From the IMG/VR virus record IMGVR_UViG_3300025949_000004, positions 1 through 46,747 of that record: a stretch of DNA of 46,747 nt. The stretch is one strand, 5' to 3'. The notes under the pieces were generated by a model that was not told the origin of the DNA, did no database searches, and worked only from the letters and a program-made list of their open reading frames with translations. The DNA is from a virus. Both the position numbers and the translations under genes were made by a program. Positions within the stretch are counted from its first letter, which is position 1, and each line of letters opens with the position of its first letter. Shown in pieces: positions 1 to 46,747 of this stretch.

Positions 1-127
1 TGCGCGTTGCACCACCAATGCTTCGCGCGATCACCTATCTACAAACAACGATACATGACATGTCTATTCACGGTAGTGGCTGGAACTCCTTTCCCAAAAA
101 ATTCTCTCGGCGACGATGGTACCGAAA
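1..127. repeat. Terminal direct repeat, left copy
   Basis: Bases 1-127 are identical to 46621-46747. A length of exactly 127 is a common assembly k-mer, so this most likely shows that the contig is circular (or circularly permuted) rather than a biological terminal repeat. The segment lies in the gap between the two divergent arms and holds no convincing gene. An ACATG/CATGT inverted pair sits near 53-63. Confidence 0.95.
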
Positions 128-162
128 ATCAAAAGCTGACCGGAAAGCCTGACAAGATCGTT

Positions 163-190
163 TTGCCCTGCATTCACACGCTGATATGCT
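163..190 (+). promoter_or_regulatory. Candidate left-arm promoter
   Basis: TTGCCC at 163-168 and TATGCT at 185-190 are separated by 16 bases and resemble a housekeeping-sigma promoter. The predicted start would fall near 197, ahead of the first small genes. Only the two hexamers support this, and no repeat or operator confirms it. Confidence 0.3.
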
Positions 191-213
191 GCTGCTGCAT
201 TCACGTCGGACCA

Positions 214-309
214 ATGACCGAAATGAATGCGCGACCAAAGCGAATGACCAAACCAAAGCGAATGACTAAAGGGGAGTGGCGACAATGGCACACATCGCGC
301 GACGGATAG
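214..309 (+). CDS. Possible 31-residue basic peptide
   Basis: This ATG-initiated ORF encodes a short Lys/Arg-rich peptide containing two copies of PKRMTK, produced by an 18-bp tandem repeat (234-251 and 252-269, 17 of 18 bases the same). It overlaps the better supported gene starting at 285. The ribosome site is weak (CGGA), so the repeat may be a DNA element rather than coding sequence. Confidence 0.2.
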   Translation: MTEMNARPKRMTKPKRMTKGEWRQWHTSRDG

Positions 310-440
310 CATGCAACGCGATTGACGCAATGCTGCGACGGATTGAGGCAGCTGGTTATCTCTTCGATGCGCCGTATTACGACGGCTCGGGAATGCTGTA
401 TTGCCAGATGCAATGGGAAGACGAATACATTCCCTGGTAA
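285..440 (+). CDS. Small protein, 51 aa, unknown
   Basis: The ATG follows GGGGAG by about 9 bases, and the 51-residue product begins MAHIARRIACNAID. The N-terminal half is a basic amphipathic helix; the C-terminal half is rich in Tyr, Trp and acidic residues. The stop codon overlaps the next start as TAATG, which suggests translational coupling. No family is recognised. It looks like the first gene of the plus-strand early cluster. Confidence 0.6.
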   Translation: MAHIARRIACNAIDAMLRRIEAAGYLFDAPYYDGSGMLYCQMQWEDEYIPW

Positions 441-880
441 TGCCACGTCAGGAAAAACTCAGCAAAGCAAAGCACACGCAAACAATGGCAACGCTACGAA
501 ACGAGGTCACAGACGTGAGCACCATTCGCGAAGTGCTATTCAAGGTCGAGCTTGACGAATTCAACAACGAAGAATGCAGCATTGACAGTTACGTGCTGTT
601 CGCTGCGACCTCATTCGATCGCGCATTGCAGTGGGCGCGCGACAAGTTCGGACCCGAATCCTTGGCTGTCTGTGTGGTGGGCTACGCCGACAGCGACCAT
701 TTCGGTTTCACCGGGGCGTGGTGTGGTGACATTCCGCCGTGCCTCGTGTGGCGTCGTGTCTATCGGCTCAGCGATGCCGAATGCATGGCGGAGAATGAGA
801 CAGAGGCGGAGATGCGTCGCGCGAATGATCTCGCCGAATGGCAAGACGAGTGCGCCGCAGCTGCGTCCTGGGTTGACTGA
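440..880 (+). CDS. Hypothetical protein, acidic
   Basis: I chose the ATG at 440 because it overlaps the previous stop (TAATG); an ATG at 485 or a GTG at 515 are alternatives. The C-terminal half is strongly acidic (many Glu and Asp) and Trp-containing, while the N-terminal 20 residues are basic. No domain is recognised. It belongs to the run of small host-interaction-type genes at the left end. Confidence 0.6.
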   Translation: MPRQEKLSKAKHTQTMATLRNEVTDVSTIREVLFKVELDEFNNEECSIDSYVLFAATSFDRALQWARDKFGPESLAVCVVGYADSDHFGFTGAWCGDIPPCLVWRRVYRLSDAECMAENETEAEMRRANDLAEWQDECAAAASWVD

Positions 881-950
881 TTCGTGAATGGCGTTCATCG
901 CGCGCGGATGGAACGTTGCGCGGTGAATGTCATTGACGGGTCAGACAATG
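881..950 (+). promoter_or_regulatory. Intergenic hairpin element 1
   Basis: An imperfect stem pairs CGTTCATC (892-899) with GATGGAACG (907-915), with one bulge. It lies directly after the stop at 880 and has the same layout as the elements at 1816-1867 and 2138-2179: stop, hairpin, then a GCG-TTGA-like tract. It may be a promoter, a processing site or a small regulatory element. Confidence 0.35.
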
Positions 951-988
951 GCTCGCCAGTCCACAACCAACGGAATGAGGTCAACAGA

Positions 989-1459
989 ATGCGTTCAACC
1001 GTCAAGCTCGCCGAAACCCTAGTCATTCACCCCACCGTTCCCGTTCCGACGCATTGCGGCGTGTGCATGCTCTGGAATGGCATGGACGACAAGCCGATAA
1101 TGCGCACGGCGACCCGCTTTGCGCAGTGGGAAGACAGCTGCGGTCCCGACAATTACATTGGGGTGTGCGACGACTGTCGAATGAGTGGTTTCGAATACAT
1201 CGGGACGCTTGAGGAATTCAAAGCGGCGCAGCTACGCGCAATGGGTCTCGCCGAATACGAGGTCTACGGCAAAGGCGGCTTGACGTCGCCATGGTTCAAG
1301 TGTTCTTCGCGCATTGACGCTCAGGCTCGCATTCGCTACATGATTCGCAACGGGATAAGCGTCAACGCTATCTATCAGCGCAGCGTGAACAATGGTCGCC
1401 TGCGCAAGCTCAACCGGGATGAGCAGGCGCGCATTGTCATCGAAGCAATGGAGAGCTGA
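989..1459 (+). CDS. Zinc-ribbon-like hypothetical protein
   Basis: The start MRSTVKLAETL is preceded by GAGG at a spacing of 7; an in-frame upstream extension to 884 or 908 cannot be excluded. CGVC near residue 23 and CDDC near residue 53 form two CxxC knuckles typical of a zinc ribbon. The rest has no recognised domain. The C-terminus is helical and basic, so nucleic-acid binding is possible. It is followed after 3 bases by the next gene. Confidence 0.65.
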   Translation: MRSTVKLAETLVIHPTVPVPTHCGVCMLWNGMDDKPIMRTATRFAQWEDSCGPDNYIGVCDDCRMSGFEYIGTLEEFKAAQLRAMGLAEYEVYGKGGLTSPWFKCSSRIDAQARIRYMIRNGISVNAIYQRSVNNGRLRKLNRDEQARIVIEAMES

Positions 1460-1462
1460 GCA

Positions 1463-1810
1463 ATGAGCCTGATCGACATTCACTTTCCCACTGGCAACCC
1501 GCTCACATTCCGCACGTGGGAACAAGACGGCACAAAGCGCGCGTTCATGGTTGCCGTTGAGAACTACCGCGACGGTGTAGACATTCGTCACAGTGCGAGC
1601 GAGGTCGAACCGAAGTGGTTCGCTATCTCCATTGAGCAACTGGCGCGAATGGTTAGCGAGCTAGACGTGATCGAAGTGTATTGCTACTTCGACAATGCAC
1701 TAGCAACCGTGCGACGTGTTCAGCAAACGCACGCCGCGAATGACCGATACGCGCAATACATTCCGCGCTGGGAATCGGCATTGCAGTTCATTGAGAACTA
1801 CCTCGCCTGA
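1463..1810 (+). CDS. Hypothetical protein, 115 aa
   Basis: The start is supported by GGAGAG six bases upstream. The product (MSLIDIHFPTGN...) is a small mixed alpha/beta, soluble, mildly acidic protein. The strand pattern and the ending IENYLA do not match a family I know. It is co-directional with its neighbours, and the next intergenic region carries a perfect 12-bp inverted repeat. Confidence 0.65.
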   Translation: MSLIDIHFPTGNPLTFRTWEQDGTKRAFMVAVENYRDGVDIRHSASEVEPKWFAISIEQLARMVSELDVIEVYCYFDNALATVRRVQQTHAANDRYAQYIPRWESALQFIENYLA

Positions 1811-1815
1811 TGAAT

Positions 1816-1867
1816 GCAATGCACGTTGGTTCCGGGTGGACTAACGTGCATTGCGTTGATCGTGCGA
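1816..1867 (+). promoter_or_regulatory. Intergenic hairpin element 2
   Basis: A perfect 12-bp inverted repeat (GCAATGCACGTT at 1816-1827, its complement at 1843-1854, 15-base loop) runs into GCGTTGATCGTGCGA (1853-1867). That 15-mer recurs exactly at 2165-2179 in the next intergenic gap. The TTGATC core could be a -35 element or a protein site. Confidence 0.5.
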
Positions 1868-1905
1868 GAATGGCTCAAGCGACAATCACAAAGGGATTGG
1901 GAATC

Positions 1906-2130
1906 ATGGCAGCAATCGAAGATTTCAATAAGGCGCAGCAGGCATGGCGCAATGCAATCAATTCGCGTGCAACCCAGAACGACAAAGAGCTCTTGCATAT
2001 CCTGGAAGACGAATTTCACCAGAAAGCGCTGGCGCTTATTCTGGATTCCAGCAATGACCCATTCATCAAGGGCATTGCTGCATACGCACTCGACACATTG
2101 AAGTTCGAATACGAGCGGTATTGCGCCTGA
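1906..2130 (+). CDS. Small helical protein, 74 aa
   Basis: I chose ATG 1906 (MAAIEDFNKAQQ) because it follows AAGGGATTGGG; in-frame starts at 1810 and 1870 would run through the hairpin element. The product is almost entirely helical, with Ala, Gln and Leu heptads. It is unrelated to any family I can name. Confidence 0.55.
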   Translation: MAAIEDFNKAQQAWRNAINSRATQNDKELLHILEDEFHQKALALILDSSNDPFIKGIAAYALDTLKFEYERYCA

Positions 2131-2137
2131 TGAATGT

Positions 2138-2179
2138 GAATGCGTGGCATTACGTCGCGCATTCGCGTTGATCGTGCGA
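2138..2179 (+). promoter_or_regulatory. Intergenic hairpin element 3
   Basis: A 7-bp inverted repeat (GAATGCG at 2138-2144, CGCATTC at 2158-2164) is followed by the exact 15-mer GCGTTGATCGTGCGA at 2165-2179. The layout copies element 2 although the hairpin sequence differs. A conserved tail behind a variable hairpin argues for a functional site. Confidence 0.5.
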
Positions 2180-2220
2180 AATCCGTCGATCATTCCAACA
2201 ATCCACGAAAGGAATCGGAC

Positions 2221-2403
2221 ATGTCAAAGCTCAGTGTCGCGGAACTGATTGGCGAGACTCCCGAAATGCTCAAGCTCTGTGGACGCATTCTCATCCTAGA
2301 GAGCGAGCGGGAGAGCATGACCGCAAAGCAGTACCGGACGCACCTGCGCTCTCTCCGCCACCACATGCGCCTGATGCAGAGCATGACGGGCGTGGAGCTG
2401 TGA
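2221..2403 (+). CDS. Small helical protein, 60 aa
   Basis: ATG 2221 is preceded by AAAGGA at about 8 bases. The product (MSKLSVAELIGETPEM...) is basic, helical and Met-rich at the C-terminus. No family is recognised. Its stop overlaps the next gene's GTG (GTGA), indicating coupled translation. Confidence 0.6.
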   Translation: MSKLSVAELIGETPEMLKLCGRILILESERESMTAKQYRTHLRSLRHHMRLMQSMTGVEL

Positions 2404-2579
2404 GCCGTGCTCAGCGCGCATTCGCGGACTGGTATGCGGACCGCGCGCCGGACACGCCTAACACGTGGTGGAACAATGACCACGAATGCGACGTTACATG
2501 CGACTGCGGGATTGAGGCAATCGCAACGGCAATGGCGAACGACTCCATTGTCATTGACGAGTCGGACAACGTCGCATGA
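2400..2579 (+). CDS. Small Cys/Asp-rich protein, 59 aa
   Basis: GTG 2400 overlaps the upstream stop, and the downstream stop overlaps the next ATG (ATGA), so the reading frame is held by coupling on both sides. The product contains CDVTCDCG, a three-Cys cluster that could hold a metal, and an acidic C-terminus. No family is recognised. Confidence 0.55.
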   Translation: MSRAQRAFADWYADRAPDTPNTWWNNDHECDVTCDCGIEAIATAMANDSIVIDESDNVA

Positions 2580-3055
2580 ATGACCGCATCATCACACACA
2601 CGAAGTATGCCGTTGTCGCGCGCGCAATGGGATACACAGTGCGCGGACTGATCGAGCTTTGCGAGCAAAGCTATGTCAATCCCGCCGTGTGGACCACCAT
2701 CGGGCTGACTCGCAATGGCGTTGCCATTGAGGGTCAACTCGGGAACGAGGGATTCAACAAGCGGCAATGGCGTGTCGCTGCATTGTGGGACCCGATCGAG
2801 AAGCGCTATGTCTTCAGCGTCGGACCGAATGCATTCGGACTGTCCGACAATGCGCGTGAGGCGGAGCGCATTCGCCGCGAGGTGGTAGACGCCATTGTCA
2901 CGGCCTATCAGCGCAACAGGAATGCGGAGACACGGAGTATCATTCGCGCCGTGACCCGTGAGGAGTCAGCGAAAGCGCAGGTCACGGAAGCTGTGAGCGA
3001 GCCTGAGACCATGATCATCTGGCCGGTCGCTCCGAGAGACCCGAGAGGTATTTGA
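2576..3055 (+). CDS. Hypothetical protein, 159 aa
   Basis: The ATG is coupled to the previous gene by ATGA. The first half may form a small alpha/beta domain (ALWDPIEKRYVFSVG reads like a beta hairpin). The second half is a long charged helix rich in Arg and Glu. I recognise no family. It is the last gene before a 255-base gap with a hairpin and a promoter candidate. Confidence 0.6.
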   Translation: MNDRIITHTKYAVVARAMGYTVRGLIELCEQSYVNPAVWTTIGLTRNGVAIEGQLGNEGFNKRQWRVAALWDPIEKRYVFSVGPNAFGLSDNAREAERIRREVVDAIVTAYQRNRNAETRSIIRAVTREESAKAQVTEAVSEPETMIIWPVAPRDPRGI

Positions 3056-3068
3056 TCTTGTTAGCGTG

Positions 3069-3123
3069 GCGCTCAGGGCAGGTCACGGGGCATGTCTGAT
3101 CCGACCGGCCGAACCCTGAGCGC
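3069..3123 (+). terminator. Hairpin after first gene cluster
   Basis: GCGCTCAGGG (3069-3078) pairs perfectly with CCCTGAGCGC (3114-3123), and a shorter GGTC/GACC stem lies inside the loop. There is no U-tract, so it may be a weak terminator or a structured leader. It starts 13 bases after the stop at 3055. Confidence 0.35.
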
Positions 3124-3172
3124 TGCGGTGACCATGATCAACGGCAATGGCTCGCCATTCCTCCGCGCGTGA
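3092..3172 (+). CDS. Possible 26-residue peptide
   Basis: The ORF reads MSDPTGRTLSAAVTM and ends NGSPFLRA. Its NGSP segment resembles the sequence just upstream of the gene starting at 989, so the two could be remnants of one repeated unit. It overlaps the hairpin at 3069-3123, and its ribosome site is poorly spaced. Confidence 0.25.
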   Translation: MSDPTGRTLSAAVTMINGNGSPFLRA

Positions 3173-3221
3173 GTGGAAAACGTGCACGTCACAGACTCAT
3201 TCGCGACACGACAGACAGGAG

Positions 3222-3250
3222 TTGTATTCGCTTGGCAGCAATGCTAGGCT
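3222..3250 (+). promoter_or_regulatory. Candidate promoter for 3311 gene
   Basis: TTGTAT (3222-3227) and TAGGCT (3245-3250) are 17 bases apart. The predicted start near 3257 would give a leader of about 55 bases before the ATG at 3311. The downstream gene ends in a strong terminator, which fits a separate single-gene transcript. Confidence 0.4.
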
Positions 3251-3310
3251 CGCGTACGCACCACCAACGACCGAAGCAAGATCACCATCACGAAAGGGTA
3301 GGACAAGACA

Positions 3311-4558
3311 ATGGCTAGTCGCTTCAGCAAGCGCACTCAGGAGAACGACGACAACGTGACGGCCGTCCCGGCAATCGACCCGGACGAAGTTCTGTTGCCG
3401 GGCGAGGGTCCCGCTGAGAGCGCGGAGGAAAGCGACAACGCTTGGACGGATGCGGCTGCCGCATTCTCCGAGACGGCGTCCGGCAATGACTCGGCTGAGA
3501 ATGCCCCGGCCGAGAATGACAACACTCCGCAGGAGGAAAGCGAAATGACCGACACCGTGACCGAAACCATTCCGGCGCAGTCGCTGACGGAACGTCTGGA
3601 GAATGACGGTTACAAGGTGACCGATGCCGCTGCGACATTGCTCGCGGAAGCAGAGGCGAACACCGTTACCATGCTGGACATTGAGTCTTTGCCGAAGGAT
3701 GCAAAGATTCTCAAGATGCAGCTTTCCATTCTGGAGGAGTTCGCGGAGGAATACTCCGCGCTCCGTAAGGAGTTGAAGGATGGCACTTCTGGCAAGGACG
3801 AGAAGGTTGCCGAATTCCTCGCGGAGAATGACGTCATTCTCGCCCCGGTCACGGACGAGAATGGCGAGCCGACCGGCGAGAGCGTCGACCTGAAGAATGC
3901 GCTCGCGGAAGCGCAGGAGGCTCGCGAGAAGGCTATCGCGGCTGCGAATGCCGCAGAGGCCGCTCTCATGGCGCACATCGAGAGCGAGCTTTCCAAGATG
4001 CCCGGCGGCGTCATGTCCGAAGAGGACATCAAGGCAAAGACCGAAGAGATCAAGCTCAAGTACGCGGAATACGTCGGTCAGCACAAGGCGGCAAAGGACT
4101 ATCTCGACAACTACCGCCAGCACAAGAATGCCGACGTGGGCGAGATTCACCAGTACGTCACGCACATTGACCGGCCGTCCGGTCGTGCGACCACTTCCGG
4201 GAGTGGCACGCGCAATGCTCCCGGTGAGGGTGCTGGTCGTTCCGTCCACGTGAGTGGCGCATTCTTCAGCCGTGACAATGGCGCGACGTGGGAGCACGCG
4301 ACGCAGGAGAAGACGAATGCCAAGGGCGAGAAGATCACTCTCTCCAACCCTCAGGCTCTCGCCGTGGCTCTCGGTGCGGCATTCTCCACCACGGTGACAA
4401 AGGAAGAGATCGTGGACGCGTGGTATGCCGCGAGCGACCAGACTCGCGAGACTGCCACCAAGGCGAACATGCCGAACGAGAAGGTTTTCCCGCTGACGTT
4501 CAAGAACGGTGACGGGAATGACGTCACCACCACGGTCAAGATCCAGAAGCGGCAGTAA
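3311..4558 (+). CDS. Large acidic coiled-coil protein
   Basis: This 415-residue protein has an acidic low-complexity N-terminus (residues 10-85, rich in Glu, Asn and Ala). A long Ala/Glu/Lys helical part at about 85-280 is probably coiled coil, and a C-terminal domain of about 130 residues follows. That last part contains SRDNGATWE, which resembles a single Asp-box (SxDxGxTW). The ATG follows AAAGGG. The gene has its own promoter candidate and a strong terminator, so it is probably made in quantity as a monocistronic message. No function can be assigned; a nucleoid-like or decoy role is speculation. Confidence 0.8.
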   Translation: MASRFSKRTQENDDNVTAVPAIDPDEVLLPGEGPAESAEESDNAWTDAAAAFSETASGNDSAENAPAENDNTPQEESEMTDTVTETIPAQSLTERLENDGYKVTDAAATLLAEAEANTVTMLDIESLPKDAKILKMQLSILEEFAEEYSALRKELKDGTSGKDEKVAEFLAENDVILAPVTDENGEPTGESVDLKNALAEAQEAREKAIAAANAAEAALMAHIESELSKMPGGVMSEEDIKAKTEEIKLKYAEYVGQHKAAKDYLDNYRQHKNADVGEIHQYVTHIDRPSGRATTSGSGTRNAPGEGAGRSVHVSGAFFSRDNGATWEHATQEKTNAKGEKITLSNPQALAVALGAAFSTTVTKEEIVDAWYAASDQTRETATKANMPNEKVFPLTFKNGDGNDVTTTVKIQKRQ

Positions 4559-4596
4559 TGCCAGGCGGGAATGCCCGCTGAGAATGACTCAAACGC

Positions 4597-4629
4597 AAAG
4601 CCCCCGGCCGAAATGGTCGGGGGCTTTTT
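4597..4629 (+). terminator. Strong intrinsic terminator
   Basis: A GC-rich stem (AAAGCCCCCGGCC with GGTCGGGGGCTTT) with a small loop ends in five T residues. It lies 40 bases after the stop at 4558 and should close the transcript of the acidic coiled-coil gene. A second small inverted repeat, GACAGA/TCTGTC, follows near 4640-4655, downstream of TTGACA. Confidence 0.9.
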
Positions 4630-4726
4630 GGCATTGACAGACAAGCTCTGTCGGCAGCGCGATTTGATCTTCCCCTTCACTTCGCGCTGAGTGGAATAAA
4701 TGTGCGCGCGAAAGGACACCAGGGCA

Positions 4727-5140
4727 ATGCGGATCTCACGAATGGCGTTCGTCCAGCACGACCCGCAAAGCGGAATGGCTCAAGTCCTCTATTTACTGAG
4801 GTCTGGGCACGATCTTGAGCTTGAATGTCACATACAAAATCGAAAGGGTCAGGTGTCTGGCGAACCATTGCGGCTCGCATTCACGCTTGATGACAAGCTC
4901 GCGAACCAGCTCGATAGACACAAGCGCAACAGTGTTGAAAGCTATGACGCCTGGCGTAAGGTCATTGCGTCATGCCTCAACTTGAACATTCTTTTCGGGG
5001 GTAGCCTGCCCGAGAATCCGCGATTGATTGGCGTCGCAGCCATCGCCGAATTCGGCGAACCACTCTGGCAGCATGACGAAGAACTATTCCCTGCCAATCA
5101 TAAAATGAGGCAAGCCATTCACGTTCACGTAAGGGGGTGA
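4727..5140 (+). CDS. Hypothetical protein, 137 aa
   Basis: The start at 4727 (MRISRMAFVQHDPQ) follows AAAGGA; an upstream ATG at 4700 is in frame and also possible. The sequence suggests an alpha/beta fold with a strand-rich N-terminal half. It is followed five bases later by another small gene with an excellent ribosome site. No family is recognised. Confidence 0.6.
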   Translation: MRISRMAFVQHDPQSGMAQVLYLLRSGHDLELECHIQNRKGQVSGEPLRLAFTLDDKLANQLDRHKRNSVESYDAWRKVIASCLNLNILFGGSLPENPRLIGVAAIAEFGEPLWQHDEELFPANHKMRQAIHVHVRG

Positions 5141-5144
5141 CGCA

Positions 5145-5495
5145 ATGTCCATTCATGAGATCACTCCACAGTTTGGTACGCCGTCGCCGAAACTGGCAAT
5201 CGATCCGGCCATTCTCGAAGCAGGGCTGAAGTATCTGCTCAATGAGATCTTGGTCGGCCGGAACATTGTCGTTGACGTCAATGTCCGCGACACGGCCTCA
5301 TTCCAGAACGAATGGCGCATCTGCATTCCTCCGCATGAGCGTGAAGTCTATCGCGCCATAAGCAACATTCTCAGGTACAAGGACGCTGTCTATTCCGCGC
5401 ACGTAAAGCGCGGGAACATGCGCCCTCGCGAATACGTCGTAAACGTCTGGTGCCGCTCGAACGGCGAGAATGGCATTGTCGGCAGCTTCGACTAG
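5145..5495 (+). CDS. Hypothetical protein, 116 aa
   Basis: AGGGGGT six bases ahead of ATG 5145 is a strong ribosome site. The product (MSIHEITPQFGTPSP...) has a probable alpha/beta fold with one Cys pair (CIPP, WCRS). It precedes the large control region and shows no known domain. Confidence 0.6.
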   Translation: MSIHEITPQFGTPSPKLAIDPAILEAGLKYLLNEILVGRNIVVDVNVRDTASFQNEWRICIPPHEREVYRAISNILRYKDAVYSAHVKRGNMRPREYVVNVWCRSNGENGIVGSFD

Positions 5496-5542
5496 GAATG
5501 GCTGAAACGTCATTCTGTGCAACTTTAGCAAGATCATTTGCG

Positions 5543-5558
5543 CTTGCAACTTTTGCAC
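5543..5558 (+). promoter_or_regulatory. Operator-like repeat, left copy
   Basis: CTTGCAACTTTTGCAC here matches 46431-46446 at 15 of 16 bases. The right copy lies in the predicted promoter of the late operon, ahead of the double-HTH gene. A shared DNA-binding protein for both regions is the simplest reading. Confidence 0.5.
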
Positions 5559-5562
5559 AGTG

Positions 5563-5594
5563 ACCCCCCGTTTCCCTTAAGGGAAACGGGGGGT
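5563..5594. repeat. Perfect 32-bp palindrome
   Basis: The stretch is its own reverse complement: six C, GTTTCCC, central TTAA, GGGAAAC, six G, with a matching A/T pair outside. No T-tract follows on either strand, so it is not a standard terminator. It could form a cruciform or bind a dimeric protein. Confidence 0.85.
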
Positions 5595-5604
5595 GTGAGA
5601 ATGT

Positions 5605-5633
5605 GGTATCAACTAACGGGTTTAGTTGTTACC
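5605..5633. promoter_or_regulatory. Inverted repeat, operator candidate
   Basis: CAACTAA (5610-5616) pairs with TTAGTTG (5622-5628). One mismatch separates this from the outer GGTA/TACC pair. It is close to the 32-bp palindrome but of unrelated sequence. Confidence 0.5.
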
Positions 5634-5682
5634 TTGTTTGCTGAGAATAACATAGCCTTGACCTGGCTTTATGCTCGTTCCA

Positions 5683-5701
5683 TTGCAACTCATGCAACCT
5701 T
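5683..5701 (+). promoter_or_regulatory. Second operator-like repeat
   Basis: This 19-base stretch, beginning TTGCAACTCATGCAA, agrees with 46378-46396 at about 16 of 19 positions. Both copies lie downstream of TTGACCTG, so the match extends beyond a single short motif. Confidence 0.45.
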
Positions 5702-5918
5702 TGATGCATTCTTGATGCAAGTCCGCCACGACACTTGATGCGAACTTTAACAAGATCAACATGGCCTCTGACCTGCGCGTTTGACACGCCACATGCATTT
5801 ATGATTGAATCTAGCTTCCGGGGTTGCATTAGTTGAAGCGAGATTTTCATGATCCAACCCCGTGGGAATGGGAATGCAGGCCATTCCGGCCAGAGAATGA
5901 ACGAGAGGAGGGAATGAA

Positions 5919-6608
5919 ATGAATGGCGTGAAAGGCAAGAAGAGGCTTACTCCCACGCAGAATGTAATCATGGGGGTGCTCAAGACTGGACCGAAAACAA
6001 TCGATCAGATTGGCGCGGAGGTCGGCAGGCCTTATCCGACCGTCTATCGTCCGGTCAAAGCATTGAGCGACGAGGGTTGGATTGAGATTGATCCCGAGCT
6101 GTCGGCATTCAATCGAGCCAACACCTTTCGCATTGCGCGAACGCCGAGTGATGGTGTCGAGCTTCTGGTAAAGGTGCGCGGCAATGAGGAATCGGTTAGC
6201 TTTAACTCGTTCCTTGAAGCCATTGCCCGTCAACGTGAAGTCCCAGAGATTGCTACGGCATGGCGAGCTTTGCCACGAGCAATGGCCGAACTCGCATTGC
6301 ACGCGGCCGATGAGGTCGAAGAGAATGGCTCGGTCACGGAAGGTGACCTGCTGAAAATTCTCGCGCCGCTTGCTCGTTACGAGGAAACATTGCGGGAGCA
6401 GCTGAGCATTGTTCAGCAGTTGCGCCAGGACAATAGACTTTGGATGCCGTCCACCTTGAAGAGTTCAACACTTATCAAGACGGACCGTCCATTGAGCCCG
6501 AATGAGATTCGGGCTTTCTGCCGCGCTATTGCGGTCAAGTATGACCTCATCGAGAATGAGGCCGACAATGAGAGTGAGAGTGAAGAGAATGACGACGACG
6601 GCGAATGA
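5919..6608 (+). CDS. Winged-helix DNA-binding protein
   Basis: Residues about 10-75 form a winged helix-turn-helix (QNVIMGVLKTGPKTIDQIGA, then a recognition helix TVYRPVKALSDEGWIEI and a beta wing). The middle (about 95-190) is helical, and the C-terminus ends in a very acidic tail (ESESEENDDDGE). The ATG has an excellent site, GAGAGGAGGG. It sits directly behind the repeat-rich control region, so it may bind those repeats as a regulator or replication initiator; that link is inferred from position. The 3' end overlaps the next gene by 20 bases. Confidence 0.75.
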   Translation: MNGVKGKKRLTPTQNVIMGVLKTGPKTIDQIGAEVGRPYPTVYRPVKALSDEGWIEIDPELSAFNRANTFRIARTPSDGVELLVKVRGNEESVSFNSFLEAIARQREVPEIATAWRALPRAMAELALHAADEVEENGSVTEGDLLKILAPLARYEETLREQLSIVQQLRQDNRLWMPSTLKSSTLIKTDRPLSPNEIRAFCRAIAVKYDLIENEADNESESEENDDDGE

Positions 6609-6960
6609 GGAGTTCACCGCATTCACGCAGGAGGACGTTGTCTATGACGACGGGTGCTCGGAATGCGAGAAGGAGACGGGCGCGCCGTTGGCATTCGTGG
6701 AGCGCGAGGACCCGGAGAACGTCATTCACGAGTCCTGCCTTTTCGCGCTCAAGCCTCGCGAGCGTGAGGCATTCATCCGCATCAAGGACGTGCCGAGTGG
6801 AAAGCCGACGGCCGCCGAAAAGGTGGATGCAATGATCGGCGAAAGCCTGGACGCCGACGACGAGGAATACCAGCTCGATGAGCCGGTCGAATACCACACG
6901 GAGGAGGTGCAGGTTCCGAAGGGCCAGAAGATTATCAACATCGAGTTCGGAGAGGAATAG
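6589..6960 (+). CDS. Acidic hypothetical protein
   Basis: The start MTTTANEEFTAFTQE overlaps the upstream gene by 20 bases. The 123-residue product is very acidic and has CSEC plus one further Cys near residue 50. It has no recognised domain. The sequence ending INIEFGEE resembles a short C-terminal binding tail. It is probably translated together with the winged-helix protein. Confidence 0.6.
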   Translation: MTTTANEEFTAFTQEDVVYDDGCSECEKETGAPLAFVEREDPENVIHESCLFALKPREREAFIRIKDVPSGKPTAAEKVDAMIGESLDADDEEYQLDEPVEYHTEEVQVPKGQKIINIEFGEE

Positions 6961-6967
6961 GAATTCA

Positions 6968-7240
6968 ATGCAGCTCGATGCCATTCCCCCACAACAACCT
7001 CAGCCGGTGCCCGATCCGAATGGCAAGCCGGGTCCGCACTCTCCTTTGCCCGATCCCATTCCGACCGGGCCAAAGAAGGAGCTGAACATCCACTCCCAGG
7101 CGCCGCTGACAATGGTGCGGAGTGAAATGTTCCCGGGAATGCGGGCTTTCAAGCCGCCGCGCAAGTCGTCCATTCTGGCCGGTGCCGGATACATAGTGTC
7201 ACACCGGCAGAACCCCGAGCCAAGGGGCAGTCTGGAATGA
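6968..7240 (+). CDS. Proline-rich protein, 90 aa
   Basis: The start MQLDAIPPQQPQPVP follows AGGAAT. The first 35 residues are Pro-rich and disordered; the remainder is basic with Pro and Gly. It is coupled to the next gene by an ATGA overlap. No family is recognised. Confidence 0.55.
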   Translation: MQLDAIPPQQPQPVPDPNGKPGPHSPLPDPIPTGPKKELNIHSQAPLTMVRSEMFPGMRAFKPPRKSSILAGAGYIVSHRQNPEPRGSLE

Positions 7241-7518
7241 CGGGAATGAGTGACCGTCGTGCCGACATTCAGGAGTTTCTCGACACACTGCCGGAGAATG
7301 GCGGGTTCGAAATTCTTTTCCTGAACGCGGATGACTTCGGCAAGCGCACAGGGGAGACGAGTCTCTTCTACGTCATCAAGAAGAATGCTTCACTCGCAAA
7401 GGGAGTTGAGCGAGTGCACTTGAAGGGCCTTGTTCCAAAGGTCAACATGCCACTCATTCTGGCGCTCATTGCCGGTGATAGCATCGAGCAGGTCGCGAGG
7501 GAGGCAAAGAATGTCTGA
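7237..7518 (+). CDS. Hypothetical protein, 93 aa
   Basis: This is a small alpha/beta protein (MTGMSDRRADIQEFLDTLPE...) with the conserved-looking core KGLVPKVNMPLILALIAGDS. It is coupled on both sides (ATGA upstream, eight-base overlap downstream). It lies in a tight operon of four small genes ending at the tRNA-like gene. No family is recognised. Confidence 0.6.
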   Translation: MTGMSDRRADIQEFLDTLPENGGFEILFLNADDFGKRTGETSLFYVIKKNASLAKGVERVHLKGLVPKVNMPLILALIAGDSIEQVAREAKNV

Positions 7519-7780
7519 GCCACGTGAGGTATTCCCGCAGCTTCAGGCCCTTCCGGCCGATGCATTGCGGAGCAAGCCGACGACCATTGCCATTCTCGAC
7601 GAGTTTTCGCAGATCGTCGCGAAAGACATGGACGGCATCGACACCCGCATTCGCGGCATTCTCGTGAGCTCGAATGAGCAGCGGCTCACCGAGGACGAAG
7701 AGGGCGAGATCTCCTCTCGCATTTCCACCGCGATCGACAAGCTGTCCGCGCTCAACCGGCACATTCGCGGGGCCGAGTAA
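7511..7780 (+). CDS. Hypothetical protein, 89 aa
   Basis: ATG 7511 follows GGGAGG. The product is entirely helical (MSEPREVFPQLQALPADA...) and mildly acidic, with a heptad-like pattern in its second half. The stop overlaps the next start (TAATG). No family is recognised. Confidence 0.6.
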   Translation: MSEPREVFPQLQALPADALRSKPTTIAILDEFSQIVAKDMDGIDTRIRGILVSSNEQRLTEDEEGEISSRISTAIDKLSALNRHIRGAE

Positions 7781-8049
7781 TGACTCCCGGAAAGCACATC
7801 GAGGCATCACCGGTAAATGTCGCGGAGTTCATTCACGCGACGGCGCTTTCAATGAAACAGCTCCTCGCCGACATACAACTCTGGTGGGGGCCTGTCGAGC
7901 ACGCGGAATTCCATGAGCTGATGCGACAACGCCTTGCATTGACTCCGGAAGACCACGAGCTCATCAACTACTGCCACGCAATCCATCTTGCAATGCAGCA
8001 GGCCCGCCAGAACGCAATGCAGATCAACCGGTTCCCGACCGGAACGTAA
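7780..8049 (+). CDS. Hypothetical protein, 89 aa
   Basis: This helical protein begins MTPGKHIEASPVNVAEF, with two Trp (LWWGP) and a His-rich middle. It is coupled to the gene before it by TAATG. It is the last gene before a perfect hairpin and a tRNA-like gene. No family is recognised. Confidence 0.6.
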   Translation: MTPGKHIEASPVNVAEFIHATALSMKQLLADIQLWWGPVEHAEFHELMRQRLALTPEDHELINYCHAIHLAMQQARQNAMQINRFPTGT

Positions 8050-8053
8050 TGCC

Positions 8054-8089
8054 GTGGCTCGAATAGCGCCGTACTCCTATTCGAGCCAC
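8054..8089 (+). other. Perfect 13-bp hairpin ahead of tRNA-like gene
   Basis: GTGGCTCGAATAG (8054-8066) pairs with its exact complement (8077-8089) around a 10-base loop, ending two bases before the tRNA-like gene. No U-tract follows. A similar perfect hairpin precedes the tRNA at 16776, so it may be an RNA processing site that frees the tRNA from the mRNA. Confidence 0.65.
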
Positions 8090-8091
8090 AT

Positions 8092-8177
8092 GGACACGTA
8101 GCTCAACACGGTAGAGTAGTCGCCCCGGAGCTCTCGCCAGGACGAAAAGGTTGTCGGTTCGAATCCGACCGTGTCCA
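8092..8177 (+). tRNA. tRNA-like gene, anticodon arm irregular
   Basis: The acceptor GGACACG/CGTGTCC pairs fully. The D arm is GCTC...GAGT. The T arm is GTCGG-TTCGAAT-CCGAC with a canonical AGGTT ahead of it and a discriminator A; CCA is not encoded. The stretch between D arm and variable loop (8118-8147) is about 30 bases instead of the usual 18, and I cannot fold a standard 5-bp/7-base anticodon arm (only TCG/CGA pairs). The anticodon is therefore not assignable. It could be a tRNA with an insertion, a degenerate tRNA or a tRNA mimic. Confidence 0.55.
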
Positions 8178-8208
8178 CATGAATGACAACAGGAAGGGGA
8201 TTGAATAG

Positions 8209-8385
8209 GTGGGCGTCTTCAAGGGAAAGAAGCGTCCGAAAGGCCCGTGGGATTGGATGATCGAACACGGCGCTTCAGAAGAGGACTACGAGAAATACGA
8301 GGCCGCCCTCGCAAGGGGTGACATTACCGAAGCTCAAGCCTTGGAGGCAAAGGCAGTCGGCGATGTGAAGCCACGAAAGAAATAA
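8209..8385 (+). CDS. Small charged protein, 58 aa
   Basis: GTG 8209 lies about 9 bases after AAGGGG. The protein starts VGVFKGKKRPKGPWDWM, then has an acidic helix and a basic tail (KPRKK). It sits between two tRNA-like genes. No family is recognised; the basic ends suggest nucleic-acid contact. Confidence 0.5.
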   Translation: MGVFKGKKRPKGPWDWMIEHGASEEDYEKYEAALARGDITEAQALEAKAVGDVKPRKK

Positions 8386-8495
8386 GCTTATCTAGCGCGC
8401 ACATTCTTGGGCCCGGCGCTGGTCCCGAACCGCGAAAGCCATTCGCGGTCAAGCTACGCGAATGTAACGGCATTCTGCGAAGCAAGCGCCACAAT
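8386..8495 (+). other. Gap with hairpin, no gene seen
   Basis: This 110-base gap between a small gene and the second tRNA-like gene contains a perfect 7-bp hairpin (CCGCGAA 8430-8436, TTCGCGG 8442-8448). It also has a wider ACATTC/GAATGT pair (8401-8406, 8460-8465). It could be a folded RNA segment; no T-loop or gene is visible. Confidence 0.35.
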
Positions 8496-8604
8496 GACCC
8501 CGAAGTGTAAAAGGACGCACGCGAAACCGGATAAATATCCGCCTCCTCATTCTCAGGAGATGCAACAGGTTTCGAGGTTGTCGGTTCGAGTCCGGCCGGG
8601 GTCA
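8496..8604 (+). tRNA. tRNA-like gene with insert in anticodon loop
   Basis: The acceptor GACCCCG/CGGGGTC, D arm GTGT/GCAC with GG in the loop, anticodon stem CGAAA (8522-8526)/TTTCG (8570-8574), variable loop AGGTT and T arm GTCGG-TTCGAGT-CCGGC are all present in order. The anticodon loop, however, is 43 bases long (8527-8569) instead of 7 and contains two small hairpins (GGAT/ATCC and CTCCT/AGGAG). The decoded codon cannot be read. This is either an interrupted tRNA, an intron-like insertion or a tRNA mimic. A strong terminator follows at once. Confidence 0.6.
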
Positions 8605-8608
8605 CAAC

Positions 8609-8639
8609 AACGCGTCGAGAATAGCTCGGCGCGTTTTCT
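8609..8639 (+). terminator. Intrinsic terminator after tRNA-like gene
   Basis: AACGCG-T-CGAG pairs with CTCG-G-CGCGTT (one wobble), followed by TTTTCTATTT. It lies five bases past the tRNA-like gene and should end the transcript started upstream. Confidence 0.8.
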
Positions 8640-8668
8640 ATTTCGTACACTTGGGGTGAAGGGAAAGA

Positions 8669-8899
8669 ATGCGACTGAAAGTTGAGGGAATGGAATACCT
8701 CGACGCCGACGAGATTGCCGAGCTGTGGGGCTTTGCTTCCAAAGGCTCAGTTTTCGCATGTATCAGTCGAGCGAAAAGAGAGCATCCGGAATCCCCGTTT
8801 CCCGTCCCGGATATGATAATCGACAACAAGTTCTTTTGGGGCGAGGATCTCATTCCGGAGATCATGGCATGGCGTCGTTGGCAAGTGAGAGGAATGTAA
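8669..8899 (+). CDS. Small excisionase/MerR-like HTH protein
   Basis: The 76-residue product begins with MRLKVEGMEYLDADEIAELW, the classical opening of excisionase-type winged helices (strand, then a helix that selects a reading motif). It ends in a helix containing AWRRWQ. The site AAGGGAAAG precedes the ATG. It resembles the gene at 9153 in layout and sequence (YLxxxxxAxLW). Without an integrase gene nearby it is more likely a regulator than an excisionase. TACACTTG upstream (near 8648) also occurs near 9423 and may be a -10 element. Confidence 0.65.
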   Translation: MRLKVEGMEYLDADEIAELWGFASKGSVFACISRAKREHPESPFPVPDMIIDNKFFWGEDLIPEIMAWRRWQVRGM

Positions 8900-9150
8900 T
8901 GAACGAGCGGGAAGAGGAAACGTTCCGGGCGATAGCCATGGGTTCGCTCATGGAAAACCCGCAGTTCCGTGAGGTGGCGGGTTTGGCCGCTGACAATGCA
9001 GCGGGAATGTTCACGCTGATGAGGCGCTACGGAATCGAGAGCCAAGAGGACATCACGTTCGTCTGCGAGAATGGCATTCCGTGCCTCACCATCATAATGC
9101 ACCCGCACATGCGGGAGCATTTCCGCCACGCACGTGACAGGGAGAGCTAA
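8899..9150 (+). CDS. Hypothetical protein, 83 aa
   Basis: The start overlaps the preceding stop (TAATG). The product (MNEREEETFRAIAMG...) is helical, with a short hydrophobic stretch near IPCLTIIMHP. It is sandwiched between two related HTH genes, so it may act with them. No family is recognised. Confidence 0.6.
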   Translation: MNEREEETFRAIAMGSLMENPQFREVAGLAADNAAGMFTLMRRYGIESQEDITFVCENGIPCLTIIMHPHMREHFRHARDRES

Positions 9151-9152
9151 GC

Positions 9153-9398
9153 GTGAAGATCTTCAAGGAGGTGAAGGAATACGAGATCGTTGAATACCTG
9201 GAGTTGAGCGATCTCGCAAAGCTCTGGAACCTAGACAAGGATCGCCTTAAGCGTCGCCTTCAAAACATTCGGGCGAAGCGCCCGAAAGAAAGGCAGTTCC
9301 CTCAAGCGGACAGGACGGGATCTCACAATGCTCCGCTTTGGCGAAAGGAGCGTCTCGAAGAGCTGACCGAATGGGCTAAGCTGAATGACTGGATCTGA
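9153..9398 (+). CDS. Small excisionase/MerR-like HTH protein, paralog
   Basis: GTG 9153 follows AGGGAGAG. The 81-residue product shares with the 8669 protein the YLELSDLAKLWNL opening, the basic second helix and the C-terminal helix (EELTEWAKLN). The pair with one gene between probably arose by duplication. DNA binding is likely; the target is unknown. Confidence 0.6.
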   Translation: MKIFKEVKEYEIVEYLELSDLAKLWNLDKDRLKRRLQNIRAKRPKERQFPQADRTGSHNAPLWRKERLEELTEWAKLNDWI

Positions 9399-9460
9399 CG
9401 AGTAGCGCTTGCCACCTTCCGCTACACTTGTCACTACCACGAAGGAGGTAGGTTTCAACA

Positions 9461-9934
9461 ATGATGGCTCGCACTGAGAATGTGGCAGGCGTAGACTTCG
9501 TGCGCAAAGCCGGGGATCTTGCCCGACTGGAGAATGCGACTTCAGTCAAGATCGATCAGATCGTGGGCATTATCCGTGCTATCCTGAATGACGAGGTGAA
9601 CCGCAAGCCGGGAAAGAACGGCGGCAACTACATCGGGGTGAACATCTACCGCGATGGAAAGCGCGTGAACTACGCTGAGAACTACGGCGAGTTCGGGAAT
9701 GACTCCGAGCGACTGTTCATAGCGTTCGAGAATGAGGATGACGCGAAGTGGGCGCATTACATTCTCTGTGGTGTGCTCATGCTTGGCCTGACCAAGTGGA
9801 CAACGGCGCGCCAGAACTTCGATGATACAATGGAGCTCGGGCCTCTGTTTGTTCCGGAGCACATTCCTCCGTCGATTTCGCACAATCACATCGTCCCGGA
9901 CGTCTCGGCCTTCGACTTCTTCGAGAGCCGCTGA
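9461..9934 (+). CDS. Hypothetical protein, 157 aa
   Basis: AAGGAGGT is the strongest ribosome site in the left arm, and a TACACT -10-like motif lies near 9423, so this gene probably starts a new transcript that runs into the helicase gene. The protein has an alpha/beta middle (NYIGVNIYRDGKRVNYAENY) and an aromatic C-terminus. No family is recognised. Confidence 0.65.
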   Translation: MMARTENVAGVDFVRKAGDLARLENATSVKIDQIVGIIRAILNDEVNRKPGKNGGNYIGVNIYRDGKRVNYAENYGEFGNDSERLFIAFENEDDAKWAHYILCGVLMLGLTKWTTARQNFDDTMELGPLFVPEHIPPSISHNHIVPDVSAFDFFESR

Positions 9935-10093
9935 ATGTTCGACACGATAATGCAGTATGTGACCAGCTTCGGAATGCTGGCTGCGGCAATCCTGATGGCG
10001 GTCGGACTGTTCCGCGACGAGATAGCCTACCGTCGCACCAAACACAAAGCGACAAGCGTATTCGAAGAACATCAAAGGGATAAGAGGGACTAG
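9935..10093 (+). CDS. Small membrane protein, 52 aa
   Basis: The ATG directly follows the previous stop. The N-terminal half (FGMLAAAILMAVGLF) is one membrane-spanning helix; the C-terminal half is basic and hydrophilic. It could anchor or regulate at the membrane. It is one of six very short membrane proteins in the left arm. Confidence 0.55.
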   Translation: MFDTIMQYVTSFGMLAAAILMAVGLFRDEIAYRRTKHKATSVFEEHQRDKRD

Positions 10094-10095
10094 CA

Positions 10096-12156
10096 ATGGA
10101 CGCAATCCACGGCCCCCTACTGGGGGACGAGTACCAGACGGAATTCTATTCCAATAAGGGGGCCGTGGACGTCCCCGATACTTCGGGCATTAACGCAGAG
10201 ACTTCGAAGAAAGAAGAAGTCTTCGCGGCCATTCAGGACCTTGAGGGCGCGCTCGAAAGCAACTCGGAAAAGCGCGAGAGCCTGAAGTCGCAAAGCGACC
10301 TTTGTCGCGAGGAGCTGGAATACGTCAAGCGCATCATGGCAATTGTCCGTGAGCGCTCGGCGGCAATGGATCGTGAGGTCCGCAAGAATGGTGACACGGA
10401 AAAGGTCATCAAGGACCGCATAGAGATCCTGCGCACCATCTACACAGATATCATTACGCGCGACAAGGCGCAAGAAGATCTGTGGGCCGAGTTCGAGTTC
10501 TACGACAACATCGCGAAGCAAAGCGTCTGGGGCGCGCGTGCATTCCAGCACCAGATCGACGGCGCAAAGCAGATGGCCGTGGAAAAGCGCGGCATTATCG
10601 CCGACACCATGGGGCTCGGAAAGACGCTGACCGCCATTATCTTGATGGCATTCCTGAAGTCGCGACGTAACCTCATTGTCGCACCCAATGACGTCGTCTC
10701 GAACTTCGCCCGCGAGATTGGCAAGTGGGAGCCGGAGCGGAATATGATTGCGCTCGGGGCAATCAAGGACAAGCGTTCTCGGCATCAGGCGCTGAAGCTT
10801 TGCCAGAACTTCGACGAATTCACCGTCGTCATTAACTACGAGGCGTGGCGCAGGGATAAGGAGCTGATCAAGCTTCTCATTGCGCTGAAGTTCGAGACGG
10901 TCATTATCGACGAGGCGCACAACCTGAAGGACCCGAATAGCATTAACTTCAAGGGCCTTCGGGAAATCGTTTACGCCGAGAATGACGACTGGCGTTGCCC
11001 GCATTGCGGCGGCAAGTTCAAGACGTGGCCGTTCAGTAATGTCTGCACCAAGGTCGGCTGTGGAATGCCTCTCGGCCGCCAGCCGTGGAATGGTCGCTGC
11101 TCGGTGAAGAATGTTTTCCCGATGACGGGTACTGCCATTCTCAATTCGCCTGGCGACATCTGGCCGATGCTCAACCTGGTAGACAATGCGGCGTTCTACG
11201 ACCAGACGCAATACCTCAAGCGGTATTGCAAGCAGACTGAAACGTGGTCGCTCGTTGACACCATGGTAAAGAAGTGGGTATTCGGACCCGGTGGCGCTGA
11301 TATGCTGACGAGAAAGCTCGGCCCGAAATACCTGCGCCGCACACAGGACACTCCGGGCGTTCCGAAGCTCCCGCCGCAAGACATTCAGTACCACACCATT
11401 TCCTTCGACGACGCGGACTTCGAAGGAAAGTACGCTGAGCAGCGCAAGGTAATGTCGTGGATCAACAACTATAATGCCATCATGCTGAATGATGCAGAGG
11501 TGTTGACGATCCCGCACATCCTTGCCATTCTCACTCGGACGCGACAGGCCATTACCTGGCCCGCTGGCATTCAACTTCGCGACCCGGAGACAAAGCAGGT
11601 CGTCGCGGTGTGTGAAGTCAATGAGTCCATTAAGGTGGACTACGCCGAAAGGCTGCTGACGGAATTCGTCCAGGACGCCGAGCAACGCTGCATTCTCTTC
11701 AGCCAGTTCAAGGCTCCATTGCGTGAGCTTGAGAAGCGGCTCAAGGCAAAGGGCATTCGCTGTGCCATCTACGACGGCGACACTCCTGCTCACATTCGCG
11801 ATCACGTCGCAAAGCAGATGGACGCCGGGTTCACCGACAAGAAAGAATGCGAGTACGACGTCATTCTCGCCAACTACAAGACTGGCGGCGTCGGCCTCAA
11901 CTTCACGAATGCCACGCAAACCGTGGTGCTCGACCGGGAATGGAACCCTGGAAAGGAGGACCAGGCATTCGGCCGCACGAACCGGTACGGCCAGACAGAA
12001 GGCACGACCGTTCACATCATTGAGGTTGAGGGCACCATTGACGACGGCATTCGCCACGTCATCGACTTCAAGAAGAACGTCATTAATGGCTTCGAGGAAA
12101 AGGTCGAGCGGCTTTCGCTGATCGACTACCTCAAGAAGAAGTTCCAGGAGTCGTGA
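10096..12156 (+). CDS. SNF2-family DNA helicase/ATPase
   Basis: The 686-residue protein has a coiled-coil N-terminus (about 35-125), then a full superfamily 2 SNF2 core. Visible motifs are Walker A DTMGLGKT (about 169-176), DEAH box IIDEAHNLKD (about 270), MTGTAI (motif III, about 344), ILANYKTGGVGLNF (motif V) and QAFGRTNRYGQTEGT (motif VI, about 623). A zinc knuckle (CPHCGG...CTKVGCG, about 300-322) is inserted between motifs II and III. It translocates on double-stranded DNA using ATP; in phages this type is placed with replication or recombination genes. AGGGA precedes the ATG. Confidence 0.9.
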   Translation: MDAIHGPLLGDEYQTEFYSNKGAVDVPDTSGINAETSKKEEVFAAIQDLEGALESNSEKRESLKSQSDLCREELEYVKRIMAIVRERSAAMDREVRKNGDTEKVIKDRIEILRTIYTDIITRDKAQEDLWAEFEFYDNIAKQSVWGARAFQHQIDGAKQMAVEKRGIIADTMGLGKTLTAIILMAFLKSRRNLIVAPNDVVSNFAREIGKWEPERNMIALGAIKDKRSRHQALKLCQNFDEFTVVINYEAWRRDKELIKLLIALKFETVIIDEAHNLKDPNSINFKGLREIVYAENDDWRCPHCGGKFKTWPFSNVCTKVGCGMPLGRQPWNGRCSVKNVFPMTGTAILNSPGDIWPMLNLVDNAAFYDQTQYLKRYCKQTETWSLVDTMVKKWVFGPGGADMLTRKLGPKYLRRTQDTPGVPKLPPQDIQYHTISFDDADFEGKYAEQRKVMSWINNYNAIMLNDAEVLTIPHILAILTRTRQAITWPAGIQLRDPETKQVVAVCEVNESIKVDYAERLLTEFVQDAEQRCILFSQFKAPLRELEKRLKAKGIRCAIYDGDTPAHIRDHVAKQMDAGFTDKKECEYDVILANYKTGGVGLNFTNATQTVVLDREWNPGKEDQAFGRTNRYGQTEGTTVHIIEVEGTIDDGIRHVIDFKKNVINGFEEKVERLSLIDYLKKKFQES

Positions 12157-12557
12157 TGGTCGAGAAAAGTCCGGAGCTGATAGCTGCTGAAGTGCAGCTT
12201 GAGAATGAGCGTCGGCAGCGTGAGGAAGCGATCATCCTCTCTGAGCCGGAAGCGGCGATAGGCAAGGCTGTTTCGGATGCAATCCAGAAAGCTAAGCGTG
12301 AGTTCATCAGGGAATGGGAGATAATCCCGACCCTCGTTCTCATTCATCCAGCCGACTTTCGGGCTATTCAGTACTATGCGATCCGTCGTGAGATGTTCAC
12401 CTACGTCTACGTCAAACAAGGCGAAGAGAACTGCCTGCCGAATGATGCAAGTCTGCGAGCATTCATTGACTACACTCGCGAGCGTGGGACTTTTCTTGTC
12501 ACGACGAGAAAGATTCTAGAGCGAGCAGGAATGAAGGGCAGCTGCAATGCGGGCTGA
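12156..12557 (+). CDS. Hypothetical protein, 133 aa
   Basis: ATG 12156 overlaps the helicase stop (TGATG) with AGGAG five bases upstream. The N-terminal part is a charged coiled coil; the C-terminal part is alpha/beta (TLVLIHPADFRAIQYY). Coupling to the helicase suggests a shared process, but no family is recognised. Confidence 0.6.
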   Translation: MVEKSPELIAAEVQLENERRQREEAIILSEPEAAIGKAVSDAIQKAKREFIREWEIIPTLVLIHPADFRAIQYYAIRREMFTYVYVKQGEENCLPNDASLRAFIDYTRERGTFLVTTRKILERAGMKGSCNAG

Positions 12558-12648
12558 GCTCATCGTCACATTCCTCGTGGGCGCTGTTGTCGGAGTAATA
12601 GCCGTCGGCGCCTACGTCATATCCAAACTCAAGGACATGTGGTGGTAA
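12547..12648 (+). CDS. Micro membrane protein, 33 aa
   Basis: The ORF MRAELIVTFLVGAVVGVIAV is a single hydrophobic helix followed by a short KLKDMWW tail. It overlaps the upstream gene by 11 bases and the downstream one by 10. The overlaps and the membrane character support it as real despite its size. Confidence 0.45.
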   Translation: MRAELIVTFLVGAVVGVIAVGAYVISKLKDMWW

Positions 12649-12827
12649 TCTTCTGGCTGACGACGCTTATCGCCACGGTCTTTCTCTTCTCAATCGCTTG
12701 GACTTACTACCGGCGAGCCAAGAAGGAAAAGACTTCCTGGTCTGAGACATTCTGGATTGCCATTGCCGCAGACTTTGGACTGTTCTACATCTTCACCGAA
12801 GTAGTTCAGAGATTGGGGTTGTGGTGA
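12639..12827 (+). CDS. Small membrane protein, 62 aa, two helices
   Basis: GTG 12639 (or 12642) follows AAGGA. Two hydrophobic segments, VVIFWLTTLIATVFLFSIAW and FWIAIAADFGLFYIF, flank a basic loop, a topology seen in small holins. The lysins are on the opposite strand at 22-24 kb, however, so a holin role is unproven. Confidence 0.55.
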   Translation: MVVIFWLTTLIATVFLFSIAWTYYRRAKKEKTSWSETFWIAIAADFGLFYIFTEVVQRLGLW

Positions 12828-12913
12828 GCACTAATCAAATCATTGTCGCTCTTGTCCTCTCGAATGTGGCGGCAGTGTTCATGTTCCTGGCTTTCTACTT
12901 TACCAGGAATTAG
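12824..12913 (+). CDS. Micro membrane protein, 29 aa
   Basis: GTG 12824 overlaps the previous stop (GTGA). The product is one hydrophobic helix (IIVALVLSNVAAVFMFLAFY) with a short polar end. It forms the third of three chained membrane micro-genes. Confidence 0.4.
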   Translation: MSTNQIIVALVLSNVAAVFMFLAFYFTRN

Positions 12914-12944
12914 ACCCATGCGGTAAAGTTGTTTCTGCGACTGA

Positions 12945-12988
12945 AGGCCGAGCACCAGTCATTCCATCACATGGCTGGTGCCCGGCCT
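12945..12988 (+). terminator. Long hairpin before HNH gene
   Basis: AGGCCG and GCACCAG pair with CTGGTGC and CGGCCT (13 bp, one mismatch, 16-base loop). It follows the membrane micro-genes and precedes the ribosome site of the HNH gene. There is only a weak CCTATTT tail, so it may be a weak terminator or a folded leader. Confidence 0.45.
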
Positions 12989-13010
12989 CCTATTTCGGAG
13001 GCGACTGGAA

Positions 13011-13577
13011 ATGTGCATAGAGTGTGCATCAGGATTTCACAAGCTTTGCGAAGGAGGGGGATGCGAATCCTGTCACGCCGAGCCGCAAGTCGTTGCGGGC
13101 ATAGACCTAAGCGACAGCGGCTTTCGCTCCGTAGGAAATGGTGACCTAACTACAGGAAGCCATCCACGTAAAAGGACATCGGAACGCACAAAGAATGACC
13201 AGCAACTCAAAGACCCACATAGCACCGGAAGAAAGCGAGCAGTCACTCTTCACGGACACGCAGACCCGACGCAGCCCTGCGAATGGCAAGGGAAAGCCAA
13301 CTGCGGCGGTGGACATTTTCCAATTCTTGGCTGTATGTCGGGAGTACAGGAGAATCTACACCATGGACCAGACAAGAATACCCTCAACAACGAACGTTCG
13401 AATATCCATAAGATCTGTTCGCAATGCCACAATCGTTGGCACACGCTCAACGATCCAGGGTATGAACCTGATGGGCATCACGAAAGCCATTCCCCGCGTG
13501 AGCCTGAGCGTGCAGATGTTCTAGAGGATAACAGGCGGTGGCAGAACAGAACCGTTAAACGTGCACCGAAGGAGTGA
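13011..13577 (+). CDS. HNH-type nuclease with zinc motifs
   Basis: ATG 13011 follows GGAGG by nine bases; an upstream ATG at 12978 would lie inside the hairpin loop region and lacks a site. The N-terminus has a Cys/His cluster (MCIECASGFHKLCEGGGCES). The C-terminal part has an HNH-like core: LHHGP, an Asn a few residues on (NTLNNER), then HKICSQCHNRWH (about residues 120-150). HNH enzymes cut DNA, either as free-standing homing endonucleases or in packaging and recombination. It is not next to the terminase, so the homing type is more likely. Basic and Arg/His-rich overall. Confidence 0.65.
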   Translation: MCIECASGFHKLCEGGGCESCHAEPQVVAGIDLSDSGFRSVGNGDLTTGSHPRKRTSERTKNDQQLKDPHSTGRKRAVTLHGHADPTQPCEWQGKANCGGGHFPILGCMSGVQENLHHGPDKNTLNNERSNIHKICSQCHNRWHTLNDPGYEPDGHHESHSPREPERADVLEDNRRWQNRTVKRAPKE

Positions 13578-13579
13578 GA

Positions 13580-13672
13580 ATGGACGACATGAGATTCCGT
13601 GACGCCCTATTCGTCGTGGCGACAATGCTTTTTGTCGCGATAATGCAACTGTTCAGGAGGCCGCAAAAGTGA
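13580..13672 (+). CDS. Micro membrane protein, 30 aa
   Basis: AAGGAG lies five bases before ATG 13580. The product is one hydrophobic helix (ALFVVATMLFVAIMQLF) flanked by charged ends. The stop overlaps the next GTG start. It resembles the micro membrane proteins just upstream of the HNH gene. Confidence 0.45.
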   Translation: MDDMRFRDALFVVATMLFVAIMQLFRRPQK

Positions 13673-14013
13673 GAGAATTGCATCAACTGGACTTGGAATA
13701 CTTCAGAGATAGGAAGCTGATGAAAACCCACGACTCACGAATCAACTGGACGGCTGGAATGGGACCGTGTCTCAAGTGGGAGGGCTTTCCCGAGGACAAC
13801 CCCACATGCAATGGGAGCTGCGCGTATGGATGGACACAAGACCCCGACACAAAGCTCTGGCTCTGTGGAGCCTGCCGAAAGCCCAGTCATTGCTATCTCC
13901 GGGAATGCGACGCCTGCGAGCAAATCTACCTCCCGACGCCAGCACAGCTGCAACGGGTGCAAGCTAACGTCCTATTCCGGTACACGCTCGATCATCCCGA
14001 AGGGGAATGCTGA
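13669..14013 (+). CDS. Cys-rich zinc-binding protein, 114 aa
   Basis: GTG 13669 has GGAGG upstream. Eight Cys include CGACRKPSHC and CDACEQIY, consistent with one or two zinc knuckles. It resembles zinc-containing small proteins common near phage replication genes, but I cannot name a family. It lies directly before the nuclease block. Confidence 0.6.
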   Translation: MRELHQLDLEYFRDRKLMKTHDSRINWTAGMGPCLKWEGFPEDNPTCNGSCAYGWTQDPDTKLWLCGACRKPSHCYLRECDACEQIYLPTPAQLQRVQANVLFRYTLDHPEGEC

Positions 14014-14270
14014 TGCCTGAGCGGGAAACGACCTGGGAAGAGGAAGTGGTCAAGGTTCAGACCGCTTTCGAGAATGCCCTGTTGGAGTTTGCAACGCTTC
14101 TCGAAAACCAGTTGGAAAACCCGAGAGACATACGGGATTTCCGGCTCTCGACCAACGCCGTCATTCGCAGTCTCTTCGCGAAGACGTGGCCGACTCTCTA
14201 CTACGAGAGCCCGTCCATTCCTTACGAGGTGAAGAAGCGAATTTTCCGGGGAAGGCGCCGGAATGACTGA
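14013..14270 (+). CDS. Hypothetical helical protein, 85 aa
   Basis: ATG 14013 is spaced eight bases from AAGGGG and is preferred to ATG 14007. The protein is helical and acidic at the start, with a basic tail (KKRIFRGRRRND). It overlaps the nuclease gene by eight bases and may assist it. No family is recognised. Confidence 0.6.
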   Translation: MPERETTWEEEVVKVQTAFENALLEFATLLENQLENPRDIRDFRLSTNAVIRSLFAKTWPTLYYESPSIPYEVKKRIFRGRRRND

Positions 14271-15195
14271 GCTTCCCTACTACGCATCGCCGCCTGAGAT
14301 TGACGCGGCAACACGGCTCATTTCCGGCAGTGAGGTTTCAGCCTGGCAATCCTGCCAGATGAAATGGTTCTTTCAGTTCAAGCTCGGACGTCAGCCGAGA
14401 AAGCTCAGCGACGCATTGTTCATCGGAACAATGGGCCACGAGGCTTTGAGCACCTACTACACCTTGCTCAAAGACGGCGTGGACTGGTCGAATGCGGTTG
14501 AGTCAATGACCGACTTCGTCGTTCGCGAAATGGCCAAGAACAATGAGCAGCGCAAGACTGGGTTCATTACCAGTGCAATGGCTTCGGAGCGCCAGCTTCT
14601 CATTATGAAGCTCGCTGGCATTCTCGAAGACTACGCCGAGACAATGGCACAACAGGACGCTGTTAATTACGAGGTGGTTGAGGTCGAGGCAATGCATGTC
14701 TCGAAAGGCTTCTTCGCAATGCGTCTCGACCTGCTCCTGCGGGAAAGGTCCACCGGGGACCTCATTCTCATGGACCACAAGTTTCTGCGGAACTTCTATC
14801 AGCAAAAGCAGCTGTCGATGAATTCGCAGATCGTCCGCTATATCAAGGTCGTCGGTGGCGACAGAGAGGAGAAGGTCAAGAAAGGAATGCTTAACATGCT
14901 GCGCACGCACGAAAGCGCAGTGGAAAGGTTCGAGCGCGCTGTCATTCCATACGACGAGACAGTGGCTAATCGGAGAATAGCCGATCAGCTGCATGTCGCG
15001 GAGCAGGTTCGCGTTGCTTGGGCAATGAGTAACCGGGAATGCCTGGACACACTGATCCGCACCCTCAGTGATTATACGTGCAAGTTCTGCGCATTCGCAG
15101 AGGTTTGCATGCTGGCGCTCGCCGGTCGCGAAAGCGACATGAAAGCCGAACTCAAGATGAACTTCGAAAAGAGCACTTATGGATACAACAAGTAA
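14263..15195 (+). CDS. Cas4/RecB-like PD-(D/E)XK exonuclease
   Basis: Motifs follow the Cas4/RecB nuclease order: Cys31 (WQSCQ), GTMGHE (about 55-60), RLDLLL with an acidic residue (about 155), LILMDHKF giving the D-x-K pair (about 171-173), and a C-terminal CKFCAFAEVC (about 273-282). The four Cys fit an iron-sulphur cluster that holds the fold together. Such enzymes resect DNA ends for recombination. The gene is chained to a Sak4-like ATPase and a putative ssDNA-binding protein, forming one recombination module. Confidence 0.8.
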   Translation: MTELPYYASPPEIDAATRLISGSEVSAWQSCQMKWFFQFKLGRQPRKLSDALFIGTMGHEALSTYYTLLKDGVDWSNAVESMTDFVVREMAKNNEQRKTGFITSAMASERQLLIMKLAGILEDYAETMAQQDAVNYEVVEVEAMHVSKGFFAMRLDLLLRERSTGDLILMDHKFLRNFYQQKQLSMNSQIVRYIKVVGGDREEKVKKGMLNMLRTHESAVERFERAVIPYDETVANRRIADQLHVAEQVRVAWAMSNRECLDTLIRTLSDYTCKFCAFAEVCMLALAGRESDMKAELKMNFEKSTYGYNK

Positions 15196-16054
15196 TGAGC
15201 TGACGGAGCATGAGAGAAAGCTCCGAGTCAAGAAGCTCACTGCTCTTTCCGACAAGGACCGCAAGACGCTCCTGGAAAAGCTCAAGACGACAAAGATGGA
15301 CCTTGAGCTACAGGACGGCTTCTTTCGCGGAATCCTTTTCTCGGGACCCGGCGGCGGTAAGACGACATTCGGTTTGCGCATCGGAGACCAGAGCAAAAAG
15401 ACTGTCATCTTCGACGGTGAGAATAGTACCGAGATTGTCAAGCGAACGCCGGACCAGCTGGCCCGCTATAAGAAAGGTCTCATCGAAGCCTATCCGTTCC
15501 CGGGCATTCGCGAGATCACGGAGCTTCTCCCAGTCTTCGAGGATGACCCGAATGTGGACACCGTGATGATTGACACATTCACGGCGGGAACGGCGCACGA
15601 GACTCGCGACATTCTCCAAGACGTTCCATTCTCGCGAGGTAGTGCGGCGCCGGGAGAGGAAACGGTTCTCAAGGACTACGGTCTTTTGTTGGACCGCTGG
15701 ACTCATCTCATTGACGTGGCACTGATGACGAGGCTCAACTTCATTCTCGTCTGCCACGAAAGAGGCCCGACGGAAGAGGAGATCAAGGCGGGCTTTACGT
15801 TCCGCACAGTGTTGGCGACAATGAAGCAAGCGGCAATGCTGACCGGCCGTCTTAGCAATGTCCTCTACCTGACGGCAAGCTGGAACGAGAAGAACGAGCG
15901 AGTCGGAAGGGTCTACACCCGGCCCATTACGGGTCAGAAGCTCAAGGGCTTTCCCGACACGTACGCCAAGAATCGTCTTGGTCTGCCGCGAGAGATGTCC
16001 GACACTGACGCCCTGAAGGCCATTGCGGCTTCCCGCGTGGCGATCGGAGAGTAA
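15179..16054 (+). CDS. Sak4-like RecA-fold ATPase
   Basis: Walker A GPGGGKTT lies at 56-63 after ILFS, and Walker B TVMIDTFTA at about 129-136; an FDGEN motif at 78-82 and CHE in the sensor strand complete a RecA core. At 291 residues it matches Sak4-type single-strand annealing ATPases, which load on ssDNA with a partner SSB. It overlaps the nuclease gene by 17 bases, and the SSB-like gene follows. Confidence 0.75.
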   Translation: MDTTSNELTEHERKLRVKKLTALSDKDRKTLLEKLKTTKMDLELQDGFFRGILFSGPGGGKTTFGLRIGDQSKKTVIFDGENSTEIVKRTPDQLARYKKGLIEAYPFPGIREITELLPVFEDDPNVDTVMIDTFTAGTAHETRDILQDVPFSRGSAAPGEETVLKDYGLLLDRWTHLIDVALMTRLNFILVCHERGPTEEEIKAGFTFRTVLATMKQAAMLTGRLSNVLYLTASWNEKNERVGRVYTRPITGQKLKGFPDTYAKNRLGLPREMSDTDALKAIAASRVAIGE

Positions 16055-16057
16055 TGA

Positions 16058-16729
16058 ATGGCACTTCAAGGGCGAGGGCGCCGCCGCTACAATCCATTCA
16101 CCGATCCTGGACTATCGAGCGACGAGATAGACAAACTACTCCGCAAAGAGCTCGGCGCAAAGCGTATTCCAGACGACGACAACACACGCATTCAACGCTG
16201 GTCACCAACACTCGAAGAAATACGAGAGAGGCAAGAAGCAATGGGACTGTTCTCCAAGCTCGAAGGCAAGATCGACCTCGACGCCATTCCGGTCAACCCC
16301 TTCCAGTACCCGGACGGCGTCTATTCTGTCCGGTTTGACGGCGCCGTTTTGCGGCCCATCACCGGCCAGAAGGAGGCTGAGGAGTCCCTCGACTTCAAGT
16401 ACATCATTCTCGACGACGACAGCGAGAATGGCAAGAAGTACGAGGGCAAGCCGATCACCGAGGGCAAGTGGATTCCCTCGGAATGGCTGGCCGACGAGAA
16501 CCCGGCAAAGGCCGAGGAAATGCTGGGCTTCGCTATCCAGCGCATCGCTCAGCTGGGCTTCGGAGAGGACGCCCGCACTGTCGAAGTGGAGGACATCAAT
16601 GCCCTCTGCGCGAACCGCTTCTACACCCTCAAGCTCAAGAAGGGCAAGAACGAGGACAGCGGTTCATTCGTCCAGTGGGTGAAGGTCATCAAGAATGAGG
16701 ACGAGGAAGACATCGACCTCGACAGCTGA
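16058..16729 (+). CDS. Putative ssDNA-binding protein
   Basis: GGAGAG precedes ATG 16058. The first 70 residues are basic and charged. From about residue 75 the protein is beta-rich (GVYSVRFDGAVLRPI...FKYIILDDD) and it ends in an acidic tail (NEDEEDIDLDS), the layout of many phage SSBs. The assignment rests on this and on its place after the Sak4-like ATPase, not on a diagnostic motif. Confidence 0.5.
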   Translation: MALQGRGRRRYNPFTDPGLSSDEIDKLLRKELGAKRIPDDDNTRIQRWSPTLEEIRERQEAMGLFSKLEGKIDLDAIPVNPFQYPDGVYSVRFDGAVLRPITGQKEAEESLDFKYIILDDDSENGKKYEGKPITEGKWIPSEWLADENPAKAEEMLGFAIQRIAQLGFGEDARTVEVEDINALCANRFYTLKLKKGKNEDSGSFVQWVKVIKNEDEEDIDLDS

Positions 16730-16737
16730 GTAAAGCT

Positions 16738-16772
16738 CCCGGGAATGGGTTGTCCTAAGGCCCATTCCCGGG
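16738..16772 (+). other. Perfect 12-bp hairpin ahead of tRNA-Leu
   Basis: CCCGGGAATGGG (16738-16749) pairs exactly with 16761-16772 across an 11-base loop and ends three bases before the tRNA. No T-run follows. It parallels the hairpin at 8054-8089, so processing of a long transcript is more likely than termination. Confidence 0.65.
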
Positions 16773-16775
16773 TTC

Positions 16776-16852
16776 GCCCTCATAGCCCAACGGCAGAGGC
16801 ACCGGGCTTAAACCCCGGCTATGTGTGGGTTCGAATCCCACTGAGGGCACCA
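16776..16852 (+). tRNA. tRNA-Leu (anticodon UAA)
   Basis: The acceptor GCCCTCA/TGAGGGC, anticodon stem CCGGG/CCCGG with loop CTTAAAC (anticodon TAA at 16809-16811), T arm GTGGG-TTCGAAT-CCCAC and encoded CCA form a complete cloverleaf. The variable loop is short (6 bases), unlike the long arm of bacterial leucine tRNAs; short-armed UAA tRNAs occur in actinobacteriophages. It would read the rare codon UUA, or possibly be charged with another residue. Confidence 0.9.
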
Positions 16853-16853
16853 A

Positions 16854-16921
16854 CCCCCTGCGCTCGTGGCCGAGTCGTTGACAGGTAAAGCTGAACGCGG
16901 GTTCAATTCCCGCCAGGGGGA
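16854..16921 (+). tRNA. Reduced tRNA-like gene
   Basis: The acceptor CCCCCTG/CAGGGGG and T arm GCGGG-TTCAATT-CCCGC are perfect. The D arm is shrunken (CTCG-TGGC-CGAG), and the anticodon arm is weak (CAG/CTG around GTAAAG). The total is only 68 bases, and CCA is not encoded. It follows tRNA-Leu by one base. It may be a degenerate tRNA or a mimic. Confidence 0.5.
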
Positions 16922-17005
16922 CGAAAGGAAAAGGAGCCGCCTTTGGGCAATGTTTCTTGCCATTGCACGTGCGCATCAAAGTCTCAACACTAATGGCAGG
17001 AAAAA

Positions 17006-18325
17006 GTGGAAGAAGAAACCTCGACAGAATTGGCAGTCAGGATCAATAAGGACCTGCTGCCGTCGTGGAATGACCTTATCCTCAGCTATTCCTGGACGGG
17101 TCAGGCCGCTGCATTCTGGAAAGCAAAGGAGCCGCCATATGGTGAGGAACCAGATCAGGCGGCTCAAGCGCTCTACGACATGGCTATGCAGTGTCGCGAC
17201 ATGGGAATGTCGGACGATGAAATCTACGTAGTCATTCAGAAGATTGCCGAGAAATGGGAGATCATTCTTGACGACAGTGAGGAAGAGGACGACATTGTTG
17301 ACCTCATTCGCATTGTGCGCAGCAAGAATCTCCCAATGGTCCTTGAGGATGAAGACGACCTCAGGGTCTATTCGTGGGGAGACATTCTCACGGGTGACTT
17401 TGACGTCGCCGAGATTGTCGAGGGGCTCATTGTCGAATGTGGAGTAACTTCCTTTGCCGGACCACCGGGGGTGGGAAAGACTCAATTCGTCAAGCAGCTT
17501 TGCATTGCTCTATGCCTGAACCGTAAAAAGTTCCTGAACTACAAGGTTCTGGCAAAGCGACCATTACGTATTCTCTTTCTCTCCCTTGAAATGTCGGGCG
17601 GAGAGATTAAGCACTTTCTTAAAACGATGCGCAAAGGCTTGACTCTCGAAGAAGAAGAAATCCTCAACGAGAACTTTTACTTTTTCCCACACACTGAACC
17701 GCTTTGCTTGAACGTTCCAGAAGACAAACTCAAATATCACAGACTGCTGGACCGCTTCAAACCCGATGGCATTATCATTGACTCTTGGTCGATGGCAATG
17801 GCCGGGGAAATGAATGCCGATGTTCCCACGCGCGACGCGATGGCATTCGTGAATCAGCTGCGAAAGTGCTATAGCTGCTTCATTGGGATCATTACCCACA
17901 CCAAGAAAGCTCAGGGTGATAACATTCCGAAGACCATGGATGGTATCTTCGGGAGCCGCTTCTACAGTTCGAATCTATCAAACGGAGTTGTCTTGTGGCC
18001 AGTCTCAGAAAAGAATCCGGATGAAATGGAGTTGCTCGATGTAAAGAGTAGGTTCTCGCGAAAGCGTGAGTCGGTCCGCATTACCAGGACTGCTCAGTTA
18101 AGCTTTGAACTCAGCGACGGTGGAACTCCGACAAAGAACATCTTCGCGAAAGCCCAGAAGCGCCAGGAATTGGTAACTGGGCAAAAGAAGGGACTCGCTG
18201 CATTGCTTCAGCAGAACACAGGCTTTAAGCCTGCTGAAAAGCTGAAAGAGAATGCTCCCGAGTACTTCGACACGCCGATTGAAGACGATGACGGGGATAA
18301 TCCCGTTCCAGGATTGAGGCTCTGA
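17006..18325 (+). CDS. RepA-like (AAA_25) replicative helicase
   Basis: GTG 17006 follows AGG. The N-terminal 140 residues are acidic and helical. The C-terminal part is a RecA-fold helicase: TSFAGPPGVGKTQF (Walker A at 152-159), LFLSLEMSGGE, GIIIDSWSMA (Walker B, Asp about 259) and IITHTKK (sensor). This is the RepA/DnaB-like superfamily 4 layout. It probably unwinds the phage origin for a host polymerase, since none is encoded here. The resolvase gene follows directly. Confidence 0.75.
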   Translation: MEEETSTELAVRINKDLLPSWNDLILSYSWTGQAAAFWKAKEPPYGEEPDQAAQALYDMAMQCRDMGMSDDEIYVVIQKIAEKWEIILDDSEEEDDIVDLIRIVRSKNLPMVLEDEDDLRVYSWGDILTGDFDVAEIVEGLIVECGVTSFAGPPGVGKTQFVKQLCIALCLNRKKFLNYKVLAKRPLRILFLSLEMSGGEIKHFLKTMRKGLTLEEEEILNENFYFFPHTEPLCLNVPEDKLKYHRLLDRFKPDGIIIDSWSMAMAGEMNADVPTRDAMAFVNQLRKCYSCFIGIITHTKKAQGDNIPKTMDGIFGSRFYSSNLSNGVVLWPVSEKNPDEMELLDVKSRFSRKRESVRITRTAQLSFELSDGGTPTKNIFAKAQKRQELVTGQKKGLAALLQQNTGFKPAEKLKENAPEYFDTPIEDDDGDNPVPGLRL

Positions 18326-18874
18326 ATGAAAGACAAGCCCTGGGAGAAAGTGCCACTGACTCCGTCTCAGAAGCTCCATTACAGAGCTCTCATCGAGTAT
18401 GGAATCAGAAAGCGAGAAACCCCGGAGGAGCCATTCTATTACATGGCATTCGATCCGGGGAAGGTGACAGGCTTCGCGACATTCACTCAGAATGGAATGC
18501 CTGTCGAGATGGGGCACATTCCCGGCTGGAGCGAGGGAATGGCGAAGTTCTTCGGAATGCCTGTCTTTGCGGGCGAGCCAGTAAATGTCGTCATCTGTGA
18601 GGCATATCAGATTCGCGGTCGCGGGCAAACCGTCGATTCGAACGCCATTCGCACGCGAGCAGTCATTTCACTCATCAAGAATTTCGCGGCGTCGCAGGGG
18701 GCGAGACTGATAATGCAGCAGTCTTCCATTCTGCCGGTCGCAGCGAAGTTCTCGGGAATGGAGATGCCGAGGGACCATTCCCTGTCGCACCAGATCAGCG
18801 CATTCAACCACGGATGGTATAGGCTGACGGAGGATAAGGTCGTAGTCCCTCGGATCGCGTGGCCTGAAGGCTAA
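18326..18874 (+). CDS. RuvC-like Holliday junction resolvase
   Basis: The RNase H-fold motifs are AFDPGKVTGFA (Asp43), VVICEAYQIRG (Glu92) and a C-terminal HSLSHQISAFNHG. In the family the last motif normally supplies an Asp about seven residues after the first His; here that position is Ser158, with Asp150 nearby. It should cut branched DNA before packaging, if active. Its stop overlaps the convergent WhiB gene by four bases. Confidence 0.75.
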   Translation: MKDKPWEKVPLTPSQKLHYRALIEYGIRKRETPEEPFYYMAFDPGKVTGFATFTQNGMPVEMGHIPGWSEGMAKFFGMPVFAGEPVNVVICEAYQIRGRGQTVDSNAIRTRAVISLIKNFAASQGARLIMQQSSILPVAAKFSGMEMPRDHSLSHQISAFNHGWYRLTEDKVVVPRIAWPEG

Positions 18875-19179
18875 GCCGCCTGCGGCCAATCTCGCATTAA
18901 CTCCGGATGGAATACTCCGGCTTGGGACGCTAACTGAATGAGTCGAGGGCGAATGCGCTCGCTCATCGGATAGCGTTCCTTTTCGCTGAACCCACCCCAG
19001 ACACCGGTCTCGCCATAGATAATGGCGTGCATCAGGCATTCCTGACGTACGGGGCATCGCAACTGGCATACCCTCTTGGCCTCTTTGACGTCGTAGTCGT
19101 CTTTCGGCCGACAATACAGGTTTGGATCTTCGGCGCCAAGACAGGCGGCGTCCTTGGTCCAATCGAAGTAGTCCCGCAT
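18871..19179 (-). CDS. whiB-like: WhiB-family Fe-S transcription factor
   Basis: Five Cys (13, 23, 38, 42, 48) and GVWGG (59-63) are diagnostic of the actinobacterial WhiB family. These proteins bind a 4Fe-4S cluster and host sigma factor; phage versions can shut down host programmes. The central pair is CQLRC (C-x3-C) rather than the usual C-x2-C, and Cys23 is extra. A short basic tail binds DNA in relatives. It is the only minus-strand gene here outside the late operon and has its own promoter region at 19180-19297. Confidence 0.9.
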   Translation of the reverse strand: MRDYFDWTKDAACLGAEDPNLYCRPKDDYDVKEAKRVCQLRCPVRQECLMHAIIYGETGVWGGFSEKERYPMSERIRPRLIQLASQAGVFHPELMRDWPQAA

Positions 19180-19297
19180 GCAGAGATTATTCCTGACCTG
19201 CGACGTAGGTCACAAGGACTGCACTACCCGAACTGTAGTTCTGTACGGTATCATCCCTTTTAGGCATCCGGTAAACCGGACACGAAAGGGAATGGGC
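19180..19297. promoter_or_regulatory. Divergent promoter region
   Basis: This region lies between whiB (minus) and the 19298 gene (plus). On the minus strand TTGTGA and AATAAT are 18 bases apart, placing the start very near the WhiB ATG. On the plus strand TATCAT (19249-19254) is a -10 candidate. TCCGGT-AA-ACCGGA (19267-19280) and AACT-GT-AGTT are operator-like inverted repeats. Confidence 0.45.
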
Positions 19298-19531
19298 ATG
19301 TCAGGGGCACGTCAAGGGGTTCACAGGGTCAAGGCGAGGTCATTCGCTTGCACTAAAGTCAAGCATTCCGACCTTTCTGCGGCACGCCAGCAAATCGAAG
19401 AACTGAAGAACAAGAATGTCAGAGGCTCGGCGCGCTTGAAAGTCATTCGCTGCGCGCAATGCTCCAAGAAGGCAAAGCGCGACGTATTCCACGTCGGTCA
19501 CAATAATGGAAAGAAAGGGGTGCAGAGATGA
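19298..19531 (+). CDS. Small basic Cys-containing protein, 77 aa
   Basis: ATG 19298 follows AAAGGG by seven bases; ATG 19292 is an alternative. The protein is basic, with a helical middle (RQQIEELKNKN) and a C-terminal CAQC plus HVGHNNG that could bind zinc. It is coupled to the next gene by ATGA. No family is recognised. Confidence 0.5.
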   Translation: MSGARQGVHRVKARSFACTKVKHSDLSAARQQIEELKNKNVRGSARLKVIRCAQCSKKAKRDVFHVGHNNGKKGVQR

Positions 19532-19827
19532 TGGAAATGGCAGAGCCCGAAGAGGTAATGGAAGCTTTCGGGCCGACGTGGGAGGGAATCGCCGACACCT
19601 TCAAGGAGGTAATCGGCGGAGTGAATGACGCGCTCACGAATGGGAAAGCCTCCCATGAGGAGCTCATTCGGTGGCTCACATTCCTGGTGACTGGCGCCAA
19701 CAGGATCGCCGCTGACTTAATCGACGAAGGGAGTAGGATGGAACCACGGCAGAACTTTCGGCCCGCGCTCATTCTGGCGCAAGAAAGCGCCCTGTACGAA
19801 ATGAACATTCTGGAGTGGCGTAAGTAG
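19528..19827 (+). CDS. Hypothetical helical protein, 99 aa
   Basis: The gene starts within an ATGA overlap. The product (MMEMAEPEEVMEAFGPTW...) is acidic, helical and free of Cys. A strong terminator follows 15 bases after the stop. No family is recognised. Confidence 0.6.
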   Translation: MMEMAEPEEVMEAFGPTWEGIADTFKEVIGGVNDALTNGKASHEELIRWLTFLVTGANRIAADLIDEGSRMEPRQNFRPALILAQESALYEMNILEWRK

Positions 19828-19842
19828 CTCTCCAGCGCACAA

Positions 19843-19877
19843 AAAAGCCCCGCCGGGTTCATTCCGGCGGGGCTTTT
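19843..19877 (+). terminator. Strong intrinsic terminator
   Basis: AAAAGCCCCGCCGG pairs perfectly with CCGGCGGGGCTTTT across a 7-base loop. A-runs and T-runs on both sides mean it could work on both strands, which would also stop late minus-strand transcription before it reaches whiB. Confidence 0.92.
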
Positions 19878-19907
19878 GTTCTCTTCAATTTCAAAACGGG
19901 AAAGCTT

Positions 19908-20267
19908 GTGGCGCGAGAGAGCAAACCAGCACAGCCGATAGACTTATCCATCTCACAGGATCTATACGATTCCTGTAAGACGGCGCTCGATCAGATAGTA
20001 GAGCTGGCGGAGGAAAGACCGCTAGCCGCAGTTAAACTGAGCTTAAAGCTCCAGCTCGCATTACGTCAGATCGAACGTAATGCCGCTCTCAAAGCCAACG
20101 ACAATGGCAATGGTGTCTCCTGGAAAAGAATAGGGGAGGCTCTCGGCTTTGGCCATACGTGGGCATGGGAAAGATACAAGACACAGCCCAACCGCATTCT
20201 GACGCGGTTAGCGAAAGAGGCCAAATCCGAAATGGAAAATCAGCCAAACGGCAATAAGGCTGAATGA
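19908..20267 (+). CDS. Putative HTH DNA-binding protein, 119 aa
   Basis: GTG 19908 follows GGGAAAG. After an N-terminal helical bundle, residues about 80-105 (VSWKRIGEALGFGHTWAWER) look like a helix-turn-helix of the sigma-like or XRE kind. Its last 60 bases overlap the 3' end of an antisense membrane gene (20208-20459). Confidence 0.55.
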   Translation: MARESKPAQPIDLSISQDLYDSCKTALDQIVELAEERPLAAVKLSLKLQLALRQIERNAALKANDNGNGVSWKRIGEALGFGHTWAWERYKTQPNRILTRLAKEAKSEMENQPNGNKAE

Positions 20268-20459
20268 TCCGAAGAACAATAGATGGCCGGCCGACCATTC
20301 GTGAAGTGGTTGGCCGGTTCTGAAGCGCTCCAGACGCCACACTGCCGCGCTAAGAGTTCTTTCCGGATGGCCAGTAGCAAGCTGGTATATCTCCATTGCG
20401 AGAAAGCTACCGATGGAGAGAATGAACCAGCCGAGCCAGAATTTATCAATGAGTCGCAA
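20208..20459 (-). CDS. Two-helix membrane protein (holin candidate)
   Basis: TTG 20459 with GGAG six bases upstream starts an 83-residue protein. It has two membrane helices (FWLGWFILSIGSFLA and LLFFGSFSLIAVWLIFHF) joined by TLSAAVWRLE and GHxxFG-like segments. Similar small membrane proteins are common near lysins in actinobacteriophages. It is the last gene of the minus-strand late operon, after the lysins and a second membrane gene. It lies antisense between plus-strand genes, overlapping the one at its 3' side by 60 bases. Confidence 0.65.
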   Translation of the reverse strand: MRLIDKFWLGWFILSIGSFLAMEIYQLATGHPERTLSAAVWRLERFRTGQPLHEWSAGHLLFFGSFSLIAVWLIFHFGFGLFR

Positions 20460-20474
20460 AGGGAGCTCCGAATG
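20457..20474. promoter_or_regulatory. Two-way start site, copy 1
   Basis: The 18 bases CAAAGGGAGCTCCGAATG carry GGGAG plus ATG for the plus-strand gene at 20472. Read on the other strand they carry GGAG plus TTG for the membrane gene starting at 20459. A near-identical copy (15 of 18) is at 21028-21045. Confidence 0.55.
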
Positions 20475-20762
20475 CCGAGGGCAGCAGCTAAGAAAGAAGT
20501 CGTCAAGAAGCCGACCAAGGAAGACCGCGCGGTTTCCGGTCTGCTCGCATTGGCGGCAACGGGGGACATCATAAAGACGGTGGAAAGGGAAAGCGCCAAG
20601 CTCAAGGTCACCTATCGGAATGGTCTCGTCGAGACATTCCTCTTCAAGCACCCGCAGCATGCCGTCCTCGTCGTAATGACGCTGATGGACCTGAACACCT
20701 GCATAGACCAGGCAAAGGTTATTCGGGTCGAGAAGGAACAACCGGCACGGCGTCCCGAATAA
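20472..20762 (+). CDS. Hypothetical protein, 96 aa
   Basis: The start MPRAAAKKEVVKKPTKED follows GGGAG. The basic N-terminus precedes a compact alpha/beta part (LKVTYRNGLVETFLFKHPQ). The 3' end overlaps antisense with the membrane gene at 20719-21030 by 44 bases. No family is recognised. Confidence 0.55.
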   Translation: MPRAAAKKEVVKKPTKEDRAVSGLLALAATGDIIKTVERESAKLKVTYRNGLVETFLFKHPQHAVLVVMTLMDLNTCIDQAKVIRVEKEQPARRPE

Positions 20763-21030
20763 TACCCGCGTGCTCGGCTGCTTCTTTCGCGGCTTCGCTC
20801 GACTCACTGGCGGAAAGCGCACCGTAGTTCGTAGCGAAGTTCGCGAAAAGAGAAATGGCGACGAGGTAGTAAACGGAATAGCTTTGCCAGACGCTCTTTG
20901 CGCTGAAGAAAATGGTCGTCGCCACAATGAAGTTCACTACCCAAAAGTAGGTAAAGAACTTATTGAAAACGATCTGGAATGCCGGGTCGTTCTCGAACCT
21001 ATCCTGGAGGTTCTTTAACCTAAGCTTCAA
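20719..21030 (-). CDS. Membrane protein (holin candidate), 103 aa
   Basis: TTG 21030 follows GGAG by six bases; an ATG at 21066 is an in-frame alternative. After a charged N-terminal helix come two membrane segments (FTYFWVVNFIVATTIFFSAK and VYYLVAISLFANFATNYGAL) and an Ala/Glu-rich cytoplasmic tail. The second segment followed by SxxANxATxxGAxSA resembles a membrane protein family found beside actinobacteriophage lysis genes. Its place after the lysins supports a holin or anti-holin role. Confidence 0.65.
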   Translation of the reverse strand: MKLRLKNLQDRFENDPAFQIVFNKFFTYFWVVNFIVATTIFFSAKSVWQSYSVYYLVAISLFANFATNYGALSASESSEAAKEAAEHAGIIRDAVPVVPSRPE

Positions 21031-21045
21031 AGGAGACTCCGAATG
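21028..21045. promoter_or_regulatory. Two-way start site, copy 2
   Basis: CAAAGGAGACTCCGAATG provides GGAG and ATG for the plus-strand gene at 21043 and, on the complement, GGAG and TTG for the minus-strand membrane gene at 21030. The match with copy 1 suggests duplication of a gene-pair boundary. Confidence 0.55.
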
Positions 21046-21138
21046 ACGACGATGTGTCGGTGCCATCACAAGTCGTATTGGCACATAAAGCGAAAGAAGT
21101 GCAAGTACTGTCCGTGCAAGAAGTTCAAGGAGCGGTAA
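21043..21138 (+). CDS. Micro zinc-knuckle protein, 31 aa
   Basis: The ORF MTTMCRCHHKSYWHIK continues to CKYCPCKKFKER. Five Cys and several His in 31 residues suit one zinc site, and the protein is very basic. GGAG lies seven bases upstream and the stop overlaps the next start (TAATG). Confidence 0.5.
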   Translation: MTTMCRCHHKSYWHIKRKKCKYCPCKKFKER

Positions 21139-21731
21139 TGAAGTTCATCGACGGCAACAAGATCCGACGCATTCGTGACGGCATTGCCGGGGAGGTGACG
21201 GGTCACTGGAATCACCCCTATGAGGGGACGCTCTACATGATTCGTTTTGCCGACCCAGGGCTCGACGACGACTTCGAAAAGGAAGACGCAATCGAGCTCA
21301 TCTATCCCTACACCGCCGAGGAGGGAATAGACGAACTCATCTGCGCGAATGATGAGTGCGAGCACAGGCAAACGGAACACCAGAACGATGATGGAATGGG
21401 GTGCATGGGAATCAGTGACTATGACCCCCAGACGAATGGGGCTCAACGTTGCCACTGCCCCTCATTCGATGAGGGGACTGCCGCCGAAGTCTACATCTTC
21501 CCGAATGGGAATGTCGCGGTCACGAATACCAACGGTCAGCAAATGCCAAGCGTTCAGGGAAGCTGGATCAATTACGACTACCTGCAAAGGCTGGCCGTTA
21601 TCGCAGTAAAGGATGAGCCTCTGGTCACTGGAATGAGATTCCTGGACCATCGAGCATTCACTTCACTCAATGCGTACTTCAAGCACGAAAAAGAAAGGCA
21701 GGGGAAGAATGAGCCAGACAAAAAGGCCTGA
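21138..21731 (+). CDS. Hypothetical Cys-containing protein, 197 aa
   Basis: The ATG is coupled to the micro zinc protein. The N-terminal part is a small beta barrel-like stretch (NKIRRIRDGIAGEVTG...YMIRFADPG) similar in style to phage ssDNA- or RNA-binding folds. The middle carries CANDECEH and a CHC group that may hold zinc. No exact family is recognised. Confidence 0.6.
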   Translation: MKFIDGNKIRRIRDGIAGEVTGHWNHPYEGTLYMIRFADPGLDDDFEKEDAIELIYPYTAEEGIDELICANDECEHRQTEHQNDDGMGCMGISDYDPQTNGAQRCHCPSFDEGTAAEVYIFPNGNVAVTNTNGQQMPSVQGSWINYDYLQRLAVIAVKDEPLVTGMRFLDHRAFTSLNAYFKHEKERQGKNEPDKKA

Positions 21732-22308
21732 ACGCGTCCTGTGCGAAAACCCGGCGTGTCGCCACATGTCCTATTACCACAGAGGTGGTGATGGCATCTG
21801 CACTTTCGATGGCTGCTATTGTGGTCATTACCAGACTGATACGCCAGATGAGATGGCTATCGCTTGTGCGAACTGCCCGCACATCAAGGGTCGTCATTAC
21901 CGTGGCGGAAAGCCGTACTGCATTCCTGCCAACGGAGAATGCGAATGCCCCGGCTTCGCTACCAGGGTCGAACGATTCCCGTCATATTCACGATCGGTTC
22001 AATCCGAACCACAGCCCCAGTATGAGGAGCATCAAGCATCAGACCATTCCCGATGTAAAGACCAACATGTCCGTACTGTTGGAGTCCTGCTGGCTCGTAT
22101 GGGGAGTACATTAGAATTAGATCCCCAGGGAGAGCCTGAGAAAGCGAAGGCACAACTTTACCGGCTTTGGCCTGCTCTGTACTCGTGCGGGGAAGTTGAA
22201 TGCCAAGCCTTTCGTACACTTGTTGAACAAGGCCTGAGCAATCGACTCCTTGAGTTAGTGAATTCCCTCCGTACACATACGGAACCCCCAGAGACATCTT
22301 CGCGATAG
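21709..22308 (+). CDS. Cys/His-rich protein running antisense into lysin gene
   Basis: The start MSQTKRPERVLCENPAC follows AGGGGAAG. The first 80 residues hold repeated Cys/His groups (CxxPxCxH...H...C...C.C, twice), clearly a metal-binding domain. From about residue 84 the ORF lies opposite the 3' end of the NlpC/P60 gene for 350 bases, and its composition there looks non-native. The useful protein may end near 21960; the rest could be read-through after loss of the original stop. Confidence 0.5.
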   Translation: MSQTKRPERVLCENPACRHMSYYHRGGDGICTFDGCYCGHYQTDTPDEMAIACANCPHIKGRHYRGGKPYCIPANGECECPGFATRVERFPSYSRSVQSEPQPQYEEHQASDHSRCKDQHVRTVGVLLARMGSTLELDPQGEPEKAKAQLYRLWPALYSCGEVECQAFRTLVEQGLSNRLLELVNSLRTHTEPPETSSR

Positions 22309-22879
22309 CAATTGCTTTCGCGCCAATGTTCGCGTTCGGGTCAGCGCCCGTCGGGATTAACTGGCCAAGCAGGCCAATGTTAAATCCCGACGAGGCGCTG
22401 CTTTGCGTTTGGGCCTGAATCTTCTGGATAACACCTTGCAGCCAGCTGTCATTCCCAGCTGTATTCTTTTGAAACTGGTTAGCTAGGTTCTGAAACTCAT
22501 TGTTCCAGTAGCTTTGCTCGTCATTTGTTGCGGCAGTCGTGGCATCGACGCCACGCTGATTAATGGCAGCTATTCGGTTATTGAAGTCCGTGAGACGGGC
22601 CGCGTTTGGGTCTGTTGCATTGCTTGCAGGGTTTTGCTGAAGCGTTCCCCCAACGCTATATGGTTGGAGAGCAGACGCAAGTTGAGCCGAATTAGAAAGT
22701 TGTTGGCTGTTATAATTGGACTGACTTTGCGCCACCTCGTTTTGCGCTTGCTGTCCTGGATCGCTTGCGCTTTGGCCAGTGCTTCCGCCAAACGGGTTAT
22801 ATCCGCCATAGTTATTCCCTGGTGTAGTCGTTGGCTTTCCATTGTAAGCGGCCAACAATGCCGCTGCTGGCCCAGCCAT
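21959..22879 (-). CDS. NlpC/P60 peptidoglycan hydrolase, virion-associated?
   Basis: The 306-residue protein has a Gly/Asn/Gln-rich N-terminal half with coiled coil (to about 165), like the internal virion proteins upstream. A C-terminal NlpC/P60 domain follows: VPYVYGG, GVDCSGLVQQVY (catalytic Cys214), GDLILM and YGHVGLYIGNG (His271), with a third polar residue probably His286. NlpC/P60 enzymes cut peptide stems of cell-wall peptidoglycan. The structural-type N-terminus suggests it is packed in the virion and opens the wall at infection, or acts as a second endolysin. Confidence 0.8.
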   Translation of the reverse strand: MAGPAAALLAAYNGKPTTTPGNNYGGYNPFGGSTGQSASDPGQQAQNEVAQSQSNYNSQQLSNSAQLASALQPYSVGGTLQQNPASNATDPNAARLTDFNNRIAAINQRGVDATTAATNDEQSYWNNEFQNLANQFQKNTAGNDSWLQGVIQKIQAQTQSSASSGFNIGLLGQLIPTGADPNANIGAKAIAIAKMSLGVPYVYGGNSLTQGVDCSGLVQQVYERLGIQLPRTSTEQAKAGKVVPSLSQALPGDLILMYSPYEPAGLQQYGHVGLYIGNGLMLDAPHTGAVVRIEPIVNMTGIVRPW

Positions 22880-22881
22880 TC

Positions 22882-23766
22882 TTAGCTCACAACGTGAAAA
22901 CGGTGGGCGGCGCCCAGCTTAGAAAGCGTCGTCATTCCAGGAATACCGTCAGCGTCGTGGCCACGGTATCCACACTTTCCCTGCCAGCCTGCATAGGCGG
23001 TCTTTGTCGGGGCATCCCAACGACCAACAGCAAAGGCATTCGGCTTGAGAAAGCCCTCGTCCTTCAATGCGCCCTGGACAATTTCGACCTGACCGGAATT
23101 CGTTGTCTGTCCGGCGGGACGGGTCGGGTCTTCACGCGCGCACATATCCACGATCCACAGGTGCACTGTCGGTTCGGGAGAGGGCATGTTCGGTGTCCAG
23201 TTGAAACGCCACTGTCCGAAGTCGCCACTACCTGTTGCGTCTCTGTCGAATGCATTGTTGATGTAGCCATTCTGAACAATGCTGAATTCGCCAGGATTCC
23301 CGGCCCCGCCATTCCAGCCGGTAGACATTGTCCGGAACGTAAAGTCGATCAGCTCAGCATTCTTCAGGGCGCGCAGAACGCCAGTCGAACCATAGGCGCC
23401 CCGTCGCCCGCCGCCGAGGACATTGCTAATCCCGGCAAAGTACTCATGCAGGTTGTAGTTATTCGGGTCAACGTCTGTGTCAACAGCAAAGAAGAACGGT
23501 CGCGTCGAGGGCATTCCCAGAGCCTGTCCCTGGACAAGGGCTCGATGGGCATTCTCAATTCCCCTATTGTATCCGCCCATAAAGTCATTGACGTCATCCT
23601 CGTAAATGGAAAAGAGGTCGAAGCCAGCATTGCCGAGATCGACCACTTCACCACGGGTGAGGTTCTTGCTAGGGAACTGCGAGAAATAACGCCCAACGAA
23701 TGACAGTCCCATGGCTCTCATCTGAGCCGAAGTGACAACGCTACTTGCGTCCGCACCGTTTACCAT
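22882..23766 (-). CDS. Endolysin with DUF1906 glycoside-hydrolase-like domain
   Basis: Residues about 1-215 follow the Rv2525c-like DUF1906 TIM-barrel pattern: MVNGADASS, FVGRYFS, GFDLFSIYEDD, FFFAVDTD and AYGSTGVLRAL. The C-terminal 75 residues resemble a peptidoglycan-binding repeat (VEIVQGALKDEGF...DGIPGMTTLSKLG). This pairing is typical of actinobacteriophage endolysins that cut glycan strands at the end of infection. Two membrane proteins suited as holins lie further along the same strand. Confidence 0.8.
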   Translation of the reverse strand: MVNGADASSVVTSAQMRAMGLSFVGRYFSQFPSKNLTRGEVVDLGNAGFDLFSIYEDDVNDFMGGYNRGIENAHRALVQGQALGMPSTRPFFFAVDTDVDPNNYNLHEYFAGISNVLGGGRRGAYGSTGVLRALKNAELIDFTFRTMSTGWNGGAGNPGEFSIVQNGYINNAFDRDATGSGDFGQWRFNWTPNMPSPEPTVHLWIVDMCAREDPTRPAGQTTNSGQVEIVQGALKDEGFLKPNAFAVGRWDAPTKTAYAGWQGKCGYRGHDADGIPGMTTLSKLGAAHRFHVVS

Positions 23767-23768
23767 TA

Positions 23769-26700
23769 CTACCCTCCATTGAGGTTCGACAAGAATGTCT
23801 TAAGGTTGGCACGGTTATTCTTGCGCGCCAGGGTTTGCTTCTGGTGCAGCTCGTATTGAGCTTCCTTTACATATTGTGCCGTATTCGTCAACTTCAACCC
23901 CGAAAGGAAGTTGACAATGTTCTGGTCATTCCCGACACCCTGAGCCGCCTGCTTCGGAGTGCCAATGTTCGTCAGTCGCTGCGCCAATCCGAGTGCCGGG
24001 AGAGCCTCCGTTGCCGCGTATTCTGCTGGGTTGGTAATGGGGACCTTAGTGTCAAGGTGCTGGCCCTGCATTAGTTCAATCGGGTCTTTAATGAGCGGGT
24101 TAAGCCCACCGAGAATGCCCTGGTTCGGATGGTTGCCGTAGGTCTGCAAAAGGTCGATCGGCGGAATGGGAAGAGACGATGTAACGTATCCCGTCGGGTC
24201 GCCAGTCAGGTGACTTAGAATGCCACCCGGACCGCCAACGGGCCCAATGCCGGAGTCTGTAATCCAAGATGGGAATAATTGATCACTCGGAAACTGCTGA
24301 CCCGGATTGATGTTCGCGGCATTGCCAACGTTAAGACCGCTCGTAATGAGCGGGTAGACGAGAAACTTACCCGGCTTTGCGAGCATGCCCTCAATAGTGA
24401 AGGGGATGGCTTTGCGAGTCCAAGAATAAAAAGGAATAACACGGCGCAGTACGGTTCTCTCAAAGTCGGTGAGATCCATTCCGTCCGGGTGGTATTTACG
24501 GACCTGACTGCCCGCCGTATCGAAAATAGAGGCCAAGTCTCCACGGCCATTGCGAACTTCGTGAATGAACTGAGCGAGCCGGGTGAAGTGGTCCATTCCC
24601 TGTACCCAGGCGTGAGCGGCGGCATTGACTTTTCCGCCGAATGGCTGCATTCTACTGAGTCCACCGAGTCCACCATTCGCATCATTGTAAATGTCCTCCA
24701 TGTGCTCAACGCTCTGGAGAATGCCTTGATTGTGTGCAGCCATATAGACCTGAGCAGCGGTCAGCTTCTGTCCATCAGCGGTCTGAGCAATGACTTTCCG
24801 GCCTTCCGTGGGTGCAAAATGAGAAAGCTCTCCCGGGAGGTCCTGCATTGACCCGAACAGAGGTTGAAGCCTTTCAAGCCCCTTATAGTTGACATGAAAA
24901 GCCCGCATGACTTGCAGCGCTTTGCTGTAGTTTCGTACGTCATTAACGCCAGCGATCCAGTTATTATAGATGTCACCGATTCCATTATGGATAGCATGGC
25001 TGGGTGAATAGATTGTGACTCCTGTTTTCCACATCCGGAGAATGTTGTCCATGGATCGCAGCAATTGCATTTGCTGGGGCTTTGGCGCGTATAGATCGCG
25101 GACAACGCGAGGGATCTGCTCGGCAATTTCCGGATGGAAGAATACACCCTTTGTAAATGGTAAGTCCTTGATCCCCACATTGCGTTCCGCGTCAGCTCCA
25201 GCGCGTCCAAACCGAGAAACGATATCGTCAAAGATGGCTTTCTTTGCAGCTGCATTCCAAACGGCTGTATTGACGCGAGCGAGCTCCTTAGCAGGGTCTC
25301 CAGAAAACTTGTGGGATTGCCAGCTATTGAGCCAATCTGTTCCATTGCTATAATCACGCTCTTTCCCCAGCATATCCTTTACAGCTTTACCATTCGTCAG
25401 CCTAACCTGAGAGCCCATTCGCTTCAGTTCGGCGTTCACGCCATACTTTCCGTCCATCATTAATCCGGCCCGCATTGCGACCGTGTTACCATTCCGAGCG
25501 GCCTCAGGAATCTTATCTGAGGAAAGAAGGTTCTCCATGAATGTACGGATCTCCTGCGCAGCCCGCATTGTCGTCGGGTTTCCAGTCCCAATAAAGACCC
25601 CCTGAGCAATGCGGACGGCCTCATTCCGCTGCTCATTCGTGAGCCCCTTGAATGCATGGGTCAATGCTCGACTCATTAAAGCGGCATTCGTGCGAGCCGT
25701 TGCCTGCCTCGCTCGCACGATCGATCGGAGGTCGTGCTGTCCGTACCAAGTGGCCATACGCCCCAGGAAACCCGTCTCAGCGCGCGCCTCCGGGCCGATC
25801 AGGGTTCCCAGGTGTGCAGGGGCCGGAACGATGTCGATCTTGTCAGAGAGGCTCCTAGAGACCGCCTTACCAAGATCATCGACAATGGCCTTGTAGTTGC
25901 CGGGAATAGCTCCAGTAATGACAATGTCACGCAGCGCCTTTCCGGCAGCCTGCATTGCATCAGTTGCCGCCGAATGCTGATTCGTGACAATGGCGTTGTA
26001 GATCTGGCGACCAGCTTTTGCGGCGCGCGTAGATCCCGTCAGCATTCCAATGGACTGCTCGACACCCTTTGCATTCGCCTGGCTAGCAAGATGCTTTACT
26101 GGGTCACTCAATGCTGGATCATGGAAAATCTGGTTCACCTTGAGTGCGGCACCCTGAATAACAGGCTTCATTGCATTCGCTTCAGCAACAGCATTCTCAG
26201 CCTTGGCAATTGCGCCAGCCGTCGTCCCATTCACGAAGTGATTGAGAATGTGGTTGGGGAAAGAGCTGAGTTTATTAGGAAATTCAGGGTGGTTAAGAAT
26301 TGCGTCGGTAATGCGAGCTGGAGTGCCATCGGCACTTCGAGCAATAAGTCCTTCTCCGGCAAGCGTGTCCTCAATATGTGCGACCACCTTGAGGGTTCTT
26401 TGATTGATAGCACGGACATTGCTTGCTCCCCCATGGGTAATAGGTGCAAGTCTTCCTCTAACGGTATTCCAAACCATTGACTGAGCAAGGTCATTATAGC
26501 TTCCAGTCGGTTTGAAGCCGTTAACTCCAGCAATTCGATCACGGGCCATTCCGGCAACGGAATCGTGAATATCTTGCTCGGCTGCATTAAGTGGCTTCGA
26601 CAATGCTCCTGCACGCTTAATGCTATTGAGAGCCTTGGTCTGCTGAATGGCTGCCAAGTTTGCAGCGGCATCGGGATTTTGGGGGTGAACACTGTCAAGA

Positions 26701-27956
26701 ACCTCTTTCGCCGTAGGGGCGAGAATAGCGCTCAGCTTGAAATGCGGATCGGTTATTCCTTTGAGTTCGCTCGATCGGGCAATTCGCCGCGCCGTCGTGA
26801 ATGGCTTGGAGTTTTTAACGGCATCCTCAAACGCTGTTTTGAAGTCCGCTCCATTCTGGACGTCCTTAACAACCTGAACCGCCCTCTGTGGATCAACTCC
26901 ATTCTTGACGGCTTCCGCGATCCAATTTCGGTTCCTTTCCAGACCAGCCTTTACTCCGGGGCCAATCTCCTTGAGCGCATTGTTCGCGACGGCGCGCGCT
27001 GCATCCTGAGCACTGCCACCAATTCCCATCATGGAATGCAGACCCTTGGCCGCATTCTTGCCTTCGTCAGTAAGGCTGATCGCCTTCAGCGCATTCCCGT
27101 TTGAAAGCGCTTCCTGGTCAATGTTGATGTGCGGATGCTCGGCCGTAACGACGACCGGTGAACCAATCTTTGTGTGGAGAATGTCCGGGATGGACTTGGC
27201 ATTCTTGAGCGCTTGCGGGTTGATGTCCAGTAATGGATTGCTCGGCGGGGCGGCCGGAATCGCCTTAGGCGCCGACGGAATAGCTGCCGCATTCTCAGCT
27301 TCACTTGCAATGTCGCCACCACGGCTGAATGCCTTTCGGGAAAGGTCCCCAATGGTCGGAATGGGTGCACCAAGTCCGCGAGCCCATTCGATTGGCTTAG
27401 CTGCATTCAGGGGGTCTGCGACAATGTTAAGGGCCACTCCCGCAATCTTGTCGCCAGTGGAGAGAGGTCCACCCTGGCCGGGCGTATAGCCAGCGGGAGA
27501 CCCAGTTGCCGCCTTCTGCGCATTGATATCCTTTCCCTGTTGAATGACATCCGCCCAGGTTCGCTTTTCGGTCCCAGAAAGTCCATGAATGACACCAGTT
27601 CCAATCCCCTTGAGCGCTCCGCCAAATCCAGCGAGAGGGTTGCTCCAGCTTTCTCCTGCCTGAGATGCATTGTGCTGTGCTTCATATGCCGCATCGGCAG
27701 CCGCATAGAGCGGTCGCGACACAACGTCGAGAATGCGAGAGATAACCGAACGTCCCTGCTGCGTCGGCTTAGGAGAATAGCTCCCCCGGAAGTCGCCAAT
27801 GCCGCCGGTCAGCAGGGAATGAGCAAGCGCATTCGTAGCAGGATTGATAGTCCCCAAAGGCTGAATGGCTCGCCCTGGGAAAAGGGTCGGATTCTGCTTT
27901 TCCAACTTGGAGCTTGCCGCTTGAAGCTGGGCAAGGAATTGGGGACTGAGAGTCAT
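23769..27956 (-). CDS. Large internal virion protein, 1395 aa
   Basis: This is the longest gene of the window. The product is helix-rich, Ala/Asn/Gln-rich and has no membrane segment or clear enzyme motif. Its size and its place between the nozzle/internal proteins and the lysins match the DNA-ejection proteins of short-tailed phages (as gp16 of T7), which are packed in the capsid and form a channel through the envelope. The ATG overlaps the previous stop (TAATG). A tape measure is less likely because no tail tube genes exist. Confidence 0.7.
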   Translation of the reverse strand: MTLSPQFLAQLQAASSKLEKQNPTLFPGRAIQPLGTINPATNALAHSLLTGGIGDFRGSYSPKPTQQGRSVISRILDVVSRPLYAAADAAYEAQHNASQAGESWSNPLAGFGGALKGIGTGVIHGLSGTEKRTWADVIQQGKDINAQKAATGSPAGYTPGQGGPLSTGDKIAGVALNIVADPLNAAKPIEWARGLGAPIPTIGDLSRKAFSRGGDIASEAENAAAIPSAPKAIPAAPPSNPLLDINPQALKNAKSIPDILHTKIGSPVVVTAEHPHINIDQEALSNGNALKAISLTDEGKNAAKGLHSMMGIGGSAQDAARAVANNALKEIGPGVKAGLERNRNWIAEAVKNGVDPQRAVQVVKDVQNGADFKTAFEDAVKNSKPFTTARRIARSSELKGITDPHFKLSAILAPTAKEVLDSVHPQNPDAAANLAAIQQTKALNSIKRAGALSKPLNAAEQDIHDSVAGMARDRIAGVNGFKPTGSYNDLAQSMVWNTVRGRLAPITHGGASNVRAINQRTLKVVAHIEDTLAGEGLIARSADGTPARITDAILNHPEFPNKLSSFPNHILNHFVNGTTAGAIAKAENAVAEANAMKPVIQGAALKVNQIFHDPALSDPVKHLASQANAKGVEQSIGMLTGSTRAAKAGRQIYNAIVTNQHSAATDAMQAAGKALRDIVITGAIPGNYKAIVDDLGKAVSRSLSDKIDIVPAPAHLGTLIGPEARAETGFLGRMATWYGQHDLRSIVRARQATARTNAALMSRALTHAFKGLTNEQRNEAVRIAQGVFIGTGNPTTMRAAQEIRTFMENLLSSDKIPEAARNGNTVAMRAGLMMDGKYGVNAELKRMGSQVRLTNGKAVKDMLGKERDYSNGTDWLNSWQSHKFSGDPAKELARVNTAVWNAAAKKAIFDDIVSRFGRAGADAERNVGIKDLPFTKGVFFHPEIAEQIPRVVRDLYAPKPQQMQLLRSMDNILRMWKTGVTIYSPSHAIHNGIGDIYNNWIAGVNDVRNYSKALQVMRAFHVNYKGLERLQPLFGSMQDLPGELSHFAPTEGRKVIAQTADGQKLTAAQVYMAAHNQGILQSVEHMEDIYNDANGGLGGLSRMQPFGGKVNAAAHAWVQGMDHFTRLAQFIHEVRNGRGDLASIFDTAGSQVRKYHPDGMDLTDFERTVLRRVIPFYSWTRKAIPFTIEGMLAKPGKFLVYPLITSGLNVGNAANINPGQQFPSDQLFPSWITDSGIGPVGGPGGILSHLTGDPTGYVTSSLPIPPIDLLQTYGNHPNQGILGGLNPLIKDPIELMQGQHLDTKVPITNPAEYAATEALPALGLAQRLTNIGTPKQAAQGVGNDQNIVNFLSGLKLTNTAQYVKEAQYELHQKQTLARKNNRANLKTFLSNLNGG

Positions 27957-29311
27957 TACTGGTACTTACCCATCTTGATGGAAAGAGCATTGTAGAGCTC
28001 CTGGAGAGCGCTTTGCGGAATCTGCGGAAGCATTCGCAATGCATCCTGCTGAAGGACCGGCCACGCCGTTTCCAATGTCGCACTACCCGCTCCGCCAGGC
28101 CCAGAAAGACCGGCGTACTGCGGCGAGGTAGCAAAGTCATTGAAAATGGTTTGCAGAGCGCCGGGGTCATTCAAGCTGGCATTATCGGCAAAGTATTGCG
28201 AGACGCCACTAGTGCCCTTGTACTTTGTCGGAGAAGGGGCTTTCGGCGCCACCCCGAAAATGCCAGGGTTGGTCAGCTTTTCCAGCTCGGCCATTTTCAT
28301 TGTCTGGTCGATAAGGTCAGTCTGAGCCTTATTCTGGTTGCCAGATGCCTGGTTTTGCAGCTGCGCCAGAATGGATTGAGCTGCCGCACCTTCCTGACCC
28401 TTATACCCAGCAATCTGCTGGTTAATGTTATTCTCCAGCTGTAAAAGCTGCTGGGCGAGACTGGACTGAATGTTTGCACCCTCGGTCGGCGCAATAGCGG
28501 AAGCTCGCTGCATAAAGTCAGCTTGCCCCTGACCCTCAAGACGCATTGCGTCATTCAGGGCCTGACCATTCGTGCCAGCCTGATTCTTCAGGTATTGCTC
28601 GTCGCTCTGCATTTGCTGAGTGCTTTGCGGCAGAGCGGCCTGAATGCCTAACTTCTGGAGTTCCGCTGCCTGAGCATTCTGAGCATTCTGGTAATTCGAT
28701 TGGATCTGGTCTTGGAGGGTGGCGTAATTCTGTCGGGACTGGTCCTCTTGCTGGTTGAACTGATTGGTAATGATTGGCATTTGCGCCGCGAGGGCCTTGC
28801 CCAGAGAATTGTATAAACCCCCGACCTGATTCGACGCGCTTTGCTCATTGGTCTTTGCCGTTCCGAGGTTTTGCTGGAGCTGCTGAATGAGTGGATCGTA
28901 TTTCAGCGACGCCTGTTGATTCGCCTGGCTAGTGAGATCGGCAATGGACGGACCGGAACCCAATCCAGCAAGCTGAGCGTAAAGCCCATTCATGATGTCT
29001 TGGCCGGGGTTATCCGGCGGGGCGGCCGTTGAGCCGGTTACTGGAATGCCACCATTCGGAATGACACTTCCGGAAGGGCCAGCGTCCGGCGGTCCGGCTG
29101 GAAAGTCATAGCCCGAACCGGCAGGCGTGTATTGCGTCTGCGGCAGGAATGGCGTATTCGAGCCGGGAAGGTCATTCGCTGGCAAGCTGCCCAGAAAGCT
29201 CATGAGGCTTTGCCCCGGCAACTGGGTAGCAAGAGGATTGCTGAAAGGAAAACCGCTATTGAATGGCGAGCCGGAAGTTACCCCTCCCCCGCCGGGTGCT
29301 TGAGCTGGCAT
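27956..29311 (-). CDS. Gln-rich internal virion protein
   Basis: The 451-residue product has a Pro/Gly-rich N-terminal third. A long Gln/Ala/Asn coiled coil (about 130-370) follows, and then a compact C-terminal part ending in LYNALSIKMGKYQ. Such Gln-rich coiled coils are typical of podoviral ejection proteins. It is chained with its neighbours, and its stop overlaps the start of the 1395-residue protein. Confidence 0.65.
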   Translation of the reverse strand: MPAQAPGGGGVTSGSPFNSGFPFSNPLATQLPGQSLMSFLGSLPANDLPGSNTPFLPQTQYTPAGSGYDFPAGPPDAGPSGSVIPNGGIPVTGSTAAPPDNPGQDIMNGLYAQLAGLGSGPSIADLTSQANQQASLKYDPLIQQLQQNLGTAKTNEQSASNQVGGLYNSLGKALAAQMPIITNQFNQQEDQSRQNYATLQDQIQSNYQNAQNAQAAELQKLGIQAALPQSTQQMQSDEQYLKNQAGTNGQALNDAMRLEGQGQADFMQRASAIAPTEGANIQSSLAQQLLQLENNINQQIAGYKGQEGAAAQSILAQLQNQASGNQNKAQTDLIDQTMKMAELEKLTNPGIFGVAPKAPSPTKYKGTSGVSQYFADNASLNDPGALQTIFNDFATSPQYAGLSGPGGAGSATLETAWPVLQQDALRMLPQIPQSALQELYNALSIKMGKYQ

Positions 29312-29312
29312 T

Positions 29313-29978
29313 CTAGAACTTCCCTAATGCTGCGGCTCGCCTTGCGGCTGCCTCTTGGATAGCTTGTGCCTTTGCGTTCAGCTCGTTAGAAAGGAACTGT
29401 TCGTATGCAAGCTGAGCAGTGTCTTTCGAGTTCTGCAATCCACCCAGAAGGTTTGTCATCTGTTGCTGGTTGGCGTCATTGTATTGCCCGAGCTGGTTCG
29501 CATAGATCCCCGAATACAGAATTCCGCGCGCAGCATCAGCATTGCGCATGTTAAGGCGATCCTGTGTCGCCTGTGTATCGAGCGCCCTTTGCTTTGCATC
29601 GTAATCCGCCTGAGTTTGCGAAGCCTGCAAATTCTTCTGCGCATTGTACTGGTCATACTGGCGCATCAAGTCGGAAAGCTGGGACTGATAGGTCGTATCC
29701 GTCCCCAGATACTTGTCGAGGTCGGCATTCCCTGTGCCGCCTGACAATGGATTAACTGGACCGGCGGGCGCTACTCCAGGCGGAGGCGTTGGCGGGTGGG
29801 CATTCTGAACTGGACCACCAAGAATCTGTCCAGGTGGAATGTCTCCGTTAGATGGACCGCCACCCCCGGCCATTGCGGGCGCCATTGTCGGAGCCATTGC
29901 CAGCCGACGAGCTGCGGCATTCGCGATGGCAGCATTCGGGGTCGCAGCAAACTGTGTTGGGTCATTAGCTGCTACCAA
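29313..29978 (-). CDS. Gln-rich virion protein, 221 aa
   Basis: I take TTG 29978 as start, seven bases after GGGGGGT. The product opens VAANDPTQFAATPNAAIANA, then has a Gly/Pro linker and a Gln/Asn coiled coil (about 95-215). It resembles the next gene's central domain and may be a partner or an old duplicate. An ATG start further in is possible. Confidence 0.6.
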   Translation of the reverse strand: MVAANDPTQFAATPNAAIANAAARRLAMAPTMAPAMAGGGGPSNGDIPPGQILGGPVQNAHPPTPPPGVAPAGPVNPLSGGTGNADLDKYLGTDTTYQSQLSDLMRQYDQYNAQKNLQASQTQADYDAKQRALDTQATQDRLNMRNADAARGILYSGIYANQLGQYNDANQQQMTNLLGGLQNSKDTAQLAYEQFLSNELNAKAQAIQEAAARRAAALGKF

Positions 29979-30213
29979 TTGGATTACCCCCCATCAAATT
30001 CGCCATTGCGGTATTCCCCTTGACTCCTGTTTTCATTCTCCGAAGGATCGCATTCTGGCGAGCCTTGATTTGCAGGTTTCGCTCGCGATATCCTTCGAGG
30101 TTTGCTGTCGGGCCCAAATTCGGAGAGCCCTGTGTTCCGTATTTCTTGTCACCGGCCGCAAAGCGATTGAAGCCGGGAGACCGCGCATTATCCTGTGGAA
30201 CCGGAATGGCCAT
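29965..30213 (-). CDS. Small basic virion-operon protein with AI-x-RR motif
   Basis: This 82-residue basic protein overlaps both neighbours (TAATG upstream, 14 bases downstream). Its centre RQNAILRRMKTGVKG carries the AI-x-RR-[LM] motif also present in four small proteins at 35.8-37.0 kb. No known domain is seen. It probably belongs to the virion. Confidence 0.6.
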   Translation of the reverse strand: MAIPVPQDNARSPGFNRFAAGDKKYGTQGSPNLGPTANLEGYRERNLQIKARQNAILRRMKTGVKGNTAMANLMGGNPIGSS

Positions 30214-31775
30214 TAGTTGGACCCTTCCGTGACAACCTGCTTGACTTCCATTACGTTGACAATACCGAACAACTTGATAGGTCCAGTACTAAGACTACCA
30301 TCCGTTGTCATCTGGATTTGAAAGCTCACCTGGCGATAGCGAAGTGACTTTGCAAACTTCACGAAATGCTGAGCGAGAGAGCCGGGAGCCGACCAAGTAG
30401 TGCTTATTCCCGGAACGGCGAGAATAGGCTGCCCCCACGTATTCAATTGAGACCAGGTGTATTGCTTTGCTTGCAGCCATGTCACCGAGAAGTTCGTGAC
30501 AATGGGCGTGACAATGCCAGTCACTGCGGTTGAGGTGAGCACTGTTGCGCCCCACCAATGCATCTTCTTATAGCGCTGCCCGAATGAGAAGATTCGATAG
30601 CGACGACCATAGGCCGAGTCGAAATTCTTCGTCTGCATGCTGCAAGCAATGGTTGAGCTTTCCGTGACGTTGCTATAGCCGTCCTGAAGACTGAATGTCC
30701 GAACATCATTACTGAGGATACTGCCCCCGTAATAGACATCCAGGCCGCTATTGCTAGGCATTCTTACGAGGGTGCCGACCCATTGCTCATTGTTAGTCAG
30801 ACTGAACTGGAATTCGGTCCACGTCCGAGTGCGAATGCCGAAGGAATAGATCTTGCGGTAATAGCGGAAGACCAGCCGGTCCCCGAATAGCGTCAGGAAG
30901 TACGGCAAAGCATAGGTAGCTCCGACGGGAGAGGCTGGAGTAGTATTGTCGTAGACTGGCGGGACCTTGATATTGAGTTTCGTCCAGTGATAGTTGACAA
31001 TCTCATAGACAGCCGTGTGATAGAGAACGAAAACCGAGTTCTCGAATTGCACGACACAGTTAAAGCCAGAAGCGCCAATGACACTGTTGACTTTCTTCAG
31101 GCTTGACGACGACGGAACGCTGTCGAAGGAAAGGACATATGTCGAGTCCTCCTTGAATAGCATGATGTTATCTTGATAGATAACTAAATCGATCAAGCGC
31201 TTTCCGTCGCCAGGCGAAATGTCAATGAACGTGGCGTCGCCGGTATTCCACGAGGACGGATCAGCAGTCAAAGAATACTGCAAACGAGCTGTATTCGACG
31301 TGGCAGTCGTTCCCGGAACAATCCACGCCCTTTCTTTGTAGATCAATGCCGAACTAGCGCCGGGCAGGGTAGAAAGAGTGGCATAGGTTGTTCCATCCCA
31401 AGTTGCTCCGCCAGCTGCGGCATTCGCTTTCGGAAAGAACCAGACCTTATTGTTGTACTGAACGGCAGTGTCCGAAGCAATAGACCCGAGTAATGTCCAT
31501 GCTCCCCCGGTCGTTTGATAGACACCCTGGCCATTCGAGCCGATAATGTACTGAGTGCCATTCAACGTTGCCAGAAGCAATACTTTCATACAGCTCGTGG
31601 CAGAAGGGGGCGAAGCTTGATGCAATGAGATAGGGGGACGGCTCACAAGCGAACCGTCCAATCCTACTTCAAAGTTAATGCAGCTCGTCATTTCCGTGTC
31701 GGCAATGGCGCCCGGATCACTGAAGAGATTGATCCCACCGATGAATGGACCAAGCCGCAATTCCTGTCCAGGCAT
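30213..31775 (-). CDS. Tail nozzle/stopper-like protein
   Basis: I chose ATG 31775, which overlaps the adaptor stop (TAATG), with GGGGTGG upstream. The 520-residue protein is beta-rich with repeated Trp-containing blades (TTGGAWTLLGS, GATWDGTTYATLS). It opens LRLGPFIGGINLFSDPGAI, a start seen in podoviral tail nozzle (gp12-like) proteins whose blades form a beta-propeller. It would extend the short tail below the adaptor. The exact subfamily is uncertain. Confidence 0.65.
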   Translation of the reverse strand: MPGQELRLGPFIGGINLFSDPGAIADTEMTSCINFEVGLDGSLVSRPPISLHQASPPSATSCMKVLLLATLNGTQYIIGSNGQGVYQTTGGAWTLLGSIASDTAVQYNNKVWFFPKANAAAGGATWDGTTYATLSTLPGASSALIYKERAWIVPGTTATSNTARLQYSLTADPSSWNTGDATFIDISPGDGKRLIDLVIYQDNIMLFKEDSTYVLSFDSVPSSSSLKKVNSVIGASGFNCVVQFENSVFVLYHTAVYEIVNYHWTKLNIKVPPVYDNTTPASPVGATYALPYFLTLFGDRLVFRYYRKIYSFGIRTRTWTEFQFSLTNNEQWVGTLVRMPSNSGLDVYYGGSILSNDVRTFSLQDGYSNVTESSTIACSMQTKNFDSAYGRRYRIFSFGQRYKKMHWWGATVLTSTAVTGIVTPIVTNFSVTWLQAKQYTWSQLNTWGQPILAVPGISTTWSAPGSLAQHFVKFAKSLRYRQVSFQIQMTTDGSLSTGPIKLFGIVNVMEVKQVVTEGSN

Positions 31776-32455
31776 TAAAACCACCCCGGAAAGAATTCGA
31801 CCTGATCCTCAGCCTTTACCGTTATGGAAGGGTAGACTTCTCGGGTAACCCAGTTGTCTCTTTCTTTGAGTTGGTTAACTCCGGTTTGGAATTGCTGTCG
31901 CTTTTGCTGACCGGCGCCGAAGTTCTCATCGAGTTCATAAGCCATTGACAGGCAATATTCAACGATGTGATTGTGATAGCCGTTAGGAAATTCGAGATTG
32001 TCAGTATCATTGACAACATCGACAGTATTACGAAGGTAATAAATCGTAAAGTTGGTTGGGTTACCATTAGAGACAGTGGAGCTTTGAGCCGGAACAGGAA
32101 AGACCGTAAGCTGCCCGTTCCAAACGTAATAGACAAGAGGGTCTCCCTGAGAATAATTGGCGGGATTAAGCAGGCCGTCAATGTATTCATCAAAGCCCTG
32201 CGGAGTCATTCCCTTCATGTGAAGGCCATTGAACTTTACCGACCTCAGCATCCGGCAATCGGTCGGCAGGTTATAAACCCCCACTCCAGCCTGAACGGGC
32301 GTCGTTGCAGTTTGCTGCAAGAGGTCATCATTCTGGTTGGCGATTTCTCGTTGAGCATCATTCACCCAACGGATAATGTCGGCGTCCTGAATCTGAATGC
32401 CAGCGTCGTCGCCGAATGCACGCTTAACGCGCGTCTTAACGTCCCCTAAGTTCAC
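31775..32455 (-). CDS. Head-tail adaptor (gp6/gp11-like)
   Basis: The 226-residue protein starts MNLGDVKTRVKRAFGDDAG and has the family's helical N-terminus (DADIIRWVNDAQREIAN), a beta middle and a helix NGYHNHIVEYCLSMAYELDE. This is typical of the adaptor that binds under the portal in podoviruses. It overlaps its neighbours on both sides. Confidence 0.75.
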   Translation of the reverse strand: MNLGDVKTRVKRAFGDDAGIQIQDADIIRWVNDAQREIANQNDDLLQQTATTPVQAGVGVYNLPTDCRMLRSVKFNGLHMKGMTPQGFDEYIDGLLNPANYSQGDPLVYYVWNGQLTVFPVPAQSSTVSNGNPTNFTIYYLRNTVDVVNDTDNLEFPNGYHNHIVEYCLSMAYELDENFGAGQQKRQQFQTGVNQLKERDNWVTREVYPSITVKAEDQVEFFPGWF

Positions 32456-32894
32456 TGAAGTCTACCCCATTGTGCTTGTAATGGATTTTGGGGCTGCGCA
32501 ATACCGAAGCCGCAATGAGCCCGGCCTCCATTCGTGCCTCCTGGGCTTCTTTCATTCTCAGTGCTTCGGTAGCCTTATTCAAGGCGTCTACCCGATTGAG
32601 GACATTACCTTGAGCATTATCAACACTGATAATGTGAGCCAGAAGACGCTCGTCAGCATCATCAAAAAAGCCAACAGTATAGGGCGTGCGGCCCGGCATT
32701 CGATGTACGACTGCCCAAGGCTTCGTATCCAGCGGCCCGCGAGAACCCGGGGGTATAAAGTGTAACTCCAGATACGGATCATATGCCCTCAACAGTTCGT
32801 CAATGCGACGATGCTTCTCAGTAATGGGCTCGTCCTTGAGTGGAACGTGAATGCTACCATTCTGGTCAAGAAGGATAGCCCCGTTGCCGTCCAT
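32436..32894 (-). CDS. Hypothetical virion-operon protein, 152 aa
   Basis: The start overlaps the upstream stop (TAATG), and the gene overlaps the adaptor by 20 bases. A beta-rich N-terminus (ILLDQNGSIHVPLKDEP) is followed by a charged helix. Between decoration and adaptor genes it may be a minor head or neck protein. No family is recognised. Confidence 0.6.
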   Translation of the reverse strand: MDGNGAILLDQNGSIHVPLKDEPITEKHRRIDELLRAYDPYLELHFIPPGSRGPLDTKPWAVVHRMPGRTPYTVGFFDDADERLLAHIISVDNAQGNVLNRVDALNKATEALRMKEAQEARMEAGLIAASVLRSPKIHYKHNGVDFSELRGR

Positions 32895-33370
32895 TACGCC
32901 ATCCTCGTGATCATAATGGTCGCCTTGTAAACGGAACTAGCCGAGGCATTCGACACTGCATTAACAGTGAAGTTATTGCCCCCCACCCCTTCAGCATAGA
33001 ATGTATACGTTGACTGAGTGTTCGCAACATTCGCGACTGGACAAGCTCCAGTGCCGACAGTGCCACCATTATTCTCAAACTTAAAGTTGTCGATAGCCGT
33101 AGACTCTGCGGTCGCGCCAAAGCCAACAATGACATCGCACCTGTAATAGCCAGTCGAGGGAATGGTCACTGTGACAATGGCAGTACCGGCAGTCGGGGCC
33201 GTCGCGGTTGCGGAATTCGACTTGGTCGAAGACTGTAATGCCGCCTGCGCGGACATTGTGACAAGACCCTGGCCCATTGTCACAGCAAGGTTATTGTCAG
33301 TAGCAGGAACGGCAGCCAGATAATAGGCGCGCTCAAGGTCACCAATGGATACACTAGGCGGTGCAGTCAT
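32894..33370 (-). CDS. Probable capsid decoration protein
   Basis: GGGAGGG precedes the ATG. The 158-residue product is Ala/Thr/Ser/Val-rich and beta-rich (TAIVTVTIPSTGYYRCDVIV), with no charged core, like head decoration or fibre domains. It is separated from the capsid gene only by the small sponge-like gene and a terminator. The role is inferred from composition and place. Confidence 0.5.
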   Translation of the reverse strand: MTAPPSVSIGDLERAYYLAAVPATDNNLAVTMGQGLVTMSAQAALQSSTKSNSATATAPTAGTAIVTVTIPSTGYYRCDVIVGFGATAESTAIDNFKFENNGGTVGTGACPVANVANTQSTYTFYAEGVGGNNFTVNAVSNASASSVYKATIMITRMA

Positions 33371-33394
33371 TGCAAATCCCTCCCGGGGAAAAAG

Positions 33395-33428
33395 AAAAGC
33401 CCAGCCCAGAGTTCTGGACTGGGCTTTT
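33395..33428. terminator. Two-way intrinsic terminator
   Basis: AAAAGCCCAG pairs with CTGGGCTTTT around an inner CCAG/CTGG stem, and A/T runs flank both sides. On the minus strand it follows the sponge-like gene, so part of the transcription from the capsid genes should stop here and lower expression of the downstream tail genes. Confidence 0.85.
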
Positions 33429-33437
33429 CGTTTGACA

Positions 33438-33668
33438 TTATTCAGGCGGAAGAACGAGGGCCTTTACCGCCCACATCACGCATTCCTCAAACTTAGTCTC
33501 AGCGAGCGAGAATTCTCGCAGGTTCACCGGAATTGGAGTGCTATTCCGCGCATCCTCCAGTGCATCAGCGAAAGCCAATGCAGCTCGGCGCAGCTTGACA
33601 ATTTCACGAACATTCTTTTCGCTCGGCGCATGGTGCTCAATGCTCCGGCGCATCTTTTCACTCGCCAC
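33438..33668 (-). CDS. Acb2/Tad1-like cyclic nucleotide sponge
   Basis: GTG 33668 overlaps the capsid stop (TAGTG), with GGAGGG upstream. The 77-residue helical hairpin has the features I associate with the Acb2/Tad1 hairpin family: RRSIEHHAPSEKNV, then a long helix, NLREFSLAETKFEECVMWA and KALVL. Family members bind the signal molecules of CBASS (cyclic oligonucleotides) and in some cases Thoeris, and so block host defence. This would make it an early-acting protein in a late operon, or a product carried at high dose behind the capsid gene. The call rests on recalled family sequence, not a search. Confidence 0.6.
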   Translation of the reverse strand: MASEKMRRSIEHHAPSEKNVREIVKLRRAALAFADALEDARNSTPIPVNLREFSLAETKFEECVMWAVKALVLPPE

Positions 33669-34861
33669 TAGCCCTCCGTAATGTCGCCGATCAGACCCTG
33701 GGAATTCCTCTGGTGACAACCCAGCTGCATGTACTTGTAGACCGTCGCGTCATAGGCGTCAAAGCCGATAACGCGAATGAAACGGCTGCCGTCACGGTCC
33801 ATGAATGCCCAGTCCTGCGGCCGATAGACCGTGATCTGGTTCTCATTCAGGTAGTACATTGTATTCGGGTTGCAGTCAATGTCAGCCATGACGGGAATGT
33901 CGCCACGGTCAGTCGTGAATGCGAGCCCGGAAAAGCCACCCTCGAACTCTTGCGTATTCGTATAGCGGCGCTGCTGGACAAGCAGGTTGAAATACGCGCG
34001 ACGAACGCCAAGAGTGGTCCAGATGACAGTCGTGTCACCACCCTTTGTGTAGATGTCGTCAGCCTGCTTAATCATCAGACCTTCGGAAAGCGCGCGCTGC
34101 GTTCCGCCATTCGTGTTAGTCACGGAAGCCCAAACCGGAGTCGTTGCCGGGTCAATCCCGTAAAGGGCACCCGTTGCAGCGACAATGTTCTGAAGGCCCG
34201 TGATTTCACGGGTGACGTTGCCAGTCCTGACAATGATATCACCCGCAACGCCGGAGATAGCCGCACCATCGAATGTAATCGAGGTGTTCGGCGAGATAGC
34301 CGTAATGTTGCGGCCAGTCGCCTTCTGCGTGACACCCGTGGAGTCGTAGATGTCAATGACCATTCCAATTTCCACGTACGGCATTGTCAATGTCGTCGGG
34401 AAAGTGTTCGTGGTGGTATAGGTACCGCTCGCAGTGGCCAATGTACCAAGCGACGTTCCGAAGATCTGACGGTTGAGGTCACGCTTCAGGTCAGTCTGAA
34501 TGCCATTGATTTCCTGGTCCAGAACAGAGGCGAAAGCCTGCTCATTCGTCTGGGCCAGTTCGAATGTCTGACCGGAAAGCCGAACCGAACCGTAGAGATA
34601 AGCCAGGGAAACCTGGGCCGCAGCATAGCTCTGGTTCTGCGCCGTCGGGAGAGCTTCCATTTCGAGACGGGCACCGACACCATTGTTACGCTTGATGTGC
34701 GTAGCGAACTTGACGTACTTACCGCCGACAGTCGATTCGATATTCTCGGCCGACTGGTCCATTCGCTTCGTGATTCGGTTGTAGTTAGCTAACTGCTCCC
34801 GAATTTTCGGCTCGTAGATTTCCTTAAGAATGTTGTTAGCGGTGGTCATTGTAGCGACCAT
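33668..34861 (-). CDS. Major capsid protein
   Basis: I chose ATG 34861 (MVATMTTANNILKE), which follows AAGGG by eight bases; GTG 34870 is possible. The 397-residue protein has the capsid layout: helical N-terminal arm, a long helix (TDLKRDLNRQIFG) and a beta-rich insertion domain (about 140-235). A C-terminal domain follows with TKGGDTTVIWTTLGVRRAYF and GDIPVMADIDCNPNTMYYLN, common to P22-/HK97-like coats. It forms the head shell, and the scaffold gene lies directly upstream. Confidence 0.85.
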   Translation of the reverse strand: MVATMTTANNILKEIYEPKIREQLANYNRITKRMDQSAENIESTVGGKYVKFATHIKRNNGVGARLEMEALPTAQNQSYAAAQVSLAYLYGSVRLSGQTFELAQTNEQAFASVLDQEINGIQTDLKRDLNRQIFGTSLGTLATASGTYTTTNTFPTTLTMPYVEIGMVIDIYDSTGVTQKATGRNITAISPNTSITFDGAAISGVAGDIIVRTGNVTREITGLQNIVAATGALYGIDPATTPVWASVTNTNGGTQRALSEGLMIKQADDIYTKGGDTTVIWTTLGVRRAYFNLLVQQRRYTNTQEFEGGFSGLAFTTDRGDIPVMADIDCNPNTMYYLNENQITVYRPQDWAFMDRDGSRFIRVIGFDAYDATVYKYMQLGCHQRNSQGLIGDITEG

Positions 34862-34866
34862 TGAAA

Positions 34867-35679
34867 TCACCCTTGCTGGTTGGCTGCTTTCATCATGTTA
34901 GCCACCAGAGAGAGAGTGTCTTTCTTGCTCAGGCCCGCAGGATTGATCTGCTGGGAAGGCAATGCGCCCGCGCCGCTAATGACATTTGGGGCCTGGGGTC
35001 GGTTATGCGACGCCAGAATCTCATTGCGTGCGTTAATGAACTGCTGGGCTGCCTGATCCGCAGTCATTCCATTCTGCATGTAAGCCAGAACGTATTGTTC
35101 ATCAAAATCTCCATGCTTTGCGCGAGCCGCAGCCAGTTCAGAATCCAATGCCGCGTCGGCTTTGGCATTCTCGGCTGTCTGATTCTGCGCGAGCATGATC
35201 TGCGCCATTGTCTCCACGGTTTGCTGGAGACGCGCAATCTCAGGGTTGAATTGTCCACCCTGGCCAAGTTCATATTCAGCAGCACTCTCGCCCTGCTGGT
35301 TTTGCGCATTCTGCTGGCCCTGCGGCGCATTCTGCTGGGAGGCAGTTACGGCTGCATTCGCTACGTTGTAGCCATACGTCTCGGCGAGAATGTCATACAC
35401 TCGTCGCGGGTCCGTATTGATTGCGTCGTAAATGCCATAAGCCTGTTCCAGGACATCGCGGGAAACGCCCGCCTCCTTGAATGGCTTGTAGTCAGCATAC
35501 TCACCGTGTACCGCTTCAATGCGCGAGTTAACGCCCTTATCCCATTCACGGAGATGGGGCTTAACCATTTCGTGCATGCCTTCAGGAATGGCCGAGAGGA
35601 AATCACCCCACGCCGGGTTATCCGGTTCAGGAGTAGTGGCTTCCTGGGGAGTGACATTCTCGGCTGCCATCTCAGACAT
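34867..35679 (-). CDS. Capsid scaffolding protein
   Basis: The 270-residue protein has an acidic disordered start (MSEMAAENVTPQEATTPEP), a helical middle, Gln/Asn-rich stretch (about 118-135) and a C-terminal coiled coil ending in a basic helix (SKKDTLSLVANMMKAANQQG). The position just before the capsid gene and the helical make-up are typical of scaffolds, which leave or are cut as the head matures. A consensus promoter lies upstream. Confidence 0.75.
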   Translation of the reverse strand: MSEMAAENVTPQEATTPEPDNPAWGDFLSAIPEGMHEMVKPHLREWDKGVNSRIEAVHGEYADYKPFKEAGVSRDVLEQAYGIYDAINTDPRRVYDILAETYGYNVANAAVTASQQNAPQGQQNAQNQQGESAAEYELGQGGQFNPEIARLQQTVETMAQIMLAQNQTAENAKADAALDSELAAARAKHGDFDEQYVLAYMQNGMTADQAAQQFINARNEILASHNRPQAPNVISGAGALPSQQINPAGLSKKDTLSLVANMMKAANQQG

Positions 35680-35735
35680 CTTTCACCTTCTAAAACCGCG
35701 AGCTGTTCCACTACCGCAAGGGTGTCGGTCCTGGC

Positions 35736-35764
35736 TCTAATGAATAGATTAACTAGCTTGTCAA
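35736..35764 (-). promoter_or_regulatory. Promoter for scaffold/capsid genes
   Basis: On the minus strand TTGACA (35764-35759) is followed after 17 bases by ATTAGA (35741-35736). It overlaps the end of the upstream gene, and the 80-base gap before the scaffold start has no other gene. This would boost scaffold and capsid production. Confidence 0.6.
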
Positions 35765-36126
35765 CTCGCGTCGCCGCCGCCACCACTATCTCCGGTACCG
35801 GCAATGTCCGCGCTTGCATCGTCAGAAGTTCCTGAATCAGACTGGATAGGATTCCTAGACTGAGTCGCGAGCTTCTTATTCCTGCCCTTGGTCGTGTTCT
35901 TCTGCATTCGCCGACTGATGGCGCCCTTTCTATCCGAGGACGCCATTTCCACTGTCGGATGGTTCACTGTGTCGCGGTTATTCCGGTGCTGAATAAGCGA
36001 CTCTCGAATACGTTCTAATTCTGGCTCGATAGCATCACGCTTAGCCTGGAGAGCCCCCTTAACCTTTCGGTTGACGTCCCCATCGGCTTTCTCGCGAAGC
36101 TTTGAAGCGGAGCTTTCGACGCTCAT
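35761..36126 (-). CDS. Basic virion-operon protein with AI-x-RR motif
   Basis: The 121-residue product has a charged helical N-terminus, DRKGAISRRMQKNTTKGRNK in the middle, and a disordered Ser/Asp/Gly tail. It starts in an ATGA overlap with the upstream small gene. The AI-x-RR-[LM] motif is shared with the three genes upstream and with 29965-30213. Confidence 0.6.
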   Translation of the reverse strand: MSVESSASKLREKADGDVNRKVKGALQAKRDAIEPELERIRESLIQHRNNRDTVNHPTVEMASSDRKGAISRRMQKNTTKGRNKKLATQSRNPIQSDSGTSDDASADIAGTGDSGGGGDAS

Positions 36127-36314
36127 ATTCCCTCGAATGAGGTCCGGTTATCGTTTATCTCGTTGGAAAGCTTTCCGGCGTCCATCGCAGAACGCTTCGT
36201 AGTTTTCATTCGCCTCGCAATAGCGGAGCTTCGTGGGGTGATGGATTTTGCAGTATTCGCAAGGATCGGGATCCCCGGACTTGCTTGCGCAACTGCTGCA
36301 TTCCCTGGTCCCAT
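36123..36314 (-). CDS. Small basic protein with AI-x-RR motif, 63 aa
   Basis: The start MGPGNAAVAQASPG lies three bases after the upstream stop with AGG nearby, and the stop overlaps the next start (ATGA). The motif RSSAIARRMKTTKR sits in the centre. The tight chain on both sides makes this frame preferable to the longer alternative frame at 36148-36453. Confidence 0.55.
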   Translation of the reverse strand: MGPGNAAVAQASPGIPILANTAKSITPRSSAIARRMKTTKRSAMDAGKLSNEINDNRTSFEGI

Positions 36315-36316
36315 TC

Positions 36317-36676
36317 CTAGAGCCCCTTAAGCTCCGTGCCCCGAGAAGGATTGCCATTGAGCCGCCGAGAAATAGCAGCACTGCGAGCGCCAGTAGGCTT
36401 TTCAAGTCCCCGGATGCTCGCGCCTCTTCCTCCTCCCCCAAACTTTGGGGCATGCCCGCCTCCTAATCCAGCACCGCCAGTAATGGCCTTCATGATAGCG
36501 CTCGCCATAGGGTTACCGGTACTCTCGGCAGCCCCATTCAGGTTGAGAGAGGGTCGCGGCATTCCACTTGCCCCACCAAGACCCGGCGGCAATGTCGGAT
36601 TGGCACTGATGCCCATTCCCACACGGTTAGCGGTAACGGCTGCGCCCAAGCCGGGAGTTGCACTAGCCCTAGACAT
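36317..36676 (-). CDS. Gly-rich protein with AI-x-RR motif, 119 aa
   Basis: The start MSRASATPGLGAAVTANR is chosen over a GTG at 36685 because AGGTGAAGAG lies in front. It is Gly/Pro/Ala-rich and disordered, with a helix MASAIMKAITGG and the terminal motif RSAAISRRLNGNPSRG. It is one of four consecutive proteins with that motif. Confidence 0.55.
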   Translation of the reverse strand: MSRASATPGLGAAVTANRVGMGISANPTLPPGLGGASGMPRPSLNLNGAAESTGNPMASAIMKAITGGAGLGGGHAPKFGGGGRGASIRGLEKPTGARSAAISRRLNGNPSRGTELKGL

Positions 36677-36711
36677 TCTCTTCACCTACCCCATAACCAT
36701 TGTTATTCGGC

Positions 36712-36954
36712 TCAATAACCGGACTCTTGGTTTGTGCCGTTGTCGCCAGGTCCCGGAGGCGTTGCGGAGTTGCTTTTGGATGACCCCTTGGAGAGTCGGC
36801 GCGCAATGGCGGCATTCTTTGGGGCGTTATTGTTGTTCCCAGATCCTGGAGTTTTCGCGCCTCCTGAAGCAAGCTTTCCGGCAACCGTCCCACCGGTGTC
36901 TCGCTTCTTTGCGGCGGCTGCTTGGATAGCTGCGAATCCATTGTTATCAGCCAT
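36712..36954 (-). CDS. Small protein with AI-x-RR motif, 80 aa
   Basis: The start MADNNGFAAIQAAAAKKRD follows GGGGA. Gly/Asn-rich disordered sequence leads to KNAAIARRLSKGSSKSN and a polar tail. It begins two bases after the upstream gene's stop. It is the first gene of the chain carrying the motif. Confidence 0.55.
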   Translation of the reverse strand: MADNNGFAAIQAAAAKKRDTGGTVAGKLASGGAKTPGSGNNNNAPKNAAIARRLSKGSSKSNSATPPGPGDNGTNQESGY

Positions 36955-36955
36955 T

Positions 36956-37201
36956 CTAGATAATCCCCGCATCCTGCTTAAGCTTGGCAGCATAGACAAG
37001 GTCATTCAGGGTGTAAACATTCAGAACTGCCTGAGTATAGCCCTGGCCAAGGAGATAGGTCTCCAGTGAGGTCCGGTCATTGTAGGTAGCCGGGGTGGAA
37101 AGCTTGGTTGCATTCGCGACATGTCCAGCTGCTGTCGCACGAGTCCGAACAGGTCCGAGGAAAGGATTCATTTCCTCGACTTGCCCTTGCTTTGCGGTCA
37201 T
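36956..37201 (-). CDS. Hypothetical virion-operon protein, 81 aa
   Basis: The start MTAKQGQVEEMNPFLGPV comes directly after the portal gene's stop. The C-terminal half (TSLETYLLGQGYTQAVLNVYTLNDLVYAAKLKQDAGI) is a small helical domain. It is probably a head or connector accessory protein; no family is recognised. Confidence 0.6.
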   Translation of the reverse strand: MTAKQGQVEEMNPFLGPVRTRATAAGHVANATKLSTPATYNDRTSLETYLLGQGYTQAVLNVYTLNDLVYAAKLKQDAGII

Positions 37202-37202
37202 T

Positions 37203-39356
37203 CTAAGCCGCCTCCATTTGCGTCAAAGGATTTTGCGTCAATCCGGCTCCCTGAATGGCACCACCCGGAGGCGCGCTTTGCTGTTCTCCGGGGGCTTCCA
37301 TTCCTGGAGGGGCCGGGGCTGGCATCTGCTGTGCTTGCAATGCCCTTTGGTGCATTGAAACATGCTCCTCAAAGAGCTGCTTAACCTCAGGGTCGAGGTT
37401 TTCGAATTGCTGGCTCTTTCGGAACTTATTGTGAGCGTCAATGTGAACCGCATGGTTATCCCAGGTGTTAACCGGCACAATGGGCGGCGGATTGCCACCC
37501 GGGGGCAATGGCTGCTGTGTGTTCGGGTCGTAAAGCCCGACCGGCTGCATTGTATTCGGGTCACGCGCAACGAATGTCTGGAGATAGTTGCTCAGATTGT
37601 CCTGAGTGACTGCCGCCATCTTGAGGTTTTCTCGGCGAGCCTGCGCAATGTCGATCTGGATCTCTTCGTAAAGCCTCTGGACCCCGCCCATTTCCATGAG
37701 CTCCAATCCCTTTTGGGGATCGACAAAGCCCAGTTTCATGAGGTCCATGATAAGTGACTGTTTTGCAGCCTTACTCATCGGCAATGCAGAGCCAGCTTCG
37801 ACAATGAGGTCGCTATTCCCGCGAAGGTCGCTCCCCAGCAATGTCTGAACATCAAAGGTGCCGTCCGCGCCGACTATCTTAACCGTGCGCGCCGTGTCCC
37901 AATACTGGTTAACGTAGGAAAGCACCTTGAACCCGACGTCCTCGATAGCCTCTTCGAGATTGTCGAATGCCGTTGCACGCATAGAGTCGTCCTGCTCTTG
38001 CAGGTACGAGATAGCCGTGGCCGATGTCACTCCCGGGGGAACCTGCCCCTTGGAAATATCATGCTGTCCAGAGATATCTTGGAAGTCTTCCTTAATGACA
38101 TTCAGTTCGTTGATGACATAGGTCGGGAGCGGGGTTAACGGGATAGGCTGCGGGGGTGTGAACCCTGGCGTATAGAGAATGACCTGACCCGGCTCCGTAG
38201 TTATCATCGCTGGTTCAATACTACCGCGAGGCGCAATGATCTGAGGCTTTGCCATCCTATTCTTGGCCTCAATGATCTGACCGCGCGTGCGGTTGTATTC
38301 CCGCTGCAAAGGAATGAGGTCAGTGACCATTCCCTCACCATAATGGCGACCAGTCGAGATGTAATCTACCTTAGTAAAGGGAAAGCGGTTGTGCTGGTAC
38401 GGCCAGCCTTCCCATGCCTGGATTATCTGGCCACCCACGACGGTAAGCATTCCTCCCTTGGGAAGAAGCTTGCTCGTTCCTGGCTTAACCCATACGTCAA
38501 GACAGAGGACATTAGCACGTTTGGCGTCAACGGACCCGATAAGGTTAAGAAACGAGTCGGAAATGATATCGGCAGCCGCTGCGGTATCGGGCACGATATT
38601 AATATCCCCAATGAGTGGCCCATACTTAAGCTTTGCCGCTTCGAGATCCATTGCGGAGACGTGAATGACATAGGGCTGCGCCTCCAATTCCTCAGCCATG
38701 AGGTCGGGAACAAGCAAATGGAATGGCGTCAAGACGTCAAAACACATGTCGCCTTGCTGGTCGCTATCCCGATCAACCTCATTCATGTCCCAGTAGCACT
38801 GAATGTAGGACGTCCCGGTAATGACGCTCCAGAATGCAGCGCGACGAATGACCGTCCGCAACTTCTTCCGGCGATAGATGCTTTCCCAGACCTGCTCCCC
38901 CGCTTGCGCGGCAAAGAGATCTCGGTCATCAGACGATGCAGGGATAATGGACACCGAAGGCTTTGTGGAAGTCAGTACTGCAACCTCTTTCCGCACTGCG
39001 GGCCGGATCATGTTTGTTACTGGCCGGGCACGATAATACGGTGCCGGAGGGACATATAACCGCGTTCCCGCTCCGCCCGCACCAGCAGTAGAACCAACAG
39101 GAAGGTACATTGCATTTTGCTGGCCAAAAAAGAATGCAAGGGCAAGGTACCATTTCCGTTCCTCCTTTGCGCGGGCAGAGCGGCACTTTGTGTACTGCTG
39201 CATTACCCAGCTCAGGTACTTCACATGCATATCGCCATCACGGCGAAGCTTTCCAAGCAAGTCATTCGTGTTATTGATGTGGCTGTCATTCGCTTTCGGC
39301 GGAGGAGTCGGGTTCATTGCGCCCGGCTTGCTGATCTCCAGCGGCATAATGCTCAT
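37203..39356 (-). CDS. Portal protein
   Basis: The 717-residue protein shows portal-type features. The N-terminus has a wing-like region with RKWYLALAFFFGQQN, and SITGTSYIQ-type sequence lies around 165 (FWSVITGTSYIQCYWD). A long helix contains LIPLQREYNRTRGQIIEAKN (near 330), then DISGQHDISKGQVPPGVTSA and a Gln/Pro-rich C-terminus. Portals form the 12-fold ring through which DNA enters. It overlaps the gene before it by ATGA. Confidence 0.85.
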   Translation of the reverse strand: MSIMPLEISKPGAMNPTPPPKANDSHINNTNDLLGKLRRDGDMHVKYLSWVMQQYTKCRSARAKEERKWYLALAFFFGQQNAMYLPVGSTAGAGGAGTRLYVPPAPYYRARPVTNMIRPAVRKEVAVLTSTKPSVSIIPASSDDRDLFAAQAGEQVWESIYRRKKLRTVIRRAAFWSVITGTSYIQCYWDMNEVDRDSDQQGDMCFDVLTPFHLLVPDLMAEELEAQPYVIHVSAMDLEAAKLKYGPLIGDINIVPDTAAAADIISDSFLNLIGSVDAKRANVLCLDVWVKPGTSKLLPKGGMLTVVGGQIIQAWEGWPYQHNRFPFTKVDYISTGRHYGEGMVTDLIPLQREYNRTRGQIIEAKNRMAKPQIIAPRGSIEPAMITTEPGQVILYTPGFTPPQPIPLTPLPTYVINELNVIKEDFQDISGQHDISKGQVPPGVTSATAISYLQEQDDSMRATAFDNLEEAIEDVGFKVLSYVNQYWDTARTVKIVGADGTFDVQTLLGSDLRGNSDLIVEAGSALPMSKAAKQSLIMDLMKLGFVDPQKGLELMEMGGVQRLYEEIQIDIAQARRENLKMAAVTQDNLSNYLQTFVARDPNTMQPVGLYDPNTQQPLPPGGNPPPIVPVNTWDNHAVHIDAHNKFRKSQQFENLDPEVKQLFEEHVSMHQRALQAQQMPAPAPPGMEAPGEQQSAPPGGAIQGAGLTQNPLTQMEAA

Positions 39357-39802
39357 TCGCTATCCTCCCTTCCGTCATTCTGCCCTCCCCCGATGAGGTC
39401 GCTAATCATCTGATTAACTTCGGGATCAGTCTCTTCGTCGAAAATGGTCTCACCGTACCCCGGGTGACCGAAAGCCTGCATTCGCAGTGCTTCCGAAACG
39501 TCATCGCGAGGAATGTACTCAGACGAGCTCGTCAAGAATGGAGCCGCCGGAACGACGCTTTGCACTGGCTGGCTTTCCAGATTCTGCTGTGTCACTTGCT
39601 GCATTCCCACGAACATCGGAAAGTCCTTTGCCGTCATCAGGTTCAGCATTGTCTGGACCCTCCGACTTTCCACTTTCCACAACGTTTCCAGGAATGTCCT
39701 GTGCTTGCTTTGCTCCTTCGCTGTTACCAGCAATGTCAGGACGCACAGGCTTAAAACAGCGATGATCAGAAAGCAAAGAGACAGCTGTACGGAGGGCGTC
39801 AT
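39353..39802 (-). CDS. Single-pass membrane protein, overlapping frame
   Basis: ATG 39802 has GAAGG six bases ahead. The N-terminus is one membrane helix (LSLCFLIIAVLSLCVLTLLV), followed by a charged periplasmic-type or cytoplasmic helix and an acidic C-terminus. It overlaps the zinc protein (39519-40109) out of frame by 284 bases, and codon choice in the overlap favours this frame. The stop is coupled to the portal start (ATGA). Function unknown. Confidence 0.55.
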   Translation of the reverse strand: MTPSVQLSLCFLIIAVLSLCVLTLLVTAKEQSKHRTFLETLWKVESRRVQTMLNLMTAKDFPMFVGMQQVTQQNLESQPVQSVVPAAPFLTSSSEYIPRDDVSEALRMQAFGHPGYGETIFDEETDPEVNQMISDLIGGGQNDGREDSE

Positions 39803-40109
39803 TCTCGACCTTCAATCCCATGTTTTCTATTTCAGCTTCAACGCCAGCGTCCGCAACATGAGTGTATTGCTGCGGAGAGAGAAAGCCCAGGGCCTGAGCC
39901 ACCTCGATAAAACAGATTGAGCAAATATAAACAACCCCATACCAATCGAGGTCTAAGCCAGTGTCAATGAACTGGCGCTTTCCATCCTCATTGTGCCCGA
40001 TTCCGCAGAATGAGCATTTACTTGGAAGGCTGTACGGCTGATCCAGAATCCTGAACCGGCTGCTCGTCGGCACTCGTATTGTCAGTGCTTCCATCCGGGG
40101 TGTCGTCAT
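39519..40109 (-). CDS. ClpX-like zinc-knuckle protein
   Basis: I chose ATG 40109 because GGAGAAGGA precedes it; ATG 40094 is possible. Residues about 25-75 form a zinc domain (CSFCGIGHNEDGKRQFI...VVYICSICFIEVAQALGF) like that of ClpX. A helix follows, then a long disordered Gly/Ser/Asp/Lys tail. The tail is the part that overlaps the membrane-protein frame. Protein or nucleic-acid binding is likely. Confidence 0.6.
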   Translation of the reverse strand: MTTPRMEALTIRVPTSSRFRILDQPYSLPSKCSFCGIGHNEDGKRQFIDTGLDLDWYGVVYICSICFIEVAQALGFLSPQQYTHVADAGVEAEIENMGLKVENDALRTAVSLLSDHRCFKPVRPDIAGNSEGAKQAQDIPGNVVESGKSEGPDNAEPDDGKGLSDVRGNAASDTAESGKPASAKRRSGGSILDELV

Positions 40110-40515
40110 CTTCCTTCTCCAAAGTAATGGCCGGGTCTTCCTCACCGAAAAAGTCTGCGAGGACTATCTCGGCCGTACGCGCAACGGCATTCCGCTGGCC
40201 CACTCCTGCGGCGCTCGCCAGCTTCCTTTCCACGATGGCTTTGAACTCGTCCATTACCGCCATCTTGTCGATAGCACCAGGACCATTGAACAAGGCGTTG
40301 TGCATATCCTGGATGGAAAGCTGGTGATAGGTCCCGCAATGCGTGCACGGGAACCACCACGGCAGGAGATTGCGCGCGAATGTAATGTCTTCGGGATGAC
40401 TACCGACGTAATGGATAGCTTCCCGGACCCGGTTACGAATGTAATCCAGGTCTCCCAGGTGGAAACCCGTCGCGTTGAAGGTATTGCAGTTCGGAGACGT
40501 CTGTCCGTCGCTCAT
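40018..40515 (-). CDS. Hypothetical protein with CxxC, 165 aa
   Basis: ATG 40515 (MSDGQTSPNCNTFNATG) has GGAGG six bases upstream. The N-terminal 90 residues are compact and include FPCTHCGTYHQLS; the C-terminal 40 are acidic and disordered. It overlaps the next gene by 92 bases. It lies between the terminase and portal genes. No family is recognised. Confidence 0.6.
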   Translation of the reverse strand: MSDGQTSPNCNTFNATGFHLGDLDYIRNRVREAIHYVGSHPEDITFARNLLPWWFPCTHCGTYHQLSIQDMHNALFNGPGAIDKMAVMDEFKAIVERKLASAAGVGQRNAVARTAEIVLADFFGEEDPAITLEKEDDDTPDGSTDNTSADEQPVQDSGSAVQPSK

Positions 40516-40550
40516 TCTTCCTCCTCTAATGAATGATGGTATGTTGTGCG

Positions 40551-42167
40551 TCAAATGAGCCCGAATTCATCGGGGACCCACTCGGTCCTATCACGTACCG
40601 GGTTAATAACCCATTGCGCGCCCTCTGCTTGACCCTTTTCCTTCATGAGGCCTTCGTCATAGCGAGGCTGGTCTATCGGCTGACCTTTCGGGCTGCCCGC
40701 GAATTGAGCTTTCCAGGAGTCATCAGCCTTGAGGCTTTCCGGCGACGGTCCAAGGTCCGGCATCATAGTAAAGAAGTAGCGCGCGCTATCCGGGGCGTGG
40801 TCATCTTTCTTATGGATAGCATCCATTTTGTTATGCTGGTTAGCTACCTTCTTCGAGGTATAGCTTTTCCAGCGAAGCCGCGCGAGCTCCTTTATCAGGT
40901 ACATGCAGTTGCCGTAGATAATCCACTTCGGCGGCTTGCCATTCACTTCGCGCAGGTACTGGTTCATTCGCGAGATACCAGACGCAACGTCATTGTTCCC
41001 CAACGTGAAAGGAAGCCCCTGGATCTGGTATTCCTGCTGAACGCTGGTACCAGTAGTCTCCTTACGCTGTCCACACGCGGGGTCGCAGACATAGATGTCA
41101 GGCTTAAAGCCATGCGCCGCATTCATTCCATGGATCTTGTCCGCGTGCTGCTGGACTGTCCATTCTCGCTGGTAATGCTCCGCAAACGTAATGACATCGT
41201 TATTAGCATTAACTGCGTGCCAGAGAACAGCTGTGGGGTTATTATACCCGGAGTCGAGAGAACAAAAGACTCGCCATCCTGGCTTCTTGAATTCGCTGAT
41301 CGGAATGTATCCGGCATCGCCTTCATACTTTACGTGCACCTGTGGATTGAATGTCTTGAAAACCAGCCCGCCCATCTGGACGAACTTTCCTTCACCGCGA
41401 GCTTTCCGCTCGTCGGGAGTAAGGCCGCTCAGGTAAAGCTGAACCTCATTCTTATTCAGGTGAGGATTCTCCGCCATGTGCGCTTCAATGACGGTGATAT
41501 GGCTTTCCTTCTGACCCTTCGCGACTGCGCCCTCGGTCCCTGGAATATAGATGCGGTCATAGATCCAGGTCATTCCTTCGACCGGGGTCATTGTCATCCA
41601 CCACGGACCGCCCGTGTCAATGAGACGCGCAATGCATTCGTCGTAGATAGGCTCTGGCGGTTCCTCGTCAAAGTGAATGAAGTCTCGCGACGTTCCGGCG
41701 AACTTATCCACGTCCTGGTCATAGGACATGAATTCGACCGTCGAACCATTCTTGTACGTCAGAACCTTCAGCTTTTTGTTGTAGGCTTTATCCCAAGCTC
41801 CGCCGTAAAGCTCGGATGCTGGTGTCCAGCGAGCGTATTCAGGCAGGAGAATCTTTTCAATGCCGTTGGGGTAATCGACGCCAACAACTCGGCCGCGAAT
41901 TGGTCTTTCAGGTGTAGCAATGAAGGGTGGCTTAGCTGTCGGATGCTTTCCAGTGAGTCGCCAAATTCCTTCAACCACACCCGCCGTCGTCTTTCCGCTT
42001 CGGTTACCGCCAATGTATAAGCGGCCTTTCGTTCCCGATCCATGGAATAGTCCTTGCTTCTTATGCGGAACATAGCCAAGAACATTCGGCCTGACTGCCG
42101 CAGTACGGAGCCCCGTAATGACTTGTGTGAGCATGTCGTCGGTAGAGACGACCTTTGGATTAACCAT
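40551..42167 (-). CDS. terL: Terminase large subunit
   Basis: The 538-residue packaging motor has Walker A GGNRSGKT (53-60), Walker B FIHFDEEPP (about 164-171) and a C-terminal nuclease with acidic residues at CSLDSGYNN (Asp305), YVCDPACG (Asp362) and KKDDHAPDSARYF (about 455-460). It pumps DNA into the procapsid and cuts the concatemer. Unusually, four fibre-like genes separate it from the small subunit gene. Confidence 0.92.
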   Translation of the reverse strand: MVNPKVVSTDDMLTQVITGLRTAAVRPNVLGYVPHKKQGLFHGSGTKGRLYIGGNRSGKTTAGVVEGIWRLTGKHPTAKPPFIATPERPIRGRVVGVDYPNGIEKILLPEYARWTPASELYGGAWDKAYNKKLKVLTYKNGSTVEFMSYDQDVDKFAGTSRDFIHFDEEPPEPIYDECIARLIDTGGPWWMTMTPVEGMTWIYDRIYIPGTEGAVAKGQKESHITVIEAHMAENPHLNKNEVQLYLSGLTPDERKARGEGKFVQMGGLVFKTFNPQVHVKYEGDAGYIPISEFKKPGWRVFCSLDSGYNNPTAVLWHAVNANNDVITFAEHYQREWTVQQHADKIHGMNAAHGFKPDIYVCDPACGQRKETTGTSVQQEYQIQGLPFTLGNNDVASGISRMNQYLREVNGKPPKWIIYGNCMYLIKELARLRWKSYTSKKVANQHNKMDAIHKKDDHAPDSARYFFTMMPDLGPSPESLKADDSWKAQFAGSPKGQPIDQPRYDEGLMKEKGQAEGAQWVINPVRDRTEWVPDEFGLI

Positions 42168-42871
42168 TAGCTTGTCGATTCATAGACAATTGTAAACCCG
42201 AAGAGGTTGTTACTATTCGCTGCCCAAGTTACAGGAGTATTCGACTGCCAGCTATTCGCTACAGCATGCGAAACAATAAACACATGGTTCGCGTCATTGA
42301 AGCAGACAACACCCGTAAAGTTGGCATTACCACCCTGGAATGCATGGCACGACCCCAAAGCTGGTCCCATTGTATTCGGGCCAGGCAGAACAGCCGGGAA
42401 TGGCAGAGCGAATAGCCAGCCACCCGTGCCAAAGGTGGTGTCAGATCCGGCGACAAGAGTAAAGCGGTATTCTACCCTCGTACCTATCTTGCAATACTTT
42501 CCCTCAATCACTCCATGAGTGCCAATGGCAGGGTTAGTAGTGGCAGCAGTCCAGCTAGCATTCGCACCACTCCAGACAACCCATTGCCCGAGGTTCTTTG
42601 ACGACACTCCATCATGAATATGGTCACCGGGCGACGCTTGGTTATGCCGTGGCCCGAGAGTGTGATGCTGCGCTAACTGTGACGAGTCGCGATCGCTATT
42701 CGCGTGAAGTGCATTGACTTGGTCGGGTGGAAAGCGGGTACGAGGAAACGGCATTGGGTCATCGAGCTCGTACTCATTCTCAGGCTGTCCGTCTCGCAGG
42801 CCGTGGCTAGTCAGGTAGTCGCTGTAATAGTCCGCCTTGTGACCGTCTCCAAGGTCTTCCTCTGTGGCCAT
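42167..42871 (-). CDS. Fibre/receptor-binding-like protein 4
   Basis: Residues about 60-90 contain QLAQHHTLGPRHNQASPGDH followed by IHDG, a His/Gly motif common in actinobacteriophage tail or head fibres. The C-terminal 140 residues form a beta sandwich (GTRVEYRFTLVAGS, NLFGFTIVYES). It probably contacts the host surface. It is the last of four chained, similarly built genes and overlaps terL's start. Confidence 0.65.
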   Translation of the reverse strand: MATEEDLGDGHKADYYSDYLTSHGLRDGQPENEYELDDPMPFPRTRFPPDQVNALHANSDRDSSQLAQHHTLGPRHNQASPGDHIHDGVSSKNLGQWVVWSGANASWTAATTNPAIGTHGVIEGKYCKIGTRVEYRFTLVAGSDTTFGTGGWLFALPFPAVLPGPNTMGPALGSCHAFQGGNANFTGVVCFNDANHVFIVSHAVANSWQSNTPVTWAANSNNLFGFTIVYESTS

Positions 42872-43608
42872 TAGTTTGCCGTCCCAGGCGCGCCCATGTC
42901 ATAGAGAGAGACAATGGAACCAATGCTGTCAGCACTGCGGCCGATAGTCCTATTCGAGGGCGGGAAGTCGGCTGCATTTAGATCCATTACTGAGCGAAAG
43001 TAGCAAGTGCTCGTTCCGGAGCCACCTGGCGTATTGAAGTACATTACCTTGTAGTACGGAATGCGCTGGTTGAACTCCGCATCGGAAATGTACTTGTACG
43101 CGACATGGATAGCAGACCCATTCCCGAGACCGGGATTGCTGCCTACCCCAAAGTTGGTCCAAAGGCCGACATTGTATTGGAATGCTGTGTTGTTGAATGA
43201 ACCGGTATTCCAGATCCAACCCTGCTCGATAATCTTATACGTCTTGCCATTGTTCACGGTAAAGTTATAGTCATGCAACGACACTTGCTGATGACCTGTG
43301 CCATTACTCAAGGTAATGGTGTGGGCCGCAGTGTCCGTCACCGACGTGACATAGCCGGAACTGGAAGCCTTTCCACTCCCGCCCAGAAGATGCCAGAAAC
43401 CCGTGTCAGACCAGCGGCGAATATTCTGGGTGTCGGTTTCATAAATCCATCGACCATTCCAGGGATTAGCTGGACGAGTTGTGCTCGTGCATGGCGTGAT
43501 CGAAGTAATGGTATCGAAGAGTCCAGCATTCTTGGTGACGATAGACGCATCGACAAAGTCAGTGTCACCCATTAACGTTGCGCCGACAAGCGGCGAAAGG
43601 CTATTCAT
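42871..43608 (-). CDS. Fibre/receptor-binding-like protein 3
   Basis: The 245-residue protein has an N-terminal adaptor-like stretch with TSTTRPANPWNGRWIYETDT, a motif also found (STKPASPYSTQWIYQTDI) in the next upstream gene. A C-terminal beta sandwich ends SIGSIVSLYDMGAPG. Domain order matches its neighbours, so these are diverged paralogs. Chained by ATGA. Confidence 0.6.
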   Translation of the reverse strand: MNSLSPLVGATLMGDTDFVDASIVTKNAGLFDTITSITPCTSTTRPANPWNGRWIYETDTQNIRRWSDTGFWHLLGGSGKASSSGYVTSVTDTAAHTITLSNGTGHQQVSLHDYNFTVNNGKTYKIIEQGWIWNTGSFNNTAFQYNVGLWTNFGVGSNPGLGNGSAIHVAYKYISDAEFNQRIPYYKVMYFNTPGGSGTSTCYFRSVMDLNAADFPPSNRTIGRSADSIGSIVSLYDMGAPGTAN

Positions 43609-44312
43609 ACTCGCTCCACGTAAAGCAAAGAGTTGCTTGCAGAAAAGCCGGAAGCATTCGCATTGAATGTCCCGTCAACCTCAAAGCTCCACCCAACAGA
43701 CAGTGTATTGCTGCCAGCTGGCGCATTCGCGGTGCCAGTATTGAAAATACTATCCATCGCGAAGTCTATCGCGGCAGTCGTTGGGTTGTAGACAATGTCA
43801 CTCCAGGCGTCAGCGTAGCGACTTCCCAGAACTGCCGTTGCCGTTGTCACTGCGCCAGTCAGACTGAAATGGGTATTGATCTTTCCATTCTGAGTTGGCG
43901 CAATGTTTGAGCCTTTCGTGGACGTGTAAGTGAATGTTCCTTCAACGTGAAGCTTGTAGTTAACATTCGCCTCGAACGTCAAACCATTCAGCTGCGCGAT
44001 CATGTATTTCGTGCCAGTCGCTGCAATGGTTGTCGGGTTGGCTGTTGTATTTGAGCCCAGGAATAGATAGTCGTTGGGCAGAATGGTTATCCACGCATTC
44101 GCGACAGTGTCCCAGATAGCATGACGGTTAATGTCGGTCTGGTAAATCCACTGAGTGGAATATGGCGAAGCTGGCTTTGTCGAGCTCGTGCAAAGTGTCG
44201 GCCCGATAGCCGGATCAATGTTCGTCCACGTCGTCGCGAATGCCGGAGGATTGACATTCATCGGGTCGCCATTCACCGGCTCAGGCAAACCAAGCCTTGG
44301 TGTCGTCGTCAT
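43605..44312 (-). CDS. Fibre/receptor-binding-like protein 2
   Basis: MTTTPRLGLPEPVNGDPMN is a typical N-terminus of phage tail-attached proteins. STKPASPYSTQWIYQTDI follows, and the rest is beta-rich (NVNYKLHVEGTFTY, LSVGWSFEVDG), ending LLYVERV. At 235 residues it is similar in size to its three neighbours. Presumed receptor-binding or appendage subunit. Confidence 0.65.
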   Translation of the reverse strand: MTTTPRLGLPEPVNGDPMNVNPPAFATTWTNIDPAIGPTLCTSSTKPASPYSTQWIYQTDINRHAIWDTVANAWITILPNDYLFLGSNTTANPTTIAATGTKYMIAQLNGLTFEANVNYKLHVEGTFTYTSTKGSNIAPTQNGKINTHFSLTGAVTTATAVLGSRYADAWSDIVYNPTTAAIDFAMDSIFNTGTANAPAGSNTLSVGWSFEVDGTFNANASGFSASNSLLYVERV

Positions 44313-45106
44313 GCCATCCCCAATGCTTCAATCCTCAGGTTCATGGAATAGACAGAGCTACCGACATTCCCATTACTGAAGAAGGTCGGCTGCCAGTTGG
44401 GGTCGGTCTTTGTCGCAGACATGTAAGCAGCAAAGCCAACAGTAGTATTGCTGCCGACGTCCGGATTATAGAACAGCTCACAGTAATGCGACACACCAGT
44501 TACCTGATAGTTGCCAACATTCTTATCGCTCGTCACGATAGGTGCAGAAAGCCGAACCACTCCAGGCGTTGTCGGAGTAGGCTGCGTGGCGCTATTCGGG
44601 TCGATGAAAAGGTTTAGCTTTCCTTTGAACCCGAGTGACGGTCCCGGCTGGCCAGAAGTAAAACCACCATTCCAGTATTGGTTAACCTCACACTGAAAGC
44701 GGTATGCCGTCCCCGGAACAAGTGAGAGCGCGGCAATGCCATCCATCGGCCCCGACGCGAAAACCTCAGTGCTGCTTGTCACTGGAATGCTTTGCACTGA
44801 AGAAACAGACACACCAGTCTGACTGTAAAGCTGCTTCTTGTACGCGAATGCCCCGAGATTGGCCCAGCCGCTCGCGGTCATTACATAGTTCTGGCGCGAT
44901 ATTCCAGGGTTCAATCCAGACGGCGTACCATTGTTGATGGTTTGAATACGACCGTTATAGTTACCCGTCACCGGCAGAGCATTGAAGCGCTGAGACGGCA
45001 GCTCTTTCTCATAGACGCCGGTAACATTGTTGTCGTAGTAAAGAGTTTCGTCAGCCATGTCCCCGACAGCGGGAATGAGAAAGCCGACGCGAGTTGTTGA
45101 ACTCAC
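44309..45106 (-). CDS. Fibre/receptor-binding-like protein 1
   Basis: MSSTTRVGFLIPAVGDMADE resembles the N-terminus of the next gene and would anchor to a shared virion site. The 265-residue body is beta-rich (FQCEVNQYWNG, YSMNLRIEALGMA). It overlaps the small terminase gene by ATGA, an unusual place for a fibre gene. Confidence 0.65.
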   Translation of the reverse strand: MSSTTRVGFLIPAVGDMADETLYYDNNVTGVYEKELPSQRFNALPVTGNYNGRIQTINNGTPSGLNPGISRQNYVMTASGWANLGAFAYKKQLYSQTGVSVSSVQSIPVTSSTEVFASGPMDGIAALSLVPGTAYRFQCEVNQYWNGGFTSGQPGPSLGFKGKLNLFIDPNSATQPTPTTPGVVRLSAPIVTSDKNVGNYQVTGVSHYCELFYNPDVGSNTTVGFAAYMSATKTDPNWQPTFFSNGNVGSSVYSMNLRIEALGMA

Positions 45107-45807
45107 TGTTCTATCTCTCCTTGGACGACTCCGGTAATGCTGCCCGTCGCCTGCTGAATATCAGCCGCAATAGCTTGCAGAACTTTCGGGTCCTGAACAT
45201 GCTTTTGCACCGCTTCAATGACATGCACGAGCATTGCCTGAACATTCACGTCCTGGCGCGATCCTGGCGTATGCCGTCCCGTGATTTCATAGAACAGCTT
45301 AATCGCTGTAGTATCGCCATTCGAGGCCGCGTCAATCAATGCCAGGTGCACGTCGGGAATGGCTGCACCGAGAGCTTCCTCGCTGCGTTCGCGGAGATAA
45401 GCATTGAAGCTCGGATTCTTTTTCCAGTTCCCGAATGTCGCTGCGCTCACACTAAAGTCTTGCAGCTTCTTTGTCAGCGAGCGCTTGTCAGCAAGGTTGA
45501 GAATGCTATTCGCGACAGCCAGTTGTTCGGGAGTGAGCCATTCACGATTCGAAAGGTTGTAACCCTTCGCGTTCAGCTTTACCGCAGCAATTTGCAGCCG
45601 GTTCTTTAAGTCAGTCTTGGGAATGCGCGGAAACTCAACCTTCAGTCGGTCAAGACTCGGCAATGAGTCCATCTGATTGAAGTAGAACTCCACGAATGCA
45701 TTAAGCTCGGCCGCATCCTTTGCGCGAATCTCGTCGGGGGTGAGATCATTCTCGATCGCTTTCTCGATCTCACCCATTCGCGGAATGCTACTTCTTTGCG
45801 CCGACAT
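45103..45807 (-). CDS. terS: Terminase small subunit
   Basis: I chose ATG 45807 (MSAQRSSIPRMGEIEKA) and not the far upstream 45852. The core has an HTH (EQLAVANSILNLADKRSLTKK), a helix FSVSAATFGNWKKNPSFNAYL and the segment IDAASNGDTTAIKLFYEITG, as in phBC6A51-type small terminases. It binds the packaging site and forms the ring that presents DNA to the large subunit. Confidence 0.75.
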   Translation of the reverse strand: MSAQRSSIPRMGEIEKAIENDLTPDEIRAKDAAELNAFVEFYFNQMDSLPSLDRLKVEFPRIPKTDLKNRLQIAAVKLNAKGYNLSNREWLTPEQLAVANSILNLADKRSLTKKLQDFSVSAATFGNWKKNPSFNAYLRERSEEALGAAIPDVHLALIDAASNGDTTAIKLFYEITGRHTPGSRQDVNVQAMLVHVIEAVQKHVQDPKVLQAIAADIQQATGSITGVVQGEIEQ

Positions 45808-46348
45808 GGTTACTCTGCCAAATCCTTTGCGCGAAACTTTGCGCCTGCTCATCGGACATTACGTGAGCCTCGATGAGGGCTTCGAGGACTTGCTTAGGAA
45901 TCTGTCGCTGCTCGCCCTTTTCCAGCGCATACAATGCTGCCGGGTGAATGCAGAATGCTTTGCACCATCCCATGCTGCTCATTGTCGGCCAGTTATGCAA
46001 CCGCCAGCGACGGAAAGTTAATTCTCCGCGCGGCATCTGCCAGACGCCATCAATGGGGCGAGGCGCACTCCTGCGAAGCAGCTTCTGGAATGTTCGATAT
46101 CCGGCTTGCCACCCACGAGGAAGCCCCAGCTCTTTCTCGTAGTACTGAACAACCTTATTCGGCACCCTGTCGAAGATAGCTTGTTCCAGGCGAATGATGT
46201 CTGTTGCATTCTCAAGGCCCAGAGCGCGCGCAATGTCAGTCTGGCGACGGCCCCGAAGGTTCCTCGCGGCGGTGAACGGGTTCAGGTGCCGCATTGTCGG
46301 GTCAGGCTCATTCTGCCAGCCAATCCCCTTTAAGCTTTCCTCTTCCAC
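45788..46348 (-). CDS. Double XRE/HTH regulator
   Basis: I prefer GTG 46348, which has GGAG five bases ahead; ATG 46294 (MRHLNPFTAARNLRG) and 46531 are alternatives. Two helix-turn-helix modules are visible: one in TAARNLRGRRQTDIARALGL and one in WCKAFCIHPAALYALEKGEQ. It is the first gene of the late operon, next to terS, and the operator-like repeats at 46365-46446 lie directly upstream, so self-regulation is likely. It might instead be a packaging-site recognition partner of TerS. Confidence 0.6.
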   Translation of the reverse strand: MEEESLKGIGWQNEPDPTMRHLNPFTAARNLRGRRQTDIARALGLENATDIIRLEQAIFDRVPNKVVQYYEKELGLPRGWQAGYRTFQKLLRRSAPRPIDGVWQMPRGELTFRRWRLHNWPTMSSMGWCKAFCIHPAALYALEKGEQRQIPKQVLEALIEAHVMSDEQAQSFAQRIWQSNHVGAKK

Positions 46349-46364
46349 AATGACTCCACATGTG

Positions 46365-46446
46365 TTGACCTGCGGTTTTGCAACTCTTGCGAACTTACTT
46401 ACGAGTATTACATTGCCCTGACCTGCAAGTCTTGCGACTTTTGCAC
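46365..46446 (-). promoter_or_regulatory. Late operon promoter/operator region
   Basis: Two repeats, TGCAACTCTTGCGAA (46379-46393) and TGCAAGTCTTGCGAC (46424-46438), flank a minus-strand TAATAC -10 candidate; CTTGCGACTTTTGCAC at 46431-46446 matches 5543-5558. TTGACCTG at 46365 also recurs at 5658. A dimeric repressor or activator covering the promoter is the likely reading. Confidence 0.5.
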
Positions 46447-46475
46447 GATCTCTGATACTCTTTGAGGGCAAAAGA

Positions 46476-46568
46476 AAAGGCCGCCCTCGCAATGCACTGC
46501 GCGACAATGTCCCGTCCACACCACGGGGCATTCATTCACGAACAGATTCATTGCGAGAGGCGGCCTTT
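46476..46568. repeat. Long fold-back structure
   Basis: AAAGGCCGCC plus CTCGCAATG (46476-46494) pair with CATTGCGAG plus GGCGGCCTTT (46549-46568) with one bulged A. An 8-bp nested hairpin, TGTCCCGT/ACGGGGCA (46508-46515, 46523-46530), lies inside. On the minus strand it ends in TTTTCTTTT, so it may act as a terminator or attenuator ahead of the late operon. Confidence 0.75.
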
Positions 46569-46620
46569 GTCATTTCGGGATTTTCAGGCGGTCTACCTAG
46601 CTATCTGTTCCCGGAATGGT

Positions 46621-46747
46621 TGCGCGTTGCACCACCAATGCTTCGCGCGATCACCTATCTACAAACAACGATACATGACATGTCTATTCACGGTAGTGGC
46701 TGGAACTCCTTTCCCAAAAAATTCTCTCGGCGACGATGGTACCGAAA
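46621..46747. repeat. Terminal direct repeat, right copy
   Basis: Identical to bases 1-127. Joining the ends gives a circular map of 46,620 bases with the divergent control region between the two arms intact. Confidence 0.95.

Follow-up and report, generated by a model that had tools for sequence, protein, structure and literature searches.

The minus-strand gene at positions 33438 to 33668 of the window, a 46,747-nucleotide stretch that represents one viral record (IMG/VR IMGVR_UViG_3300025949_000004), encodes a protein of the Acb2/Tad1 hairpin family and starts at the stop codon of the gene for the major capsid protein (MCP). The protein quite likely serves a podovirus-like soil phage, whose host is probably an actinobacterium, as a cyclic-nucleotide sponge of the Acb2 type. 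The protein class is already known, and it is the capsid-coupled placement that is of interest; tying a sponge to a shell gene whose product can trigger alarms is an unusual arrangement. The assignment also proposes a function for a small gene that could easily be taken for a structural protein of unknown role.

The initial annotation had noted a resemblance of the protein to the Acb2/Tad1 family and proposed a Pfam search. In that search, the protein matched PF24729 (Acb2/Tad1 hairpin) with a score of 46.5 bits against a curated cut-off of 27 (E=4.3e-12), and the alignment covers residues 12-71 of 76 in the protein and positions 2-56 of 58 in the profile. Using a profile built from ten relatives of the hairpin protein to search PDB sequences, we found Acb2 homolog 43, Tad1, Acb2 (p26), and Vs.4 among the best entries, together with one designed protein. 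The best of these matches, Acb2 homolog 43 (PDB 9ptq; E=4.6e-8), resembles the protein by profile only; its entry contains six chains of 76 residues. A tblastn search with the hairpin protein against 50,697 phage records and a search of NCBIfam gave no match, while a PADLOC match (Csx3-like, E=0.037) was dismissed as noise.

The AlphaFold2 model (63 aligned sequences, single chain) has helices at residues 4-9, 17-43, and 51-72 with a mean pLDDT of 90. This is the architecture of one short and two long helices described for Acb2 (PMC12043709) and agrees with the helical hairpin seen in the initial annotation. The closest solved structure is T4 Vs.4/Acb2. Specifically, in a Foldseek search of the PDB, ranks 1-3 were occupied by T4 Vs.4 with cGAMP (probability 0.75-0.96), followed by Tad1 and Acb2. 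Foldseek gave weak E-values (0.2), which is no surprise for 76 helical residues, and it is therefore the profile match that carries the family claim. Among predicted viral structures, nearly all named best matches were Acb2/Tad1 hairpin proteins. Thus, neither of the two outcomes that had been named as speaking against the family assignment, i.e. a lack of profile similarity and a different fold, was observed.

The helical hairpin at the C-terminus of Tad1 (Thoeris anti-defence 1) belongs to the same Pfam domain. However, Tad1 has about 120-140 residues and an N-terminal beta-sheet domain, whereas the 76-residue protein is about half that length, its model contains no strands, and the beta domain is absent. 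We therefore classed it as Acb2-like rather than as Tad1. With Acb2 (T4 Vs.4 and gp24 of the Pseudomonas phages PaMx33/PaMx41), it has in common the PF24729 hairpin, the predicted short helix and two long helices, the small size (76-94 residues), and a conserved basic residue and Thr, but it differs by a shorter inter-helix loop and by a His where Acb2 has the ligand-stacking Tyr. The genes also differ in their location; while the gene in the window lies behind the MCP gene, orf24 of PaMx41/PaMx33 ends a non-structural operon on the opposite strand.

To compare ligand positions, we used an alignment of 63 sequences of hairpin relatives. Residue K26 of the PaMx33 protein, which we take to be the ligand-site basic residue, corresponds to R27 here, and the position is Lys or Arg in 63 of the 63 sequences. 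The position of T68 in T4 Acb2, where the T68M substitution has been reported to lower binding (PMC12657230), corresponds to T58 and is Thr in 58 of 63. Y8 of T4 Acb2, the ligand-stacking Tyr, is needed for binding of cyclic dinucleotides, and the Y8A substitution disrupts binding (PMC12657230, PMC12657218); this position is His12 here and is Tyr in 48, His in 7, and Phe in 2 of the 63 sequences. Judged by the alignment, the family tolerates His at this position, and His12 may alter the ligand preference. With these residues, it is plausible that the hairpin protein binds cyclic nucleotides; that the ligand-stacking Tyr is replaced by a residue present in just 7 of 63 relatives argues against a function as a sponge.

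The open reading frame extends over 33441-33668 on the minus strand with the stop codon at 33440-33438, and its product has 76 residues (VASEKMRRSIEHHAPSEKNVREIVKLRRAALAFADALEDARNSTPIPVNLREFSLAETKFEECVMWAVKALVLPPE). The initial annotation had correctly recognized this frame but counted the stop codon in giving a length of 77 residues. The GTG start codon at 33668-33666 overlaps the MCP stop codon TAG at 33670-33668, generating the sequence TAGTG; the coupled start behind the capsid gene is thus present in the sequence as had been described. A Shine-Dalgarno-like GGAGGG (33672..33677, minus strand) lies within the last MCP codons just 5' of this overlap. GGAGGG and the stop/start junction are also present in the relatives L135 and L136, and L137 has AGGAG. 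A junction of this type with its own Shine-Dalgarno sequence would be expected to couple translation of the hairpin gene to that of the MCP gene. Translation could also start from the ATG that forms codon 6 or from a TTG at 33719, the latter giving a 93-residue frame in the mechanical list of open reading frames; the product of every candidate start (GTG, ATG, and TTG) contains the whole hairpin domain. Based on the Pfam E-value, the presence of orthologs on other contigs, and a dN/dS of about 0.1 (see below), the frame is a real gene and not a chance frame. Promoter-like sites near the gene were in no excess over chance.

Directly 3' of the hairpin gene, we identified an intrinsic terminator with a 16-bp stem and a T run (33394..33429, minus strand); a 67-nt stretch containing it has a folding energy of -35 kcal/mol (z = -5). 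This terminator, which had also been noticed in the initial annotation, closes the MCP-sponge unit. An equivalent strong terminator lies right 3' of the hairpin gene in those relatives whose loci were examined, while where no hairpin gene follows the MCP gene, as in examined loci with the hairpin gene before the scaffold gene, a terminator lies directly 3' of the MCP gene instead. Therefore, in loci with the hairpin gene after the MCP gene, it is situated between the MCP gene and the MCP terminator.

The MCP gene itself (33668..34870, minus strand) was identified by matches to phrog_14242 (E=4.7e-106), SU10_MCP, and the NCBIfam family capsid_maj_Podo. The gene upstream of it (34867..35679, minus strand) matches phrog_33339, for which no function is named, and probably encodes the scaffolding protein based on its position between the portal and MCP genes. 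In the interval between portal and scaffold gene (35761-36942, minus strand), several short open reading frames have an AIARRL/AISRRM-like motif (KxxAIARRM) in common, and related viruses encode further small proteins with motifs of this type in the corresponding region. The next gene after the terminator (32894..33370, minus strand) encodes a beta-rich protein (C1q/TNF/CBM-like) that is modeled as a beta sandwich (AlphaFold2 pLDDT 72) with C1q-like and CBM folds as Foldseek matches; it may be a decoration protein of the capsid that forms trimers or binds sugars. More broadly, the minus-strand half of the window contains genes for the terminase, portal, MCP, virion proteins, and an Rv2525c-like glycoside hydrolase, which is probably the lysin, and the plus-strand half contains genes for an SNF2-like helicase, a PD-(D/E)XK nuclease, a helicase/primase-like protein, and AAA proteins. 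Because the hairpin gene is located in the structural half, it is probably expressed late. The isolated phages with the most closely related MCPs have Arthrobacter, Microbacterium, and Cellulosimicrobium as hosts, for which reason an actinobacterial host is likely.

To determine how often the hairpin gene accompanies this capsid family, we searched 79 loci encoding the same MCP family with a hairpin HMM for genes within 1.3 kb of the MCP gene and on the same strand. A hairpin gene was present near the scaffold-MCP pair in 18 of the 79 loci, after the MCP gene in 7 and before the scaffold gene in 11. The MCP tree unites the seven in a single supported clade, and the order MCP-hairpin-terminator is kept through this clade with MCPs down to 68% identity. 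In L134-L137, as in the window, the hairpin gene is directly 3' of the MCP gene; the two are separated in L138-L140 by a small open reading frame of about 80-100 codons (MFVAYKLNEGDVELINHTRNS...). In record-wide searches, the hairpin domain was found in 13 of 35 whole records and was away from the head genes in only 2, where it lies far off on the opposite strand. Since a hairpin gene is missing from many relatives that have this capsid family, the gene is accessory and not an essential part of the shell, and this distribution fits an anti-defence gene better than a needed shell part. We also considered whether an MCP gene is the usual neighbor of hairpin genes and rejected this, as only 2 of 57 upstream neighbors, both in the clade of the window, matched MCP families; the others were terminase, portal, tail, HNH, or unknown genes. 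A full-text literature search, in which few subscription papers were covered, found no description of a capsid-coupled Acb2.

The hairpin gene and the gene at 32894..33370 share a hypervariable patch. Between the window and the related locus L017, protein identity is 98% for the MCP, 66% for the hairpin protein, and 51% for the product of 32894..33370. Synonymous divergence is similarly raised, with a dS of 1.7 or saturated for the hairpin gene versus 0.45-0.56 for the MCP gene, and dN/dS of the hairpin gene is about 0.1 in the only unsaturated pair (window-L004). We therefore rejected accelerated positive selection as the cause of the variable patch. The combination of raised synonymous divergence and low dN/dS fits better with recombination, and these sequence comparisons make it most likely that recombination has exchanged the patch while it remained under purifying selection. 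A tree of the hairpins unites the MCP-coupled group with the hairpin of L116 and places the group before the scaffold gene elsewhere, which suggests that the two placements arose by separate gains. The alternative to two such gains is one inherited placement that shifted once, and a single origin of both was not rejected (AU p 0.07-0.20).

If the hairpin protein functions as its family membership predicts, it would assemble into a hexamer and bind cyclic di- and/or trinucleotides from CBASS-like enzymes, and perhaps gcADPR of Thoeris, and the bound nucleotides would be kept from their effectors. Proteins of this family sequester cyclic nucleotides but leave them intact (PMC12043709), and the dose of the sponge therefore matters. 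Co-production with the capsid protein would provide a high sponge dose as capsid protein, a known alarm trigger, accumulates. In the case of a staphylococcal Thoeris system, activation requires the capsid protein, and this protein by itself is enough (PMC12578639). For CBASS, a capsid mutation aids the escape of phages without acb2, but the wild-type capsid gene alone induced no CBASS toxicity in the same study (PMC10419184), and another CBASS is activated by a terminase transcript (PMC10686824). It is plausible that production of the sponge in step with the alarm trigger is the logic of its placement. The initial annotation had found a position by the MCP gene puzzling for a sponge, which is needed early. 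The position stands, and the apparent oddity of a late dose is eased, since published triggers include the capsid protein itself (PMC12578639); nevertheless, a late sponge would trail an early alarm, which speaks against the sponge function. The timing and dosing of Acb2/Tad1 sponges by phages have been little studied, and the clade with stop-to-start MCP and sponge genes makes it testable whether sponge supply matches that of the capsid protein, a Thoeris trigger and CBASS escape locus.

Several explanations compete over what the protein does and why its gene lies where it does. The hairpin fold could have lost nucleotide binding and now serve as a capsid accessory, i.e. an assembly factor, plug, or decoration. 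This would be in line with the Tyr-to-His change at the ligand-stacking position and with the finding that most hairpin-bearing members of the capsid family have the hairpin gene beside the scaffold-MCP pair (18 loci). However, the many relatives that make the same capsid with no hairpin gene and the two with a distant copy on the opposite strand argue that the capsid is independent of the hairpin protein; moreover, the protein retains the conserved basic residue and Thr, and other hairpin genes are found in many non-head places. We consider a capsid accessory distinctly unlikely. We regard as very improbable that virions carry the sponge and bring it into the cell together with the DNA to protect before genes are expressed, a possibility raised in the initial annotation for which adjacency to the capsid gene is the one point in favor. 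That adjacency is explained as dosing by the stop-start coupling, we identified no packaging signal, and the literature searched offered no precedent; the proposal is thus unsupported.

A question separate from function is whether the placement reflects selection, because a working sponge in an incidental place is compatible with the function that we propose. According to this explanation, a small cargo gene persists at a site where transcription is left undisturbed, in this case between the MCP gene and its terminator, without a selective link to the capsid as a trigger. We hold this tentatively as quite conceivable, given that hairpin genes elsewhere precede or follow terminase, portal, tail, replication, or unknown genes and that the patch appears to be exchanged by recombination. 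On the other hand, within a single capsid family the hairpin gene is found on either side of the scaffold-MCP pair, and the MCP-hairpin-terminator order has been kept across the divergence of its clade. A fuller proposal is that selection ties the sponge to the trigger gene so that dose tracks dose, that the two placements are separate gains, and that His12 may prefer a different signal; as a whole, we regard it as doubtful.

Other phages illustrate the range of locations. Arthrobacter phage Jasmine and Microbacterium phage Shocker encode an MCP of this family (about 41% identity) and carry PF24729 genes, but not beside the MCP gene; Jasmine has two hairpin sequences just before the terminase gene and Shocker one near the left end of the genome. 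The hairpin domain was not found in DS1 and ctEqG8. The two hairpin-like genes of Jasmine, genes 9 and 10 (L131:4149-4672), scored 64.9 and 21.3 bits and may represent a tandem duplication in which one copy has diverged. The closest hairpin outside this phage group (L116:2635-4277) overlaps the stop codon of a gene for the terminase large subunit, and in L114, L051, and L074 the hairpin overlaps a terminase, portal, or major tail gene or comes after it. Finally, cyanophage S-2L (L049:about 3986-4200) has an unannotated hairpin open reading frame that is flanked by tail genes and immediately precedes the one annotated as tail assembly protein.
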